This document shows positions 1 to 64,000 of a stretch of DNA of 64,000 nt, piece by piece. The stretch spans positions 1-64,000 of the forward strand of contig CANMCY010000009.1 in NCBI GenBank assembly GCA_947496375.1, read 5' to 3'. The translations under genes and the position numbers were made by a program. Numbering within the stretch: the stretch's first letter is position 1; every line of letters starts with the position of its first letter. The DNA comes from Flavobacteriales bacterium (GTDB taxonomy: Bacteria > Bacteroidota > Bacteroidia > NS11-12g > UBA955). The notes beneath the pieces are model-generated. The model searched no databases. It was given only the letters and a program-made list of their open reading frames with translations, and was not told where the DNA came from.

Positions 1-557
1 CTTTCACCGCAGTATTGCCAGTTTCCGGATTTCCCTTTAAGCGACGTGTAATCAAACACCTCATTTCGGACATCTATTTTAGGACGGAGCCAGTCGAGAG
101 CGGAGTCCAGAAATGCCCGGGTATTCAGTCGTGCGCATTGTAAAATAGGTGTGTAGCCGAAGGACGATGTTATTCCGGTCAACGTTTCATGCCTTAAAGG
201 GAGCAACCATTGCTGTATTTCGGGAGATACTGATCGCTGTTGCCAAAATAATCCGGTATCTTCATTGGGATGAATCTGATAACCGGAAAGTGGCTGATAA
301 AAGGTAGATTCCAGTTGGTTTTCCCATCTCTCATACCAATTGCTTAGCAGCGCAAAAATGGTTTTTCCCATCCAGGTGGACCTAACCCCTTTAGGTACGA
401 TGGGGTGAATGATTCCCGCTGCTACCCGGCTGCTGTCTGAGGGTTTTTGGTTGTCAAACAGCACCACATGCTTTCCCCTGCTAACCAGTTCCAGTGCCAG
501 CGAAACGCCGGCAAGTCCGGCACCCACGATGATATAATCTGTTTTTTTTCCGGTCAA
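1..557 (-). CDS. FAD-dependent oxidoreductase, N-terminal part (DAO/ThiO-like), cut by window edge
   Basis: Reading the reverse strand from about 557 to 1 gives an uninterrupted frame. It begins with a dinucleotide-binding beta-alpha-beta fold: TDYIIVGAGLAGVSLALEL contains the GxGxxG motif, followed by an acidic residue at the end of strand 2 (VVLFD). This is typical of DAO-family flavoproteins such as glycine oxidase or the C-terminal MnmC domain. The following stretch (RVAAGIIHPIVPK) resembles the FAD-pyrophosphate contact region of that family. No ATG is available near the motif. The TTG at 555-557 is the best start I see, and ATT further upstream is an alternative. The C-terminus lies outside the window, so the substrate cannot be judged. 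The gene is divergent from the barrel gene at 586. Confidence 0.75.
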   Translation of the reverse strand, partial: MTGKKTDYIIVGAGLAGVSLALELVSRGKHVVLFDNQKPSDSSRVAAGIIHPIVPKGVRSTWMGKTIFALLSNWYERWENQLESTFYQPLSGYQIHPNEDTGLFWQQRSVSPEIQQWLLPLRHETLTGITSSFGYTPILQCARLNTRAFLDSALDWLRPKIDVRNEVFDYTSLKGKSGNWQYCGE

Positions 558-585
558 GTTGTAATTTGCAGCAAATTTCCTCCAA

Positions 586-1212
586 ATGCAGTTAATACGA
601 ATAAGTTTTTTCCTGGGGCTTGTGATGGTCGTCTTTCGGGTTAATGCTCAGGATGGGAAAGGTGCTTTTTCTTCTGCCTTGCACGGGGCACTTAACCTCT
701 GCCAGATTGATGGTGATGGTGCTTCCGGTTACAACAAGTTTGGCTACACCGCGGGAATGGTCATTGCTCAAAATCTGGGAAAGGGATGGCAGTACGAAAC
801 GGGTATTGCATTAAGTGAGCGGGGTTCGCGCTATCCGTTCAACCCGGATTTACCCGGAAAATCTGCCTTTCACTACCGTTACCAAATGTTAGATATACCG
901 CTTTTCATAAATAAAAGCATTGATTCCCGATGGATGGCAGGAGCCGGCGTTAGAACTACCTACCTCATCAAAGCACAGGAAACCGAAGGCATACATTTGC
1001 ATGTGCAGCATGACAGCAGAAAATCCGGAATGTTGATTTGTGCAAAAGTGCAATACCGGAGTAGTAAATCGTTCAGTTACCGCCTCGAATATCAATATGG
1101 ACTGGCGTCTGTTACCACGACCACTGCAGGAAGTTTGTTTTTTCCTACCGGGGCTTATCATAACTGCATTGCTGCAGGAATTCAATATACTGTATCTTCG
1201 GGGGCGAAATGA
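586..1212 (+). CDS. Outer-membrane beta-barrel protein (porin-like, PorT/OMP_b-brl_2 type)
   Basis: The 208-residue protein starts with a signal peptide (hydrophobic run ending in VNAQ, cleavage before the D). The rest is alternating amphipathic strands with aromatic girdle residues and glycine turns (YNKFGYTAGMVIAQNL, WQYETGIALSERGSRY, FSYRLEYQYGLA), which fits an eight-stranded outer-membrane barrel. This is the common Bacteroidota 'outer membrane beta-barrel' family, usually annotated without a specific role. Its stop codon overlaps the start of the next gene in an ATGA arrangement, so the two are probably translationally coupled. No substrate or function can be inferred. Confidence 0.7.
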   Translation: MQLIRISFFLGLVMVVFRVNAQDGKGAFSSALHGALNLCQIDGDGASGYNKFGYTAGMVIAQNLGKGWQYETGIALSERGSRYPFNPDLPGKSAFHYRYQMLDIPLFINKSIDSRWMAGAGVRTTYLIKAQETEGIHLHVQHDSRKSGMLICAKVQYRSSKSFSYRLEYQYGLASVTTTTAGSLFFPTGAYHNCIAAGIQYTVSSGAK

Positions 1213-1643
1213 ATCGGTGTATAGTTTTAGGTGTGATGCTCTCTATCTGGGCTTGTGGAGGCAGCAGCAGGCAGGAGATATCAACTGAGATAAGGCAACT
1301 GCTAATATCGCAACAAAAGGCCTGGAATGCAGGAAATATTGAAGAATTTATGGAGGGGTATCATCGCGATTCAGGCATGCAGTTTATCGGAGCGCGGGGG
1401 GTGAGGTATGGCTGGCTTGCCACCTTGAATGCCTACAAAAAGAATTATCCGGACAAGTCCATTATGGGACAATTATCTTTTGATATCGATACCATCGAAA
1501 TGCTGGATAAATCAGGGGAAATCGCCCATATCAATGGCCGTTGGACACTGATTCGTATGAATGATACACCGGCCGGGCATTTTAGTCTTATCACCAGGAA
1601 AATTTCCGGTAAACACAAAATCATCATAGACCATACATGGTAA
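1209..1643 (+). CDS. NTF2/SnoaL-like (DUF4440-type) lipoprotein
   Basis: 144 residues. The N-terminus has a short hydrophobic stretch followed by a lipobox-like SIWAC-GG, so it is predicted to be a lipoprotein. The body matches the cone-shaped NTF2-like fold seen in DUF4440/SnoaL-like proteins: an initial helix with QQKAWNAGNIEEFMEGY, then strands ending in a conserved C-terminal IIIDHTW, which is characteristic of the 'SgcJ/calcium-kinase association' subgroup. Members bind small ligands or act as isomerase-like domains; the specific role is unknown. It overlaps the upstream gene by 4 bp and the downstream gene by 7 bp, which indicates one operon. Confidence 0.72.
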   Translation: MNRCIVLGVMLSIWACGGSSRQEISTEIRQLLISQQKAWNAGNIEEFMEGYHRDSGMQFIGARGVRYGWLATLNAYKKNYPDKSIMGQLSFDIDTIEMLDKSGEIAHINGRWTLIRMNDTPAGHFSLITRKISGKHKIIIDHTW

Positions 1644-3106
1644 AGCGCCTGTCTGACTTTATGCGGAAGATGGCTGAATTACAGGGTCGTAAATCTATCC
1701 CATTCATCCTGTTTTTGATGGTAATTACCCATTTGCCTTACATGAAATTACCTGCGGTGGGAAATCACGTATGGCGTCAATGCAATACCCTGGCTGTGGC
1801 AAAGAATTATGCCGATGAAAGCATGAATTTACTGAAGCCCAGGGTTGATAAGCGTTTAGATAAATCCGGTATTACGGGACCACAGTTTCCTGCATACGAG
1901 TATATATTGGCATCTCTTTATCGCACGGTGGGTTTCTCTGAATACTACCACCGCTGGCTTTCCTTGTTATTTTCACTTTTATCGGTATGGGCCATGCATA
2001 AAATCATCCTGCACTATACGGGCAGAGCGTTGTATGCCAATATTGGCTCTTCATTTCTGGCATTTGTTCCGGAGATGTATTTTCATGGAATTAATGCGGT
2101 ACCTGATGTGATGGCGCTTTGCTGTATGCTTTGGGGGTGGTGTTTTGCACTTCATTGGCTGGATAAACAGCGGTGGTCTCACATGGTTGGGGCCATGATT
2201 ATGCTGGCGATGGCTGGAATGATTAAACTGCAGTTTTTAATGGCAGGTTTACCAATTGCCACCGGTTTTTTATTCCTCCGGCAGAAGTCAGGTAAAGTAT
2301 GGCTACAGGCATTGCTGCTGGGTTGCGTGGCAGTAGGCCTGTCATTATTATGGTATATTTATGCTGCATACCTGGTTAAAACATACGGTCTTCATGAGTT
2401 TGTTCATGCCATGCGTCATGCGCGCAATCCGGGCGAGGTTTTGGATATTTTGGGTAAAAACCTTTTTTCTGATATTCCGGAAACCTGGGTAGGTTATGCT
2501 TTTCTTCCGCTTCTTATAGCAGGTATTTACAAGAGCAAGGCGGTTTGGTACCGATATGCGCCTATCATGGCTTACGGTGTGGGGTGTGTGTTATTTTATT
2601 TTCCGATTCAGTATCAGTTCATCCACCATGGATATTATGCGATAGTTTTTATGCCTTTGCTTGCATTTGTTGTTGCCAGAGGCGGAGGAGTAATCCAAAG
2701 GTCCGGTCTTTCGATTGTATGGGTGTTTCTCGTACTTTCTCCAATTTGGGCATGGATGCGTATAGCACAAAATAACTGGAAACCCGGCCAGTATAGAGTG
2801 CCCAATGAGTTTGTTGATTCCAGCATGTCCCAAAAGCTTAGGGCAGGAAATGATGCTTCTGAGCGATGGATCGTGGGACCGGATATATCAGGATGCGTAT
2901 ATTTTTATTACACAGGTAGCAAGGGATATCCCTGGTACACCGCTGATGAGTCTGTTGAAACACTAATGCCGTATTGCAAAGCGGGAGCGGTTGGATTTAT
3001 AACAGATCAACCTTCGTTATTAGACAGTACACGGTTTCCCCATACAATGAGATTCCGCCTGGTGAAGAAGGTGGGAAATATGGGATGGTATAAAATTGAG
3101 AAATAA
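1637..3106 (+). CDS. GT-C family glycosyltransferase (ArnT/GT39-like), multipass membrane protein
   Basis: 489 residues with roughly ten hydrophobic helices and a soluble C-terminal portion. After the first helix comes the loop HVWRQCNTLAVAKNY, matching the HxWRQxxT signature seen in many PMT/GT39-like lipid-linked-sugar transferases. The family moves a sugar from a polyprenyl phosphate donor to an envelope acceptor on the periplasmic face. The donor and acceptor here are unknown. The start overlaps the stop of the lipoprotein gene, and a hairpin terminator follows directly. The second methionine in the leader could also be used. I am confident of the superfamily only. Confidence 0.68.
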   Translation: MVKRLSDFMRKMAELQGRKSIPFILFLMVITHLPYMKLPAVGNHVWRQCNTLAVAKNYADESMNLLKPRVDKRLDKSGITGPQFPAYEYILASLYRTVGFSEYYHRWLSLLFSLLSVWAMHKIILHYTGRALYANIGSSFLAFVPEMYFHGINAVPDVMALCCMLWGWCFALHWLDKQRWSHMVGAMIMLAMAGMIKLQFLMAGLPIATGFLFLRQKSGKVWLQALLLGCVAVGLSLLWYIYAAYLVKTYGLHEFVHAMRHARNPGEVLDILGKNLFSDIPETWVGYAFLPLLIAGIYKSKAVWYRYAPIMAYGVGCVLFYFPIQYQFIHHGYYAIVFMPLLAFVVARGGGVIQRSGLSIVWVFLVLSPIWAWMRIAQNNWKPGQYRVPNEFVDSSMSQKLRAGNDASERWIVGPDISGCVYFYYTGSKGYPWYTADESVETLMPYCKAGAVGFITDQPSLLDSTRFPHTMRFRLVKKVGNMGWYKIEK

Positions 3107-3133
3107 AAAAAGGCCTGTTGAAACAGGCCCTTT
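3105..3133. terminator. Bidirectional intrinsic terminator
   Basis: An 8-bp stem (GGCCTGTT / AACAGGCC) with a 2-nt loop is preceded by a run of A and followed by CTTT. It lies between the convergent glycosyltransferase and rplS genes and can serve both directions. Confidence 0.8.
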
Positions 3134-3151
3134 AGGTATAATGGTTGGCTA

Positions 3152-3499
3152 TTAACCTCTTCTTTCTTTGATACGGGCAGCTTTACCTATTTGCTTGCGC
3201 AGATAGAATATGCGGGCACGACGTACTTTACCACGGCGATTTACCTCCACTTTGTCAATAAAAGGACTATTGGTGGGGAAAATACGCTCAACGCCTACAC
3301 CATTGGAAATTTTGCGAACGGTGAAAGTTTCTTCCACTCCGCTGTTTCTACGCTGGATTACATCACCCTGAAACTGCTGTATGCGCTCCTTATTGCCTTC
3401 TTTGATTTTGTAGTGTACCGTTACTCGGTCACCGGCCTTAAAATCCGGAATATCGTTGCGTAAATATTCACTCGTGATGGCTTTAACAATCGGATTCAT
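3152..3499 (-). CDS. rplS: 50S ribosomal protein L19
   Basis: 115 residues, the usual length for L19. The diagnostic features are all visible: the N-terminal [18 protein letters not shown], the central [15 protein letters not shown], the block [17 protein letters not shown] and the basic C-terminus [21 protein letters not shown]19 sits at the 30S-50S interface. The gene is monocistronic here, with its own TAnnTTTG promoter and a bidirectional terminator. It is not linked to trmD or rimM in this window. Confidence 0.97.
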
Positions 3500-3517
3500 A
3501 TTCTTAGGAATTGGGGT

Positions 3518-3549
3518 GCAAAGATAAGGAAATGTTTGTGTTTTTCAAA
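3518..3549 (-). promoter_or_regulatory. Bacteroidota-type promoter for rplS
   Basis: On the reverse strand a -33 TTTG (3546-3549) is separated by 19 nt from the -7 element TATCTTTG (C), 3519-3526, a perfect TAnnTTTG box. The leader before the rplS ATG is about 15-20 nt. Confidence 0.8.
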
Positions 3550-3620
3550 TAGAAGTTTGTCTTTTTAAACAAAGTCCTGTTTTTTGGTCATTTCACATCA
3601 TCTTTGCAAGCAGGAATTGC

Positions 3621-4157
3621 ATGAGAAAGTTGCGTTTGCAGGAACTGAACCGCCTTAGCACTGAAGCGTTTCAAGCGGCATCGAAGTTACCCATCGTTGT
3701 GGTGCTGGACAATATTAGAAGTATGCACAATGTGGGCTCGTTTTTTCGCACTGCCGATGCGTTCAGGTGCGAGAAACTGCTGCTTTGTGGCATTACTGCC
3801 ACACCGCCACACCGCGATATTACCAAAACCGCTTTGGGTGCCGATCGCTCTGTTTCATGGGAATATTATGCTGACACAACCGCTGCCATGAAGGCGCTGA
3901 AAGAGCAAGGATACACACTTATAGGGGTAGAGCAAACTACCGGATCGCTGTCTTTACAGGAATTTTCCCTTCCTGAAAATCCTACAGCCATTATTTTTGG
4001 CAATGAAATTGATGGTATTCAGTCAGAAGTTCTTGAACTTTGCAACGCATGCGTAGAAATTCCACAGGCCGGAACCAAACATTCTCTCAACGTATCCGTT
4101 GCGGCCGGCATCGTGCTATGGCATGTGTGCGCACCGCAATTATCATCTTTGCGTTAG
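3621..4157 (+). CDS. SpoU-family RNA 2'-O-methyltransferase (TrmH-like)
   Basis: 178 residues carrying the three SPOUT motifs in order: motif 1 LDNIRSMHNVGSFFRTADAF (about residues 29-48) with the catalytic arginine, motif 2 IIFGNEIDGI, and motif 3 IPQAGTKHSLNVSVAAGI, which forms the knot and SAM pocket. It transfers a methyl group from SAM to a ribose 2'-OH in tRNA or rRNA. The N-terminal substrate-recognition extension of TrmH or RlmB is short, so the target cannot be named. A near-consensus -7 box (CATCTTTG) ends at 3606. The 3' end overlaps the next gene by 40 bp in another frame. Confidence 0.88.
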   Translation: MRKLRLQELNRLSTEAFQAASKLPIVVVLDNIRSMHNVGSFFRTADAFRCEKLLLCGITATPPHRDITKTALGADRSVSWEYYADTTAAMKALKEQGYTLIGVEQTTGSLSLQEFSLPENPTAIIFGNEIDGIQSEVLELCNACVEIPQAGTKHSLNVSVAAGIVLWHVCAPQLSSLR

Positions 4158-6178
4158 GATTTTCGGGTTTGCTGACTGCCCAAAAGAAGGATGAATTCGC
4201 CAAACTCTGCAATGCTGAACAATATCGTATCGATTTACTGGACGGCAGAAACGATACTAGTGCAGGTTACGCATCCCGTGCGCAATTTGACCGGGCCAGG
4301 CAGGTGTATTTTAGTCGTGTGGACCAGATACAGTTGCTGCTGGAGAAAAGCAGTTTCCCAAAATCGGAATATGAGTCTTTTTACAGACAGCTGATTGGTT
4401 CGCTGCAAGGCATCAATGCAGGCACTGTTCGGTTTTTGGGGTATTATGACCAGTTTTACACGACGGTGCTGGAACTGGCAAAAAACCAGGGTGTGCAAAA
4501 AGATCAGGAGCTTCTTAAAAATAACCTGTATGTAGCGCTGGAGGTAATTCCCTTCTACATAAAAAGGCCCGCTGCATCTGATGTATTAATGTTTGCAGCC
4601 ACCAAACGCCCGTATGATGTGCTTACCAAACATGCAGATTATCAGAGGGAGGCATGGGTTTTAAAGGTACTTGAAACGGTAGCCAAAAATGATCCTAATG
4701 CGATTAAACAGTTCATAGGCACCCTTCATCCGGTAAACAATGTGCTCATTAGCAGTAAAGATTCGGTGGTTTCCATGCTATATGATATTTATCGTGCCTA
4801 TGGCAGAAGCAGCAGTAGCTATACCAATATTCACATGGTGTACCACAGCGAACTGACCGTAGCACAAAGTCAGGCCCTGGCCGCAGATGAGGATGCCTGG
4901 TTTACCCGACTTTGTTCTCTTCGCCGCAATCCCAATATCCTGGGAGGTTATTCGGTAGATGCTGAAATGGCTCATCACAGCATGAAAGTGATTCGAAAAA
5001 TCAATCTTCTGCACGATGAGAAAAATGAAAAAATCAGGTTTAAGCTCGCTGAAAACCTGAGTGCTGAAGAATTATATAACCTGATAGTTTACAGCCGTGA
5101 TGAAATTTTTACCAGTACTTTTCTGGGCTTGTTCAAACGGATGATGCATCGGCGAACAGATAGCAGCATGTTCGTGTTTTGCAGTAAAATGGGCTTTAAT
5201 CGTTTCAGAACATTTGTGCAAACCTGCGCGGGGTATAACACACTGCAACCGGTGTTAAATACCATGACCGAGCAGGAACAGGAGCAATTTATCAATGAAA
5301 TTGTGAAGAACCTGGATCGGACCGGCGGAAACCTTGGACCGGCAGTGGAAGTGGCAGATATTTTTGGTTCACTCACAGATTCATTGATTCGCGAAAAAAT
5401 GGTTGTTCGTATTCACAAGGATTTGCGACGTTGCTACCTTGCGGATAACCGCTATGGAATGAAGATATACGGACTGCTATACAAACTGGCCGGAAAAAAT
5501 CCGGTGCTGGTTACCGGAATATCTGTGAAGTATAAAGTGCCTGAACTTACCCGTGTGGAAGCAGATCTGATGTTTCCCGACGGGAAAAACATACAGCAGC
5601 ATATTTTTTATGATGATGAAGATGGTTTGGCGGCTTTCAAATCCTTTAAAAGCAAGTTTTCATCGGATAAAAACTATAAAATAACCGAGGAGGATGGTTT
5701 TCTCAAAATTGAAAGTGTAGAAGGACGAAAAATCGTTTTGTATATGAACAAACCCGATGCTGAAAAAGGCCTGTTGCGGTTAATGTCACTTTTTGAAACC
5801 GAAAAGCGATATCCGGATGTGGTGGTACACCGAGGTCATAGCTATCACTTGCAAACCACCATTGATGTGCTTACCAGCAACACAAAGGTAGCCGTGCTTG
5901 GCAGCTGCGGCGGTTATCAAAACATAAGCAGGGTGCTGGAAAATGCGTCTGACGCCCAGATTGTTAGCAGTAAGCAAATCGGTACCTGGACAGTGAACAA
6001 TGAGTTGCTAAAGGACATGTGCGAAATGATGCGAACCGGAAGTGGTGAAATTGTATGGAGTACCTTGTGGGCAGGGTTGGAAGAGCGCATGAAAAACAAC
6101 GACAAGTGGAAAGATTATATCCCTCCCAACCGAAACCTGGGCGTCAAATTTGTAAAGGCATTTCAGGTGATGAAATAA
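4118..6178 (+). CDS. Secreted uncharacterised protein with a C-terminal clan CD (caspase/gingipain)-like His/Cys signature
   Basis: I placed the start at the ATG at 4118 because it begins a good signal peptide (ACVRTAIIIFALGFSGLLTAQ). A longer frame from 4040 would put unrelated sequence ahead of it. The mature protein is about 665 residues: a long mostly helical N-terminal half, then an alpha/beta C-terminal part. There, a strand runs into VVHRGHSYH (H571, H574), and about 23 residues later another strand runs into VAVLGSCGGY (C597), followed by AQIVSSKQIGTW. A strand ending in H-G-(H) plus a strand ending in a small-C motif is the arrangement of clan CD cysteine peptidases (caspase, gingipain, CHAT). 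The assignment is inference. No homologue of known function is recognised. The start overlaps the methyltransferase gene by 40 bp. Confidence 0.7.
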   Translation: MACVRTAIIIFALGFSGLLTAQKKDEFAKLCNAEQYRIDLLDGRNDTSAGYASRAQFDRARQVYFSRVDQIQLLLEKSSFPKSEYESFYRQLIGSLQGINAGTVRFLGYYDQFYTTVLELAKNQGVQKDQELLKNNLYVALEVIPFYIKRPAASDVLMFAATKRPYDVLTKHADYQREAWVLKVLETVAKNDPNAIKQFIGTLHPVNNVLISSKDSVVSMLYDIYRAYGRSSSSYTNIHMVYHSELTVAQSQALAADEDAWFTRLCSLRRNPNILGGYSVDAEMAHHSMKVIRKINLLHDEKNEKIRFKLAENLSAEELYNLIVYSRDEIFTSTFLGLFKRMMHRRTDSSMFVFCSKMGFNRFRTFVQTCAGYNTLQPVLNTMTEQEQEQFINEIVKNLDRTGGNLGPAVEVADIFGSLTDSLIREKMVVRIHKDLRRCYLADNRYGMKIYGLLYKLAGKNPVLVTGISVKYKVPELTRVEADLMFPDGKNIQQHIFYDDEDGLAAFKSFKSKFSSDKNYKITEEDGFLKIESVEGRKIVLYMNKPDAEKGLLRLMSLFETEKRYPDVVVHRGHSYHLQTTIDVLTSNTKVAVLGSCGGYQNISRVLENASDAQIVSSKQIGTWTVNNELLKDMCEMMRTGSGEIVWSTLWAGLEERMKNNDKWKDYIPPNRNLGVKFVKAFQVMK

Positions 6179-6184
6179 ATTGCG

Positions 6185-6802
6185 ATGGGGAAATTTCAAC
6201 TTACCCGGCTGCAGTGGTTTAATCTGATATTGTTGGTGATGCTGGTAAGTATTGCCGGGATAAGCGGATACCGAGGGTTGATTGCCCATTTTTTAAATGT
6301 GCGTGACAGCAGCAGCACTGCCAGGCCGGAATCCTCTATTCATCGGTTGCATAACGCCGCGCTTGATTTAGAAAAGCCGGCTTTATACAATGTGGTTTTT
6401 TTTCTGAGTAAGGATTGTCCTCTCTGCAATAACTATAAACCCTTGCTGGACACGCTTCATGCTATTTACGGACAGGATCCCCGTTTTTTACTGGTGGGGC
6501 TTCGCACCGATGTGAGCGTCGCTTCTGACAGCAGTTATTTTTTACCCGTAGAATACACCGCCGGTAAAGACGTTGCTTACATAGCCCGGATTTATGGTGC
6601 AAAAGTCACCCCCGAAGTGTTTGTGATTGATAGCAATAACCGCGTTTTATACAGCGGTGCCATTGACAACTGGGCCTACGACACAGGCAAAAAAAGAACC
6701 AACGCTACTGAAAATTACCTGAAAGATGTGCTGTTTGCCATAAAAAGAGGTCAAAAGCTGCCATATACCCAAACCCGCGCTGTGGGATGTTTTATAGAGT
6801 AG
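6185..6802 (+). CDS. Membrane-anchored redoxin (thioredoxin-like) protein
   Basis: 205 residues with one N-terminal membrane helix (about residues 10-33), then a thioredoxin-fold domain. The active-site-like motif is SKDCPLC in the usual strand-helix position, the cis-proline region is KVTPEVFVID, and the C-terminal ending is AVGCFIE. This ending is shared by redoxin-domain proteins that sit next to cytochrome c/copper monooxygenase genes. It would act outside the inner membrane as a thiol oxidoreductase. The gene begins 6 nt after the upstream stop and precedes the cytochrome-monooxygenase gene, which fits a role in metallating or reducing that partner. Confidence 0.8.
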   Translation: MGKFQLTRLQWFNLILLVMLVSIAGISGYRGLIAHFLNVRDSSSTARPESSIHRLHNAALDLEKPALYNVVFFLSKDCPLCNNYKPLLDTLHAIYGQDPRFLLVGLRTDVSVASDSSYFLPVEYTAGKDVAYIARIYGAKVTPEVFVIDSNNRVLYSGAIDNWAYDTGKKRTNATENYLKDVLFAIKRGQKLPYTQTRAVGCFIE

Positions 6803-6853
6803 ACAGCCGGAATCTCACAGACCTTTACATTCTATAATTATATTTGTGGTTGG

Positions 6854-8233
6854 ATGCGACATAGTCTGATTCTATGGGTAGTTACGGTAATGATTTTTGG
6901 ATGGCATTGCAGCGGTCCGGCAAAAACCGATGTGCCTGATAAACCCACCTATGCCGAACATATTGAGCCCATTATTCGCTCTCAGTGCGTGACATGCCAC
7001 CATAACGGCGGAACAGCCCCTTTCTCTTTGCAAACCTATGAAGAGGTAAAAAGAAAATCCAAAACCATTGCCAGGGTCACCGCAAAAAGATATATGCCGC
7101 CTTGGCCCGCCGACCCGGAGTATGCACATTTTATTAATGAAAAAGTGCTGACCAAAGCCGAAATCGAAATCATCCAACGCTGGGCTGAAACAGGTGCAGC
7201 CCCCGGTGATTTGACTAAGGTTAAACCATACGAATTGCCTGCATGGAAAAGCTCAATTGGTAAACCCGATTTGGTTCTGCCGATTGAGGAGGTAGAGATT
7301 GAACCCAATATGCGTGATCGTTTTTTTCTGGTTAAAATTCCCGGTCTGCTAAGCCGCGATACCTGGGTGAGAGCCGTTGAATTCGTGGCCGGTTCACCGG
7401 ATCTGGTTCATCATTTTAACGGACATATTCTAATGTATGACAAGGGTAAAAAGAAAAACCATCAAAAAAAGCCCTACGCTATAGAAATAACTGCCGGTGA
7501 ATATGACAGTGATTTTGGTAAACTGGATTTACTCAATGACGATGGAAGCAAGCCATACAGATTGCACAGTGCTGTAAATTATTTACCCGGTGTGCAGGGT
7601 GTGGCCTATCCGGATGGGATTGGAACCTTCAGACTGTCCGGTAAGTTTACTGTGGTTGGCAATGATTTGCATTATGGGCCCAGCAATAGAAAAACCCGAG
7701 ACAGAAGTTATATCAATTTGTTTTTTACAGATAAACCACCCAGCAGATTAACAAAAGAGCTCATGCTGGGAACCAATGGGGTTAGTGGAATAACACCTCC
7801 ACTGTTGATTGCTCCCAATTCAGTAAGCAAGCACACCACTCGCTTTCAGATTGACCGGGATATTTCACTGCTAACCGTCAATCCTCACTTGCATTTGCTG
7901 GGAAAGCGTTTCACAGGATATGCATTAAAACCCAATGGCGATACGGTAAAACTGATTCAAATCCCGCATTGGGATTTCAGGTGGCAATATTTTTACACCT
8001 ATCCCAATCCGGTATATCTGCCGGCCGGCACCATCGTTGTGGCTGAAGCAGTTTTTGACAATACTGCCGGGAATCCTAATAACCCCAATCAGCCGCCAAA
8101 GCAAGTAGGAGAACGCATGGAGTATGGCGGTGCAAGTATGAGGGCCGGAGATGAAATGTTTCAGTTCATCCTGACATACATGGATTATCAAACAGGGGAT
8201 GAGAAAATTTCCCTTGATAATGGAAAAAAATAA
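6854..8233 (+). CDS. Lipoprotein fusing a cytochrome c domain to a copper type II ascorbate-dependent monooxygenase-like (PHM) domain
   Basis: 459 residues. The signal ends in FGWHC, a lipobox with Cys19. Residues 35-110 are a class I cytochrome c-like domain with the haem motif CVTCH (C45, C48, H49) and MPPW as the likely axial Met region. The rest resembles peptidylglycine alpha-hydroxylating monooxygenase. The three copper-site segments are in order: VHHFNGH (H186, H187), DLHYG (H273), and NPHLHLLGKRF (H345, H347), with a late GDEMFQF giving the likely Met ligand (M435). All expected ligands are present, so it is probably an active copper oxygenase whose electrons come through the haem rather than ascorbate. 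The substrate is unknown. It forms a unit with the redoxin upstream. Confidence 0.82.
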   Translation: MRHSLILWVVTVMIFGWHCSGPAKTDVPDKPTYAEHIEPIIRSQCVTCHHNGGTAPFSLQTYEEVKRKSKTIARVTAKRYMPPWPADPEYAHFINEKVLTKAEIEIIQRWAETGAAPGDLTKVKPYELPAWKSSIGKPDLVLPIEEVEIEPNMRDRFFLVKIPGLLSRDTWVRAVEFVAGSPDLVHHFNGHILMYDKGKKKNHQKKPYAIEITAGEYDSDFGKLDLLNDDGSKPYRLHSAVNYLPGVQGVAYPDGIGTFRLSGKFTVVGNDLHYGPSNRKTRDRSYINLFFTDKPPSRLTKELMLGTNGVSGITPPLLIAPNSVSKHTTRFQIDRDISLLTVNPHLHLLGKRFTGYALKPNGDTVKLIQIPHWDFRWQYFYTYPNPVYLPAGTIVVAEAVFDNTAGNPNNPNQPPKQVGERMEYGGASMRAGDEMFQFILTYMDYQTGDEKISLDNGKK

Positions 8234-8261
8234 ACTGCAACCCATTTACTAAATTTGCACC

Positions 8262-9368
8262 GTGTTCACCCTACAACAAGTAACAAACCACGCTACAGTT
8301 GCAGATTTTCATTCTGTTGCAAAGCTTGTATACCAGGATGATTTAAATTATATAAAGCCCATTACTTCAGACATTGAAGAAATATTTGATATCCAAAAAA
8401 ATGAAGCGTTCAATGGTGGTGATATCACACGCTGGGTGCTGTTAGACAAGGGTAAACCTATTGGTAGGGTAGCTGCTTTTTATCAGACAAAAAATAATGG
8501 TGAGCGCATGGGAGGGATGGGCTTTTTTGAGTGCATAAATAACCGCGATGCCGCTTTTGTTTTATTTGATGCCTGTAAATCCTGGCTTTCGGAACAAGGA
8601 CTAAACTATATGGATGGCCCTGTAAATTTTGGGGATCGGGATAGTTTCTGGGGGCTGTTGGTGGAGAAGAAAGCAACGCCAAGTTATCGTGAGGCCTATA
8701 ATCCGGATTATTACCGCGCTTTTTTTGAGGATTATGGCTTTGAAAAAATCATAGAGCAAAAGACCTGCGAAATCACGGAGAAAGAGTTCAATTACGAACG
8801 CTTTAGCAAACTTGCCGATAGGGTAATGTCAAATCCCAAATACCGTTTTGTTTCGCTTGATTACAAGAAGATAGACAAGTTTGCCGCAGATTTTGTTCAA
8901 GTTTACAATGAGGCATGGTCTTTCCATGAGGATTTTAGGCCTTTGACGATTGAGAAAATGATGGCACGCTTGAAAAAGGTTAAGCCGGTTTTGCCGGGTG
9001 ATTTTGCCATTTTTGCCTACGCAGACGACAGACCTATTGGTTTTTATGCGAGTATTTTGGAGGTCAATCAGGTTTTTAAACACTTCGATGGAAAATTAAA
9101 CCTGTGGAATGGACTTCGCTTTTTATGGCTTCGCAATAAAATCAACAAAGTCAGGGGGATTGTTTTTGGGGTTGTGCCTGATTTTCAGAACCTGGGCATT
9201 GAAACAGGTTTGATTATTGCCTTTTATAATAATCTGAAGAAACACCCCCGAATCAATGTGGCAGAGCTTGCCTGGATTGGAGATTTTAACGCAAAAATGC
9301 TCAGTATGCTGGAGTCGCTCGGTGCCTACACAGCTAAGGTACATTACACCTATCGCAAAAAATTTTAA
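8262..9368 (+). CDS. GNAT-fold N-acetyltransferase-like protein
   Basis: 368 residues starting with GTG. The N-terminal half has LLDKGKPIGRVAAFY and GFFECINNRDAAFVLFDACKSWL. The C-terminal half has GIVFGVVPDFQNLGIETGLI, a relaxed motif A for acetyl-CoA binding, followed by MLSMLESLGAYTAKVHYTYRK. This two-lobed organisation is that of uncharacterised GNAT proteins common in Bacteroidota. A TAAATTTG box lies only a few bases upstream of the GTG, so the mRNA may be nearly leaderless. The substrate is unknown. Confidence 0.7.
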   Translation: MFTLQQVTNHATVADFHSVAKLVYQDDLNYIKPITSDIEEIFDIQKNEAFNGGDITRWVLLDKGKPIGRVAAFYQTKNNGERMGGMGFFECINNRDAAFVLFDACKSWLSEQGLNYMDGPVNFGDRDSFWGLLVEKKATPSYREAYNPDYYRAFFEDYGFEKIIEQKTCEITEKEFNYERFSKLADRVMSNPKYRFVSLDYKKIDKFAADFVQVYNEAWSFHEDFRPLTIEKMMARLKKVKPVLPGDFAIFAYADDRPIGFYASILEVNQVFKHFDGKLNLWNGLRFLWLRNKINKVRGIVFGVVPDFQNLGIETGLIIAFYNNLKKHPRINVAELAWIGDFNAKMLSMLESLGAYTAKVHYTYRKKF

Positions 9369-9374
9369 AAAAGG

Positions 9375-9406
9375 TTTGGCATAAACAATGTCATTAACTA
9401 CTTTTG
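9375..9406 (+). promoter_or_regulatory. Promoter for tRNA-Lys
   Basis: A -33 TTTGG begins at 9375 and the -7 TACTTTTG spans 9399-9406. The spacing of 20 nt is the Bacteroidota arrangement. The tRNA begins about 18 nt later. Confidence 0.8.
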
Positions 9407-9424
9407 CAGTCCCAAAAACGGGAT

Positions 9425-9497
9425 GATTCCGTAGCTCAGTTGGTAGAGCAATACACTTTTAATGTATGGGTCCTGGGTTCGAGTCCCAGCGGGATCA
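9425..9497 (+). tRNA. tRNA-Lys (anticodon TTT)
   Basis: A full cloverleaf can be drawn. The acceptor stem pairs GATTCCG with CGGGATC (one G-U), the D arm is GCTCAGTTGGTAGAGC, the anticodon stem-loop is ATACA-CTTTTAA-TGTAT with anticodon TTT, and the T arm is CTGGG-TTCGAGT-CCCAG. The CCA end is not encoded. A terminator follows within a few bases. Confidence 0.95.
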
Positions 9498-9500
9498 CAA

Positions 9501-9525
9501 AAGCGGCTTTAAGGCCGCTTTTTTT
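9501..9525 (+). terminator. Intrinsic terminator of tRNA-Lys
   Basis: A 7-bp stem AAGCGGC / GCCGCTT with a short TTTAAG loop is followed by seven T residues. Confidence 0.88.
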
Positions 9526-9573
9526 GTGTTAGGCTGGGATCCCGTATCCGCAGTGTCGGGAAGTCGCAGCGGC

Positions 9574-9711
9574 ATTAATTTGCCAATAGCAGACAATACG
9601 CTTATCTTTGATAATAGTTGTGGAACCACGGAATTGGTGTTTCAGAAAAATTTAGATATAGAATCAATTTTAAACCCCTTTAAATTCGATGAAATCAGAA
9701 AATCTAAATAA
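9574..9711 (+). pseudogene. C-terminal relic of a zeta-toxin-family (P-loop kinase) gene
   Basis: In one frame, 45 codons read NLPIADNTLIFDNS followed by TELVFQKN and IESILNPFKFDEI. From memory this matches the C-terminal end of Bacteroidota zeta-toxin-like ATPases, which typically end in a 'LPLADSW..FDNS ... ELIA' strand and a final helix. The Walker A N-terminus and everything upstream are missing, because the frame runs into the tRNA-Lys terminator. I read it as a decayed toxin gene. The identification rests on a short stretch and is tentative. Confidence 0.5.
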
Positions 9712-9859
9712 GGCTTCTCATGATCATAATGAATTTAGAGATAAAATTTTAAAAGGTTTAGAGGTTTCTTTTCAAAGACTCGTTGAGTTCAAAAAGCAAA
9801 AGAATTCCCCTCTGGTGGTGGTGAGAGATGGAAAGATCGTAGAAGACCATAAGTATTAA
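9689..9859 (+). CDS. Small protein (56 aa), possible antitoxin-like partner of the zeta-toxin relic
   Basis: The ATG at 9689 opens a 56-codon frame overlapping the end of the toxin relic. It has an amphipathic helical N-terminus (FRDKILKGLEVSFQRLVEFK) and ends PLVVVRDGKIVEDHKY. Small proteins with this layout (KGL-x-S-Y/F-x-x-L-x-x-F/Y-K, then V-x-x-DGKIV) are found beside zeta-like toxin genes in Bacteroidota, usually upstream of the toxin. Here the order is reversed and the toxin is broken. A TAnnTTTG box with a matching TTTG 20 nt upstream (9579-9610) inside the relic could drive it. Its function is unproven. Confidence 0.5.
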   Translation: MKSENLNKASHDHNEFRDKILKGLEVSFQRLVEFKKQKNSPLVVVRDGKIVEDHKY

Positions 9860-10030
9860 AAAATGCCATTGGTATAGTGATTGGATGGCATTACAAAAAA
9901 GAAACGGAAGATGGCATGGTCAAATCAGTAATATGCGGCTATTAATCAACAATTACTTAGTTGGAATCAAGTGCCATGTTGAATGAAAAGATATGCTGTA
10001 ACGTTAAATTTTAATTGGGTAGTTGTGAGT

Positions 10031-11443
10031 CTACAGTTTAACAACCTTGTGAAAAATTCTTCCATTTCCAGTATTTACCTCAACAAAATAAAGGCCCGGG
10101 CTAATATTGTCAGCGTCTAATTGAATTGTGTGTGTGCCTTTCGTGTACAAACGGACTTTATTTTCCTTTATCACCAACCCTTTGTTATCCAAAATTCGTA
10201 AGGAGATATTTTGGTTTTGATATAAACGGAATGAAATAGTACTTCCTGTTTCTAGAGGGTTAGGATAAACGTTCAAATTGTCAACTGCAACCAAATTGTG
10301 GTTGGTGACGGACGACGTAAAAACACGAACATTCGATTTTAGGCGTATAAAACGGTTTGGAGATTCTGTGAGGGCATAAATTTGTCCATCGGGGGCTTGT
10401 CGCACATCCCTAAAACGTGCATACCCATTCATGCTCCGGTAGGATGCCAATTTCTTATTGTCCTTCAATTTTAGCCAATGTATATGCGTTCCCGCTAGTG
10501 CACCTATTAGTATGTCGGCCTCGTTAGCTTGTTGTGCATTGCGTAAAAAGGACATACCACTGGGTGCAATGGATGGAACCCAATAGGTTAGTGGTAGTGT
10601 CATCCCCGGCAGTGTTGTATCTGGTGTAATGGTAGTACCATTGTAATTAATGCCAAAGGTTACTAATGGCCAACCATAGTTTGTATTGGGTTTGATTAGG
10701 TTGAGTTCATCACCTCCACGCGGGCCATGTTCATGTGCATATATTTCTCCGGTAACCGGGTGCATAGCCATACCCTGTATATTACGGTTCCCCCAACAGT
10801 AAATTTCAGGTTTTGTATTTGGGGTGTCTATAAGCGGATTGTCATTTGGGGCCGTTCCATCATCATTTAATCTCAATACTTTTCCCAAGTGATTATTTCT
10901 GTTTTGTGCATGCTCTGGAGTACCTCTGTCACCTACAGACATATAAATCTTCTTGTTATTGTCAAATACAATTCTGGAGCCGAAGTGTACTCCGGAATTG
11001 ACTATCGGAAGCGCTCTGAATATCTCCTTAAAGTCCGTGAGTTTGTCGTCAACTAGTTTTCCTCGGCCAAGGGCAGTGGTTTGGCCACCGGAGGCAAATA
11101 CTGCATAGGTTAGGTAAACAAAACGATTTGAGGCAAATTCCGGATGCAATGCAATGTCTAGCAATCCACCCTGTCCATTTTGTGAAACTGCAGGTACACC
11201 GGAAATTTCAGTTTTTGAATTGGTAGATATCACATATCGATAAAGCTTGCCCTGTCTTTCAGTAAATATCACCTCATCACTATTGATGAAGGTAAATCCC
11301 CAAGGAACTGAAATATTGTTTATCAAAATTTTGTCCTCTGTCAGTTCAGGTGTTTGACCATTTATAATCATCGGTGAAATAACCATCATTGAACCCAGTA
11401 ACAATTTGAAAATGGACTGTCTATTTATGCCTAATAATATCAT
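10031..11443 (-). CDS. PQQ-dependent sugar dehydrogenase (soluble GDH-like) with T9SS type A sorting domain
   Basis: 470 residues. A signal peptide (ending in IINGQ) is followed by a six-bladed propeller of the glucose/sorbosone dehydrogenase family. VPWGFTFINSDEVIFTERQGKLYR is blade 1, NGQGGLLDIALHPEF follows, and GVHFGSRIVF and HEHGPRGGDELNLI are the family's signature segments around the PQQ and catalytic site. It would oxidise aldose sugars outside the cell or at its surface. The last 75 residues (LNVYPNPLETGSTISF to SPGLYFVEV) are a type A T9SS signal, so secretion uses the system encoded at 27-35 kb. A TAAATTTG box lies at 11448-11455. The base composition is more AT-rich than that of the neighbouring genes. 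Confidence 0.88.
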   Translation of the reverse strand: MILLGINRQSIFKLLLGSMMVISPMIINGQTPELTEDKILINNISVPWGFTFINSDEVIFTERQGKLYRYVISTNSKTEISGVPAVSQNGQGGLLDIALHPEFASNRFVYLTYAVFASGGQTTALGRGKLVDDKLTDFKEIFRALPIVNSGVHFGSRIVFDNNKKIYMSVGDRGTPEHAQNRNNHLGKVLRLNDDGTAPNDNPLIDTPNTKPEIYCWGNRNIQGMAMHPVTGEIYAHEHGPRGGDELNLIKPNTNYGWPLVTFGINYNGTTITPDTTLPGMTLPLTYWVPSIAPSGMSFLRNAQQANEADILIGALAGTHIHWLKLKDNKKLASYRSMNGYARFRDVRQAPDGQIYALTESPNRFIRLKSNVRVFTSSVTNHNLVAVDNLNVYPNPLETGSTISFRLYQNQNISLRILDNKGLVIKENKVRLYTKGTHTIQLDADNISPGLYFVEVNTGNGRIFHKVVKL

Positions 11444-11948
11444 GTATCAAATTTATTAATCTAAAAGGATAATCTAATTAAAATTGATTAGTTAGGGTAA
11501 AAATTAATAATTAATAATGAAATAACAGATATATTTAACAATGCAATTATTGCAAAATTGGGTACATAATATCTTTTGTTGTAATTGTATTTAATCCCAT
11601 ATATGTTCGCTCTATTTAAAAGTCAATTTTTTTCCTTTCGGTTGTCATTCTCTTTAGCATGGCAGCCAATTCATTCAGCTCCTGCGAAAAATTGAAAGAA
11701 AAGTTATTTAAAGCAATTTTTGCCGGGAGCGGTAATCTTAATTTTTACCATACCGATTGTCACATCCACCACTGCTGAAGATGAGTATATTACTGAAAAA
11801 GTTAATATGAAAGAATAATTGTGGAGTAATGAAATTGCATATTAACATGGTGCCAAAGCCCGCAGGGTAACTACAAAACCCTTGGAGTGCGCGCTCAAAG
11901 TGAAATTACATATTGAGTAATTGGAAATAATCCCCCGTAAATATTACG
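11444..11948. other. AT-rich intergenic stretch with coding debris
   Basis: About 500 bp without an intact gene. It holds a -7-like box of the dehydrogenase gene near 11448 and a frameshifted reverse-strand relic (11616-11815, listed separately). I see no RNA gene or repeat in it. Confidence 0.6.
11616..11815 (-). pseudogene. Frameshifted C-terminal coding relic of unknown identity
   Basis: On the reverse strand one frame gives VVDVTIGMVKIKITAPGK and stops. A second frame continues as LPLPAKIALNNFSF then FSQELNELAAMLKRM, ending with a stop at 11616-11618. The two pieces read like one protein tail broken by a single frameshift near 11725. The composition is protein-like, with an amphipathic helix at the end. 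I do not recognise the family. Chance cannot be excluded for a segment this short. Confidence 0.3.
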
Positions 11949-11990
11949 TAACTTTGAAACCCCAACCCATTCAGGTTGGGGTTGTTTTTT
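11949..11990 (+). promoter_or_regulatory. Promoter -7 box followed at once by a leader hairpin and U-run ahead of the RND operon
   Basis: TAACTTTG (11949-11956) is a TAnnTTTG box. Starting 3-4 nt later, an 8-bp perfect stem (CCCCAACC / GGTTGGGG, 11960-11981, 6-nt loop) is followed by TTGTTTTTT and then directly by the ATG at 11991. The whole predicted 5' leader is therefore hairpin plus U-run. It could be a transcript-stabilising 5' hairpin, an attenuator, or the terminator of something upstream. No good -33 was found at the usual spacing. Confidence 0.55.
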
Positions 11991-13052
11991 ATGAAAATTC
12001 ACAGAGGCTGGTATATCTTTATTCTTTCGGTAGTATTGTTGGCCATAATCAAATGGTTGTTTATATCCCCGAAAAAGGAAGCTATTGAAAATAAGCCCCA
12101 AAATCCGGTTGTCAGGGTTTCTGCTACCAAAGTAAATCTTACTGAATTTAGTGATGAAGTAACCGTTTCGGGCACAATCATGCCTTCTGAATCCGTGATA
12201 TTGCAACCCGAAATGTCAGGAAAAATCACCGGCATTTTTTTTCAGGAAGGCGCGCTTGTATCAGCGGGGCAATTGCTGGTAAAACTCAATGATTCTGAAT
12301 GGCAGGCGCAGCGCAAAAAGCTGAAAGCGCAGTTAAGTCAGGCAAAAATAGAAGCCGAACGCAATCAAAAATTACTGGAAGCAAGGGCCATCTCGCGCGA
12401 AATATTGGAGGCATCGCTGTTGAATGCGGAGTCCTTGCAGGCCGATCTGGAATTGAATGCTGCACAGATTGCCAAAACGGAAATCAGGGCTCCGTTTGCC
12501 GGAATCATTGGTAATCGTCAAGTGAGCGTTGGAGCAACCATCAATCTTTCTACTCAAATCGCTGCCCTATACCAAAATCAATCCCTGAAAGTTAAATGTC
12601 ATCTTCCGTCAGCATTTCGGCAGGGAATAAAAGCAGGTTCAGTCCTCATGATAAAATCAGGTTCGGGAAACCAGTCAACAGCAAAAGTATACAGCATAGA
12701 GCCTTCAGCGGATGCTGTGTCTGGTACTTTTGAAACCCGTGCCATTCTCAATAGCACATCCGAAGTGCAATCCGGCGACATGGTTATGGTTTCGGTGCGA
12801 AAAAATACAGCGGTGCCCGCTATTCGAATTCCAACAGGCGCTTTAATGCCCGTGCTCAAAGGTAACCGTGTGTTTATTATAAAGTCCGGTAAAGCGGAAC
12901 CTCGGGATGTAACAACCGGTGCCAGAAATGATAGCAGCGTACTTGTTTTATCGGGCTTAAACGATGGAGATTCTCTGATAACCGGCGGTCTGATGTTTGT
13001 GAAGCCGGGCATAGCCGTGAAAGTATCTCCCAAAAATTCAGCCAAGCCATGA
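11991..13052 (+). CDS. RND efflux periplasmic adaptor subunit (MFP, AcrA-like)
   Basis: 353 residues from the ATG at 11991. A TTG 15 nt upstream lies within the leader hairpin and is less likely. One N-terminal membrane anchor (WYIFILSVVLLAIIKWLFI) is followed by the standard order: lipoyl half-motif (VSGTIMPSESVILQPEMSGKI, GALVSAGQLLVKL), a coiled-coil hairpin about residues 100-150, the second lipoyl half (TEIRAPFAGIIG), then beta-barrel and membrane-proximal domains. It bridges the inner-membrane pump and outer-membrane channel. The stop overlaps the pump gene start in an ATGA arrangement, so this is the first gene of a three-gene efflux operon. Confidence 0.93.
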   Translation: MKIHRGWYIFILSVVLLAIIKWLFISPKKEAIENKPQNPVVRVSATKVNLTEFSDEVTVSGTIMPSESVILQPEMSGKITGIFFQEGALVSAGQLLVKLNDSEWQAQRKKLKAQLSQAKIEAERNQKLLEARAISREILEASLLNAESLQADLELNAAQIAKTEIRAPFAGIIGNRQVSVGATINLSTQIAALYQNQSLKVKCHLPSAFRQGIKAGSVLMIKSGSGNQSTAKVYSIEPSADAVSGTFETRAILNSTSEVQSGDMVMVSVRKNTAVPAIRIPTGALMPVLKGNRVFIIKSGKAEPRDVTTGARNDSSVLVLSGLNDGDSLITGGLMFVKPGIAVKVSPKNSAKP

Positions 13053-16000
13053 ATCTCTCGGAGCTGAGCGTCAAGCGTCCTGTGTTAAGCATGGTCATGT
13101 CTTTGCTTATTCTGGTGTTTGGTGGCATCGGTTTTAAGTTTTTGGGTGTACGTGAATTTCCCTCAATTGATCCCCCAATCATTACGGTAAGGACAGGATA
13201 TACCGGTGCCAATGCAGAAGTGGTGGAAAGCCAAATAACCGAGCCGCTGGAAAAGACGCTGAACAGCATTGAAGGCATTCGTACCATTTCTTCGGCCAGC
13301 AATCAGGGCAGTTCTGTTATCACCCTTGAATTTGAATTAAGTGTTGATTTGGAAAGGGCTGCCAACGATGTGCGCGATAAGGTTTCGCAGGCGGTACGTC
13401 AGCTTCCTCAGGATATCGATGCTGTGCCAAGTGTTTCCAAAGCAGATGCCAATAGCGATGCTATTATCAGCATGACAGTGCGCAGCAGCGACAGAAAACA
13501 AACCGATTTGAGCGATTATGCCGAAAACGTGATTGCACAGCGTATCCAAACCATTCCCGGGGTAAGTGGGGTTCAAATCTGGGGACAAAAACGATATGCC
13601 ATGCGTCTTTGGCTAAATCCGGCCCTAATGGCGGCCCGTGGCATTGTTCCTGCGGATGTGAGATCGGCGCTCCAACAACAGAATGTGGATTTGCCTTCAG
13701 GTAAAATTGAAGGCAATGCATCTGAACTCAACATCAATACCCGAGCAAATCTTGAAACCGTAACGGAGTTTGAAAATATGCTGCTTAAAAGCACAGAGGC
13801 AGGCAATGTATACCTCAAAGACGTTGCGCAGGTGCAGCTGGGGCCGGAAAATGAATCTACTATACTAAGACAAAGTGGAGTGCCCATGGTGGCGATAGCG
13901 GTCGTGCCTCAGCCGGGTTCTAATCAAATTGCCATTGCTTCAGAGTTCTATAAACGGCTGGAATCCCTAAAAAAAGAATTACCTACAGATATTGAGCTGG
14001 ACGTGGTGCTGGATACTACCGAATTCGTGCGCAGGTCTGTTAAAGAAGTAGCCGAAACCCTTCTCATTGCCTTTATCCTGGTAATACTGGTGGTATACCT
14101 CTTTTTCCGAGATGCTGTCGTGGCCATACGTCCGCTTATTGATATTCCCGTTTCGCTGGTCGGTACTTTTTTTATCATGTATTTGTTTGGCTTTTCCATC
14201 AATGTGCTGACACTGCTGGCCATAGTACTGGCTACCGGTCTGGTGGTGGATGATGGAATTGTAGTAACGGAAAATATTTACAAACGAATTGAAAAAGGCG
14301 AGAACCCCATTACTGCTGCCATTGAGGGCACACGCGAAATAATTTTTGCCGTAGTAAGCACCTCCCTCACGCTGGCCGCCGTGTTTCTTCCGGTTATATT
14401 TCTTCAGGGCTTCACAGGACGTCTTTTTAGAGAGTTTGGGGTGGTGCTGGCATCATCCGTGTTGATTTCTGCATTCGTTTCGCTTACACTCACGCCCATG
14501 CTGAATGCTTACCTGGTGAGAAAAAACAACAAACGAAGTCGTTTTTACGAAGCGACGGAGCCGTTTTTTGAGCGTTTAAACAGTGGATACCGAAACTGGC
14601 TGCAAGGAGTATTGCACAAGAAATGGATGGCGCTGGTAATTCTCATCTTATCCCTGGCTGCAGGGGTTTATTATTTCAAAACCTTGCCTAAAGAGCTGGC
14701 ACCGATGGATGATCGCAACTGGTTTAGATTATCTGTTACAGCCCCCGAAAGTGCCTCCTATGAATACACCGATGCCCACATGTTGCAATTGGCGCAGTTT
14801 CTGGATGATTCTGTGCCCGAATTGGCTGTAGCCCTTACCGTCACTTCGCCGCAGTTTGCCGGTTCAGGTTCTGTTAATACAGGTTTTGCCCGAATCAGAC
14901 TCACCGATGCCTCTGAACGCAAGCGCACACAGGCCGAAATTGCCCAGTATATCCAGAAAAAGGCAATGGGGATGAATTCTGCCAAGACCTTTGTGATACA
15001 ACCTCAAACCATCTCCACAGGCGGTGCCGGTTTCGGACAACCCGTGCAATTTGTTATACAGGCACCCAGTTTTGAAAAACTTAAATCGGTATTGCCTCAG
15101 TTTATGGATGATGCTTCCAAAGATCCGAACCTGCAGGCGGTGGATGTGAATCTAAAATTCAATAAGCCGGAAATTAACCTGGAAATTGACCGTGAACGTG
15201 CTGCAAAAGCGGGGGTTAGCATGCAGGAAATAGCCCAGACGCTTCAACTTGCATTCAGTGCCCAGCGGTTTGGTTACTTTACCCAGAATGGTAGACAGTA
15301 TCAGGTGATTGGGCAGCTCGACAGAGCCAATAGGGATGAACCCGCTGACCTGCAAAGTTTATACGTAAAAAATCGCAATGGTGCTTCGGTTCAGTTAAGA
15401 ACCCTCGTAAAAGTGATGGAGGAGAGCTCTCCTCCACAGCGTTACCGCTACAACCGTTTCATTTCAGCGACGGTTTCGGCAGGTTTGCCTCCGGGTAAAA
15501 CGGTAGGTGACGGCATACGTGCCATGCGCACACTGGCCAAAAAGCACCTGGATGAAAGCTTTAAAACCGAACTTACAGGAAGTTCCAGAGATTTTGAGGA
15601 GAGCAATGACAATCTATCGTTCGTTTTTCTGCTTTCGCTGTTGTTGATTTATCTGTTGCTTGCCGCACAATTTGAAAGTCTTACAGATCCTTTGATTATC
15701 ATGCTTACCGTGCCTTTGGCGCTGGCAGGTGCTTTATTTTCCCTATGGTATTTTAATCAGACTTTAAATATCTTCTCACAAATTGGCATTATTATGCTCA
15801 TTGGTTTAGTAACCAAAAATGGTATTTTAATCGTTGAATTTGCCAATCAGTTGCGAGAATCCGGGAAAAGTAAACTCGAGGCCATACTGCAGGCATCAGA
15901 AATGCGCCTCAGGCCGATTTTAATGACCACCATTGCAACTATATTCGGTGCGCTTCCCATTGCGATTGCTTTTGGTTCCGGTGCTGCCAGCAGGCAGGGA

Positions 16001-16096
16001 ATGGGCATTGTGGTAATGGGCGGACTGCTCATCTCATTGTTGTTTACCCTGATTGTAATTCCAACCATGTATTTATGGCTTTCAAGAAAAAAATAA
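13049..16096 (+). CDS. RND efflux pump permease (HAE1/AcrB family)
   Basis: 1015 residues, the usual RND size. It opens with SVKRPVLSMVMSLLILVFGGIGF (TM1) and the family's LGVREFPSIDPPIITVRTGYTGA. It has two large periplasmic porter loops and twelve predicted membrane helices. The TM4 proton-relay pair is present in LATGLVVDDGIVV, and the TM10 lysine region is GLVTKNGILIVEFAN. It exports hydrophobic or amphipathic compounds using the proton gradient, as a homotrimer with the adaptor and TolC-like proteins encoded on either side. The substrate is not predictable. It overlaps the adaptor gene by 4 bp and shares the A of TAATG with the next gene. Confidence 0.95.
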   Translation: MNLSELSVKRPVLSMVMSLLILVFGGIGFKFLGVREFPSIDPPIITVRTGYTGANAEVVESQITEPLEKTLNSIEGIRTISSASNQGSSVITLEFELSVDLERAANDVRDKVSQAVRQLPQDIDAVPSVSKADANSDAIISMTVRSSDRKQTDLSDYAENVIAQRIQTIPGVSGVQIWGQKRYAMRLWLNPALMAARGIVPADVRSALQQQNVDLPSGKIEGNASELNINTRANLETVTEFENMLLKSTEAGNVYLKDVAQVQLGPENESTILRQSGVPMVAIAVVPQPGSNQIAIASEFYKRLESLKKELPTDIELDVVLDTTEFVRRSVKEVAETLLIAFILVILVVYLFFRDAVVAIRPLIDIPVSLVGTFFIMYLFGFSINVLTLLAIVLATGLVVDDGIVVTENIYKRIEKGENPITAAIEGTREIIFAVVSTSLTLAAVFLPVIFLQGFTGRLFREFGVVLASSVLISAFVSLTLTPMLNAYLVRKNNKRSRFYEATEPFFERLNSGYRNWLQGVLHKKWMALVILILSLAAGVYYFKTLPKELAPMDDRNWFRLSVTAPESASYEYTDAHMLQLAQFLDDSVPELAVALTVTSPQFAGSGSVNTGFARIRLTDASERKRTQAEIAQYIQKKAMGMNSAKTFVIQPQTISTGGAGFGQPVQFVIQAPSFEKLKSVLPQFMDDASKDPNLQAVDVNLKFNKPEINLEIDRERAAKAGVSMQEIAQTLQLAFSAQRFGYFTQNGRQYQVIGQLDRANRDEPADLQSLYVKNRNGASVQLRTLVKVMEESSPPQRYRYNRFISATVSAGLPPGKTVGDGIRAMRTLAKKHLDESFKTELTGSSRDFEESNDNLSFVFLLSLLLIYLLLAAQFESLTDPLIIMLTVPLALAGALFSLWYFNQTLNIFSQIGIIMLIGLVTKNGILIVEFANQLRESGKSKLEAILQASEMRLRPILMTTIATIFGALPIAIAFGSGAASRQGMGIVVMGGLLISLLFTLIVIPTMYLWLSRKK

Positions 16097-17391
16097 TGAA
16101 GGCATTTTTTGTCTCGTTTATGGGCGTTTTAGGATGCCTGAATCAACTGAATGCTCAGGAACTTACACCAGAGCAGGCCGTAGAAAAAGCGTTTAAAAAT
16201 CACCCGGATTTGCAGGCGGCTGAGAAATTGAAAAATATTGCTGCATTAAATAATAGTCTGGGAAGGGCAGGGGCATTGCCACAGGTTTCTTTTAACAGTG
16301 GCTGGAATACCGCAACCCAAAATGCCAACCTGACATTTAATAATGGCAGCGAAATTTCCAGAAAAGGTGCCGGCAGTTCTTCCTTAAATGGAAATTTACA
16401 AGTCAATCAGGTATTGTTTGATGGAATGGGTGTTCAGGCACGGAAGAAAACGCTTGAGTGGGAAGAGGTTGCCGCCGGTGAAGTTGTTAGCATCAGAAAA
16501 AAATTGCTCAGAGAACAGGTATTGAATGCCTATTATAACTGGGTAAATGAATTACAGTGGCTTGAACAAATGAAGGGAATGGATTTTTTCTTTAGCGTTA
16601 AAACCAAACAGACAGAATTGCTATTTCAAAATGGCAAGGCTACAGAAGCTGATGTTTTACAGGCAAAAGCCGATGAAGCTATGCAAAATTCACAAACCCT
16701 GAATAGAAAGTCTACCAGTATGGAGGCCTTAGCAAGCCTGAATTTGCTCATGTTTGCTCCGGCTGATATGCAGTATCGCCCAAGTATCAAAGAGATTTCT
16801 GTGGATTTGCCAATGCCGGATACCTCAGAAACTGCATTGCTGAATTCCAGCAGTGAATTGAGACTGAGAAAGGCCGAATGGGAAACCATGAAACAAAACC
16901 AGCGGTTGGCAAAGTCAGAAATGTTGCCAACATTAAGTATGCAGTTAAATTCAAGCTATTTAAACAGCCGTTCAGATGTAGGTATTTTACTTCGAAATCA
17001 AACCACCGCTTCTAATATTGGCATAAATCTAAATTATAGTATTTTCAATGGGGGTGTAATAAGAAAGGAAATCCAAATTGCGGAATTCAGAACTGCCATG
17101 GCTGAGATTGCCTATAAAAAAGCTGAGATGGAGTTTAAAAACGTCATCTATATCCTTGTTAAGCAATGGAGGAATTATCAGATGCAGGTGGAACTCCAAA
17201 AAAAGGCATCAAATCAATATAAAGAGGTGTTGCAGATTTCAAAAGAAGCTTTTTTGCTGGGTAAATATAACCGGGTTGAACTTTCTCAGGCGCAATTCCA
17301 GTATGAATCCGCGTACGCAACCCTAATGTCGTCTCAGATTAAATCGCTTCAATATTACCATGCTTTACAGCGAATACTCACTGCAGATTAA
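16096..17391 (+). CDS. TolC-family outer-membrane efflux protein
   Basis: I chose the ATG at 16096 (TAATG overlap with the pump stop) because it starts a clean signal peptide (KAFFVSFMGVLGCLNQLNAQ). An upstream in-frame ATG at 16075 adds only charged residues inside the pump gene. The 431-residue protein has the duplicated OEP architecture: TPEQAVEKAFKNHPDLQAAE at the N-terminus, long coiled-coil helices (KTLEWEEVAAGEVVSIRKK, KQTELLFQNGKATEADVLQAKAD), and the repeat halfway (SSELRLRKAEWETMKQNQRLA). It forms the trimeric exit duct for the RND pump encoded upstream. Confidence 0.92.
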   Translation: MKAFFVSFMGVLGCLNQLNAQELTPEQAVEKAFKNHPDLQAAEKLKNIAALNNSLGRAGALPQVSFNSGWNTATQNANLTFNNGSEISRKGAGSSSLNGNLQVNQVLFDGMGVQARKKTLEWEEVAAGEVVSIRKKLLREQVLNAYYNWVNELQWLEQMKGMDFFFSVKTKQTELLFQNGKATEADVLQAKADEAMQNSQTLNRKSTSMEALASLNLLMFAPADMQYRPSIKEISVDLPMPDTSETALLNSSSELRLRKAEWETMKQNQRLAKSEMLPTLSMQLNSSYLNSRSDVGILLRNQTTASNIGINLNYSIFNGGVIRKEIQIAEFRTAMAEIAYKKAEMEFKNVIYILVKQWRNYQMQVELQKKASNQYKEVLQISKEAFLLGKYNRVELSQAQFQYESAYATLMSSQIKSLQYYHALQRILTAD

Positions 17392-17431
17392 TTTGGAAAT
17401 GTCAGTTATTTTTCTTATATTGTGATATAAC

Positions 17432-18190
17432 ATGTTTTTTCTGCTGTCTAAAGTCCTGATTATTTTCATTCGTCCGCTTTGCTGGACTGTGGGATTGTTG
17501 ATTTGGGGTTACCTGACAAAAAAGCCGGAACGACGTCGCAAATTGATTCTGACGGGTTTGCTGATATTGTTTTTTTCTTCCAATAAGGTGCTCGTAAATG
17601 AAATAACCCGCGCATGGGAACTGGAGCCAAACACCAATGCACAGGTTCCGGAAACTGCCATCATTCTGGGGGGATATGCCGAGTGGGACTCACACAGAAA
17701 TAGGGTGCAAATGAGCGATGCTGCCGACCGACTCTATTCCGTTGTGAATTTATACCGACAAAATAAAATCAAACGCATTATCCTCTCAGGTGGGTCTTCT
17801 TCATTAACTGGACGCACCAAGCCGGAAGCAGATTATGTCTTACCCATTTTGAAAAGTTATGGCATTCCCGATTCTGTGGTTATTAAAGAAAGTAAATCCA
17901 GGAATACTCATGAAAATGCGCTTAACTCAGCTAAAATATTGAAAGATAAACAAATAAAAGGGCCTGTTTTATTGGTTACTTCATCATTTCACATGCGCAG
18001 AGCCATGGGTACTTTTGTTAAAGCCGGGGTGGATGTTAAACCTTATCCGGTGCATTTTATCAGCGACTATGGAAGGGGCTACTTTCTGCCTGATTTCTTT
18101 ATTCCCAGCAGTGAAGCGCTGTTTAGGTGCGATGCCATTGTTAAGGAATGGGTAGGTTATCTTGCCTACACCATCACAGGAAAACTCTGA
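17432..18190 (+). CDS. YdcF/ElyC/SanA-family (DUF218) membrane protein
   Basis: 252 residues. Two N-terminal hydrophobic helices precede a DUF218 alpha/beta domain with the recognisable pieces AIILGGYAEW (strand 1 and loop), DRLYSVVNLYRQNKIKRIILSGGSSS, the acidic ESKSRNTHENA, and LLVTSSFHMRRAMGTFVKAG. The family is linked to envelope polysaccharide and peptidoglycan homeostasis in E. coli (ElyC, SanA), but its biochemical reaction is not settled. The stop codon (18188-18190) directly abuts the stop codon of the convergent MBOAT gene with no spacer, and no terminator is visible. Confidence 0.85.
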   Translation: MFFLLSKVLIIFIRPLCWTVGLLIWGYLTKKPERRRKLILTGLLILFFSSNKVLVNEITRAWELEPNTNAQVPETAIILGGYAEWDSHRNRVQMSDAADRLYSVVNLYRQNKIKRIILSGGSSSLTGRTKPEADYVLPILKSYGIPDSVVIKESKSRNTHENALNSAKILKDKQIKGPVLLVTSSFHMRRAMGTFVKAGVDVKPYPVHFISDYGRGYFLPDFFIPSSEALFRCDAIVKEWVGYLAYTITGKL

Positions 18191-19597
18191 TTAGAATTTC
18201 TGATAGATGAAAGGAATGGGCTCCATTCCGGAGATCTGATAGGCCATAAAAATAGCCAGTACCAGCAAAATTGCATGGACAAACCAACCGGTACCAATGA
18301 ATGCCTCCTGAATTTTAACATACCATTTTCCCCCAGTCCATTGCCATAACAGCAATCCGGCCATGACTGCAAAAACTCCGCTGAAATCGCGCATCCAGTT
18401 TCCAAAAACTGACCAGTCACGGTCGTTGAATATATGGGTAATCATATCCGTCGCTGTTTCCATGTTTTCCAAACGAAAATAAATACCACTAATCGCCAGG
18501 AATAAAAAGGTTAACACCACCGATATGGGTTTGTAAATCCATGACGGCATTTGCTTTTTTATAGTATCGCGTATACCCGATGAAGCAATATCCCATGATA
18601 GGGCTATCCCATGTAGCGCGCCCCAGAAAGTGTAATTAACGGAGGTGCCATGCCAGAATCCACTGATAATAAAGGTAATCAAAACCGCCAACACAGTGCC
18701 CCATCTCTTCCAACTTCGTAATGAAAAAGAGAGCGGGAAAAATAGGTATTCATTGAGCCATTTACTCAAGCTCATGTGCCATCTGCGCCAGTATTCCGTA
18801 ATATTGACCGCTGCATAGGGGAAATTGAAATTGTCCGCAAGCTTGAAACCCAGTAACAATCCCATGCCCAGCATTAAGTCTGTATAGCCGCTAAAATCCA
18901 GATACACCACCAGCGCCTGTCCCATGGCGGCAAAAAGGTTTTCCATACCGGTAAAAAGATGTGGACTGCCAAATACCCTGTCTGTGAAATTTGCGGTTAG
19001 AAACGCGGCCAATGCATACTTCTTGACAATACCGGAAATGAGCAGGAAAAATGCCTGTCCCGATGGAACATCTTTGGCATTAAAACCCTTGTGTAATTCA
19101 GGTAAGAAATCCCGTGCCGGCGATATAGGGCCCTGCAGAATCAGTGGAAAGAAGCTAACATAGGTAAAGTAACGCACCCAGTTTTTTTCGGGTGTTTCAA
19201 TGTTTTCGTGGTAAATATCGAGTACATAACCCAAAGATCTGAAAACATAAAAAGAAACTCCCACTGTTGCAGGCCAGAAAGGCAGTTCACCCAAACCAAA
19301 CCACCGGGCCAAATGCCTGAAGGACAGTATCAACAAAACATTCATTGTGATGCTGGTCCATAGTAAAAAACGTTTTCTACCATCAGTCCTGGCATTATGA
19401 ATTCCATTCGCCAACGTAAAATCCAATACGCTGAGCAGCAGCAAGATTAATAGTCCGGTTCCGCTGAGACAATAGTAAAAAAATATGTTGAAGGCGAATA
19501 ATAGCCCGATTCTCAGGGCTGGTTTTCCGGCCATCGGAACATACAGGCAGTAAAATGCCAGAAATACCAATATGAAGTGAGAGGAGTTAAAAGCCAT
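18191..19597 (-). CDS. MBOAT-family O-acyltransferase (DltB/AlgI-like), last gene of the acylation operon
   Basis: 468 residues and about eleven membrane helices. The MBOAT hallmarks are present: SFYVFRSLGYVLDIYH (about 115-130), FPLILQGPISPARDF, YLDFSGYTDLMLG, the TEYWRRWHMSLSKW block (about 267-280), and the catalytic histidine H316 in ISGFWHG. MBOAT proteins of this type (AlgI, DltB, PatA) pass an acyl or aminoacyl group from the cytosol to an extracytoplasmic glycan. The start codon overlaps the stop of the SGNH/LysM gene (TAATG). Together with the upstream ligase, carrier protein and two SGNH proteins it completes a Dlt-like set. Confidence 0.92.
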   Translation of the reverse strand: MAFNSSHFILVFLAFYCLYVPMAGKPALRIGLLFAFNIFFYYCLSGTGLLILLLLSVLDFTLANGIHNARTDGRKRFLLWTSITMNVLLILSFRHLARWFGLGELPFWPATVGVSFYVFRSLGYVLDIYHENIETPEKNWVRYFTYVSFFPLILQGPISPARDFLPELHKGFNAKDVPSGQAFFLLISGIVKKYALAAFLTANFTDRVFGSPHLFTGMENLFAAMGQALVVYLDFSGYTDLMLGMGLLLGFKLADNFNFPYAAVNITEYWRRWHMSLSKWLNEYLFFPLSFSLRSWKRWGTVLAVLITFIISGFWHGTSVNYTFWGALHGIALSWDIASSGIRDTIKKQMPSWIYKPISVVLTFLFLAISGIYFRLENMETATDMITHIFNDRDWSVFGNWMRDFSGVFAVMAGLLLWQWTGGKWYVKIQEAFIGTGWFVHAILLVLAIFMAYQISGMEPIPFIYQKF

Positions 19598-21387
19598 TAT
19601 TTGACACGAATGGTTTGTCCCGCTCTTAGATTATGGCTTTTCATGTGGTTTAGTTTCATGATTGCCGAAGTACTACTACCGTATTTTTTCGATATGGAAA
19701 ATAAGGTTTCACCTGATCTTACTTTATGATATAACGCTTTGGGTGTCGGGGGAGGCAATGGTGGCCTTGTTTGTGGCTTTGGTGCCGGCGGACGTTGTAC
19801 TACCGGTTTGGGTATAACCTTACGGGTTGTGTCCGGGCCTGTAATTTCAGTAGAGTCTATGGGTTTAGTTACAATGGGATTAACCGGCTTTATCGGAACC
19901 TGTACTTTAATAGGGGCGTAAATTTTTAATATCTGACCTATCCACAGATAATTACTTCTTAATCGATTCCAGCTTTTAATCTGATAAGCACTAACCCCGT
20001 AAGCAGCAGCAACAGACCAGATGGTTTGGCCTCTCAAAACGCGGTGATAAAGCCACTGATACCGAATTTGTGTTTGCGTGGCGGACTGGGTTTTAGGGGC
20101 TGTATCCAGTAAAGGAGCTCTAAGGGAGTCTACATTATACACCAAGAATTTACCGGTATCGTTATGTTTCAGCCAGTAGGCAGTTCTTTCATAACTTTCA
20201 GCCATCAGCTGACCTTTAAGCAGATAACCGCTATGGGTTAGATGCACCATATCCCATTTGGCCAGTGCATTTTGGCTCCAGCGCATCATGGAGTAGCGAC
20301 CACCGGAAACCCAGTACCAGTCATAAAAAAGACAGTGGTGCTGGTTAGAGAATTCCCGGATAACGTCTGAAAATGCCAGGCAATCGGTCAAGCTGTATCC
20401 GCCTCTGTAGATATCCTGAGAACAGCCCAGTATGATGCTTACATTGGGTAAAGCACCGCGTATCCCTTTCACAATTTTAAGCAGATTGTCAGAGAAAACA
20501 ACTTTATCTATTTTACCCCGATAAAAATCATTGGCGCCAAGATCAATGATAATGGCATCTGGTTTTAGCATTCCCAGCTGTTCGCTCATCATATTTTGTC
20601 GCAATAGAGAATAATGACCGGCACCATTGATGCCTACGCTGTGAAATAGAACGCCTGCGTCCCGGGGATTTTCGATGCTGATGCCGTAAATTTCAAACAT
20701 AGACTGTGATGTATCAGTCTTTTTTAGGGTAAAAACAAAATCGCTGCCTACCGACGGCAAATCCACCACCACCATTTGGGCAGTATCTGTTGAATTGGGT
20801 TCAAAAACATCTACAAATACCTGACTGCCTCCCGAACGAACATTGAAATCATAACTTTGGATGTCCCTTTTTAGGAAAATCCTTAATCGGGTATGTTCCG
20901 GCTGAACCGTACCCTTAAAAATCATCCTGAAAGAAGCATCGCTGTCCAGTGTTCTTGAACTAACACCACTTACGCCTAATGGCAGCTGAGGGCTGGCTTC
21001 TATATTTTTGGCATTAAGCCATCTTCCGGTATGCGAAGTTGCATAATCCACAGCGGCATGCGTTCGGGCGGTGGAATAGGGGAAGACCATACCCCTGCCA
21101 GCATTACCGTAAGCTAACTGAAAACGGGAGCGGAGTTCTCCTGTAAAATCATCGGCCTGAACATGCGAATCGCCAATGTATAATATACTTACACGTTTAT
21201 TACCGGTGTTTTGAAGTTTTTTAAATAAGGGTTCCGCCAAGGCCCTGTCATAAAACTGCAGACTGTTAAATTCAGTGTGCAAAAAAGGGTAGGGGGTATA
21301 GCGGTTTTCGGGCCATACCTGCAATGCATGTTGTGCCGTTATTGCAAAACTGCATAGGGATAACAATATGGCTGCAATCTTTTTAAT
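19597..21387 (-). CDS. Secreted SGNH hydrolase-type esterase/transferase with two C-terminal LysM domains
   Basis: About 596 residues. The first conventional start is a TTG at 21366, which would give a headless signal peptide. Seven codons earlier, an ATT at 21387 gives KKIAAILLSLCSFAITAQ, a textbook signal, and overlaps the upstream stop (CATTAA). I chose the ATT for that reason, but the start is uncertain. SGNH blocks: block I LYIGDSHVQ (Ser about 74), block III LGANDFYRG, block V DMVHLTHSGY. After a Pro/Thr-rich linker come two LysM repeats (HRVLRGQTIWSVAAAYGVS and HKVRSGETLFSISKKYGSS), which bind peptidoglycan. It is a DltD/AlgX-like candidate for the final acyl transfer at the wall. Confidence 0.88.
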   Translation of the reverse strand: MKKIAAILLSLCSFAITAQHALQVWPENRYTPYPFLHTEFNSLQFYDRALAEPLFKKLQNTGNKRVSILYIGDSHVQADDFTGELRSRFQLAYGNAGRGMVFPYSTARTHAAVDYATSHTGRWLNAKNIEASPQLPLGVSGVSSRTLDSDASFRMIFKGTVQPEHTRLRIFLKRDIQSYDFNVRSGGSQVFVDVFEPNSTDTAQMVVVDLPSVGSDFVFTLKKTDTSQSMFEIYGISIENPRDAGVLFHSVGINGAGHYSLLRQNMMSEQLGMLKPDAIIIDLGANDFYRGKIDKVVFSDNLLKIVKGIRGALPNVSIILGCSQDIYRGGYSLTDCLAFSDVIREFSNQHHCLFYDWYWVSGGRYSMMRWSQNALAKWDMVHLTHSGYLLKGQLMAESYERTAYWLKHNDTGKFLVYNVDSLRAPLLDTAPKTQSATQTQIRYQWLYHRVLRGQTIWSVAAAYGVSAYQIKSWNRLRSNYLWIGQILKIYAPIKVQVPIKPVNPIVTKPIDSTEITGPDTTRKVIPKPVVQRPPAPKPQTRPPLPPPTPKALYHKVRSGETLFSISKKYGSSTSAIMKLNHMKSHNLRAGQTIRVK

Positions 21388-22759
21388 GGCTCAGGGTATG
21401 ACTAAGTTGATAAATTTCATAAGACTTCATCAGTTCCCGATGGAGCGCCTGGGCGAAAAACTTTTGACCATAGGCACTCAAATGCCCGTCAATACTTGCT
21501 TTTCCTTGTTTTACCCATCCTGCAATTCCACCGTCAGACTGCATGAGTGCGTGCATGTCAAAAAAGGCACAGCCGGCTTTCTCTGCTGCTTTTCCCATCT
21601 CAACGGCCAAGGCCCCTGCATAAGGATACGATTGCGGTTTTTCTTCGATTATTCTGCCCATATCTCCGCCACTTACCACCAAAATGCTAATATGCGGCAA
21701 TGCCTTTCTGTATTTAACGAATAGTTTGTAGAATTCATTGCCTACCTGTGCGGCGTGTGCTTCGCTGCGTATGTATGGAATTGCGTTGTTTCCGTAGTGG
21801 AAAACAATGAGGCGTGTGTTTAGCAATCTCGACTGCAACTGCAGGGTCGCATTACTAATGTTGAACAGGCCGTCCCCGCTGTGTCCGCGTATTCCGCAGT
21901 TGTCAATTTGTATTCCTTTTTCCCCTTCCAGCAGATAGCCATAAAAGGCAGTTGCAGTGTGGCGGAAGTTTATTTTCATGTCACGGCATTTTCCTTCGTG
22001 GATAAGCGTTTTATAGCCCGACAGCACAATTTCTTTTTCATTTTGTTTGTCTATGGAAACCTTCACCGTGCTTTTTACATCCTTATCATGCAAAAGGTAT
22101 ACCTTATTGAATTGCAGGCCCTGAGAAACGGTAATTCCGGTCTGTGCATTACCTGAATCTGCCGCCGAGTAACGATATTTAATGCCACTGAAACCAAATC
22201 CGCTCGTTTTCCGATGGTTGAATACGTTATATTTAGTGAAACCTTTGGCATAGGTCTCCAGAAACCTGTAGCTGGCTACATCATTAAAGGGAACCAGCCC
22301 TTGGCCGTTTCCACCGAACTGTTTTTGAAGCATTAGTCGCAGATCCTGGGTGATTCGGTCTCCTTCAATCTGTGAATCACCATAATACCAAATATGAACC
22401 AACGAATCTTTGGTGCTCTGCAAAGCTGCAAAATAACCGTCAAGTGCAGTATTTCCATTGGTGGAAAGGTTGTTTAGGTATTGGATCTTTTTATGCAGTG
22501 TGTCTATTCTAAACCGTTCTCCTGCCGTTAACTTTTTCAGAATGATAGTATCAGTTTTGGGAACAGTTTTCTTTTTTACAACCACTTTTGGCGCCGATTT
22601 TCCAGTCAATAAAATTTGATCTATTTGTGTAAATCTGAGCCCATGATCCCGGGTCCATTGGGCCAAAATATTGTCGCTGAAAATCCATACCAACAGTCCC
22701 AGCATTAACCCTGCTGTTGCCATGGTGAGCAATGGCCTGTTATGTCTTGTACTGCTCAA
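21383..22759 (-). CDS. Membrane-anchored SGNH/GDSL hydrolase-family protein
   Basis: 458 residues with a single N-terminal membrane helix (TMATAGLMLGLLVWIF, type II anchor) and a periplasmic SGNH domain: block I WYYGDSQIEGD (Ser129), block III FHYGNNAIPY, block V SIDGHLSAYG (D424/H426). The topology and family resemble DltD and AlgJ, the SGNH partners of MBOAT acyltransferases. The start overlaps the carrier protein gene by 4 bp (ATGA), and the stop overlaps the putative ATT start of the next gene. A second SGNH protein directly downstream suggests sequential or alternative acyl acceptors. Confidence 0.87.
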   Translation of the reverse strand: MSSTRHNRPLLTMATAGLMLGLLVWIFSDNILAQWTRDHGLRFTQIDQILLTGKSAPKVVVKKKTVPKTDTIILKKLTAGERFRIDTLHKKIQYLNNLSTNGNTALDGYFAALQSTKDSLVHIWYYGDSQIEGDRITQDLRLMLQKQFGGNGQGLVPFNDVASYRFLETYAKGFTKYNVFNHRKTSGFGFSGIKYRYSAADSGNAQTGITVSQGLQFNKVYLLHDKDVKSTVKVSIDKQNEKEIVLSGYKTLIHEGKCRDMKINFRHTATAFYGYLLEGEKGIQIDNCGIRGHSGDGLFNISNATLQLQSRLLNTRLIVFHYGNNAIPYIRSEAHAAQVGNEFYKLFVKYRKALPHISILVVSGGDMGRIIEEKPQSYPYAGALAVEMGKAAEKAGCAFFDMHALMQSDGGIAGWVKQGKASIDGHLSAYGQKFFAQALHRELMKSYEIYQLSHTLSH

Positions 22760-23004
22760 CCGACCTGCGTTTTCTCAGTAATCAGTGTTATCAGATCGCC
22801 GGTATTTTTCATTCCGGTTAATTCTTTAAGTTTAAATCTGATACCAAAATGGGACTCAACAGCCGCTATCATGGTCAGGTGGGTAAGGGAATCCCACTTT
22901 TCAACTTGATCAGCCGTAAGGTCATCGGTTATAGTAATGGCTCCGCAATGAAATACGGAATCAAAGATGGTACTTAATTGTGTGCGGATGTCTGAAGATT
23001 CCAT
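22756..23004 (-). CDS. Acyl carrier protein (DltC-like)
   Basis: 82 residues, acidic, four-helix ACP profile. The phosphopantetheine attachment serine is S39 in KWDSLTHLTMIAAVE. Downstream features are HFGIRFKLKELTGMKNTGDLITLI, as in DltC-type and PKS/NRPS stand-alone carriers (the motif is W-DSL rather than the fatty-acid ACP's GADSLD). It would carry the substrate activated by the adenylation enzyme encoded two genes upstream and present it to the MBOAT protein. The gene lies 1 nt after the GNAT stop and overlaps the next gene by 4 bp. Confidence 0.92.
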   Translation of the reverse strand: MESSDIRTQLSTIFDSVFHCGAITITDDLTADQVEKWDSLTHLTMIAAVESHFGIRFKLKELTGMKNTGDLITLITEKTQVG

Positions 23005-23005
23005 A

Positions 23006-23656
23006 TCAAAGATTTCGGATTAAAGAAACACGTGTGTGATGTGCCAACAAAGTTAGAATTTCCGGGTGTGAGGAGGTTGACTGTTCCCGTAAGAGAAATC
23101 CACATTTTGTGTATGAACGCATGGCGGCTTCATTATTACCCAACAATTGTATTTCTGCCAAATTTGGTTTTTTAGGGGTTGTTAATGCTTCCTGAATGCA
23201 GTGTTCTATGAGTTTAGAGGCCAATCCTTTGCCTCGGTGTTCTTTTTTAGTATATATACATTCCAGCTGCAGCGCGCCTTGAATACGGGCCAATTGCATG
23301 CTTTTTAAGCATTCCAGTTGCTGCGCGGCATTTGTCCATTTTTCCTTTAAAATCCATCCCATCGCCTGGGCTTTCAGTAATCCACTGCCGCTGCCATTTT
23401 CGCCTTCTACCCAGCTGCTTAAACATGATGCCGGTTGACCGTCAATTTCCAATATGGAAAAATTGGGCAAATACCATTCCTGTCCATCAATTTCTTCCTC
23501 TATCACATGGTGAATCAGCGTTTGGGTTTCCTCCTCATTAAGGCCAAACATGGTTTGGTAAGGCAATTTTGTGCTGCCTGACATTTCCGCATGGATGATT
23601 CCATCGGTAATGAATTCCATATCCTCTTGAGTCGCCTTTCGAATGGAGATTTTCAT
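23006..23656 (-). CDS. GNAT-family N-acetyltransferase within the acylation operon
   Basis: 216 residues. The N-terminus has the beta1-alpha1 pattern ISIRKATQEDMEFI. The acetyl-CoA pyrophosphate loop is EHRGKGLASKLIE (motif A, R/Q-x-x-G-x-G/A), followed by EIQLLGNNEAAMRSYTKCGF (motif B). It sits 6 nt after the adenylation gene and 1 nt before the ACP gene, so it is an integral member of the operon. A reasonable inference is that it N-acylates the amino acid, or an aminoacyl-ACP, before export. This would distinguish the pathway from classical D-alanylation. The substrate is unknown. Confidence 0.85.
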   Translation of the reverse strand: MKISIRKATQEDMEFITDGIIHAEMSGSTKLPYQTMFGLNEEETQTLIHHVIEEEIDGQEWYLPNFSILEIDGQPASCLSSWVEGENGSGSGLLKAQAMGWILKEKWTNAAQQLECLKSMQLARIQGALQLECIYTKKEHRGKGLASKLIEHCIQEALTTPKKPNLAEIQLLGNNEAAMRSYTKCGFLLREQSTSSHPEILTLLAHHTRVSLIRNL

Positions 23657-23662
23657 GCCTGT

Positions 23663-25153
23663 TTAATGTTGTCTTTCCGCTATTTGTCTCAATGCCTTAC
23701 GGTCAGTTTTGCCGTTGGCATTGAGTGGGATTTCAGCGATGGCATACATCCGGTGAGGTATCATATAAGGAGGTAGTATGCGTTTCAATAATTGCTGAGT
23801 CTGGCCTTCATCGATGGATGATTGCTTTACAAAGAGTGCAAGATACCACGCTTCTTCTGCCTGATAACCGATGGCTACAGCCGGTGAATCAGGAAAAACC
23901 CGACCTGCCGCCACTTCCAGTTCAGCCAGTTCAATGCGATAACCCTGTATTTTTACCTGATCATCTTTTCTCCCAACGTAAAAGTAGTTCCCGTTGCGGT
24001 CTTGATAGGCGAGATCCCCAGTCTTGTAATAGCGACAATCATTATGGTAAAAGAACTTTTCACGGTTTTGCTCCTCATTGTTCAGATAGCCCGGAGTCAG
24101 TTGATTTCCTCCCAAACAGAGCTCACCTTCGATCTTGTTACCGGTGATGGGGGTTCCATGGTCATCAATGAGCATTAACGTTGTCGATTTCATGGGTTTT
24201 CCGATTCCTACCACCCCATTGTGATGAGAGATGTTTTCTGCGTTACAGCCCTGTGAAGTGCAATAAATGGTAGCTTCTGTGGGACCATATACGTTGTCAA
24301 CCCTTGCATTAGGCACACAGGATTTCCATTTTTTTAACAGATCCTTTTTGAGGGCCTCCCCACAAAACTGTGAAATCCGAAGTTCAGGAAGGTGTATATC
24401 TTCCAGGTAAGGAATCAACAAACCTATGGCTGAAGGTACCATCAAACTCACGGTGATCTGATTTTCTTCAAGCACATGATATAGAGCCAGCGTTTTTATC
24501 ATGCCGGAAGGCAAGGTGTGAAAACTGGCACCCGACATTAAGGGTCTGGTAAAGCAAACAACCGATAAGTCGAAGGTTAGATCAAACATCTGCAGAAACC
24601 GGTCCTGATCCCGAACGTCATATTCGAGCGCATCAAAACTATCCATGAATGCCTGCAGATTACCAAAAGTGATGGGAACCCCCTTCGGTTTGCCGGTGGT
24701 GCCTGATGTGTAAAGCACATAAGCAGTTTTATCTTCTGCAGGAAACGCGCAAAAGATTTCCGATTCCGGCAATGAAGCACTGTTTACAAAATCTATCTGC
24801 GGAAAAATATCCTTCAGGTTTTCAATTTCCGGGTCTTCTACAGCGTAAAAAAGAGTACCGATTTCTGAACTCTGAATGATTTCTTCTATTCTGCTTGCCG
24901 GATAATGGGCAGGAATAGGCACGTAGGCCTTGCCTGTCAGCCATGAAGCAATAATAGTTGCATAGGTTTCCGGTGCATTTTGGGTAATAATACCCATGTG
25001 CATGCTCCCGGTACGCTGTATTTTACCTTGTATAGCCCCTGCACTTCGTGCAAATGAATCATAGGATGTGGCTTTGTCTTCAATAATACAGGCCGGCTCA
25101 TCACCACACAGCTGCAATCGCTTGAAAATAGAAACTAAAAACGAAACGCTCAT
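23663..25153 (-). CDS. AMP-forming adenylation enzyme (DltA/NRPS A-domain-like)
   Basis: 496 residues, a stand-alone A-domain. Core motifs: A3 YTSGTTGKPKG (148-158), A4 FDLTFDLS with D195 at the position that binds the alpha-amino group in amino-acid-activating domains, A5 NVYGPTEAT (287-295), A7 YKTGDLAYQD, A8 GRKDDQVKIQGYRIELAELE, and A10 NGKTDRKAL with catalytic K482. The aspartate in A4 favours an amino-acid substrate over a fatty or aryl acid. The enzyme would adenylate the amino acid and load it on the ACP encoded downstream. The start overlaps the gatB stop (ATGA), so the ligase is translationally coupled to gatB. Confidence 0.9.
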   Translation of the reverse strand: MSVSFLVSIFKRLQLCGDEPACIIEDKATSYDSFARSAGAIQGKIQRTGSMHMGIITQNAPETYATIIASWLTGKAYVPIPAHYPASRIEEIIQSSEIGTLFYAVEDPEIENLKDIFPQIDFVNSASLPESEIFCAFPAEDKTAYVLYTSGTTGKPKGVPITFGNLQAFMDSFDALEYDVRDQDRFLQMFDLTFDLSVVCFTRPLMSGASFHTLPSGMIKTLALYHVLEENQITVSLMVPSAIGLLIPYLEDIHLPELRISQFCGEALKKDLLKKWKSCVPNARVDNVYGPTEATIYCTSQGCNAENISHHNGVVGIGKPMKSTTLMLIDDHGTPITGNKIEGELCLGGNQLTPGYLNNEEQNREKFFYHNDCRYYKTGDLAYQDRNGNYFYVGRKDDQVKIQGYRIELAELEVAAGRVFPDSPAVAIGYQAEEAWYLALFVKQSSIDEGQTQQLLKRILPPYMIPHRMYAIAEIPLNANGKTDRKALRQIAERQH

Positions 25154-26595
25154 GCATCCAGCATTTTACGCACTTGCTCGTTGGTTTTTCTGGGGTCGGC
25201 TTTACCCTTGCTTGCTTTCATAACTTCACCCACAAAAAGTCCCAGCAGACCGGTTTTCCCGTTTTTATATTCCTGTACTTTTTCAGGAAATCTGGATAAT
25301 ACTTCAGCAATCAGATTTTCTATGGTGTCCGTGTCTGCATCCTGTGCCAGGTTGAGTTTTTCAATCAGTTCAACCGCAGTGGCATGAGGATTGGCAATCA
25401 TGGCAGGGAAGAGGTGCTGTGCAGCAGCACTGTGTGAAACAATGTTTTGGTCAATGACCGAAATAATATCCGCTATTTTTTCCGGCTGTAGTGGGAAAGA
25501 TTCCATCCCTACGGCATTTTCGTTTAGATATCCTTTGATGGCCACATTGACCCAGTTTGCAGCTGCTTTGTAGTTGGAAGTGCATTGAATCAAATGATTA
25601 AAATACATGGCAGTGGTTTTATCGTCGGTTAAAACCGCAGCATCATATTCTGAAAGGCCAAGCTCCTGATGAAAACGATTGAAAAGGGCCTCAGGAAGCT
25701 CGGGCATGCTGTGTTTTACAGCTTCAATATCTTTATCTGTAAGGGTTAATGGTGGTAAATCCGGTTCGGGAAAGTAACGGTAATCGTTTACGAGTTCTTT
25801 GCGCCTCATGCTGAATGTGCTGCCATTCAATCCATTAAATCCTCGGGTTTCACCTATAACAACACCTCCGTTTTGCAATACTTCGGTCTGTCTTTTAATT
25901 TCAAAATCAATGGCACGTTTGACATTGCTGATGGAATTCATGTTTTTTACTTCCACCTTGGTGCCAAATGCCGATGTCCCTTTCGGACGAATTGAAATAT
26001 TGGCATCACAGCGCAAACTGCCTTCTTCCATGTTACCATCGCATATATCGAGGTAACGAACCAGTCTGCGGATTTCCGTAACAAATGCATACGCTTCTTC
26101 TCCCGTGCGAATATCGGGTTCCGTTACTACTTCAATTAGGGGAGTACCGGCTCGGTTGTAATCAATCAGTGAATCCTCCAGATCCTGATCATGCATACTT
26201 TTTCCCGTGTCTTCCTCCATGTGAATCCGAATGAGTCTGACCTGTTTTGGCTCGCCTGACTTGGGTTTTATGCTGACGAAGCCACCGGTGCAAAGCGGTG
26301 TATCAAACTGAGTTATCTGATATCCTTTAGGTAAATCCGCATAAAAATAGTTTTTTCTGGCATACCGGTTTATTCGGGTAATTCCACACTGCAGCGCCAG
26401 ACCCATTTTCATGGCCAGCTCAACTGCGTGTCGGTTGTGTTTGGGCAATGTGCCGGGATGTCCCAGACTGACCGCACTAACCTGTGTGTTGGGCATTTGG
26501 CCATAGGCAGTACTGTCTGATGAAAATGCTTTGCTTTCGGTCAGCAGTTGTATGTGTATTTCCAATCCTATGACGGCCTCAAATTCAGTACTCAT
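25150..26595 (-). CDS. gatB: Aspartyl/glutamyl-tRNA(Asn/Gln) amidotransferase subunit B
   Basis: 481 residues, full length. Signatures: FEAVIGLEIHIQLLTESKAF at the N-terminus, LGHPGTLP, ARKNYFYADLPKGYQITQ, DYNRAGTPLIEVVTEPD, EEGSLRCDANIS, and the YqeY-like tail ending with KASKGKADPRKTNEQVRKML. GatB binds the misacylated tRNA and performs the kinase and transamidation steps with GatA and GatC. Neither gatA nor gatC is in the window, as is usual in Bacteroidota, where the subunits are scattered. The promoter box TATATTTG is at 26616-26623. It is the first gene of the seven-gene operon. Confidence 0.97.
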   Translation of the reverse strand: MSTEFEAVIGLEIHIQLLTESKAFSSDSTAYGQMPNTQVSAVSLGHPGTLPKHNRHAVELAMKMGLALQCGITRINRYARKNYFYADLPKGYQITQFDTPLCTGGFVSIKPKSGEPKQVRLIRIHMEEDTGKSMHDQDLEDSLIDYNRAGTPLIEVVTEPDIRTGEEAYAFVTEIRRLVRYLDICDGNMEEGSLRCDANISIRPKGTSAFGTKVEVKNMNSISNVKRAIDFEIKRQTEVLQNGGVVIGETRGFNGLNGSTFSMRRKELVNDYRYFPEPDLPPLTLTDKDIEAVKHSMPELPEALFNRFHQELGLSEYDAAVLTDDKTTAMYFNHLIQCTSNYKAAANWVNVAIKGYLNENAVGMESFPLQPEKIADIISVIDQNIVSHSAAAQHLFPAMIANPHATAVELIEKLNLAQDADTDTIENLIAEVLSRFPEKVQEYKNGKTGLLGLFVGEVMKASKGKADPRKTNEQVRKMLDA

Positions 26596-26615
26596 TACCC
26601 TGGTTGATTACTACG

Positions 26616-26623
26616 CAAATATA
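26616..26623 (-). promoter_or_regulatory. -7 box upstream of gatB operon
   Basis: TATATTTG on the reverse strand, a perfect TAnnTTTG, about 20 nt before the gatB ATG. No convincing -33 TTTG was seen at the standard spacing. Confidence 0.5.
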
Positions 26624-26655
26624 CAGATGCGTTTTGGTATTGACAGAATTCCGGG

Positions 26656-26682
26656 AAAAAGAAAAGCCCCGTTTCCGGGGCT
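26656..26682 (-). terminator. Intrinsic terminator of tRNA-Gly
   Basis: On the reverse strand the stem AGCCCCG / CGGGGCT with a GAAA loop is followed by TTTTCTTTTT. Confidence 0.85.
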
Positions 26683-26685
26683 CTC

Positions 26686-26761
26686 TGGAGCGAGAAACGA
26701 GACTCGAACTCGCGACCCTCACCTTGGCAAGGTGATGCTCTACCAACTGAGCTATTCTCGC
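26686..26761 (-). tRNA. tRNA-Gly (anticodon GCC)
   Basis: On the reverse strand the acceptor stem pairs GCGAGAA with TTCTCGC. The D arm is GCTCAGTTGGTAGAGC, the anticodon arm is TCACC-TTGCCAA-GGTGA with anticodon GCC, and the T arm is GCGAG-TTCGAGT-CTCGT (one G-U). Discriminator T and an encoded CCA end follow, unlike the tRNA-Lys at 9425. Confidence 0.96.
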
Positions 26762-26792
26762 TTTTACAATGATCTTTCGATCAATGTGGGTG

Positions 26793-26823
26793 CAAAATTA
26801 ACAAATATGTGCTCTAAAATCAA
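26793..26823 (-). promoter_or_regulatory. Promoter for tRNA-Gly
   Basis: On the reverse strand a -33 TTG (26821-26823) precedes the -7 TAATTTTG (26793-26800) with 20 nt between them. Confidence 0.75.
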
Positions 26824-26846
26824 CACCGATTTATTAATTTTTTAAA

Positions 26847-27240
26847 AGCAGTCCTGTAAGCCGGGTTCTGTAGCTCATTTTGTTACCAAAATAGGCTCCT
26901 TACCATTTATCTGGGACCTGTTTCACAACGGGCCTCTATCGACCTACCCTCCCTGCCATTACTGCCTAAACAGTAAACCGGAGCGGGCCGCTCCTGTTGC
27001 AGGGTTTATTTGGTCTTTCAACCCGTAAGGTTTATCCCAATTGCGATTCACAACGCAACGAGTGGGCTCTTACCCCGCTTTTTCACCCTTATCCCGGCAA
27101 GCCGAGACGGTATAGTTTCTGTGACACTTTCTGTCGCACAGCAGTTACCCGCTGCGCGCCTTCCTGTTAGGAAGTACGGCGCCCTGTGTTGCCCGGACTT
27201 TCCTCACCGAATTGCTTCGGCGCGGTAAGGCAGACTGCTG
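26847..27240 (-). ncRNA. rnpB: RNase P RNA (M1 RNA), bacterial type A
   Basis: The conserved elements are readable on the reverse strand: near the 5' end GAGGAAAGTCCGGGC (CR I), and near the 3' end AGAACCCGGCTTAC (CR V), which together form P4. The terminal sequences GCAGTC and GACTGC pair as stem P1, giving a transcript of about 390 nt, the normal size. It is the catalytic subunit that removes tRNA 5' leaders. It lies just upstream of tRNA-Gly in the same orientation and ends in a U-rich tract. Confidence 0.95.
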
Positions 27241-27243
27241 CAG

Positions 27244-27251
27244 CAAAGTTA
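27244..27251 (-). promoter_or_regulatory. -7 box for rnpB
   Basis: TAACTTTG on the reverse strand, immediately before the predicted 5' end of RNase P RNA. Confidence 0.65.
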
Positions 27252-27264
27252 CAGCTGATTTCAT

Positions 27265-27294
27265 AAAAAAAGGCCTCATGAAGAGGCCTTTTTA
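27265..27294 (-). terminator. Intrinsic terminator after gldJ
   Basis: The stem GGCCTC / GAGGCC, extended by A-T pairs, has a 5-nt loop and a T-run on the reverse strand. It separates gldJ from rnpB. Confidence 0.85.
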
Positions 27295-27309
27295 AGGATT
27301 ATAAATAAA

Positions 27310-28836
27310 TTATCTTTTCTTTTTGGTTTTTTTATCGATTCCGCTGCTGGGCAGTTTGTTGTATTTCTCTTTGCTGTTGCCCACAGGAGATCCAATTCTA
27401 ATCATGGCACAACGGAAGCCAAGCGTACTTAAGCTTTGCTTTTCATCCAGGAAGCGACGGGTTCCGGGAGAGGCCCAGTAAGTTCTGTCATTCCAGCTGG
27501 CTCCTTTAAATACATGCGCCTTGTTATTAACCAATGAAGTTACGCCATATTCATAAATCATTTCTCCATTGTTGTAATTATCCTCGTCTTTAAAACCAAT
27601 GTTATCGGCTTTGCGGTAGTTACGACGGTTCACATTGTCTGATTCGGTCACATCACGGAACTGAAGGCGTCCAAGACTATCTTTCTGCTCAATAGCACCA
27701 TACTGATCCATCACCAGGGTTTTGTAAACGTTTCCACGGAAAGGCATGAACGCATCCATATCTTCCATAGACAGGGGACGGAACACATCCATTACCCATT
27801 CACTTACGTTGGCTGACATGTTATACAAACCATAAGCATTGGGCCAGTAGCTGTATACAGGAGTGGTAATGAATCCGGCATCATTAAGAGGACCACCTGC
27901 AACACCGCCGAAATCACCTTTTCCACGCATAGCGTTCATACGGATTTTGCCGCGGTCTGTTTCATTGCCATCCTTAATTCTGATGGTGTAATCATCCCAA
28001 GAGTAAATTCTCTTTTGATCGATGTTTTCAAACTGTGTATTGCCAATGTTGGCCTGTGCAGCAAATTCCCATTCGGCTTCGGTTGGCAGGCGATAATCAG
28101 GCAGAAGCACACCATCTTCCATACCCACCTTGTAGCGCTTACGGTCTTTTTTCTTTAACTTACTGTAATCCTTTAGAGGCGTTTTACCCTTCTTCAGGAA
28201 ATCGTATTGACCCGCCAAGTAGGCACGGGTGTTGAAATTGTTTTCACCGGTTGCATCCTGGGCAATGGTAAACTTCATGATACATTCACGATCAATGATA
28301 TACTCATTTACCCTGTCTGTTCTCCATTTGGCAAAATCAGTGGCCTGCTGCCAGTTAACACCCACCACGGGGTAGTCTTTGTAGGCAGGGTGGCGGAAAT
28401 AGTAATCAACGAATGGTTCGTTGTACCCCAGTTTGCTTCTCCAGCAGTTGGTATCAGGTAGTGCCTGATTGTATACTTCCGGATAATCCACGAATGTGCG
28501 CATGAGCCAATAGACATATCCACGGTAGTCAAGGTTACTCACTTCTGTTTCGTCCATGTAAAAGGAGTTTACAGTAGCCGTTCTTTCCACGTTATTATTG
28601 TCATAACGCAAGTCATTTTCGGTTGAACCCATTGTGAAAGAACCGCCTTCAACCAAAACAAGACCAGGACCTGTTTCCTGACCCTGATATTTGGGATTAG
28701 CAAATCCTCCCCATTTTGGACTGTTGTAGTACTGTCCGGTGGTTCTGCTCCTGTCTTTGGGAACACAACCCGCAAACATTAATGGCAGCATAATCGCAGC
28801 TAACCATTGGCTTTTTACCCTAAAGTTCATTTTCAT
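27310..28836 (-). CDS. gldJ: Gliding/T9SS lipoprotein GldJ (FGE-sulfatase-fold)
   Basis: About 508 residues from the M at 28836; an M two codons later is equally possible. The longer upstream frame is leader. The lipobox is LMFAGC. The body is a formylglycine-generating-enzyme-like fold: GPGLVLVEGGSFTMGS, FYMDETEVSNLDYRGYVYW, HPAYKDYPVVGVNWQQATDFAKWRTDRVN, LPDYRLPTEAEWEFAA, and the ending TLGFRCAMIRIGS. The overall pattern, including the insert after NNFNTRAYL and the region VMDVFRPLSMEDMDAF, fits GldJ better than GldK. Its position beside porU-porV also matches my recollection of Flavobacterium. GldJ stabilises GldK and is needed for T9SS and gliding. GldK remains the main alternative. Confidence 0.85.
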   Translation of the reverse strand: MKMNFRVKSQWLAAIMLPLMFAGCVPKDRSRTTGQYYNSPKWGGFANPKYQGQETGPGLVLVEGGSFTMGSTENDLRYDNNNVERTATVNSFYMDETEVSNLDYRGYVYWLMRTFVDYPEVYNQALPDTNCWRSKLGYNEPFVDYYFRHPAYKDYPVVGVNWQQATDFAKWRTDRVNEYIIDRECIMKFTIAQDATGENNFNTRAYLAGQYDFLKKGKTPLKDYSKLKKKDRKRYKVGMEDGVLLPDYRLPTEAEWEFAAQANIGNTQFENIDQKRIYSWDDYTIRIKDGNETDRGKIRMNAMRGKGDFGGVAGGPLNDAGFITTPVYSYWPNAYGLYNMSANVSEWVMDVFRPLSMEDMDAFMPFRGNVYKTLVMDQYGAIEQKDSLGRLQFRDVTESDNVNRRNYRKADNIGFKDEDNYNNGEMIYEYGVTSLVNNKAHVFKGASWNDRTYWASPGTRRFLDEKQSLSTLGFRCAMIRIGSPVGNSKEKYNKLPSSGIDKKTKKKR

Positions 28837-28904
28837 TTGATTATGTTTAACGCTTTTTGGCGAAAAATATTTCGCAATAATAAAAAGATTTTTCATATTT
28901 CCCA

Positions 28905-28944
28905 AATAAAAATGGGCTGAAAACCACATTTATTCCAGCCCATT
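28905..28944 (-). terminator. Stem-loop between porP/sprF and gldJ (terminator or attenuator)
   Basis: On the reverse strand AATGGGCTG pairs with CAGCCCATT across a loop of about 16 nt, followed by TTTTATTT. It may partially terminate transcription between the two genes. Confidence 0.6.
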
Positions 28945-28964
28945 TCATGTATTTGATTTTTTGT

Positions 28965-29978
28965 TTAGAATTCAGGACACTTTAAAGGTCTGAATGGTTT
29001 GCTGCCGGGAGGAACGCACCAGTCTATAGTTGCACTTACTTCATGGCTGGAGGGGATAGCACTTCTTCCATCACTTACGGTAAAGTCATAGCTATAGCCA
29101 AATTTGAATCGATTTTTTCTAAATCCTATCAACATCATAATGGCATCGGCATTTTTATAATTGCCGAAAGTCTGACGGAACCATAAACCACTAACCAGCG
29201 GGCCTTTGTTAGCATAAAACCCTATATTAAGCTGCGAGAAATTACGCTGCATCATAAACAGAGCATTAGGACTAAATGTGGCATCGTCTTCCTGTCTGAA
29301 ACGGGATTTAGATAAGGGAATTACCGCTCCGGTATGCACTGTGTAACGGCGGGGCAAAACTTCATTGGGATTCTGGTAGAAACTCCAGTTAGGTTCAATG
29401 ATATTGTGCGCAGCTACACCCATGTAAAATTTAGAAGAATACATGATCCAGCCGGCATTGAAATTAGGATACCCTATATTTTGCGATGGAACCTGCTCTG
29501 CCGTGGGGTTTACAAAACCTTGCGTAGGAACTATTTGATCAGAGAATTTAAGACGATTGAAGTTGATGCTCTTAAAAGAATAGGCACCCTGCAAACCAAA
29601 TCGCATGAAAAGTTTATTCCTATTTAGAGGCAACAGATAAGAATAAACCCCGCTTACGGTAGTGGTTGTGAGCAGACCTGATCCTGCTACATCATGAAAT
29701 ACCATGGCCCCAAGTCCACCGCCGACACTGGCAATGTGCTGATCCCACGAGGCCGCAAAAGAGCGGAATGTTCCGGGGAGGCCTGGCCACTGGTTCCGAT
29801 AATTAAGCGCTACTCGGCCGGCTGCTCCGAAGTTGCAGACAGCAGATCCTGCAAGCGCCGGATTTGTGTATACAGGAGCGGCATAGAACTGAGTCAGTTC
29901 CGGATCTTGTGCCTTGATAGAAATCACCGACAAAAATGAAGCGGCGATAAAGGAAAGTCGTAAAAATCCTTTTTGCAT
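28965..29978 (-). CDS. PorP/SprF-family T9SS outer-membrane protein
   Basis: 337 residues. A signal peptide ends SIKAQ and is followed by the family opening DPELTQFYAAPVYTNPALAGS, which is near-diagnostic of PorP/SprF. Later pieces are NYRNQWPGLPGTFRSFAASWDQHI and GGLGAMVFHDVAGSGLL. The protein is a predicted outer-membrane barrel. Family members anchor particular T9SS adhesins or link to the PorK/N ring. It precedes gldJ on the same strand and is divergent from porU. This family has many paralogues per genome, so it need not be the PorP of the core machine. Confidence 0.9.
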   Translation of the reverse strand: MQKGFLRLSFIAASFLSVISIKAQDPELTQFYAAPVYTNPALAGSAVCNFGAAGRVALNYRNQWPGLPGTFRSFAASWDQHIASVGGGLGAMVFHDVAGSGLLTTTTVSGVYSYLLPLNRNKLFMRFGLQGAYSFKSINFNRLKFSDQIVPTQGFVNPTAEQVPSQNIGYPNFNAGWIMYSSKFYMGVAAHNIIEPNWSFYQNPNEVLPRRYTVHTGAVIPLSKSRFRQEDDATFSPNALFMMQRNFSQLNIGFYANKGPLVSGLWFRQTFGNYKNADAIMMLIGFRKNRFKFGYSYDFTVSDGRSAIPSSHEVSATIDWCVPPGSKPFRPLKCPEF

Positions 29979-30116
29979 AGTTTCTGAATGGACAAATTTA
30001 GGAGATAAAACGTTTCACGCAACAAAATATTTTTTCATCGTCAGGGAAAAATGACAGTATTGTGCTTAATAAAATGCAATTTTTTGGGATATTTGCAGTT
30101 AATGGGTGCTGTGTAT

Positions 30117-33100
30117 ATGCATATTTTTCAAAAAGTTAAGATGCTCGTGTTTTCGGGTTGTATTCTTTTTTGTACAACAGCGTTGTCGCAGGGTATGAAA
30201 TTTAGTGATGGCGAATGGGTTAGGGTACGTGTTTCCAATGATGGGGTTTACAGAATCACCGCAACAGAGTTGAAAAATGCAGGTTTAAATCCAGAGGGTA
30301 AAGATGCAGGAAAATTAGTCGTTTATACCCATCAGGGTGCAATGCTGCCGGAAATGAGTCGCAGTGCTTTTCACGGAACCAAAGAGATCCCCATTTATGT
30401 TGAAGGGGGAAATGATGGAGTTTTCAGTGGAGAGGATTACCTTTTATTTTTTGCCATGGCTCCTCATACCTGGAATTATGCTGCAGGACAATGGAGGCAT
30501 TCGGTACATTTTTATGACAACTTTACCTATTTATACATCGGTTTTGGGAAAACTGCCGGTAAGCGCATGAATACAGTGAATTTTCAAGGAACCGCCAATG
30601 TTATAATCGATGAATCAGAATGGATGCAGTTTTATGAAAAAGATCTTGAAAACCCCATACACATGGGAAGAACCTGGCTGGGAGAAAAGCTTGGAAATGA
30701 AACACTGAACCGGGCTGTTGAATTCGGGATACCCGCCATGGCCGATGATTCGGTCGATGTGCGAATTTCAGTGGCAGGAGGGATGCAGGACGGCTCAGGT
30801 ACCATCAATTATGCAATCAATAGTGTTTCAGGAACATTGAATTATTCACCGATAAATACTGAATATGTTGCATTCGATCTTCAGGAAAGGTTTTTTAAAT
30901 TGACCGCACCCGCAAAAAAGTTGCAGGCGCAGTTTACTTTAACCAGGCCTAATACCAAAAGCAGTGGCTGGATTAATTTTATAGAGGCAACAGGTAAAAT
31001 GCCCATTAATACCTCAGCGGGGCAGGTGATCATCCGAAATCGTGAGTTAACAGATAATGTTACTGCAGAAATCAGGGTTACCTCCGATATCATCAGTAAG
31101 CCCATCGCTGTATGGAATGTAAGTAATCCTTTTATGCCGGTTGCTCAGGACCTAATTCAGCAGGGTACTTATAAAAAAACCATATCACCTTCAGGCCAAT
31201 CCAAAAAGATGTTTGTCGCTTTTGAACCGGGCAATTTATCCAAACCGGAGATTTTGGGCCTTATCAGCGGACCGGATTTACTGCAAAATGCTCCACCAGA
31301 TTTGCTTATTATTACACATCGCGATTTTTTAAGCGCCGCCAATCGCCTGGCTGCCATTCGAAGTAAAAATCAGGGCTACTCGGTTCAGGTGGTAGATGTA
31401 CAGGATATTTACAATCAGTTTAGCACCTCACAGCAAGACCTGGTGGCAATTCGGGATTTTGTAAGAAGTGTCTATCTCAAATCAGTTTCCTCAGGCAAAT
31501 TATTGAAGCATGTGCTGCTAATGGGTGCTGCCAGCTACGATATGAAAGACCGGGTGAAAGGAAATACCAATTTTATTCCAACATACCAATATGATGCGCA
31601 TAACAAAGGTGTTACATTTTGTTTGGATGACTTTTATGGATACCTGGATTCGCTGGCCGGCGATCCTGCAAGGGGTAAAAACCAGTTGTGGGTTTCGGTG
31701 GGCAGAATACCATGCAGAATCTCTCAGGAGGCGGAAGGGATGGTCAGCAAGCTGGAACAATATGATTCACCCAAGAGTCTTGGAGATTGGCGAACCAATA
31801 TTACCTACGTTACCGATGATGTAGATATTTCTTGGGAAACCGTATTTACCAGCGAAAGTGAGCGGTACGCAAAATACATCGATACCAACCACACATATCT
31901 GTCTGTAAACAAGCTGTTTGCAGATGCATTTACCCAGGTTTCCACCGGAAATACGGAAAAATATCCTGACGTAAATCAGGCCATAGACCGCACCATGAAA
32001 GACGGTTGCCTTTTCATGAATTACCAGGGTCATGGTGGTCCTGCCGGCTGGGCTCAGGAGGCCATTCTGGATGTTCCAATGATTAAAGCATGGAATAACA
32101 GATGGAAAATGCCGGTTATGTTTACCGCCACCTGTGAATTCAGTTTGTATGATGACCCAAGCGAACAAAGTGCCGGTGAGCTTGCCTTGCTCAATCCCAA
32201 TGGAGGTCCAATAGCCCTCATGTCTACCACCAGACTGGTATTTGTATCAGGCAATATGGCAATCAATAACGATTTTTGGACCAATTATGGGTTCCCTAAA
32301 GCCAATGAGCCGATTCCAACGCTGGGCGATGTGTTCAAAAGACTAAAAAACAGACAGGACATCACTTCGGAAGATAATAAATTCGCTTTGCTGGGCGACC
32401 CTTCCATGCCACTTGCATTTCCAAAGCACAAAGTTATTTTGGATTCCATCAATCACAAGGCCGCTCAAGGATTCAATGACACGCTCAAAGCATTTGGTGT
32501 GGTAGAAATCAAAGGCCATATTGAAGAGCGATTGAAAGGGAAATTCAGTGCCTTCAATGGTCAGTTATGGGTTAAAGTTTTGGATAAACCCACCCTGAGA
32601 AAGACACTTGTCAATGATCAGCTGGGGGCACCTATTCCTTATGAGGATCAGAGCAGCTACATATTCAAAGGAACCGTTACCGTGCAAAACGGAGAGTTTA
32701 CGATTTTGTTTGCCACACCCAAAGATATTGCCTATCAGGTTGATTTCGGGAAGATTTTATTGTACGCCCACAACGGGGAAACCGATGCAGCGGGTGGCTA
32801 TCGCATAAAGATAGGTGGAAGCGAACAGGATGTAATTCCTGGAACCACAGGTCCGGAAGTGCAGGTTTTTATGAATGATACAACATTCATTTCAGAAGGT
32901 GAGGTTCAACCCAGCACTGAATTACTGGTAAAGGTGAAAGATGAAGATGGCTTAAATGCAACCGGTGCCGGTATTGGAAGGGATATGTTGGCTATTCTGG
33001 ATAAAGGTACTCCGGCAGAAAAAACCTATTTGCTCAATGAGTATTTCAGTTATGACCTAAATTCCTATAAATCCGGGAGAATTCGCATGCCCATCATGGA

Positions 33101-33521
33101 TTTAATGCCAGGACGCCATACCCTAACAATAAAGGTATGGGATATTTTCAATAATTCAGGGGAAGGATCAACTGCGTTCACAGTAAGTAACGGCAACCTT
33201 GAGGTTTTTGAGCATGCCGCATTCCCCAATCCGTTCTCCAATGAGGTGGGGATTTGGTTCAGGCACAACATGCCCGGCAGAAACCTGAAAGCTGAGGTAG
33301 AAGTAACCGATCTTCAGGGGAAGGTCCTGCATCGGTTTCAAAAAGATATCGAAAATGCCAATAGCCGAGAGGTAAGACTAAACTGGACAGGATATGGTGC
33401 ACCGGTTCCGGAATTACAAACAGCCACACTGCCTTCCGGTGTTTATCTTTACAGGGTAAAATTATCCAATGGTGAAGTGTCTACATCATTCTCCGGTAAA
33501 ATGATCAAAATTTTGCGGTAA
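30117..33521 (+). CDS. porU: T9SS C-terminal-signal peptidase PorU
   Basis: About 1134 residues. I start at the M at 30117, which gives HIFQKVKMLVFSGCILFCTTALSQG as signal; the ATG at 30102 is also possible. Further upstream in-frame sequence is not signal-like. The central part is a C25 (gingipain-type) cysteine peptidase: LLIITHRDFLSAANRLAAIR opens the alpha/beta fold, the catalytic His639 is in NYQGHGGPAGW and Cys673 in FTATCEF. The C-terminus has the conserved AAFPNPFSNEVGIWF domain, retained as in other PorU proteins. PorU is the sortase that cleaves CTD signals of T9SS cargo at the outer membrane and attaches them to A-LPS where that applies. porV follows directly. Confidence 0.95.
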   Translation: MHIFQKVKMLVFSGCILFCTTALSQGMKFSDGEWVRVRVSNDGVYRITATELKNAGLNPEGKDAGKLVVYTHQGAMLPEMSRSAFHGTKEIPIYVEGGNDGVFSGEDYLLFFAMAPHTWNYAAGQWRHSVHFYDNFTYLYIGFGKTAGKRMNTVNFQGTANVIIDESEWMQFYEKDLENPIHMGRTWLGEKLGNETLNRAVEFGIPAMADDSVDVRISVAGGMQDGSGTINYAINSVSGTLNYSPINTEYVAFDLQERFFKLTAPAKKLQAQFTLTRPNTKSSGWINFIEATGKMPINTSAGQVIIRNRELTDNVTAEIRVTSDIISKPIAVWNVSNPFMPVAQDLIQQGTYKKTISPSGQSKKMFVAFEPGNLSKPEILGLISGPDLLQNAPPDLLIITHRDFLSAANRLAAIRSKNQGYSVQVVDVQDIYNQFSTSQQDLVAIRDFVRSVYLKSVSSGKLLKHVLLMGAASYDMKDRVKGNTNFIPTYQYDAHNKGVTFCLDDFYGYLDSLAGDPARGKNQLWVSVGRIPCRISQEAEGMVSKLEQYDSPKSLGDWRTNITYVTDDVDISWETVFTSESERYAKYIDTNHTYLSVNKLFADAFTQVSTGNTEKYPDVNQAIDRTMKDGCLFMNYQGHGGPAGWAQEAILDVPMIKAWNNRWKMPVMFTATCEFSLYDDPSEQSAGELALLNPNGGPIALMSTTRLVFVSGNMAINNDFWTNYGFPKANEPIPTLGDVFKRLKNRQDITSEDNKFALLGDPSMPLAFPKHKVILDSINHKAAQGFNDTLKAFGVVEIKGHIEERLKGKFSAFNGQLWVKVLDKPTLRKTLVNDQLGAPIPYEDQSSYIFKGTVTVQNGEFTILFATPKDIAYQVDFGKILLYAHNGETDAAGGYRIKIGGSEQDVIPGTTGPEVQVFMNDTTFISEGEVQPSTELLVKVKDEDGLNATGAGIGRDMLAILDKGTPAEKTYLLNEYFSYDLNSYKSGRIRMPIMDLMPGRHTLTIKVWDIFNNSGEGSTAFTVSNGNLEVFEHAAFPNPFSNEVGIWFRHNMPGRNLKAEVEVTDLQGKVLHRFQKDIENANSREVRLNWTGYGAPVPELQTATLPSGVYLYRVKLSNGEVSTSFSGKMIKILR

Positions 33522-33630
33522 TCATACAATAATTGCGTCTTACTTTCGTTTAAGCGGCATTCCTGTCATGTTTTCAAAATCAAAAATCACAATTCAGAAA
33601 CAAAACCCTATTTTTGCCAAACTTCCTTTT

Positions 33631-34836
33631 ATGAAGAAAGTATCACTTTTATTTTTTATGGGTGCCTTTGCTGCCTCAATTTCTGCACAACTGCAAATAA
33701 GCAAAAGTCAGTTGTCGGGGCAGTTGAATACGGTTACAACCATGGTGCCATTTCTTACCATTACACCCGACAGTCGTTCAGCCGGTTTGGGTGATGCCGG
33801 AGTTGCCTTGTTTAGCCCGGACGCAAATAGCGTATCCTGGAATATGAGTAACCTGGTCAATGCAGATAAAAAGTCCGGTTTCTCGCTTTCCTATGCACCC
33901 TGGCTTCGCCAACTCGTATCGGATGTTGGATTTAGTTATTTATCCGGTTATACCAAATCAAAATCCGGAAATTCTGTAATGGGTGGAGCCATACGCTACT
34001 TTTCACTGGGAAATATTAATTTCACAGATTTCGAGGGCAATCCTACAGGAAACTTCAACCCCAACGAGTTTAGCATAGAAGGGGGATATGGAACCCGTTT
34101 CAGCAAGAGTTTTAGCATGGGAGTAAATTTAAGATTTATTTATTCCAACATTGCAGGTAATCGCGTTATTAACGGCGCCAACACGAAAGCCGGGGTATCA
34201 GGCGCCGGAGACGTAAACTTGCTTTACAAAACGAAATTCAGAATGCAGGGTGGAAAAACTTCAGATTTTAATTTTGGTCTGAATTTACAAAATATAGGCG
34301 CAAAAATGACCTACACTACCCGCGAACAAAGAGATTTTATTCCTACCAATCTTAAACTGGGTGTAGGGTGGAAATATGAATTGGATCAGTACAATAAAGT
34401 GGGAGTATATGCAGATGTAAATAAATTGCTGGTTCCTACTCGTCCTTTCTATCTGGTGGCATACGATGGTAGTGATTCGGCCATTAATGGTGTTAGGCAG
34501 TACATTGGCAAAGACCCAAACGTAAGCGTTGTGCAAGGCATGATTCAAAGTTTTTATGACGCGCCCGGGGGCACCACCGAAGAGCTAAATGAATGGACCG
34601 GTTCTTTTGGAACGGAATACTGGTATGACAATAAATTTGCAGCCAGGGTAGGCGCATTTTATGAAAACAAAAACAAAGGCGGTAGGCAATATGCTACTTT
34701 TGGATTGGGATTAAAATATCAAAAGGTTACCATAGACCTTGCTATGCTGGTTCCTTTTGCAAGACGTCATCCATTACAAAATCAGCTGAGGTTCTCTCTG
34801 TTGTTTGATATGGGTGCTTTTTCAGACAAAGAATAA
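33631..34836 (+). CDS. porV: T9SS outer-membrane shuttle protein PorV (LptO)
   Basis: I start at 33631 (KKVSLLFFMGAFAASISAQ), a standard signal; a longer frame from 33568 adds a non-signal leader that includes a TATTTTTG box (33609-33616). The 401-residue protein belongs to the FadL-like barrel family, with the PorV opening VTTMVPFLTITPDSRSAGLGDAGVA, then SYAPWLRQLVSDVGFSYLSGY and the closing strand LRFSLLFDMGAF. PorV carries CTD cargo from the SprA translocon to PorU. The porU-porV order is conserved in Bacteroidota. Confidence 0.95.
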   Translation: MKKVSLLFFMGAFAASISAQLQISKSQLSGQLNTVTTMVPFLTITPDSRSAGLGDAGVALFSPDANSVSWNMSNLVNADKKSGFSLSYAPWLRQLVSDVGFSYLSGYTKSKSGNSVMGGAIRYFSLGNINFTDFEGNPTGNFNPNEFSIEGGYGTRFSKSFSMGVNLRFIYSNIAGNRVINGANTKAGVSGAGDVNLLYKTKFRMQGGKTSDFNFGLNLQNIGAKMTYTTREQRDFIPTNLKLGVGWKYELDQYNKVGVYADVNKLLVPTRPFYLVAYDGSDSAINGVRQYIGKDPNVSVVQGMIQSFYDAPGGTTEELNEWTGSFGTEYWYDNKFAARVGAFYENKNKGGRQYATFGLGLKYQKVTIDLAMLVPFARRHPLQNQLRFSLLFDMGAFSDKE

Positions 34837-34851
34837 CGGTATCATAACTAT

Positions 34852-34885
34852 AAAAAAAGCCCTGAAGAATTTCAGGGCTTTTTTT
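34852..34885 (+). terminator. Intrinsic terminator after porV
   Basis: AAAGCCCTGAA / TTCAGGGCTTT stem, 4-nt loop, T7 run. Confidence 0.9.
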
Positions 34886-34932
34886 ATGGAAGTTCTTAAT
34901 TAACCCAATAAATGTTATTTTAGCCAAAACTT

Positions 34933-36642
34933 ATGAGTACTTCAAATACATCAAAACATCCAAAAGCTTTACCATTCCTGTTTCTAACGGAAATGTGGGA
35001 ACGTTTCGGTTACTATCTGATGCTGGGAATTTTTTCGCTCTACATGCTCGATAGCGTTCAAAATGGGGGCATGGGATTCAGTCCTGAAAAAAAATCGGAT
35101 ATCTACGGTACCTATCTGGGATTGGTATATCTGACACCATTTTTGGGTGGTTTGCTTGCTGACCGACTTCTGGGATACAGAAGATCAATTATAGTTGGTG
35201 GTTTACTAATGGCCGTCGGTTATTTCCTGTTGTCAATTCAAGGAGAAACTGCCTTTTACGCAGGTTTATTTTCCATCATTTTAGGCAATGGTTTTTTTAA
35301 ACCCAATATTTCTGCGCTTCTGGGGAATTTATACAATGCAGAGCCCTACAAGGCGAACAAAGACAGTGGATACAATATATTTTACATGGGAATCAATATT
35401 GGTGCCTTTGCATGCAATTTTGTGGCTGCCTATCTCCGCATAAACTATGGATGGGGCTGGGCATTTGCTGCTGCCGGGGTAGGAATGTTGCTGGGTCTGC
35501 TGATATTTCTTTTTGCCCTAAAGCATGTAAAAGAGGCCGATGTAATTAGACCAATGGAGGCCGGGGATATGTCCACATCAAGAATATTACTCTTCACGCT
35601 GGTACCCATGTTTATTTTTGGCATTCTTGGCTATTTAATTCCGGGAAACCTGTTGGGAACTGACAGTAACGATGCCTTCATATTTGGATGTATTCCGGTC
35701 ATTGCATTTTTTATCTATTTGTTTATGTCGGCAAGGCAGGAAGACAAGAGACCCATTGGAGCTCTGCTTGCCGTGTACGGCTGTTTGGTGGTTTTCTGGG
35801 CCGTGTTTCATCAAAATGGTGATGCACTCACCATTTGGGCCGAACAACATACAGACCGTGTACCCGGTGAGATTACAGGTAAAACACTCAATGTGCTTAA
35901 CCTTAGCCAAAATGTAACCAATGATAGCATCAGCCGACTGAGTAGTGAAGATTTTGCAACCCATAAAAAGTCAATTCAAAAGCAGGACTCAGTGCTGAAG
36001 CTCGAGAATAAATCGTCTGAAAGACTGGCACTGGCAAAAACACTGAAAGCACAAACAGCCAGCAGAAAGTATTTTCAGAATTTACCGCAAGCGCAAATTC
36101 CCGGTGAAGGAAAGAGTCTGAAACTTATATCCACAGAGTTGTACCAAAGTATCAACCCGTTTTGGGTTATTCTGTTAACCCCTCTGGTAGTGGGTTTCTG
36201 GGGTGTTTTAAGGCGTAAAAAGAAAGAACCAACTACAGCGGCAAAAATCGCCATTGGTTTGGTTATTACTGCATTAAGTGCCCTGGTCATGGTAGGCGCG
36301 GTAAAATCCACCGACATTGAACATGCAAAAGTGAGTTCTTTTTGGCTGGTGGCTTCTTATGCGGTAATTACCCTGGGTGAACTCTGTCTATCACCGATGG
36401 GACTATCATTGGTTTCCAAACTAAGTCCGCCCAGGATTACTGCCTTAATGATGGGTGGTTTTTTTCTGAGTACCTCAGTGGGCAATAAGCTTTCAGGAAT
36501 GCTGAGCGGCATGTGGGAGAAATATGAAGACAAATCCCATTTTTTTCTTTTAAATTGTGTTTTGGCACTTTTGGCCGGGTTGCTTATGTTTGCAATGCTC
36601 CGATGGCTCAATCGGGTGATGAAAGAGAAAAATATCATTTAA
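34933..36642 (+). CDS. POT-family proton-coupled peptide transporter (PTR2/DtpT-like)
   Basis: 569 residues, MFS fold. The POT signatures are clear: EMWERFGYYLMLGI on TM1 (ExxER proton-coupling motif), GGLLADRLLGYRRSIIVGG (MFS motif A, PTR2 signature 1) and FYMGINIGAFACN (PTR2 signature 2). It imports di- and tripeptides with protons. Between the two six-helix bundles, about residues 300-400 form a long polar, Lys/Ser/Leu-rich extension with no transmembrane character, replacing the usual linker helices. The neighbour 10 nt downstream is a second, diverged POT transporter. Confidence 0.92.
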   Translation: MSTSNTSKHPKALPFLFLTEMWERFGYYLMLGIFSLYMLDSVQNGGMGFSPEKKSDIYGTYLGLVYLTPFLGGLLADRLLGYRRSIIVGGLLMAVGYFLLSIQGETAFYAGLFSIILGNGFFKPNISALLGNLYNAEPYKANKDSGYNIFYMGINIGAFACNFVAAYLRINYGWGWAFAAAGVGMLLGLLIFLFALKHVKEADVIRPMEAGDMSTSRILLFTLVPMFIFGILGYLIPGNLLGTDSNDAFIFGCIPVIAFFIYLFMSARQEDKRPIGALLAVYGCLVVFWAVFHQNGDALTIWAEQHTDRVPGEITGKTLNVLNLSQNVTNDSISRLSSEDFATHKKSIQKQDSVLKLENKSSERLALAKTLKAQTASRKYFQNLPQAQIPGEGKSLKLISTELYQSINPFWVILLTPLVVGFWGVLRRKKKEPTTAAKIAIGLVITALSALVMVGAVKSTDIEHAKVSSFWLVASYAVITLGELCLSPMGLSLVSKLSPPRITALMMGGFFLSTSVGNKLSGMLSGMWEKYEDKSHFFLLNCVLALLAGLLMFAMLRWLNRVMKEKNII

Positions 36643-36652
36643 CAAAAACACT

Positions 36653-38212
36653 ATGAATAACAACCTCAAACTTTTACTGGCCTTTGTCATCAGTCTGGCC
36701 GGCAGCATTTTTCTATTAAATGTCTTTGCCGGGTTAAGCTTCGACATTCCTTCGCAGGCCTTTCAGATGTACATGTATGCATCTGTAATCTCCATCATCT
36801 CAACCGTTATGGTTTGGATTTTTAACCAAAAGGAACACCCCGCAGGTCTGCGACTCCTATTCTTTACTGAAATGTGGGAACGTTTCAGCTACTATGGAAT
36901 GCGTGGTCTTTTGATATTGTATCTGACAAAGTCCTATTTGGAAGGTGGATTGGGTTTTTCTGATGATAATGCAGGATTAATTTATGGTATTTACACGGGT
37001 TTGGTATACTTAACCCCTATTCTGGGAGGTTGGATTGCTGACAACTATATTGGGCAGCGAAGAGCTATCACCATTGGGGGTATTCTCATGGCGCTCGGAC
37101 AGTTTTCGCTGGCTTCTCAATTGGGATTGGTTACATTTTATGCGGGTCTTGGATTGTTGATTATCGGTAACGGTTTCTTTAAACCCAATATTTCCATTAT
37201 TGTAGGTCAGCTGTATGATAACCATGATGTACGCAAAGACGGAGCATTTAATATTTTTTACATGGGCATAAATCTTGGGGCATTTCTGGCTCCTCTGGTA
37301 TGTGGCCTGCTTGCAGAAGATATTATGGCAACGAAAGAGGTTTTGGCAGATGGATCGGTTAAGATAGCCCACTATGGCTTTCAGTACGGTTTCCTTGCCG
37401 CTGGAATAGGAATGACCATAGGTCAAATACTTTTCAATACCCTGGGCCAAAAATATTTGGGAGATAAGGGATTGCGTCCACAAAACAAGAACGTGGCAGC
37501 CGGAGATATTGTAGACAATATGGGCAGCGCCACAGCAGGCCCGGGTCTCAGCAAGCCGGAAAAGGATCGCACCTGGGTAATCATCATTCTGGTGGCGTTT
37601 GTTACCTTTTTCTGGGCGGGTTTTGAACAGGCCGGCGGTGCTTTTTCTCTGTATACAGATAAGTTTATCAATAGAGAAGTAAACGGTTACTTGATACCTA
37701 CCTCATTCTTCCAGAGTGTAAATCCGATTTTTATTGTGATGTTGGCACCTTTGTTTACCTTATTGTGGGCCTTTCTGAACCGTAAGGGAAAAGAACCTAA
37801 TACACCCATAAAAATGGGCTTGGGAATGATTCTGCTGGGTTTAGGTTTCTTATTGATGGTAGGCGCTGTTATGGAGCGTGGCACTGCCGGAGACAATGAA
37901 GCCATCAAGGCCAACATCATGTGGATTTTAGGCACCTATCTGATTCACACTTGTGGTGAGCTTTGCTTAAGTCCTATTGGTTTATCCATGGTTACGAAGC
38001 TTGCACCGGTTAAACTGGCTTCCATGCTCATGGGAGTTTGGTTCCTAAGCAGTTTCATTGCGAATAATCTTGCCGGTCTTACCGTGGGTTTTGTTGAAAA
38101 ACTGGGTCCTTTTACCATATTCGCGGGCATTGCAGGTTTTGTTATAGTCCTCGGACTGGTATTAATCAGTATGAACAAAGTGCTGCTGAAAATGATGCAT
38201 GGCGTTCGATAA
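36653..38212 (+). CDS. POT-family proton-coupled peptide transporter, second copy
   Basis: 519 residues. Two extra N-terminal hydrophobic helices (LKLLLAFVISLAGSIFLLNVF and a second near 40-60) precede the core, which starts at EMWERFSYYGMRGLLILYL. The PTR2 motifs recur: GGWIADNYIGQRRAITIGG and FYMGINLGAFLAP. It lacks the long central polar insert of its neighbour. The two genes form one operon ended by a hairpin. They may import different peptide sets or form a division of labour; the sequence alone cannot tell. Confidence 0.92.
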   Translation: MNNNLKLLLAFVISLAGSIFLLNVFAGLSFDIPSQAFQMYMYASVISIISTVMVWIFNQKEHPAGLRLLFFTEMWERFSYYGMRGLLILYLTKSYLEGGLGFSDDNAGLIYGIYTGLVYLTPILGGWIADNYIGQRRAITIGGILMALGQFSLASQLGLVTFYAGLGLLIIGNGFFKPNISIIVGQLYDNHDVRKDGAFNIFYMGINLGAFLAPLVCGLLAEDIMATKEVLADGSVKIAHYGFQYGFLAAGIGMTIGQILFNTLGQKYLGDKGLRPQNKNVAAGDIVDNMGSATAGPGLSKPEKDRTWVIIILVAFVTFFWAGFEQAGGAFSLYTDKFINREVNGYLIPTSFFQSVNPIFIVMLAPLFTLLWAFLNRKGKEPNTPIKMGLGMILLGLGFLLMVGAVMERGTAGDNEAIKANIMWILGTYLIHTCGELCLSPIGLSMVTKLAPVKLASMLMGVWFLSSFIANNLAGLTVGFVEKLGPFTIFAGIAGFVIVLGLVLISMNKVLLKMMHGVR

Positions 38213-38232
38213 ACAGAATGTTAAGAAATAAT

Positions 38233-38263
38233 GCGAAAAGGGGGCTTTAGGCCTCCTTTTTGC
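38233..38263 (+). terminator. Intrinsic terminator after the POT operon
   Basis: An imperfect stem AAAAGGGGGC / GGCCTCCTTTT with loop TTTA and a T-run. Confidence 0.75.
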
Positions 38264-38303
38264 TTATGGCCTAACACACTTAATAACCTATTTTTGCAAA
38301 TCC

Positions 38304-39608
38304 ATGATGGAAATGTTTGATAAAGTCTCTTCCGGCGAAAAAAGTATCTGTGTTATTGGGCTTGGATATGTTGGGCTGCCAATAGCCCTTGAGTTTGCGC
38401 GCAAATTTCAGGTGGTGGGATTTGACATTAATGACGAAAGAATCAAACTTATGCAACAGGGCATTGATCCCAGTAAAGAAATTGATGCCTCGGAATTTGA
38501 AGGCAGAAAAATTCACTTTACAGCCAATGCCGATGATATCAAAGACTGTGGTGTTTATATTGTTGCTGTTCCTACACCCATTAATGAATCCAATGAGCCC
38601 GAACTGAAACCTCTCATTGGCGCCAGCACGGCCGTGGGCAAAGCCATTTCAAAAGGTGATTATGTGATTTATGAGAGCACCACTTATCCCGGTTGCACGG
38701 AGGATGATTGCGTGCCGGTGATTGAAGAATTATCAGGCCTGAAGATGGGAGTGGATTTCAAGGTGGGTTATTCCCCCGAAAGAATTAATCCGGGAGACAA
38801 AGAAAGACCGCTTACCAAGATTCTGAAGATTGTAAGTGGCAGTGACGAAGAGGCGTTGCGCAATGTTTCCAAACTGTATGCAAGCATAATTGAAGCAGGT
38901 GTCTATGAGGCCGCATCCATCAAAGTAGCAGAGGCGGCAAAAATTATTGAAAACACCCAGCGCGATGTCAACATTTCACTGATGAATGAGTTGTCCATGA
39001 TTTTCAATAAAATCGGCATCAGCACACACGATGTAATTGACGCCGCTGCCACCAAGTGGAATTTTCACCGCTATCAGCCCGGACTAGTGGGCGGACACTG
39101 TATTGGGGTAGATCCATATTATCTGCTCCACAAAGCCGAGGCCATGGGGCTGCATCCCAGGGTAATTGCGGCCGGTAGATTTACCAATGACAATATGCCC
39201 GCACATATTGCACAAAAAGCCGTAAAAAAATTGAATGCAAGGGGCAAAGTAGTAAAAGACTCTCGCATCCTGATTATGGGAGCTACCTTCAAAGAGAATG
39301 TGGCTGACATTCGCAACAGTAAAATTGTGGATGTGGTAAATGAATTAATTTCGTACTCGGTTAATGTGGATGTGGTAGATCCCTATGCAAGTACCGACGA
39401 AGTGAATCACGAATATGGTTTTTCGTTAGCATCGGAACCTTGTGGTCAATACGATGGAATTGTTCTGGCTGTTTCACACGATGAATACAAAAAACTGCCT
39501 GCATCCTGGTTTGAAAAGCATGCCACCGCAGATGGATTTTTCTTTGATATAAAGGCACTGTTCAGAATCCCGGAATCTCGCCCTGCGCTGGATTATTGGA
39601 GTCTATAA
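38304..39608 (+). CDS. UDP-sugar (nucleotide-sugar) dehydrogenase, TviB/WbpA-like
   Basis: 434 residues. The NAD-binding start is ICVIGLGYVGLPIALEFARKF. The central dimerisation domain contains KVAEAAKIIENTQRDVNISLMNEL. The catalytic cysteine is in GGHCIGVDPYYLLHKAE, and the UDP-binding C-terminal domain has ILIMGATFKENVADIRNSK. The closest fit is the UDP-N-acetyl-hexosamine 6-dehydrogenase group (TviB, WbpA, WbpO), which makes uronic acid precursors for surface polysaccharides, rather than UDP-glucose dehydrogenase. The exact sugar is inferred only. The first two codons are both ATG-type (MMEM). Its 3' end overlaps folC tail to tail by 6 bp. Confidence 0.9.
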   Translation: MMEMFDKVSSGEKSICVIGLGYVGLPIALEFARKFQVVGFDINDERIKLMQQGIDPSKEIDASEFEGRKIHFTANADDIKDCGVYIVAVPTPINESNEPELKPLIGASTAVGKAISKGDYVIYESTTYPGCTEDDCVPVIEELSGLKMGVDFKVGYSPERINPGDKERPLTKILKIVSGSDEEALRNVSKLYASIIEAGVYEAASIKVAEAAKIIENTQRDVNISLMNELSMIFNKIGISTHDVIDAAATKWNFHRYQPGLVGGHCIGVDPYYLLHKAEAMGLHPRVIAAGRFTNDNMPAHIAQKAVKKLNARGKVVKDSRILIMGATFKENVADIRNSKIVDVVNELISYSVNVDVVDPYASTDEVNHEYGFSLASEPCGQYDGIVLAVSHDEYKKLPASWFEKHATADGFFFDIKALFRIPESRPALDYWSL

Positions 39609-40826
39609 GACTTCTGCGACCACGAAAGTGCTACCGCCAATGTAAATTGTATCTTCCCGTTCTGCAGTTTCTTTAGCTGCCTGTAATGCTGCATTAACGC
39701 TTTCGTAGGTTTTTCCGAAAAGACCTTCTTTCGCGCTTTCCATCGCCAGTATTTCTGCATCCAAACCTCTGAATATAGCAGGTTTGCAAAAATAATAATG
39801 AGCTGAAGAGGGAAGGAGTTTTAGGATTTTAGATAGGTCTTTTTCTTTTACTACCCCCAAAACGATGTGCAACTTACCCTTTACACTATTTTGAAGCTGC
39901 TGCATGGTTTCATATAACCCGTCGGAATTGTGCGCGGTATCTGCAATAATGGTGGGCTCTTCCTGTAAAACATCCCAACGGCCTTGCAGCCCTGTGAGCG
40001 ATTTTACTTCCTGCAAAGCATCCAGAATAAGGTGTTCGGAAAAGTGATAACCTTGTAACTCCAACGCAGTGATGGCTGATTTAAGTGTTCCGAGATTCTT
40101 TTTTTGATAAGCTCCTTTTAAAGCGCATTTTTCGATCCATCGTCCGGGAGCTGATACACCATAGGATAATGGAGCCCCTTTTTCACCGGCAATTTTTTCA
40201 AATACCTCCTGCGTTTCAGGCAATACTTCTCCCACTACTGCAGGTACATCCTTTTTAATGATTCCGGCCTTTTCAGCAGCAATCTTGGACAATGTATCGC
40301 CAAGGAATTCCATATGATCCCAGCCAATATTGGTAATGACACTCAGTTCCGGGTTTATTACATTGGTACTGTCCAGTCTTCCGCCCATGCCCACCTCTAT
40401 GATCGCAATATCAACCGTCATGCTTTTGAAATATTCAAATGCCATCCCAACGGTCAGTTCGAAAAAGGAGGGGGACACACTGTCAATCAAAGGCTTCATC
40501 GTATGGGTAAAATTGACCACAAATTCTTTAGGGATCATTTCACCATTGATTCTGATGCGCTCTCTGAAATCTTTTAAGTGCGGAGAGGTATATAAACCGG
40601 TTTTATAGCCATGTTTTGTAAAAATGGCCGCCAGCATTGAGCTTACAGAACCCTTTCCGTTGGTTCCCCCCACATGTATGCTTTTAAAATGATGCTGTGG
40701 ATTCCCCAGAAAATCGCAGATGGCAATGGTATTGTTTAAATCTGCTTTGTATGCGGCAGCGCCAATATGTTGAAAAACAGGTAATCTGGAATAGAGAAAT
40801 TCCAGTGTTTCTTCGTAACTAATCAT
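39603..40826 (-). CDS. folC: Bifunctional folylpolyglutamate synthase/dihydrofolate synthase
   Basis: 407 residues. The Mur-ligase-type core: ATP-binding loop HVGGTNGKGSVSSMLAAI, GLYTSPHLKDFRERI, IIEVGMGGRLDSTNVI, SVITNIGWDHMEFLG, and the C-terminal domain with DTAHNSDGL and IVLGVVKEKDL. The enzyme ligates glutamate to dihydropteroate or folate using ATP. It is last in a reverse-strand group; its start shares one base with the stop of the TonB-like gene (TAATG type). Confidence 0.95.
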   Translation of the reverse strand: MISYEETLEFLYSRLPVFQHIGAAAYKADLNNTIAICDFLGNPQHHFKSIHVGGTNGKGSVSSMLAAIFTKHGYKTGLYTSPHLKDFRERIRINGEMIPKEFVVNFTHTMKPLIDSVSPSFFELTVGMAFEYFKSMTVDIAIIEVGMGGRLDSTNVINPELSVITNIGWDHMEFLGDTLSKIAAEKAGIIKKDVPAVVGEVLPETQEVFEKIAGEKGAPLSYGVSAPGRWIEKCALKGAYQKKNLGTLKSAITALELQGYHFSEHLILDALQEVKSLTGLQGRWDVLQEEPTIIADTAHNSDGLYETMQQLQNSVKGKLHIVLGVVKEKDLSKILKLLPSSAHYYFCKPAIFRGLDAEILAMESAKEGLFGKTYESVNAALQAAKETAEREDTIYIGGSTFVVAEVL

Positions 40827-41638
40827 TACAGACTGGGACGTATGGTAACCGATACTTTACCCGTTTCAGGGCAATCTTCACCCATTTTTTTAAATGTAGA
40901 ACGGGATAATACACTCATGAATACTGCTTTTGCATCGCCTGCATTATAGGTAGTGCCGGTTGCCTCGCCACCCAAAATCCTAAAATTGCCGTAACAATCT
41001 ACCTTAACTTCAAAAACAATAATTCCCGTGCCCTGGGCTTGTACAACTTCTACATCAGAAATTAATTTAAAATTAGTGAATCTGGCACTAATCAATCCTT
41101 TTCCTCTGTTGCCCGGATTGGTTCCTGTGTTGTCACCTTTTACTCCGCCGGTATTATCACCGCCACCGGAACCCGTTGTGCCTTTTCCAGATTTCCATCC
41201 GTTGGGGTTTCCCTCCTGTGAACTGCCGGTTCTTTTTCCGGTAGGAAGCCTTTTGGCGAGATTAGGATCCAGCTGGTCACCTGTCTTGGGTGGATCAATA
41301 GGGGGTAGGTTTGCACTGTTGTCGGCATCATTGGTGATGACTTTGCCCTCTCCACCGCTTTGTACCGGGTTGCCACCACCGGAACCTCCTTTATCACCCA
41401 GTGCAGGCGGAGTCTGGGATGGGCCTCCATCGTTGGGATTGCCGAAGCCACCGTCTACAACGCCCATATCCAGTTCCAGCACACCCTCCTTAACTTCAAA
41501 TGGAGGGTTGGGCATGCTGATGTGCATAAACCAGAGTAAACCAATTAGCACAGCCGATATTAAAAGGGATAACACAGCACTTTTGACTTTGTCAATGGTG
41601 GTACTGTCCAGTTTTTCCTCAACAATATAGTGGGACAT
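40826..41638 (-). CDS. TonB-like/energy-transducer-like protein without adjacent ExbB-ExbD
   Basis: 270 residues with one N-terminal membrane helix (VLSLLISAVLIGLLWFM), then about 130 residues extremely rich in Gly, Pro, Asn and Lys (periplasm-spanning linker). A compact C-terminal domain (about 190-270) contains GTGIIVFEVKVDCYGNFRIL and SVLSRSTFKKMGEDCP, resembling the TonB C-terminal fold in this phylum. By architecture it couples an inner-membrane motor to an outer-membrane partner. In many Bacteroidota exbB-exbD-tonB-folC are together. Here only the tonB-folC part remains, and the complete exb set is at 55.9-58.9 kb. Confidence 0.75.
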   Translation of the reverse strand: MSHYIVEEKLDSTTIDKVKSAVLSLLISAVLIGLLWFMHISMPNPPFEVKEGVLELDMGVVDGGFGNPNDGGPSQTPPALGDKGGSGGGNPVQSGGEGKVITNDADNSANLPPIDPPKTGDQLDPNLAKRLPTGKRTGSSQEGNPNGWKSGKGTTGSGGGDNTGGVKGDNTGTNPGNRGKGLISARFTNFKLISDVEVVQAQGTGIIVFEVKVDCYGNFRILGGEATGTTYNAGDAKAVFMSVLSRSTFKKMGEDCPETGKVSVTIRPSL

Positions 41639-41640
41639 GT

Positions 41641-42702
41641 TTAGTCAAATTTAAGTTGGGCCGTGAGTAAACCGGCATGAAATCCTGTATTAACCGGCAA
41701 TTTTTCTAAAAACGCACTGGCATCATTGTCATTTTCAAAGCGTCCCACGACCACTTTGATTAAAACACTACCTGTTTTTTTACCGATAACCGCCGGAATA
41801 CCATTTTGTCTCCAGCTGTTGCACTCGTTTTCAGCCAGTTTTTGACTCATGTAGGAGCCACCACAAATAAAGACGTTCCCTTTTCCTGACAATATTTTTT
41901 CCATTCCCTTATTCATATCCTCAGCCGATAAAAGGGAAACGGTCGTTATTGATTTTTTATTGGATTCAGGGCTTATAGATTCAATATTTGTTGATTTAGA
42001 TTCAGCAGAATGATGAGATGGCAAGTGAGATGCCAGTTGCATATTTTGACCTGAATGATTCAGGAAATTCCCATAATACAAAGCAGCAGCCGATAAACTC
42101 ACCAAACAAACAGAGGCGGCTATTTTCCAGATGAAACCCCGGGACTTGGGTTGATTCGGTTTCAGTTCGATAACCTCGGCATCCTGTATTTCAGCAGTTG
42201 CATCCATCGATTTTGTTGATGAAGCATTTTCTGCATTCACGGGAGTAGCAACCGGGTTTGCGTAGCGGGTTTTAATTAATTCCTCTACTACAAAGTTTCC
42301 AAGGCCGAAGGCGTTTTTACTGATATTGAGTGCTGAAGATGGCAGAAACAATAATTTACCCTCATGGTGCAAAAAGAAATTGCCCAGCTTGCCCAGTGGG
42401 TAACTTCTATTGGCTTTTACACCCTCCAAAATTAAAGCTACCAGGTCCTGAATGGTTTTCTGAGCAGTAAGGTAATCACAACCGGTTTGGTATCGCAGAT
42501 GGGTAATCAATAATCCGTCATCTGAAGTGATGGCCGGATTAAAAAATAACGTTTGACCTGAGGGTTTTATTTCACCACTGAATGGGTTTGCCGATGCGGG
42601 AAAAGACCTTAACAGAAAAGCCCCTAAATTGGGTATTACTACACATTCATGGGTGCCAATTAAATCGGTAATGGCGTTTTCCAGTCTTTGTAAATCGGTC
42701 AT
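41641..42702 (-). CDS. HU-CCDC81 / SPOR-domain inner-membrane protein
   Basis: 353 residues. The N-terminal half matches the paired prokaryotic HU-CCDC81 domains (IGTHECVVIPNLGAFLLRSF ... NPAITSDDGLLITHL ... GKLGNFFLHHEGKLLFLP). A membrane helix follows (IAASVCLVSLSAAALYYG, about 185-205), then a polar linker and a C-terminal SPOR domain (VFICGGSYMSQKLAENECN ... VLIKVVVGRFENDNDASAFL). SPOR domains bind denuded peptidoglycan at division sites. The HU-like part faces the cytoplasm, suggesting a link between nucleoid or cytosol and septal wall. The gene starts a cluster with the TonB-like protein and FolC. Confidence 0.85.
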   Translation of the reverse strand: MTDLQRLENAITDLIGTHECVVIPNLGAFLLRSFPASANPFSGEIKPSGQTLFFNPAITSDDGLLITHLRYQTGCDYLTAQKTIQDLVALILEGVKANRSYPLGKLGNFFLHHEGKLLFLPSSALNISKNAFGLGNFVVEELIKTRYANPVATPVNAENASSTKSMDATAEIQDAEVIELKPNQPKSRGFIWKIAASVCLVSLSAAALYYGNFLNHSGQNMQLASHLPSHHSAESKSTNIESISPESNKKSITTVSLLSAEDMNKGMEKILSGKGNVFICGGSYMSQKLAENECNSWRQNGIPAVIGKKTGSVLIKVVVGRFENDNDASAFLEKLPVNTGFHAGLLTAQLKFD

Positions 42703-42733
42703 CCCTACAAAATTACAAGCAGAATGTCATAAA

Positions 42734-44359
42734 TCAAAATCCTGCAGATATACCGCCCATGACAGACAGTCTGAAATTGTTGTAACCATACCATTGCTGA
42801 TACTTTTGGTTGAGAAGATTGCTGCCTTGTACCCATACCCTAAGTAGGTTTTTTATTTTGTAATCTACCCGGGCATGTACATCGGTAAATCCTTTAATTT
42901 CCAATTGCTTACCTGAATTTTGGATGGTGTTATACCGGCGGCTCATACCGTCGATACCGACTTGCGTAGTTAAATTTTTGGTGATATAGTATTGACCTGA
43001 AACAGCATAAGTGAAAGATGGCAGGTGCCACGGCAGTGCCTGGTCATTGGTGGTATAATTGTTAAATTTACAATTAGCGCCAACCCTTAGCTTTTCGCCG
43101 ATGGAAAAACGTAAATCTGAGGAAAAATAGAGGTTATTAATATTGTCATATACCACCTGTAAACTATTTAAACTATCATTATTGGTAATAATAAGCGGCA
43201 TCTTAGATGTGGTGTTATTGCCGAATTCTACAATGAACTGTGAGTTATTGGTGATGCTGCCTTTCAAGCCGGCAAAGACTCTTAGCTGATCGTAAGAATT
43301 GGTAATTTGAATGCTGTCGTAGGTAAAAGGTACCATTTCAAAATACCTTCGAATTGAATTTTTTCTCAAGCCACCGTCAACACCCCCATACATTTTCATT
43401 TTAAGACCTTCCAGTTTTTTCTCTGCCAGAATCACAGGATTAAGGTAAAACAAAGGATTTGCAGAATCTTCAAGCACCCATGTCATGTTCAATCCACCGG
43501 TTAAATCGATACCGGTTTCCTTAATTTTCATTGTAATACGTGGAGCAGCATCGATAAAATATTGCTGACGGGTGGTGAAATTTTGGCGGAACTGCAGACT
43601 GGTAAATTCGAGAGAGCCGGCTGTGCTCAAAGACTTTATGCCCGCATCCCAACCCACTTTTCCGCTAAATTCAGTCTCACTCTGGCTCAGGTTATTGTAG
43701 AAGTTATTGAACATCAACCCAACGCTTACGCCCGGCTTTTTGCCATCTCGCTTCATATCATAAAAAACATTGAACCCCATATTTTGTCCGGTTTTCTTTA
43801 TCAATGCAGCATCTTTTTCATAAAAAGTATCCTTAGCAAAGAATCGGTTCATGTCTCTTGTGTAATTCAACCTTACGTCCATACTGCTTCTTTTGTAAAA
43901 CCTTGAGCCGCCCAGGTAAGCACGATTGGTGCTGAAATCCTGATTGGTTTTTTGTGCATCTGCACTCAGGTGCTGAAATGAAGTATTGTATGCCCATTTG
44001 TCTGCTGCCCGGCTGCTTACAAAAAGTTCCATGATTTTATGACCGTAATTGCCACCACCCATTCTTGCGTAATTGGGATTGTATAGGGTGTCAAGTCCCG
44101 GTTCATTGTGTTTTACGGGTGGTAGAATTCTGGCAATTTTTCGGGTATTCCACTTGAAATCTTGTGGCAGATAGCTGATGTCGAAAGGATATTTACCGGA
44201 TTTAGGTACGGCCGGATCGATGAGAAGTTTATTCGCAGAAAGTAACCGTGGTTTAAAAGCAGTTGAAACCGTGGTTCCATCATCAAATCCCGGTTTGGTT
44301 TGTGCACCGAGGGTATGCAGCATGGCACAAAAGCAGGCGGTTATTATGGGTTTTTGCAT
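42734..44359 (-). CDS. Large outer-membrane beta-barrel protein (TonB-receptor-like barrel without plug)
   Basis: 541 residues, signal peptide ending LHTLGAQ. The mature protein consists of repeated amphipathic strands (KWAYNTSFQHLSAD, MDVRLNYTRDMNRFF, LEFTSLQFRQNFTTRQQYFI) and ends with VWVQGSNLLNQKYQQWYGYNNF, the usual terminal strands of TonB-dependent receptors, and a final Phe. No plug domain or TonB box is visible and the length is short for a receptor. Bacteroidota 'putative porin' families look like this. Role unknown. It lies upstream of the SPOR/TonB-like group on the same strand. Confidence 0.72.
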   Translation of the reverse strand: MQKPIITACFCAMLHTLGAQTKPGFDDGTTVSTAFKPRLLSANKLLIDPAVPKSGKYPFDISYLPQDFKWNTRKIARILPPVKHNEPGLDTLYNPNYARMGGGNYGHKIMELFVSSRAADKWAYNTSFQHLSADAQKTNQDFSTNRAYLGGSRFYKRSSMDVRLNYTRDMNRFFAKDTFYEKDAALIKKTGQNMGFNVFYDMKRDGKKPGVSVGLMFNNFYNNLSQSETEFSGKVGWDAGIKSLSTAGSLEFTSLQFRQNFTTRQQYFIDAAPRITMKIKETGIDLTGGLNMTWVLEDSANPLFYLNPVILAEKKLEGLKMKMYGGVDGGLRKNSIRRYFEMVPFTYDSIQITNSYDQLRVFAGLKGSITNNSQFIVEFGNNTTSKMPLIITNNDSLNSLQVVYDNINNLYFSSDLRFSIGEKLRVGANCKFNNYTTNDQALPWHLPSFTYAVSGQYYITKNLTTQVGIDGMSRRYNTIQNSGKQLEIKGFTDVHARVDYKIKNLLRVWVQGSNLLNQKYQQWYGYNNFRLSVMGGISAGF

Positions 44360-44553
44360 AGATTCAGAGGCAAATATAAAAGGGGGCTTTGGGCACTTTC
44401 CTGATGAGTTATTGACACTTTGTGGCGGGAGAGCGTGTTTTTTGTAAGGTACTGACTATTTTTGAAAACATTATTGTTCACTAACGATTGCTGCCCTGAA
44501 TTATTGCACGGTGGTTACAATAAGATTAACAGTTGTAAAAAAATATCCGTTTA
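44360..44553. other. Divergent intergenic region, no gene seen
   Basis: Roughly 190 bp (about 260 bp with the rplU promoter and leader) between the divergent barrel gene and rplU. I see no ORF, hairpin or repeat of note apart from the rplU promoter, listed separately. Confidence 0.5.
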
Positions 44554-44584
44554 TTGTAAATTACATTGGTTTTACTTATCTTTG
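44554..44584 (+). promoter_or_regulatory. Promoter for rplU-rpmA
   Basis: A -33 TTG (44554-44556) and a -7 TATCTTTG (44577-44584) with 20 nt between. The same TATCTTTGCAGCCC stretch occurs before rpmB. Confidence 0.82.
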
Positions 44585-44618
44585 CAGCCCTTTTTAAGAG
44601 GAAATCATTAAAAACGTT

Positions 44619-44963
44619 ATGTACGCCATTGTAGAAATAGCCGGAAGGCAGTACAGGGTAGAAGAAAACAAATACCTGATTGTAAATCGCATCACCGCGA
44701 ACGAAGGTGACAAATTAACATTTGACAAAGTGCTGATGATCAGCGACAAAGGCAAAGCTAAAATTGGCGAACCTACTATCAAAGGTGCTGTAGTATCTGC
44801 TACTGTTGAAAAGCACGGCCGCGGAGAAAAAGTGGTTGTATTTAAGAAAAAGCGTCGCAAGGGCTACACAGTGCGCAATGGTCACCGCCAGGATTTGACC
44901 AGAATTAAAATCGAGAGCATCAAAACCAAAGCTGAAAAAGCAGCAACAACAGAAGAAAATTAA
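44619..44963 (+). CDS. rplU: 50S ribosomal protein L21
   Basis: 114 residues. L21 hallmarks: [20 protein letters not shown] at the N-terminus, [20 protein letters not shown], and the basic [20 protein letters not shown] followed by LTRIKIESI. The C-terminal Ala/Glu tail is short. L21 binds 23S rRNA domain VI. It is co-transcribed with rpmA 5 nt downstream. Confidence 0.97.
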
Positions 44964-44968
44964 TCATC

Positions 44969-45229
44969 ATGGCACATAAAAAAGGTGTAGGTAGTAGTAA
45001 AAACGGTCGCGAGTCACACAGCAAAAGACTGGGTGTGAAAATATTCGGCGGCCAGGTTGTAAAAGCCGGCAACATCATCGTTCGCCAGCGTGGTACCAAA
45101 CATCATCCCGATGTTAATGTAGGTATTGGAAAAGATCATACCCTGTTTGCATTAGCAGATGGTGTAGTGCAATTCCGCAAAACCCGCGAAGGACGCAGCA
45201 AAGTGTCTGTAGTTCAGGCTCAGGCATAA
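44969..45229 (+). CDS. rpmA: 50S ribosomal protein L27
   Basis: 86 residues. The N-terminus [21 protein letters not shown], then [22 protein letters not shown] and [16 protein letters not shown], are diagnostic. The N-terminal tail reaches the peptidyl-transferase centre. There is no Firmicutes-type N-terminal extension. A terminator follows. Confidence 0.98.
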
Positions 45230-45249
45230 TCGTAAAAAAAATTATATGG

Positions 45250-45277
45250 AAGGGATACCGCATGGTATCCCTTTTTT
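45250..45277 (+). terminator. Intrinsic terminator after rpmA
   Basis: A perfect 10-bp stem AAGGGATACC / GGTATCCCTT with a GCAT loop and a T-run. Confidence 0.92.
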
Positions 45278-45310
45278 ATTTCACCATATATTCTCACTAA
45301 CTTTGCCTTC

Positions 45311-45829
45311 ATGACAGATAAAGCCGGTAAAACATCCAAAGATTCCTATACCATCATGAACGAAATCGTGCTACCAAATGATACCAATACCCTTGGAAAT
45401 CTGATGGGAGGACGTTTGCTACACTGGATGGATATTTGCGCTGCCATATCAGCCCAAAAACACAGCAATAATATTGTTGTGACGGCTTCTGTTGACAGTG
45501 TTTCCTTTAAGGAAAGTATACGTCTTGGTGATGTGGTTACCCTGCAGGCATGGGTAACCCGTGCATTTAACACTTCCATGGAGGTTTTTATTGAGGTGTT
45601 TGCCCAAAATATTCCCAAAGGCGAAAAGATTAAATGCAATGAGGCATACTACACTTTTGTAGCACTGGACAGCAGGAATAAGCCGGCCCCTGTTCCTGCA
45701 CTTAAACCGGAAAATGAAGAGGAACAAAAGAAATTTGATGGGGCATTACGCCGCAGACAGGTTCGCCTGATTCTTGCAGGAAAGATGAAACCGGAAGAAG
45801 CGGTCGAATTAAAAAATCTGTTTCTGTAG
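45311..45829 (+). CDS. Acyl-CoA thioesterase (hotdog fold, YciA/BFIT type)
   Basis: 172 residues. The hotdog signature reads LPNDTNTLGNLMGGRLLHWMDICAAISA, with the Asn/Asp-containing N-x-x-G-x-x-MGG-x-x-x-x-x-MD motif of the acyl-CoA thioester hydrolase group. It is followed by VVTASVDSVSFKESIRLGDVV and the strand EVFIEVFAQ. It hydrolyses acyl-CoA to free acid and CoA; chain-length preference cannot be read. The C-terminal extension is rich in charged residues. Monocistronic. Confidence 0.92.
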   Translation: MTDKAGKTSKDSYTIMNEIVLPNDTNTLGNLMGGRLLHWMDICAAISAQKHSNNIVVTASVDSVSFKESIRLGDVVTLQAWVTRAFNTSMEVFIEVFAQNIPKGEKIKCNEAYYTFVALDSRNKPAPVPALKPENEEEQKKFDGALRRRQVRLILAGKMKPEEAVELKNLFL

Positions 45830-45934
45830 TAATTGAATTGGTAATTGTGCTGATCTGCGGCACCCGCTGCACAATTTAGGTCATGTTTACATTTTGGGTT
45901 CCCGTTCAATTTTGTAGCCCCAATAAAATTGGCT

Positions 45935-48223
45935 ATGAAAAAGAAAAGGGAAATTCAAAAAATCACATTGTTATTATGTACGGTTTTAATTAACTTCTAC
46001 TTGAGGTCTCAAGCCGTAGGGCCGGGGAGAATTGAGGGTGGATTTGGTGTAGACGGCGATCTTGCTGCTGATACCGCATTGCATGGAGCATCTGCTTCCG
46101 GCTCAGGCAAACCTTCCGACGACTGGTTTAGGTGCCGCAAAGTGAAAAATCCATTGAATGGTGTCGGGATTATTGATACCACAGGTGCCTATTATTATAA
46201 ATCATTGCTTATAAGTTCGGCTACGGCCCGACAGAACTTAACTTTTACGCAACCGATGTCTGTACCCAAGCTCAGCAGAAGCAACGGTTCTATATTGTTG
46301 GATGCATTGTATGCCAGGGATCAGGCCGATGTTGACAAAACTTCCATTATTGGCCCTGGTGGCGTAAAACTCATTGATGATCCTAGTACCTGGACAATTG
46401 GAAGCTCCAGCATGGGCGGTAAAACAGACATACTGGAATTTAGCAGCCACATCAGACGCAATGGCAATACAGTATTCGATTCTTTGTTCTTTTACTATGG
46501 CGTTGCCGTATATGGAACAACAGGATCTAAAAACATTACTGCAGAACTCTTTGTGAGGGATGTGAAACTGGATACCATCACCAATAAACTGGTGAATCTG
46601 GGTTCTCAGGGTGGGCGTGTGGCCTGGTGGCTTTATCCTAACGGAAAAGTTGCCGGAATTGGCGATATGTGTGTTATCATGGATTATACCGGAGGCGTGT
46701 TTACCCTAAAGCCCCAGGTTTGGCTCAGAAAATCAACCTATGATAGCTTTAGAAACGGAAGCGGTAGACTCCCCGTGAATTTTTTATTTGGCAATTTTTA
46801 TGGGCAGGGTAGCCTTCCCGGTAGCTATGGCTATGCTGAATTATTACCCAAAAACGGAGGTTCTACCTTAGTTGCCCAAGGCACAGCAAACAGTCTATAT
46901 AACTGCATGAATAATCCGTGGGGGTCTGCATCTGCCGGTGGATATAATTGGGATAGTATTTATTCTGTCAATCAGTTTATTGAATTATCCGTTAATTTTA
47001 CGAAGCTTGGTGTTGATCCGGCATTGTTTGATGGAATAGATCCATGCACCACTCCCTACAGAACGCTTATATTCTATAGTCAGTCATCACTTTCACCAAC
47101 CTCAGCACCCAAAGATTTTGCCGGGCCTTATCCATTCTGGCGTTATCCGCGGGTTATCAGTAAAATAAAAGGCACAGACACGTTGAATTGTACGCTTCAA
47201 TCAGGTAGTGTTTATGCTGATTCTGCTTATGGTTTGGCCTGGTATAAATGGACAACACCCAATGGGAATATTACAGGATACAATGCCGATAGTACGGTTA
47301 TAACCTATAACAAACCCGGAAAATATTACCTGGAAACAGCACCATTAAGAGGGTGTTTTACACAGAAAGACAGCGTAACCGTTCTGGCTGATACTGTTAA
47401 ACCGGTAGCTTCTGCCGCATATTATGACACATTAAGTACCGGCACAGTTTATACCATCAGATTATATGGCGGAAATTCCACGCTTAGCGATAGTTTATTG
47501 TATAGTCCCATTTTTGGGAATGCCCAGGGCTATGCCTGGTCGTGGTCAGGACCGGGTGGATTTACCTCGGTTCAACAAAATCCATGGATATCGGAACCGG
47601 GAATTTATTCCCTCAAAATGACCAGCATTAGAAATAGTTGCTTTGATACCGCATCAACTTTTATCATATTGTTACCGGTGGTTGTAAGCGAGTTCAATTG
47701 TAAGACAGAAGGCAACCATGTTTCTCTGCATTGGGAAACTACACAGGATCAGAGTTTGAAGGGATATAGCATCCAGAAGGAAAAGAACGGAAGTTTTGAA
47801 ACCATCGGTTTCCTTCCGGTAATCAGGTCTATGCACACCTCTCAATGTTATCAATTCACCGATTTTAATCCGTCAGAAGGGTGGAATAGCTACAGAATTG
47901 TGATGGAAATGGAGTCTCCCGAGAATAACATATCATTTTATTGCAATTCTAATTATCACTCATCATCCAGTATCAGCCGTGAGCTTCACTTGCTGGAACA
48001 TCCGCTGAACGGAACACTGCGTTTTAAGGTTTCAGGCCTTGCGGAGCATCAGGATGTGGAAGTAAGCATCAACAGCATGACAGGCGCAGAAATCCGTAAA
48101 AAGTTATTCCAAACAAAAAATGGAACCGATTGGATGGAAATCAGCGGATTACCACAGGGCATTTATACCCTTTCAGTATATAGTAATGAAACCCGCTGGA
48201 TTCGAAAAGTAATGGTGAAATAA
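45935..48223 (+). CDS. Secreted T9SS type A cargo protein, adhesin-like, function unknown
   Basis: I use the ATG at 45935; a TTG two codons earlier is also in frame. About 762 residues. A lysine-rich signal (KKKREIQKITLLLCTVLINFYL) precedes a large beta-rich domain with GGFGVDGDLAADTALHGAS and VGIDTTGAYYYKS-like turns, then FFYYGVAVYG, NFLFGNFYGQG and LIFYSQSSLSPTSAPKDFAGP. The middle section has two Ig/PKD-like segments (YKWTTPNGNITGYNADSTV; WSWSGPGGFTSVQQNPW). The C-terminal 90 residues are a type A sorting domain ending LPQGIYTLSVYSNETRWIRKVMVK. I infer an extracellular adhesin; the ligand is unknown. Confidence 0.8.
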   Translation: MKKKREIQKITLLLCTVLINFYLRSQAVGPGRIEGGFGVDGDLAADTALHGASASGSGKPSDDWFRCRKVKNPLNGVGIIDTTGAYYYKSLLISSATARQNLTFTQPMSVPKLSRSNGSILLDALYARDQADVDKTSIIGPGGVKLIDDPSTWTIGSSSMGGKTDILEFSSHIRRNGNTVFDSLFFYYGVAVYGTTGSKNITAELFVRDVKLDTITNKLVNLGSQGGRVAWWLYPNGKVAGIGDMCVIMDYTGGVFTLKPQVWLRKSTYDSFRNGSGRLPVNFLFGNFYGQGSLPGSYGYAELLPKNGGSTLVAQGTANSLYNCMNNPWGSASAGGYNWDSIYSVNQFIELSVNFTKLGVDPALFDGIDPCTTPYRTLIFYSQSSLSPTSAPKDFAGPYPFWRYPRVISKIKGTDTLNCTLQSGSVYADSAYGLAWYKWTTPNGNITGYNADSTVITYNKPGKYYLETAPLRGCFTQKDSVTVLADTVKPVASAAYYDTLSTGTVYTIRLYGGNSTLSDSLLYSPIFGNAQGYAWSWSGPGGFTSVQQNPWISEPGIYSLKMTSIRNSCFDTASTFIILLPVVVSEFNCKTEGNHVSLHWETTQDQSLKGYSIQKEKNGSFETIGFLPVIRSMHTSQCYQFTDFNPSEGWNSYRIVMEMESPENNISFYCNSNYHSSSSISRELHLLEHPLNGTLRFKVSGLAEHQDVEVSINSMTGAEIRKKLFQTKNGTDWMEISGLPQGIYTLSVYSNETRWIRKVMVK

Positions 48224-48227
48224 TGGT

Positions 48228-49190
48228 TTATTTCATCAATCCTATTTCACGCAAACGCTCATGTAAAAATTCAATGGCGGTGCAATCATCATATTTTTTG
48301 GGGTTTTCCTCACTGATGCAGCTATCAAGGCAAGCCAAAGATACCTCAGGCCTGGGGTGCATGAAGAAGGGAATTGAGTAGCGGGGCAGGTGCCATTGTT
48401 CCCTTGGTGGGTTAACTACCCTGTGTGTGGTGCTTCTTAAACGATCATTTGTGAGTCTTTGCAGCATGTCACCCACATTTACGATGATGTGATCATGTAC
48501 TTCGGTAACACCCACGTATACGCCCTGTCTGCTCAAAACTTCCAGTCCATCTGCACTGGCACCGACCAGTAGGGTAATGAGATTGATATCTTCATGTTCG
48601 CCGGCCCTGATAGAACCATTGGGTTCTGCATTTATAGGGGGATAATGGATAGGTCGCAGAATGCTGTTCCCATTGTGAACTTTATCGTCAAAGTAGTGTT
48701 CTGGTTGATTGAGAAACAGCGCAATCGCTCTGAGCATTTGGATACCGGTTCCTTCCAGAGCACGGTATATATCCTTACCAATTGAATTAAAGGCAGGAAT
48801 CTCGTCAACATACTTATTGGCAGGGTAATAGTCCTTAAGGGCATCACCATCCTCAACCCATTGGCCAAAATGCCAAAATTCTTTTAAATCACCTGCATTT
48901 GAGTTTTTTGCATGTTCCTTACCAAAACCGGTAAAACCACGCTGCCCGCCTCCGTCAGAGTCATCATATTTTAATTTGCTTTCTATGGGCAGTTCAAAAA
49001 ATGCCTGCACTTGTTTGTATAGCTCAGTGAGTAAGCCATTGTCCACACCATGATTTCGTATGGCAACAAAACCGATGTCTTCATAGGCCTTACCAAGGTC
49101 CTGGACAAATTGCATTTTTTTTGTTTCATCGCCGCTCGTGAAATCGGCCAAATCCAGCTTGGGGATTGCGGTTAAGTATTGTGTTTTCAA
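48228..49190 (-). CDS. Isopenicillin N synthase-like 2-oxoglutarate/Fe(II) oxygenase
   Basis: 320 residues. The N-terminal DIOX_N part: IPKLDLADFTSGD, YEDIGFVAIRNHGV, FFELPIESKLKY. The iron triad is in GEHEDINLITLL (HxD) and STTHRVVNPP (distal His), followed by RYSIPFFMHP (RxS binding the co-substrate carboxylate). The family hydroxylates or cyclises small molecules; the true substrate is not predictable. It is 4 bp from the convergent cargo gene and about 12 bp from the upstream lipoprotein gene stop, so the two reverse-strand genes may be co-transcribed. Confidence 0.9.
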   Translation of the reverse strand: MKTQYLTAIPKLDLADFTSGDETKKMQFVQDLGKAYEDIGFVAIRNHGVDNGLLTELYKQVQAFFELPIESKLKYDDSDGGGQRGFTGFGKEHAKNSNAGDLKEFWHFGQWVEDGDALKDYYPANKYVDEIPAFNSIGKDIYRALEGTGIQMLRAIALFLNQPEHYFDDKVHNGNSILRPIHYPPINAEPNGSIRAGEHEDINLITLLVGASADGLEVLSRQGVYVGVTEVHDHIIVNVGDMLQRLTNDRLRSTTHRVVNPPREQWHLPRYSIPFFMHPRPEVSLACLDSCISEENPKKYDDCTAIEFLHERLREIGLMK

Positions 49191-49202
49191 GGTTTAAGAG
49201 GT

Positions 49203-49787
49203 TTAAATGTCAATTTGGAAAAGGGTTAGTAGCGCAATAACAATGCTCAGCAGACCGAGCAGGCCATACCTAAATCCACCAAAAATGGTGGTGGTAAGAA
49301 GAAAACAAAAAAAACAAACCCAGAATAAGGTATCTGTCTGTCTTTTAATTAAATAATAGGCAAGAGGCGGTAATACAAAGCACAGTAACAGGTATATAAA
49401 CCAGCGAATACTGCCTTCCTCCGGATTGTCTTTATTATTTTTATGTATCGATGCCGGTTTGTTTATTTTACGGATTGTAGTTAAAAATCTGTGGTTAGTT
49501 TTTCCGGTGTTGTTGGGCCTCACCATCTTAATTCCGGATTTTGATGCCGTTTCCTTCATGGTTTCAATCACAAAACAAGGTGAGTCAACTTCAGTTGAGA
49601 TAAGGGTACCTGCCTTATCAGACCTCAAACTTGCTGTTTCAATGGGGGAGGGTTTGTGTTTTTTTGGGATCGTAGTTGTTGAGGAATAAAAACCTGCACC
49701 ACCTAATCCCCGCTCGGTATACTTTACAGAATGGCAGGATGATGCCACAATTGCTATAGTCAGAAAAAACAGCGATTTGGAAACCAT
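49203..49787 (-). CDS. Small lipoprotein with C-terminal membrane helices (possibly YqaE/Pmp3-related)
   Basis: 194 residues. Lipobox VASSC near residue 18, then about 100 polar residues rich in Lys/Thr/Ser. The C-terminus is hydrophobic and tripartite: RWFIYLLLCFVLPPLAYYLI, TDTLFWVCFFCFLLTTTIF, and GLLGLLSIVIALLTLF. The LPPLA motif and the following helix recall the YqaE/Pmp3 proteins that Bacteroidota often fuse to a lipoprotein head, but the match is weak and the usual closing motif is absent. No function is assigned. Confidence 0.6.
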   Translation of the reverse strand: MVSKSLFFLTIAIVASSCHSVKYTERGLGGAGFYSSTTTIPKKHKPSPIETASLRSDKAGTLISTEVDSPCFVIETMKETASKSGIKMVRPNNTGKTNHRFLTTIRKINKPASIHKNNKDNPEEGSIRWFIYLLLCFVLPPLAYYLIKRQTDTLFWVCFFCFLLTTTIFGGFRYGLLGLLSIVIALLTLFQIDI

Positions 49788-49858
49788 TTGGGTCTTTTTG
49801 CAAACCTAACAAAAAAGTTCCTTATTCTAAACGACCAATGTTGTCAGTTAACAAATTT

Positions 49859-50092
49859 TTAAACAGCTTCGGTATGGCTGTCATGGGAATGCTCAATAAT
49901 GATAGCCACGGATGTGGGGTGCGGCTCTTCATGAATGGTGTTCAAAAGCTGTTTAGACTGCAATACACGATGATAGAAATTACGCAATTCAGCGTCAGCG
50001 GCCATGGCTTTTTCAACCTGCAAACGCTCCTCCGCATTCAGTTCTCCGTAGGCCAGTAAAAGTAATTGTTCTTCAGTAGTTTTTTGTGTCAT
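49859..50092 (-). CDS. Small soluble protein downstream of the ECF sigma gene, putative anti-sigma-like
   Basis: 77 residues from the ATG at 50092; an upstream in-frame ATG at 50125 adds eleven residues. The sequence EEQLLLLAYGELNAEERLQVEKAMAADAELRNFY resembles the N-terminal helices of zinc-finger-type anti-sigma factors, but the HxxxCxxC ligands and any membrane helix are missing. The C-terminus is His/Glu-rich (EHSHDSHTEAV), possibly metal-binding. It follows the sigma gene by about 40 bp on the same strand. It might be a minimal soluble regulator; this is inference. Confidence 0.65.
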   Translation of the reverse strand: MTQKTTEEQLLLLAYGELNAEERLQVEKAMAADAELRNFYHRVLQSKQLLNTIHEEPHPTSVAIIIEHSHDSHTEAV

Positions 50093-50132
50093 AGGCTTGG
50101 TTAGTGCCTTTAAAACGCAAAACATTGAACAA

Positions 50133-50717
50133 TTATTTTATTTCTATCACAATTTTTTGCATCATTTTTCTCAGGTTGATGAGGGCATAGTGCATTCTTC
50201 CAATGCAGGTATTGATGTTGTGGCCTGTTAACTCCGCAATTTCCTTGAAACTCAGATCGGCATAATGCCTCAGCACCAGTACCTCTTTCTGTTCTGCGGG
50301 TAATTGATTAATAAATTTATACAATGTTGCATGCTCCTCTTTTTCGATCACAATTTGTTCCCTACTGTCTTCTTTGAGATTCAGGTATGAGAAAATGTCA
50401 TTCCCCTCACTGTCAGTTACAATGCCGGGCATGCGACCTTTGAGGCGAATGCTGTCAATAGATAGGTTTCTTGCTATCCGCAGCGCCCAGGGTAAAAATT
50501 TATCTTCGTGTTTGTATTTGCCTGTTCTCAAACAATGAATGATTTTGATGAATGTTTCCTGAAAGATGTCTTCTGCCAGGTAACGGTCATTTACGAGAAG
50601 GTAAATGCTGGTAAAAATGCGTGACTTGTGCCTTTTGATGAGCGTCTCTAACGCTGATTCATTGCCTTCAAGATAAACTTTTAACAATGCACCGTCTGAA
50701 ATAATGGGTTTTTGCAT
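50133..50717 (-). CDS. RNA polymerase ECF-type sigma factor
   Basis: 194 residues. Region 2: SALETLIKRHKSRIFTSIYL, YLAEDIFQETFIKII (2.2-2.3), WALRIARNLSIDSIR (2.4). Region 4: LPAEQKEVLVLRHYADLSFKEIAELTGHNINTCIGRMHYALINLRK (helix-turn-helix). It directs RNA polymerase to specific promoters. The regulon is unknown. The gene has a strong Shine-Dalgarno sequence (50723-50730), unusual in this phylum, and is followed by a small putative partner protein. Confidence 0.93.
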   Translation of the reverse strand: MQKPIISDGALLKVYLEGNESALETLIKRHKSRIFTSIYLLVNDRYLAEDIFQETFIKIIHCLRTGKYKHEDKFLPWALRIARNLSIDSIRLKGRMPGIVTDSEGNDIFSYLNLKEDSREQIVIEKEEHATLYKFINQLPAEQKEVLVLRHYADLSFKEIAELTGHNINTCIGRMHYALINLRKMMQKIVIEIK

Positions 50718-50722
50718 GGCTT

Positions 50723-50730
50723 CCTCCTTT
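50723..50730 (-). promoter_or_regulatory. Strong Shine-Dalgarno before the sigma factor gene
   Basis: AAAGGAGG on the reverse strand, 5-6 nt from the ATG. Most genes here lack an obvious SD. Confidence 0.75.
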
Positions 50731-50863
50731 TTTGTTTGATGTTAGACTTAATAAACGATTTAAAGGAGTATGGCTGCTATTCGATAGGCGGTGTTTTTTC
50801 GTGAGGTTATAAAATGCAATCTCGGATAAAAAAATGACAAAAACAAATTTTTTGCAAAAAAAA

Positions 50864-51775
50864 TTATTTATTTTTTTGTCCGTTAATGAAATCAGCGGCA
50901 GACATGGTCGATTTTCCAGCCGGCTGGACTTTCAATAATTCCAGCAAACCATCACTGCATTGGTAGAAAATATGACGCTGCCTGATGAAGAAGGGTTCTT
51001 CTACACTTACACTATCTTCGATATCTGCAGGTTTGCACTCATATACTTTTAACGGACCTGCTGCTGTTTCAATCCAGGCGGCAGGATAGGGGCTTAATCC
51101 ACGTACCTTATTGTGGTTGAATGTCACGCTGTCTGCATTGGACAGTTTGCAGAATTCGCGGAATATTTTGGGTGCTGTTTTTTCATTACCTGTTAAAATT
51201 TGGGGTTGAAGCTTTACCGGCCCCGACTCAATCATATCAACCGTTCGGATTACCAAATCTGCTCCGGCAACCATCAGTTTGTCATGCAAAGAACCCGCAT
51301 TGTCACTTTCTGCAATTTCAACGGGTACCCGCAATAAAATATCGCCGGTATCAATTTCATGTTTCAGAAAAAAGGTGGTAACACCGGTTTTTGATTCGCC
51401 CTGAATGATAGCATGATTGATAGGAGCAGCACCGCGGTATTCAGGCAGCAAAGAGGCATGCAGATTAAAAGTGCCGAGCTTGGGAAGACTCCAGATAATT
51501 TCCGGAAGCATCCGAAATGCAATCACAATACCCAGATCTGCATCCAAAAGTCGCATTTGGGTCACAAATTCATCTGCTTTTAATTTTTCCGGTTGTAAAA
51601 CCGGCAGACCTAAAGCGCGTGCAGTTTTTTTAACTTCGCTTTCCTGTATATGCTTGCCACGGCCTGCTGGCTTGTCAGGTGCAGTAACTACAGCTACAAT
51701 ATTTTTACCTTTTTCCATTAGCTTTTGTAATGAAAATGCTGCAAAGGCCGGTGTGCCGAAGAAAACGATACGCAT
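50864..51775 (-). CDS. fmt: Methionyl-tRNA formyltransferase
   Basis: 303 residues from the ATG at 51775. The longer frame from 52087 runs into the divergent gene and is not real. N-terminus RIVFFGTPAFAAFSLQKL, the linker VTAPDKPAGRGKHIQESEVKK, and the formyl-THF signature NLHASLLPEYRGAAPINHAI with the catalytic Asn/His/Asp site (GDILLR follows HEIDT). The C-terminal Formyl_trans_C domain is near full length. It formylates Met-tRNAi for initiation. No def gene is adjacent. Confidence 0.96.
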   Translation of the reverse strand: MRIVFFGTPAFAAFSLQKLMEKGKNIVAVVTAPDKPAGRGKHIQESEVKKTARALGLPVLQPEKLKADEFVTQMRLLDADLGIVIAFRMLPEIIWSLPKLGTFNLHASLLPEYRGAAPINHAIIQGESKTGVTTFFLKHEIDTGDILLRVPVEIAESDNAGSLHDKLMVAGADLVIRTVDMIESGPVKLQPQILTGNEKTAPKIFREFCKLSNADSVTFNHNKVRGLSPYPAAWIETAAGPLKVYECKPADIEDSVSVEEPFFIRQRHIFYQCSDGLLELLKVQPAGKSTMSAADFINGQKNK

Positions 51776-51835
51776 CAATATTACGTCTCTATATTTGTGA
51801 CGCTGCTGCAAAAGTCCGAAATTTGTAACAAACAC

Positions 51836-54800
51836 ATGGGGTTTGGCAGAAAAATATTTGTTTTTATAGTGGCATTCTGCATTGGATGGATTGCCATACC
51901 CCTGAAAGGCCAGCTTAAGTTTGTTGAAAACAAGGGGCAGTGGCCTTCGGATTATTATTTTAAAGCATCTCTCAGCAATGCAGATGTTTGGATTTCTGAA
52001 TCGGGTATATGGATTAATAACTGGGATCCAGCTGCAACAGAGAAGATGCATGCGCGCAGTTCCGATGTTACTGAGGTTGATGGTCATATTCTGTTGTTAA
52101 AATTTAAAAATGGCAGTTTTCGAAAATCATCAGGAAGAGGATTGCCTTTCCCCGAAAAGTACCATTACCATTATGGGAATAAAAGCAAGCAGTCTTCACC
52201 GGCGCGGGCTTATCCGTCTGTTTTTGTTAAAGACTTGTATCCGGGCGTGGATCTTGAAATTCTAGAGTTTCAGGGCCGTCTTAAATACAATATCATTTGC
52301 AGTGACTCACGTGTTATCAGTCAGATTCGATGGAAATACGAAAGCGCTGACGAAATGAAAGTATTATCCGATAAACTGGAAATTAAGACCGCTTTAGGGG
52401 TGTTTGCAGAACAGTTGCCTAGGGTATTCAACATTAATCGAGAAGGAGAGAAAGATTTACAGGCATTTTACCTCGAAGATGAGGGATATATTGGCGTAGA
52501 TGTGAAAACGGATCCTGTTCGGCGCAGAAAATCAAAGACTGTGATAGATCCGGTGTTGGTTTTCAGTACTTTCAGCGGATCGCGGGCCGACAATTTCGGT
52601 TGTTCAGGAACGTATGATGATGAAGGGAATGCGTATGCCGGTGGAACCGTTTTTAACGCCGGTTTGCCCACCACTCCCGGTGCCTATCAGGTGCGTTTCG
52701 GCGGCGGACAAAGCGAGAGTCTGGGTTATGGCGGTGCCCGCGATGCTGCCATCCTCAAGTTTTCTCCCAACGGAAATTCCTTGTTATACTGCACTTATTT
52801 GGGTGGCGAGAATAATGAACAACCTCACAGTATGGTGGTGGATCGATTTGGTAATCTGTTTGTCATGGGAAGCACCAAAAGTCGCTCATTTCCCGTTACA
52901 TCGGGTGCGTTTCAGGCAACCCACCGCGGTGATTACGATTTTTTCGTGTCAAAAATCAGCAGTGATGGCAGTCAGCTGCTTGCCTCTTCATTCCTTGGCG
53001 GTACCGGCTTGGATGCCGTTGGTGCAAACCGCGCGGTCGATCCCATTGATGATTACCCGCTGTTATATAACTACGCCGACGAATTTCGAGGAGAGATAAT
53101 TACGGATGATACGAGTGTATATGTGGCCGGATTTACATACAGTATCGATTTTCCGCGATCTTCCAATAGCGCCTGGTTTGGTGGAAAGGAAGATGCCGTT
53201 TTGTTTTCCATGAGCAGTAACCTGAATCAGTTAAAATGGTCACAACTGGCAGGCAGCAGCGGTTACGATGCTTTTTACGGGGTTGCTTTGGGTAAACACG
53301 GCGATCTGTACGCCTCCGGAGGCAGTAGCAGTCAGGATTTGCCCACAAAATTTCCGGGAATATTTAAAAGGAATTATCAGGGGGGGATTGCCGATGGCAT
53401 TGCTTTTAGGTTTAGTAAATACAGCGGAAAGGCCCTGGCCGCCACCCATATTGGCACTGCATTATATGAACAGGCATATTTTGCACAGACCGATAATTCG
53501 GGAAATCCCTATTTTTTTGGTCAAACAGAGGGTGTTTTCCCTATTGTCAATGCCAAATATAACCAGCCCGCAAAAGGTCAGTTTATTGTGAGGTATGATA
53601 CAGGTCTCAACGCCCTTACACTAAGCAGTACTTTCGGAGCTAACAGCAATCAGCCCAATATTAGCCCTTCGGCATTTCTTGTGGACCGTTGCGAAAGAAT
53701 ATTTGTTTCCGGCTGGGGTGGATCTACCAATGATTACCTGACGGATAACCGAACCGGTTCTCCAAAAATTCATAGAAATACAGGAAATACCCAAAATCTT
53801 CCGGTCTCCTCAGACGCTGCGCAAAAAGTAACTGATGGCAGCGATTTTTATGTTGCAGTTTTTAGCAAGAATATGAATGGATTGGCCTATGCCACGTATT
53901 TTGGTGGAATTTCATCCGCAGGAAAAGATGCGGAAGAGCATGTGGATGGAGGCACCAGCCGCTTCGACAAGAAAGGTATAATTTATCAGTCTGTATGTGC
54001 AGGTTGCGGTAGAAATGGTCTGTTTCCCACTACACCGGGTGCCTACAGCCGAAGCATGAATAGCAATAATTGCAATAATGCCATATTTAAAATTGATTTT
54101 GAAAATCTGAATAAAAAACCGGCCATGAAGGATACCTTTATTCAGGTAATAGCTACACAGCCCATTCAATTCAGCATGAAAGCCACCGATCCCGACCCGT
54201 TTGATACCCTTATGCTAAGGGCTTTCAGGATAAACAACGGGGGAATGAAAGGAAATGATACGGCTGAAATCATCATCACACCGGGTATAGGTTCTGCTCA
54301 GATTTCTGTTAAATGGAATACTACGTGCAATAGTTATTCATCGGACACTGTTTTTTATCGGGTTATGGTGTTTGACAGAGGATGCCCGAAAGCTGATACG
54401 TCATGGGCCAATATTAGAATACTGGTTACTCCACCTCCTAAAGTAATACCACCGGATGCTGTTTGCGTAAGTCTGGACAGAACGACCGGAAAAATTAAAG
54501 TTTCTTGGAAAGAATCAGTGCAGCCCGCTGCATTTTTTAAATACCTGTTGCTGGAAAGAACCAATCCGAATAATTCGGTTGTGGTTTTGGATACCATCAG
54601 AAATTACAGCGCCGGCGAATACACCGATGTTTCTGCCGTTGATCCTGCCAATAACAATTATTGCTACAAACTCAAAGGATATAATATCTGCAATGAGCTG
54701 GTGGAAAGTACTTACCCATTCTGTACAGTTTCTGAACTTAACTTTCCGATTGCTTCTACCCCCATGAAGTTTGCCACCGTTGATTTTGATAAGTCAGTAA

Positions 54801-55582
54801 GGGCCGAATGGGAGCGAAGTAAAGAACCCGATTTCAAAGAATATGAAATCTATAGATACCCAAGGGGAGGGAGCAAGGGAAAAACACCATTTGTTATCAC
54901 TACAGATACGGTAATTGGCGATTCGACCTTCAATGTTGACCAAGAATCATTTTGCTACACCGTTGTGGTTGTTGATAAATGCGGCCATATCAGCAAGCCC
55001 GGGGGAGAAGCGTGCAATGTTGTTTTGTCCGGAACAGCAACCGGTCGGCCGCTCTACCATTTTGATCTGCAGTGGCAAGATTATCTTTCCTGGAACGGTG
55101 CGGTAGATTACTGGACTGTAGAACGGCAATATGCCAATAATCCTTGGACCACAATCGTTTCCAATACCAAAAACAGGCAAACCAGAGATGCGAATCTGGA
55201 TTATGATTGGGGTGGTTATTGGTATCGGGTTACTGCCCATGAATTTGCAGTGGGTATGAATCGCAGTGCATATAGAAGCCAGAGTAACTGGATTTACCTG
55301 TATCAGCCGCCTGAACTTTGGGTTCCCAATGCATTTACAGAGAATGAAGACCGTATTAATGATGTTTGGGGGACAGTCCCACTGTTCGTGAAAAATTATC
55401 ACATGCGGGTGTATGACAGATGGGGAGGGAAAATTTGGGAAAGCAATGATAAAAAACGTCAATGGGATGGCACTATTAATGGAAAAACTGCTCCCGATGG
55501 TGTCTATGCCTGGTATGTGATTTTTGACGGCTGGGACAGCAAAACCTATAAAACAAAAGGCACAGTAACCGTGATTCACTAA
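51836..55582 (+). CDS. Giant secreted T9SS type B cargo: DUF7948-like head, SBBP propeller, Fn3-like domains, gliding-associated CTD
   Basis: I use the ATG at 51836, which gives the signal FGRKIFVFIVAFCIGWIAIPLKG; the GTG at 51797 overlaps a TATATTTG promoter box. About 1248 residues. Order: an N-terminal LKFVENKGQWPSDYYFKASL domain common to SBBP proteins; then repeats such as YCTYLGGENNEQPHSMVVD and FVMGSTKSRSFPVTSGAFQ that form a seven-bladed SBBP propeller; two or three Ig/Fn3-like modules (about 850-1170); and a CHU_C type B domain with PPELWVPNAFTENEDRINDVW, YDRWGGKIWES and ending in TKGTVTVIH. Likely a surface or matrix protein of gliding or attachment. Confidence 0.87.
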   Translation: MGFGRKIFVFIVAFCIGWIAIPLKGQLKFVENKGQWPSDYYFKASLSNADVWISESGIWINNWDPAATEKMHARSSDVTEVDGHILLLKFKNGSFRKSSGRGLPFPEKYHYHYGNKSKQSSPARAYPSVFVKDLYPGVDLEILEFQGRLKYNIICSDSRVISQIRWKYESADEMKVLSDKLEIKTALGVFAEQLPRVFNINREGEKDLQAFYLEDEGYIGVDVKTDPVRRRKSKTVIDPVLVFSTFSGSRADNFGCSGTYDDEGNAYAGGTVFNAGLPTTPGAYQVRFGGGQSESLGYGGARDAAILKFSPNGNSLLYCTYLGGENNEQPHSMVVDRFGNLFVMGSTKSRSFPVTSGAFQATHRGDYDFFVSKISSDGSQLLASSFLGGTGLDAVGANRAVDPIDDYPLLYNYADEFRGEIITDDTSVYVAGFTYSIDFPRSSNSAWFGGKEDAVLFSMSSNLNQLKWSQLAGSSGYDAFYGVALGKHGDLYASGGSSSQDLPTKFPGIFKRNYQGGIADGIAFRFSKYSGKALAATHIGTALYEQAYFAQTDNSGNPYFFGQTEGVFPIVNAKYNQPAKGQFIVRYDTGLNALTLSSTFGANSNQPNISPSAFLVDRCERIFVSGWGGSTNDYLTDNRTGSPKIHRNTGNTQNLPVSSDAAQKVTDGSDFYVAVFSKNMNGLAYATYFGGISSAGKDAEEHVDGGTSRFDKKGIIYQSVCAGCGRNGLFPTTPGAYSRSMNSNNCNNAIFKIDFENLNKKPAMKDTFIQVIATQPIQFSMKATDPDPFDTLMLRAFRINNGGMKGNDTAEIIITPGIGSAQISVKWNTTCNSYSSDTVFYRVMVFDRGCPKADTSWANIRILVTPPPKVIPPDAVCVSLDRTTGKIKVSWKESVQPAAFFKYLLLERTNPNNSVVVLDTIRNYSAGEYTDVSAVDPANNNYCYKLKGYNICNELVESTYPFCTVSELNFPIASTPMKFATVDFDKSVRAEWERSKEPDFKEYEIYRYPRGGSKGKTPFVITTDTVIGDSTFNVDQESFCYTVVVVDKCGHISKPGGEACNVVLSGTATGRPLYHFDLQWQDYLSWNGAVDYWTVERQYANNPWTTIVSNTKNRQTRDANLDYDWGGYWYRVTAHEFAVGMNRSAYRSQSNWIYLYQPPELWVPNAFTENEDRINDVWGTVPLFVKNYHMRVYDRWGGKIWESNDKKRQWDGTINGKTAPDGVYAWYVIFDGWDSKTYKTKGTVTVIH

Positions 55583-55732
55583 ATGGCAGGAATACCCCTC
55601 AAAAAAAGAATTGAACCCAAAATCTGCATTGTTTGTCAGAGGCCATTTGAATGGAGAAAAAAATGGGAAAGATGCTGGAGTGAGGTAAAATATTGCAGTG
55701 ATAAATGCCGTGGTTCCAGAAAGAATAATTAA
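55583..55732 (+). CDS. DUF2256 domain-containing small zinc-ribbon protein
   Basis: A 49-codon frame starts at the base after the upstream stop. It reads [19 protein letters not shown] then [18 protein letters not shown]: two CxxC-type pairs (C-x2-C and C-x3-C) and the RPFxWRKKW core that defines DUF2256. This very short family is often found next to cryptochrome/photolyase genes, but none is present in this window. It probably binds one zinc ion. The function is unknown. The zero-base spacing suggests translational coupling to the giant cargo gene. Confidence 0.85.
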
Positions 55733-55870
55733 AAATGGCTAAAAACTGATAATACGGCAAAAGCAATTGTCGTTTTTCAGCTATAATGCTATTCTTAACA
55801 ATAAGGTTATTTGCAATTAACGCCCACTGTGAGTAATATTGCAGCTTTAACAGAAAATACATAAATCCGT

Positions 55871-56683
55871 ATGAATAACACAAAACAATCAACAGGAAAC
55901 AATGCCCTTATGGGATGGTTTGCAGGTGGCGCAATTGTTTTTGCGCTTTTGGTAGGTGTACTTATTTACATGTTTGTCATGGGTAACGCTTCCAACTTTG
56001 AAAACAATGATGTTTTAAAAGGTCATCCCAAAAACATTTTGGGTATTATCCACCGTGGTGGTTTCATTGTGCCTCTGCTGATTGCGGTAAACGTAACCGT
56101 AATTTTGGTAGTGGTAGAAAGATTCATTACCCTGGGTGCAGCTACAGGCAAGGGTAATGCCGCTGCTTTCGTTAGAGGAATTCGCCAGATGCTGGGTAAA
56201 AACCAGTTTGATGCTGCAATTGCTGCCTGTGACGAACAAAAAGGTTCACTTGCCAATGTGGTTCGTAGCGGATTGGTGCGCTACCAGCTGGTAACCAAAG
56301 ACTCAAAACTTAGCAGTGACGAGAAAAAAGCGGCAATTGAAAAAGAATTGGAAGAAGCAACCGGACTCGAGCTTCCCATGCTTTCCCGCAATCTTGTGAT
56401 TATTTCTACTTGCGCTTCTATTGGTACGCTGATTGGTCTTATAGGTACAGTATTTGGTATGATCCGTGCATTTGCTGCACTGGCAAATACAGGCGCTCCC
56501 GATACAGCTGCACTGGCAACCGGTATTTCCGAGGCCCTGGTAAATACAGCATTTGGTATCATCGCTTCTACGTTGGCTATCATATTCTATAATTACTTCA
56601 CCAATCGTATTGACAGCATGACTTACAGCATGGACGAAGCCGGATATAGCATTGTATCTGAGTTCAACGCAAGTCACGCTTAA
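55871..56683 (+). CDS. exbB: MotA/TolQ/ExbB proton channel family protein
   Basis: 270 residues. An extra N-terminal helix (LMGWFAGGAIVFALLVGVLIYMFVMG) precedes the three canonical TolQ/ExbB helices: FIVPLLIAVNVTVILVVVER, the ion-channel helix SRNLVIISTCASIGTLIGLIGTVFGMIRAFAAL, and ALVNTAFGIIASTLAIIFYN. It assembles as a pentamer around an ExbD dimer and harvests the proton gradient to power TonB. It is first in a four-gene operon with two exbD genes and tonB. Confidence 0.93.
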   Translation: MNNTKQSTGNNALMGWFAGGAIVFALLVGVLIYMFVMGNASNFENNDVLKGHPKNILGIIHRGGFIVPLLIAVNVTVILVVVERFITLGAATGKGNAAAFVRGIRQMLGKNQFDAAIAACDEQKGSLANVVRSGLVRYQLVTKDSKLSSDEKKAAIEKELEEATGLELPMLSRNLVIISTCASIGTLIGLIGTVFGMIRAFAALANTGAPDTAALATGISEALVNTAFGIIASTLAIIFYNYFTNRIDSMTYSMDEAGYSIVSEFNASHA

Positions 56684-56732
56684 TTTTCATTTACCTTTTT
56701 AAGTTTGTTCGTATAAACCATAAAACAAGACC

Positions 56733-57404
56733 ATGCCAAAGGTGAAAATGCCCCGCTCAAATCCATCCCTGGACATGACGCCCATGGTGGATCTGGCGTT
56801 TCTGCTGGTAACCTTTTTCATGCTCACTTCCAGTTTCAGAACCCCGGAGCCGGTGGTGGTAGATCCCCCCACCAGTACCACAAAAACAGAAATACCCAAA
56901 CAGGTTTTCATGATTACGATTGACAATCAGGGCAGGGCATTCATAGATCTTACGAATCCTGCCGTGAAATCTAGGGTTTTTGAAAAGGTTTGCAACCAAT
57001 CAGGTATTAAAGTCGATTCTATGACCGTCAAAAAATTTGCAGGGTCAGGAGCCATCGGTCTTAAAATAACTGCTATACCGCAATACCTGGAACTGGAGGC
57101 AAATGAAAGAACCAAGGTGAATCAGACCGGTGTGCCGTATGACACAACCGGTAAAAAAAGTGAATTATACTGGTGGGCTTATTACACACGACTTGAGGCA
57201 CATGCTGATTTTAAGGCGCGTGAGGAAGAAGCCAAAACTCGCAAGCTCCCATTTGATAAATCCAATTACATTCAATTTGCCGTGAAAGCCGCATCTGATG
57301 CCAAGTATGACGCGGTAAAAAATGTAATACAGGTTTTCAGGGATGCCAAAGTGAAGCAATTCCAGATGATAACAGGTCTAGAGTCAGAACCATCATTGAA
57401 ATAA
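56733..57404 (+). CDS. exbD: ExbD/TolR-family biopolymer transporter, first copy
   Basis: 223 residues. Signature SLDMTPMVDLAFLLVTFFMLTSSF: the membrane helix with the proton-carrying aspartate (DMTPMVD). The periplasmic domain has QVFMITIDNQGRAFIDL and ends NVIQVFRDAKVKQFQMITGLE. It is longer than E. coli ExbD because of an insert rich in charged residues (about 120-165). It pairs with the neighbouring, shorter ExbD copy. Many Bacteroidota have two ExbD paralogues, which suggests a heterodimer in the ExbB pore. Confidence 0.92.
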   Translation: MPKVKMPRSNPSLDMTPMVDLAFLLVTFFMLTSSFRTPEPVVVDPPTSTTKTEIPKQVFMITIDNQGRAFIDLTNPAVKSRVFEKVCNQSGIKVDSMTVKKFAGSGAIGLKITAIPQYLELEANERTKVNQTGVPYDTTGKKSELYWWAYYTRLEAHADFKAREEEAKTRKLPFDKSNYIQFAVKAASDAKYDAVKNVIQVFRDAKVKQFQMITGLESEPSLK

Positions 57405-57419
57405 GAAAGGAAAAGACAA

Positions 57420-58055
57420 ATGGCACAAATTCAGGATAATGGTGGTGGTGGCCACGGTAAAGGCGATAAAAAAAGAGCCAAAAAACAAAGTACCCATGTG
57501 GACATGACGCCCATGGTGGACCTTGCATTTCTTTTGCTTACGTTTTTCGTTCTTACCTCCACTTTCAGCAAACCCAAAGTGCTCCGTATGATTTTTCCGG
57601 AGAAACTAGATGAAAACGTGAAAGATCAGAAAGCACCTGAGGTAAAGGATGGTATCACGCTGTTGCTTACAGCCAATGATAAAATTTATTATTACAGAGG
57701 TTCATTGAAACCCAATACTGAGCTTATCCCCATTGATTATACCCGAACAGGTTTGAGGAAAGTACTGGTGGATTACAATGCAGATATGCTTGTGAAGTTG
57801 CAAGATATTCAAAAGCGGATGAATAAACTGGATGACAAGGATACGGCAGCCAAAAGAAAATTGGATGAAGAGGTACTTAATGTGCAGAAAGCTTCTAAGC
57901 AAATTGTATTGGTCAAAAACGATGAAGGCGCTACCTATCGAAATATGATAGATGTGATGGATGAGTTTATGATTACCCAGATTGCCAAGTATTACGTAAT
58001 TGATGAAGGCATGGCAAAGCTTGAGGTAGATTTGATAAAAAAACAAGGTAAATAA
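57420..58055 (+). CDS. exbD: ExbD/TolR-family biopolymer transporter, second copy
   Basis: 211 residues. After a Gly/Lys-rich start (GGGGHGKGDKKRAKKQ) comes THVDMTPMVDLAFLLLTFFVLTSTF, the proton-pathway helix, then a periplasmic domain with GITLLLTANDKIYYYRG and a helical insert (LVKLQDIQKRMNKLDDKDTAAKRKLDEEV, a predicted coiled coil). The helical insert is absent from the first copy. It lies 15 bp after that gene and 10 bp before tonB. Confidence 0.92.
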   Translation: MAQIQDNGGGGHGKGDKKRAKKQSTHVDMTPMVDLAFLLLTFFVLTSTFSKPKVLRMIFPEKLDENVKDQKAPEVKDGITLLLTANDKIYYYRGSLKPNTELIPIDYTRTGLRKVLVDYNADMLVKLQDIQKRMNKLDDKDTAAKRKLDEEVLNVQKASKQIVLVKNDEGATYRNMIDVMDEFMITQIAKYYVIDEGMAKLEVDLIKKQGK

Positions 58056-58061
58056 AGGAGG
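58054..58061 (+). promoter_or_regulatory. Strong Shine-Dalgarno before tonB
   Basis: AAAGGAGG lies 4-5 nt upstream of the tonB ATG at 58066 and overlaps the exbD stop by two bases. It may boost re-initiation within the operon. Confidence 0.75.
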
Positions 58062-58065
58062 AGAT

Positions 58066-58881
58066 ATGGCAAACGACATTTTCAACGCTTGGGATCAGCC
58101 GGAATCGGCAGACCGCCTTGCCATGGTTTTTGAAGACAGATTTAAAGATTATGGTGCTTATTACGTAAGAAGTATTTACCGTAGATCCAAAGTGATTGCC
58201 ACAGCTGTCGCCTGTTCCTTTGTTTTACTTGCGGCATCTATTCCATTGATTCTGGAAAAAATTGGAGGTAAAGAGGATGGAAATAAGGTAAAAATTGTGA
58301 TTACCAACTTGGAGGATGTAAAAGCCCCTGAGGAAGAGGAGGAGGAAAAGCCCAAAGAACCGCCCAAAATGGAGGAGCAGGAGCCGGTTGCAACACAGGC
58401 CTATGTTGCCCCGACCATCAATGAAAACACCACAGAAGAGTTTGAAGCAGAACCGGTTTCTACGATCAGTAACGCAAGTACCAAAACCCAGCAAGGTTCT
58501 GATGATCCTTTTGACGGTTCCACCAATACCGGCGGTGGTAGCCCTTTTGAAGGAAGCAATGAACCCGTGGGTAAGGTACAGATAGAAGCAAAATTCCCGG
58601 GTGGAGATGAGGCGTTCAAACGCTTTATTGTTGCCAATTTTGAATATCCTGAACGTTGCCGCGATGAGGGTATTGAGGGATATGTGCAACTCAAATTTGT
58701 AGTGGATGTGAATGGCAGAATTTCCAGAATTCAGATTGTTCAGCCCACACCGGGTTGTCCGGAATTCGACAAAGAAGCCATACGCGTGCTTCAAAAATGT
58801 CCACCATGGATTCCTGCTCAAAACAACGGCAAATTCACCACTGCCTGGAGAACATTGCCTATCAGACTTACACTTCAATAA
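58066..58881 (+). CDS. tonB: TonB energy-transducer protein
   Basis: 271 residues. A short cytoplasmic head, one membrane helix (VIATAVACSFVLLAASIPLIL, about 42-62), an acidic then Pro/Glu-rich linker (VKAPEEEEEEKPKEPPK), and a C-terminal TonB domain (about 190-271): VGKVQIEAKFPGGDEAFKRFI, EGIEGYVQLKFVVDVNGRIS, and the ending NGKFTTAWRTLPIRLTL. The KFPGG and YVQLKFVVDxxG pieces are typical of Bacteroidota TonB. It spans the periplasm to energise outer-membrane receptors using ExbB and ExbD encoded upstream. A terminator follows. Confidence 0.94.
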   Translation: MANDIFNAWDQPESADRLAMVFEDRFKDYGAYYVRSIYRRSKVIATAVACSFVLLAASIPLILEKIGGKEDGNKVKIVITNLEDVKAPEEEEEEKPKEPPKMEEQEPVATQAYVAPTINENTTEEFEAEPVSTISNASTKTQQGSDDPFDGSTNTGGGSPFEGSNEPVGKVQIEAKFPGGDEAFKRFIVANFEYPERCRDEGIEGYVQLKFVVDVNGRISRIQIVQPTPGCPEFDKEAIRVLQKCPPWIPAQNNGKFTTAWRTLPIRLTLQ

Positions 58882-58886
58882 AAATA

Positions 58887-58919
58887 AAGAAAAGCCCCGG
58901 AAACGGGGCTTTTCTTTTG
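58887..58919 (+). terminator. Intrinsic terminator after tonB
   Basis: A long stem AAGAAAAGCCCCG / CGGGGCTTTTCTT with a GAAA loop. Confidence 0.92.
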
Positions 58920-58981
58920 TGGGTAATTTTTGGAGGCGATTTCACGGTATTATTGTTGTTTTGAAGGTATTGAACACTCCC

Positions 58982-60454
58982 ATGCTTCATATTCAATCGC
59001 TGTCCATTAGCCGCGATAAGAAGGTGTTGTCCTCAATCCCTGATTTACAGATTGAAAAAGGAAAAACATACGGCATTATTGGTGAGAGTGGAAGCGGAAA
59101 ATCCCTATTTCTACTGTCTGTTATGGGATTGTTGCCCAAAGAGCTAAGCGTTAAGGGGGGGCTTGAATTTAAATCATCAGATGGATTATTATCCTTATTG
59201 GAATGCGACGCTGAGTCATTGAGAAACCTTAGGGGGAAATCTATAGGCATGGTTTTTCAGGAGCCACTAAGTGCGCTGAATCCTCAGCGAAAATGTGGAT
59301 GGCAGCTTCTGGAGGCCTTAGAGGTTCACCAACAGATGGACAAGCAAAAAGGCAAAGAAATTTGCCTCAATGCCCTTAAAGAGGTAGGAATTGAACAGCC
59401 CGAACGAATATTTAATGCATATCCCCACCAGATTAGCGGTGGACAGCGTCAACGGGTGATGATTGCCATGGCCACCATTCACAAGCCGTCCCTCGTTCTG
59501 GCGGATGAGCCCACAACGGCACTGGACCCGGAAACTGCGGAAAAAGTACTTGAAACTTTGGTGCTGGTTTGCCGCAATATTGGCAGCAGTCTCATTCTGG
59601 TGAGCCACGATTTACCGCTGGTGATGAAGCATTGTAACCATATCACGGTGATGCAGCATGGACATGTGGTGGTTTCAGGAAATGCGTCCGAACTGTTTTC
59701 TGATGGGAAAATACACCCTTATGTAAAAGCCCTCCAAGATGCCTTGCCAAAAGGTAAAAGAGTTGTACTGCCCTCGGCCCCCGAAATTTTTAATGCAATT
59801 AACCTTAGTAAAAATTATCTCACCGAAAAAAAAGTATTCCGAGCCCTGGAGGGCATTTCGTTTAATCTGAGAAAAGGAGAGGGTCTTGCCATTTTGGGAT
59901 ACTCGGGTTCGGGAAAAACAACCCTAGCGAAAATTCTGACCGGTCTGGAAACCGCTGATGACGGCAGTGTGCTATTTAACGGAGAATCTCTGCTTAGTAA
60001 AAAGCCCACGGGAGTGCAAATGGTATTTCAGGATCCATTCTCATCCCTTAATACGGAAATCAGTAACCGAAATACCCTGCTGGAAGTATTAAGCTTGAGA
60101 GGCATAAAGGGACATATAGCCGCTACGCATATAAAAAATCTATTTTTTCAGGTCGGACTTGACGAAAGTTTACTGGATCGTTTTCCGCATCAGTTAAGTG
60201 GTGGTCAAAGACAGCGTCTGTGCATCGCGCGTGCATTAGCCGTTGATCCGCAGGTGCTGGTATTGGATGAAGCTGTAGCAGCCCTGGATCCATTGGTCCA
60301 AAAGCAGATACTAGATTTACTTAAGCGCATTCAGGAGGAAACGGGGGTGATTTATTTGTTTATTACTCATAACCCGGATGCAGCCCAATATCTCTGTCAC
60401 CGTTATATCAGACTGGAAAATGGAATTTGTACTTCTGAGGGTCTGTACGAATAA
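58982..60454 (+). CDS. Fused double ABC transporter ATPase (dipeptide/oligopeptide DppD-DppF type)
   Basis: I start at the ATG at 58982; longer frames run through the upstream terminator. 490 residues holding two complete nucleotide-binding domains in tandem: Walker A GESGSGKS (34-41) with the Q-loop MVFQEPLSALNPQ, ABC signature ISGGQRQR and Walker B LVLADEP; then GYSGSGKT, FQDPFSSL, LSGGQRQR and LVLDEAV. The SALNPQ/SSLN signatures identify the peptide/nickel (Dpp/Opp) importer class. No permease or binding-protein gene is in this window, so the partner must lie elsewhere. The second Walker B has DEAV where DEPT is usual, but the catalytic Glu is kept. Confidence 0.92.
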   Translation: MLHIQSLSISRDKKVLSSIPDLQIEKGKTYGIIGESGSGKSLFLLSVMGLLPKELSVKGGLEFKSSDGLLSLLECDAESLRNLRGKSIGMVFQEPLSALNPQRKCGWQLLEALEVHQQMDKQKGKEICLNALKEVGIEQPERIFNAYPHQISGGQRQRVMIAMATIHKPSLVLADEPTTALDPETAEKVLETLVLVCRNIGSSLILVSHDLPLVMKHCNHITVMQHGHVVVSGNASELFSDGKIHPYVKALQDALPKGKRVVLPSAPEIFNAINLSKNYLTEKKVFRALEGISFNLRKGEGLAILGYSGSGKTTLAKILTGLETADDGSVLFNGESLLSKKPTGVQMVFQDPFSSLNTEISNRNTLLEVLSLRGIKGHIAATHIKNLFFQVGLDESLLDRFPHQLSGGQRQRLCIARALAVDPQVLVLDEAVAALDPLVQKQILDLLKRIQEETGVIYLFITHNPDAAQYLCHRYIRLENGICTSEGLYE

Positions 60455-60515
60455 TTATTGTATTTTATTTGCATATTTGATAAAAAACGATTAAAATCGT
60501 AGTTAATATTTGTTT

Positions 60516-61004
60516 ATGAGTAGATTACAATCAGCGAATTCGAAGAAAAAAACCTTTTTTAAACCAGAAAAAAGGATTTTCGTATGGGCAGACCAGGTTA
60601 AAATTCCGGTGCTGATGGTGACTGTTTCAGAAGAAAAAGAGGCATTTGATATTGCTAATCTCGCTAAATCGTTGTTTGGTGATCAAAAGTTGGAAATGAC
60701 AATCATTGATATGTCGTCGGATAATTCAATAATCATTGAAAAATTCAATCAGCTTTTTAGCATAAAAAATCCAAAGGAGGAAGGGGTAACTCCGGAAAAA
60801 AGCACTAAACCGTTATTTTCTAATCGCGAACTTGAAATTTTACAATTGATAGCCCGTGAGTACACCAATGAAGAAATAGCGGATAAACTTTGCCTCGCCA
60901 AAAGAACTGTTGACAATCACAGGGTGAACCTGATGCAAAGGGCCAATGCCAAAAATACAGCAGGTTTAATGGGCTATGCATTCAGGAATGGTCTTTTGGT
61001 GTAG
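60516..61004 (+). CDS. LuxR-type DNA-binding regulator with a short divergent N-terminal domain
   Basis: 162 residues from the ATG at 60516; a TTG two codons upstream is in frame. The C-terminus is a GerE/LuxR helix-turn-helix: FSNRELEILQLIAREYTNEEIADKLCLAKRTVDNHRVNLMQRANAKNTAGLMGYA, about residues 100-155. The N-terminal 85 residues (FVWADQVKIPVLMVTVSEEKEAFDIANLAKSLFG) do not match a receiver domain: no phosphoacceptor Asp is evident. A TAATATTTG stretch immediately precedes the start, so the mRNA may be leaderless. The regulon is unknown. Confidence 0.85.
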   Translation: MSRLQSANSKKKTFFKPEKRIFVWADQVKIPVLMVTVSEEKEAFDIANLAKSLFGDQKLEMTIIDMSSDNSIIIEKFNQLFSIKNPKEEGVTPEKSTKPLFSNRELEILQLIAREYTNEEIADKLCLAKRTVDNHRVNLMQRANAKNTAGLMGYAFRNGLLV

Positions 61005-61095
61005 TGTTTGTTTAAATAGACAAATATGACAGGGGTGGATAGCTTACGCATTTCTTTTTCCCTTGGCAGGCCCTTATGTATCTAGTTTTGTTGAA

Positions 61096-61953
61096 ATGAT
61101 GAAGGCAATATTGAGAAGCATAGTAATTGTGGCGTTATTCTGCCCCGCAGTTTCATTAATGGCTCAGCAAACGAGCGAATATCAACTCTACAAAGTAGCT
61201 AAGGGTGACAATTATTATAAATTATCCAAGAAATTCAATTGCAGTGCTGAGGATATTCAAAAAGCCAATGATAACAAAACCGTGTTGAAATTGGGAGAAA
61301 CAATAAAAATTCCGGTTAAATCAATTGCCAAAAAAGATTTGTATGAAAATGCCTATCAGGTTCATACCGTTTCAAAGGGTGAGACCTTAAATAAAATTGC
61401 CATTCGGTATGGAACAACTATTGACAATGTGAAGAAAATCAATAACATGTCAGGTGATCAATTGAAAATTGGCCAGAAAATAAAAGTTCCTGCCCAACAA
61501 CAACCGGTAGAAACCCATCCGGAGCGCGCAGTAACCAAACCGGATTCAGAGCCGATTGGTAACGTTTCCAGGCCGCGTGATACGGTAGTGAAAAAGTCTC
61601 CTACCCCCCCAGGACCAAGAGGCGGTGCAGATGTAAATCCGGGTATGCCGGAGAAAACAGTTTCTGTGATGAACGACTTTGTTACAGAGAAAGAGGAGGT
61701 GGCTGTTGCCAAAGTAATGAGCCAAAAAATGGAAGATACGCGCACCCATGTGATGCATCCTACCTTGCCAAAAGGTAACATCATTGTTGTGCTCAATCCG
61801 CAATCGGGAAGAATGGCTTATTGCAAAGTGGTGGATAATTATACTCCCCGACAGTATGAAGGATCCGGATTAATCATGACGCCTGCCGTTGCCGATAAGA
61901 TTGGAATTAATGGAAATATGGCTTCTGTAAAAATCAAGTATGCTGCGCCTTAA
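61096..61953 (+). CDS. LysM-domain protein with C-terminal RlpA-like barrel
   Basis: I start at 61096 (MMKAILRSIVIVALFCPAVSLMAQ, signal); a TTG at 61063 adds a non-signal leader. 285 residues. LysM 1 is YQLYKVAKGDNYYKLSKKFN (about 28-70) and LysM 2 is YQVHTVSKGETLNKIAIRYG (about 85-130). After a Pro/Lys/Asp-rich linker comes a double-psi-barrel-like segment: GNIIVVLNPQSGRMAYCKVVDN ... GSGLIMTPAVADKIGI ... ASVKIKY, recalling RlpA (NPRTG ... DLS-x-A-A). It probably acts at peptidoglycan. Lytic activity is not shown: the RlpA catalytic Asp/His region is not evident. It is 2 bp from the O-antigen ligase gene. Confidence 0.82.
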   Translation: MMKAILRSIVIVALFCPAVSLMAQQTSEYQLYKVAKGDNYYKLSKKFNCSAEDIQKANDNKTVLKLGETIKIPVKSIAKKDLYENAYQVHTVSKGETLNKIAIRYGTTIDNVKKINNMSGDQLKIGQKIKVPAQQQPVETHPERAVTKPDSEPIGNVSRPRDTVVKKSPTPPGPRGGADVNPGMPEKTVSVMNDFVTEKEEVAVAKVMSQKMEDTRTHVMHPTLPKGNIIVVLNPQSGRMAYCKVVDNYTPRQYEGSGLIMTPAVADKIGINGNMASVKIKYAAP

Positions 61954-61955
61954 AT

Positions 61956-63188
61956 TTGCAACGTATTTTGATTAAAGCCTTATCCAGCGAAAATATTTTC
62001 AAAGCCGCAGCAGCCACTGCGGCTTTGTGTCTTTGTGCCCTTCACTTTTCGCCTGCCTTGGCCTCGATTTCGCTTGCAGCATTTTTTTTGACTCTTTTTT
62101 TATTAGCGCGTAAAGAAAGTTTTGCAAAAAATTGGCCCATTATTATTCTCACCGCAGTCTGGAGTATCTGGCAACTTGTGAATCAGGTTACTTTTGGTTT
62201 TGATTCAGAATCATTGCGTACCATAATATTGAGAATTCCATTGTTGCTATTGCCTGTGGTTTGGTGCTTAAAGCCCGGATTGCCGAACCGCTCCATATTT
62301 ATCGGTATATTGGTCATGGGGCTTTTCCATGCCTGGATTGGAGGTGCATCGGTTCTCAATTATTTTGCGCATTATCGGTTTTTAAATCAGATGGTGCTGG
62401 AAAGTAAGCCGTTGCCGCTTTTTTCTGCAGTTTATCACATAGAATTCAGTCTCATTATGGCTGTGGTAATTTTGTTTCAGTTATCGTACTTGCGGCTTGC
62501 TAATGTGGGTTGGCAACGCAGTCTTTTGATAGGCACATTGGCTGTTAATATGGTTTCGCTGCATGTTTTATCTGCACGGACCGGTATACTCGCTTTTTGG
62601 GTTGGGGTTCCATTCTTACTGGGTTCTGTAGAATTGCCGATAGGATTAAAGGGTAGAAACAGATGGTGGCTATTGACCATTCCCTTGTTGCTGCTGATTT
62701 CGGTTCCATCACTCAGAAACCGCTTGATCAATACAGTAGAGGATTTAACTGCAGTAAAGGAAAATCAAAACCTGGGAGATAAAAGTTTCGGCAGGCGCTG
62801 GGAATCCTGGAAAATTTCTGTGGAAGTGATAAAAAAACACCCCTTGACAGGTGTGGGGTTTTCCGGTGTGGAAAAAGCGGTTCACAACGAATTTGAGCAT
62901 AAACAAACGTATTTGCATGTCACAGACCGCATTCAGCCGCACAATCAGTATTTGCAGCTGGCGATGCAATCCGGTGTTGTCACCCCGATTTTGTTGATTG
63001 TATGCTTACTATGGATGATACGTGTTAATTTCAGACAAGGCAATTATACAGGTTTGTCTGTCATCATTGCACTCAGTATTTCTATGCTTTTTGAGAGTTA
63101 TCTTGAGAGGCAGTCAGGAGCAGCTGTTTTTGCATTAGCCCTCTTTTGGGTGTTTTTTGCAGAAAAAAAGAAACAACATTTTCAATAA
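61956..63188 (+). CDS. O-antigen ligase-family membrane protein (WaaL-like)
   Basis: 410 residues, about ten to eleven membrane helices. The Wzy_C signature is in the large periplasmic loop: SARTGILAFWVG, then RRWESWKISVEVIKKHPLTGVGFSGVEKAVHNEF and RIQPHNQYLQLAMQSG (the HPLTGVG ... HNxYL pattern). The family joins polysaccharide to lipid A-core or polymerises repeats. There is no ATG near the N-terminus; TTG at 61956, inside the TAAATTTG string that ends the previous gene, is the likely start. The tight linkage to the LysM/RlpA-like gene suggests joint envelope function. Confidence 0.88.
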   Translation: MQRILIKALSSENIFKAAAATAALCLCALHFSPALASISLAAFFLTLFLLARKESFAKNWPIIILTAVWSIWQLVNQVTFGFDSESLRTIILRIPLLLLPVVWCLKPGLPNRSIFIGILVMGLFHAWIGGASVLNYFAHYRFLNQMVLESKPLPLFSAVYHIEFSLIMAVVILFQLSYLRLANVGWQRSLLIGTLAVNMVSLHVLSARTGILAFWVGVPFLLGSVELPIGLKGRNRWWLLTIPLLLLISVPSLRNRLINTVEDLTAVKENQNLGDKSFGRRWESWKISVEVIKKHPLTGVGFSGVEKAVHNEFEHKQTYLHVTDRIQPHNQYLQLAMQSGVVTPILLIVCLLWMIRVNFRQGNYTGLSVIIALSISMLFESYLERQSGAAVFALALFWVFFAEKKKQHFQ

Positions 63189-63202
63189 TCAATTTATTTT
63201 GC

Positions 63203-63210
63203 TATCTTTG
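63203..63210 (+). promoter_or_regulatory. -7 box for rpmB-rpmG
   Basis: TATCTTTG, identical to the rplU box and followed by the same GCAGCCCC; no TTTG at the -33 position. Confidence 0.65.
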
Positions 63211-63224
63211 CAGCCCCAAAAACT

Positions 63225-63458
63225 ATGTCTCGCGTTTGTGATTTAACCGGCAAAAAGGCTCTGAAGGGTAACAATGTTTCTCATTCAAACAAGAAAACGA
63301 AGCGTCGTTTCTACCCTAACCTGCAAACTAAAAAGTTTTTCATTCCTGAAACCGGAGAATGGATTACCCTTAAAGTAGCAGCCAGCACCATGAAGACCAT
63401 CGATAAAAAGGGCATTTCGGCCTGTATCAATAACCTGTTTAAAAAAGGAAAGATCTAA
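63225..63458 (+). CDS. rpmB: 50S ribosomal protein L28
   Basis: 77 residues. SRVCDLTGKKALKGNNVSHSNKKTKRRFYPNLQTKKFFIP at the N-terminus is the L28 signature, then WITLKVAASTMKTIDKKGI. First gene of rpmB-rpmG-DUF4295, a Bacteroidota-specific arrangement followed by ftsY. Confidence 0.97.
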   Translation: MSRVCDLTGKKALKGNNVSHSNKKTKRRFYPNLQTKKFFIPETGEWITLKVAASTMKTIDKKGISACINNLFKKGKI

Positions 63459-63461
63459 GTC

Positions 63462-63644
63462 ATGGCAAAAAAAGGAAACCGCATTCAGGTAATTCTGGAA
63501 TGCACTGAACACAAGGGCTCTGGTGTAGCAGGTATGAGCCGCTACATTACCACCAAGAACAAAAAAAACACCCCCGAGCGTATTGAATTGAAGAAATACA
63601 ATTCATATCTCAGAAAAATGACAGTTCATAAGGAGATTAAATAA
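63462..63644 (+). CDS. rpmG: 50S ribosomal protein L33
   Basis: 60 residues: [20 protein letters not shown], then [22 protein letters not shown], matching L33 of the cysteine-poor form (a single Cys, no zinc ribbon). It lies 3 nt after rpmB; its TAA stop shares one base with the next ATG. Confidence 0.95.
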
Positions 63645-63799
63645 TGGCAAAGAAAGTAGTAGCAACGCTCAAAAAAGAAGGTGGTAACGAATACGTTAAA
63701 GTTATCAAGGCTGTAAAATCGATCAAATCAGGCCACTATAGCTTCCGTGAAGAAATAGTTCATCAGGACAACATAAAAGATTTCTTCAGCAAACCTTAA
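63644..63799 (+). CDS. DUF4295-family small basic protein (ribosome-associated candidate)
   Basis: 51 residues from the TAATG overlap: AKKVVATLKKEGGNEYVKVI then KSIKSGHYSFREEIV ... NIKDFFSKP. This matches DUF4295, a short Bacteroidota family always reported between rpmG and ftsY. Its placement in a ribosomal-protein operon and its basic composition suggest a ribosome association, but no experiment is known to me. It is too short for standard gene-length thresholds. Confidence 0.88.
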   Translation: MAKKVVATLKKEGGNEYVKVIKAVKSIKSGHYSFREEIVHQDNIKDFFSKP

Positions 63800-63821
63800 T
63801 CGAAAGAATTATCCTAAATTT

Positions 63822-63846
63822 GAGCTCCTTTTAGGAGCTCTTTTTA
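63822..63846 (+). terminator. Intrinsic terminator before ftsY
   Basis: GAGCTCC / GGAGCTC stem with a short TTTTA loop and a T5 run, directly after a TAAATTTG box (63815-63822) and 8 nt before the ftsY ATG at 63854. Confidence 0.75.
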
Positions 63847-63853
63847 TTTAATA

Positions 63854-64000
63854 ATGTCCATTTTTAATATATTTTCAAAGAAAAAGGGTCCTGAAGAAGA
63901 TAAACAGGAAACGCGTGAAATGCTGGGGCAAAAACGCGAGCATTTCTTTGCTCGAATCGGCAGGGCGTTTGCAGGCAAATCTTCACTGGATGACGATTTT
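63854..64000 (+). CDS. ftsY: Signal recognition particle receptor FtsY, N-terminal part, cut by window edge
   Basis: The 49 codons present read SIFNIFSKKKGPEEDKQETRE then KREHFFARIGRAFAGKSSLDDDF, matching the start of the FtsY N domain (the amphipathic KKKxxLxxGLxKT-type helix and IDDDxLEELE region). The order rpmG-DUF4295-ftsY is typical of Bacteroidota. The GTPase domain lies outside the window. Confidence 0.82.
   Translation, partial: MSIFNIFSKKKGPEEDKQETREMLGQKREHFFARIGRAFAGKSSLDDDF

Follow-up and report, generated by a model that had tools for sequence, protein, structure and literature searches.

A conserved His-Cys pair in an exported Bacteroidota protein suggests a previously undescribed clan CD-like peptidase family

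Our analysis of the window, the whole 64,000-nucleotide stretch of DNA considered here, suggests that one of its uncharacterised genes probably encodes a cysteine endopeptidase that is exported, most likely to the periplasm, and belongs to a clan CD-like family not described before, a reading drawn from conservation and covariation in sequence. In the proposed mechanism, Cys597 would act as the nucleophile and His574 as the general base, while Asp500 and Asp502, at the junction of strand 1 and helix 1, would line the S1 pocket, and a pocket lined in this way would therefore direct cleavage after Arg or Lys. The N-terminal half, rich in helices, may serve as a scaffold that either recruits substrate or holds back the protease until a partner is bound, much as the helical regions do in separase and TPR-CHAT. 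The family has an invariant protease-type dyad, yet it has no name, domain model or structure, and our search of the literature found no description of the motif or of such a family.

Protein layout and the His-Cys pair

The protein begins with MACVRTAIIIFALGFSGLLTAQ, which, judged by eye, has the features of a Sec-type signal peptide and lacks a lipobox. Cleavage is predicted before Gln22, and comparable signal-like N-termini, likewise judged by eye, recur in Bacteroidota orthologues, in agreement with the signal peptide proposed in the original prediction for this DNA. The long helical N-terminus named in that prediction is consistent with the sequence and with a low-confidence AF2 model of the full-length protein, built from five close sequences only (pLDDT 43). 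Within this region, Arg307 and Thr332 are conserved in 58 of 58 aligned proteins.

Table 1. Coordinates of the gene, the parts of its product and the flanking genes (nucleotide positions in the window; residue numbers refer to the 686-residue protein).
Feature	Position	Strand	Basis or remark
SpoU/TrmH-type RNA methyltransferase	3621..4157	+	overlaps gene start by 40 nt
Whole gene, uncharacterised exported protein	4118..6178	+	686 aa from ATG; orthologues' frames open end to end
Putative Sec signal peptide, residues 1-21, without lipobox	4118..4180	+	sequence, by eye
Helix-rich N-terminal region, residues 23-455	4184..5482	+	low-confidence AF2 model and sequence
C-terminal clan CD-like domain, residues 467-686	5516..6175	+	conservation, covariation, weak model
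Strand 1 (491-497), then D500-x-D502-G503 motif, candidate S1 pocket acids	5588..5626	+	conservation; covariation
Strand 2 (537-544)	5726..5749	+	covariation with strand 1; hairpin with 528-532
Strand 3, then HRGHS (571-575), putative catalytic His574	5813..5842	+	conservation; covariation
Strand 4, then LGSCGG (594-599), putative catalytic Cys597	5882..5914	+	conservation; covariation
Strand 5 region (611-617) and QIGT loop (620-623)	5948..5986	+	covariation
C-terminal IxWxxxW ... YxPPxxN block (W647, W651, Y667, P670, N673)	6050..6136	+	conservation
Thioredoxin-like protein with membrane anchor and CPLC, directly downstream	6185..6802	+	common to 10 loci of the same family

In the C-terminal domain, the C-terminal ends of two hydrophobic strands carry first a His (VVVHRGHS) and then a Cys (KVAVLGSCGG). 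The HRGHS motif is encoded at nt 5828-5842 and LGSCGG at nt 5897-5914, and the residue numbers given earlier for both (His571/574 and Cys597) are exact, as is the 23-residue gap that places Cys597 at His574 + 23. This gap recurs in 158 of the 158 domains counted.

Conservation was counted first in an alignment of 58 proteins, then in a set of 256 unique C-terminal domains with identities down to 28%. Both His574 and Cys597 are present in 256 of 256 domains, together with Arg572, Gly573, Ser575, Gly595 and Gly598; W647, Y667 and P670 are likewise found in 256 of 256 and W651 in 255, while residue 596 varies between Ser, Ala, Gly and Asp. The acids after strand 1 are near-invariant (Asp500 in 253/255 domains, Asp502 in 250/255). 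No member without the His574-Cys597 pair was found among the 256 unique domains, those of Azospirillum included, so that the check attached to the original prediction, namely whether His and Cys vary among orthologues, leaves the pair standing. The conservation of the pair goes beyond chance.

As to which histidine belongs to the dyad, the two had been proposed side by side, and the counts separate them. His571 is kept in 253 of 256 domains and is replaced by Asn in two and by Gln in one. Because His571 is replaced in these three members while His574 never varies, the dyad histidine is likely His574 rather than His571, and His574 sits where the GH(G) motif of clan CD stands. These natural variants, His571Asn in two cases and His571Gln in one, belong to loci L243, L374 and L358, in genomes with more than one copy.

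Covariation and the fold of the C-terminal domain

The core of clan CD enzymes is a sheet of order 2up-1up-3up-4up-5up-6down, with the His ending strand 3 and the Cys ending strand 4 (McLuskey and Mottram, PMC4357240). We analysed covariation in the 256 domains (effective number about 183) by mean-field and pseudo-likelihood DCA, the latter leaving out the last few of 220 columns, an omission that bears on nothing but pairs at the very C-terminal end. The top long-range pairs connect strands 3 and 4 (V569-T589, z 8.7-9.4), strands 1 and 3 (H495-V570, z 8.0), strands 1 and 2 (N491-I539) and strands 4 and 5 (V591-Q614); Q494-N544 also covary, joining strands 1 and 2, and Q620-D666 and T623-K663 link the QIGT loop region to residues further towards the C-terminus. 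Ladder scores indicate that strand pairs 1-2, 1-3 and 3-4 are parallel and that strands 4 and 5 are adjacent. Antiparallel hairpin ladders were detected at 519-523/530-534 and 528-532/540-544, and a further antiparallel ladder at 619-623/663-667 could be strand 6.

When strands were shifted at random, the observed summed parallel score for pairs 1-2, 1-3, 3-4 and 4-5 was reached once in 1000 trials by mean-field DCA and 0 times in 1000 by pseudo-likelihood DCA. Among 60 sheet orders, 2-1-3-4-5 ranks first by mean-field and second by pseudo-likelihood DCA, where the order 31254 scores slightly above it, which counts against the clan CD reading. The same is true of strand pair 4-5, for which the antiparallel ladder scores higher than the parallel one, and of the fact that 2-1-3-4-5 is also the order of flavodoxin-like folds, because of which sheet order alone is no proof of clan CD.

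As read from covariation rather than from a structure, the domain nevertheless has the clan CD core, with strands 2-1-3-4 parallel, the His after strand 3 and the Cys after strand 4, supporting the clan CD-like arrangement first recognised by eye. Clan CD is the best reading because sheet order, the position of the dyad and the acids after strand 1 come together. The end of strand 1 is closely followed by Asp365 in MALT1 and by Asp95 in TbMCA2, acids with an established or presumed role in binding basic P1 residues (PMC4357240), and since Asp500 and Asp502 occupy this position, a basic P1 would be favoured here as well.

An AF2 model of the C-terminal domain, again from five close sequences only, is weak (pLDDT 51.5, pTM 0.46) and shows the element order E-H-[EE]-E-H-E(His)-H-E(Cys)-H-E, as expected for clan CD. 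Comparison of this pLDDT 51.5 model by Foldseek/VIA returned no clan CD rows; the best rows were RsfS/nucleotidyltransferase-like, with Z up to about 6, within the background of the tool, and covered mainly residues 476-572.

Known peptidase families and alternative readings

The protein gave no match above threshold against Pfam, NCBIfam, PADLOC or PDB sequences, and none of the clan CD families matched its sequence with statistical significance, which counts against the clan CD reading. The C25 profile (PF01364) does not match at the gene, its matches in the genome being PorU and one other protein, and the profiles for CHAT (PF12770), C14 (PF00656) and Peptidase_C11 (PF03415) have 0 matches in the genome. 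The protein is, as those profiles define them, not a member of C14, C25, CHAT or C11. A profile search of PDB sequences retrieved only designed helical cages, aligned to the N-terminal part. Profile-profile alignments to CHAT (P 0.01, 20 columns) and C14 (P 0.08), both non-significant, put the catalytic Cys on Cys597, and the 58-sequence alignment compared with C25 placed H571 and C597 opposite the gingipain-type dyad at E 0.25, a correspondence that was gone with a larger alignment.

The His-Cys spacing, measured in known families on the members whose motifs could be located, is 34 residues in C25/PorU, 40-51 in CHAT and 51-60 in C14, compared with 23 here, bearing out the original prediction that it would fall below that of most clan CD members. 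We place the protein as clan CD-like yet outside C25, CHAT, C14 and C11 because their profiles miss it and because its gap is shorter than in C25, CHAT and C14; as far as the evidence goes, it would work like a clan CD enzyme outside the known families.

Several of these families share individual features with the protein. CHAT proteins join a helical N-terminal part to a C-terminal caspase-like domain, as in the layout proposed here, and their LSAC strand aligns with LGSC in the non-significant alignment, but CHAT effectors act in the cytoplasm whereas the protein carries a signal peptide, and both the profile and the spacing of CHAT set it apart. Separase (C50) has a long helical N-terminal region, a C-terminal caspase-like protease and GHG and GC motifs; it is alike in domain layout, by description, and unlike in being eukaryotic and intracellular. 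The helical and caspase-like parts have been described in TPR-CHAT/Csx29 (PMC10028731), and separase has been placed in clan CD (PMC4626109). Gingipain and PorU (C25) are, like the proposed enzyme, exported Bacteroidota members of clan CD, with the His after strand 3, the Cys after strand 4 and an acidic S1 residue, Asp163 in RgpB (PMC4357240), but they differ in spacing and in the profile that misses the protein. They also differ in the T9SS C-terminal domain, since the sorting domain (Por_Secre_tail) is absent from the protein in Pfam scans, and the conserved domain reaches the C-terminus. Metacaspases, orthocaspases and paracaspases (C14B) likewise have a His-Cys dyad and, after strand 1, acids that accommodate a basic P1 residue (PMC4357240); their spacing and the lack of a PF00656 match in the genome distinguish them.

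A clan CD-like fold might also house a different chemistry, such as acyl transfer through a thioester or acyl-enzyme, PorU-like transpeptidation or sorting, or hydrolysis of a non-peptide bond. The geometry sets the Cys nucleophile and leaves the substrate free, the clan CD sortase PorU is encoded in the same window, and the short connection between strands 3 and 4 may alter the active-site cleft; we nonetheless regard this as unlikely, as a peptidase is favoured by the S1 position of Asp500 and Asp502 and by what clan CD enzymes usually do. We think it considerably less probable that the domain is a flavodoxin-like or Asp/Glu-racemase-like enzyme (arylmalonate decarboxylase), with Cys597 as proton donor and no kinship to clan CD. 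Such an enzyme would suit the sheet order, and Amdase (PF17645, arylmalonate decarboxylase) is the commonest sub-threshold Pfam match, occurring in 7 of 39 family members, all weak, with a best E of 0.014. In the protein itself, however, this match stays under the family cut-off (14.1 bits against 25.9) and spans only 44 residues (589-632), and a racemase-like enzyme gives no reason for the invariant HRGHS motif ahead of strand 4 or for the acids that follow strand 1.

The conserved residues could instead bind a structural or catalytic metal through His571-x-x-His574, Cys597 and Asp500/Asp502, as the HxxH spacing and the joint conservation of the Cys and the acids might suggest, but a metal site is improbable to a similar degree, given that three members have Asn or Gln in place of His571 and that Asp502 is not constant, in contrast to Cys597 and His574, which never change. 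About as improbable is a non-catalytic role, in which the motifs would be kept because a periplasmic scaffold needs them to fold or to bind a partner: although W647, Y667, P670 and R572 match the dyad in invariance and no activity is known, the His and the Cys stand at the ends of neighbouring parallel strands, and the pair is lost in 0 of 256 members, even in genomes with two or three copies. An alpha/beta-hydrolase nucleophile elbow (G-x-C-x-G) was considered and rejected, there being no conserved His after Cys597.

Distribution and gene neighbourhood

Relatives of the putative peptidase occur in 43 of 58 near genomes and, within the two families of the window's order, in 31 of 38 and 34 of 70 genomes; several genera with small genomes, in the family to which the window belongs, have no relative. 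Another family of the same class, possibly Chitinophagaceae to judge by its size and breadth, has the gene in 359 of 374 sampled genomes (about 96%) and 99 of 101 genera, with between one and three copies per genome. When the phylum was sampled evenly, 14 of 395 genomes gave matches, all in that other family except the window genome itself. Azospirillum megaplasmids carry more distant relatives (L047, L048 and L049), with 28-31% identity in the domain, and these are a candidate case of transfer between phyla. An origin in phages or defence systems was also considered and is without support, since searches of PADLOC, phages and viral contigs all came back empty.

A more far-reaching proposal, which we advance tentatively and would not yet favour as a whole, is that the protein represents a separate clan CD family with the shortest measured link between strands 3 and 4, and that it acts as a regulated, Arg/Lys-specific processing protease in the periplasm, core to a large Bacteroidota lineage and passed on to Azospirillum. 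It would pair a helical sensor with a caspase-like cutter, as an analogue of separase and TPR-CHAT. As a clan CD-like peptidase, the protein would in any case add a compact family to clan CD and tie the clan to the physiology of the cell envelope beyond type IX secretion, and the breadth of the gene in the sampled family would point to an unstudied core step of envelope proteolysis.

The neighbouring genes tell little of function. An RNA methyltransferase lies directly upstream of the gene in 26 loci, and MutS is divergent upstream in 16. In the other family, the one with 359 of 374 genomes, an OmpR-type response regulator and a histidine kinase are divergent upstream in 7 of 8 loci (L128-L134), with ABC transporter and ATP synthase genes downstream. 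That the thioredoxin-like neighbour keeps the exported Cys reduced is speculation. Elsewhere in the window, a PorU-type C25 protein of the type IX secretion sortase family is encoded at 30051-33521 (+), with its C25 domain at 31305-32414; this clan CD enzyme lies some 25 kb away from the gene. Closer by, the product of the gene at 6854-8233 (+) contains CVTCHHNG, a c-type haem-like motif, and weakly matches a copper monooxygenase C-terminal domain.
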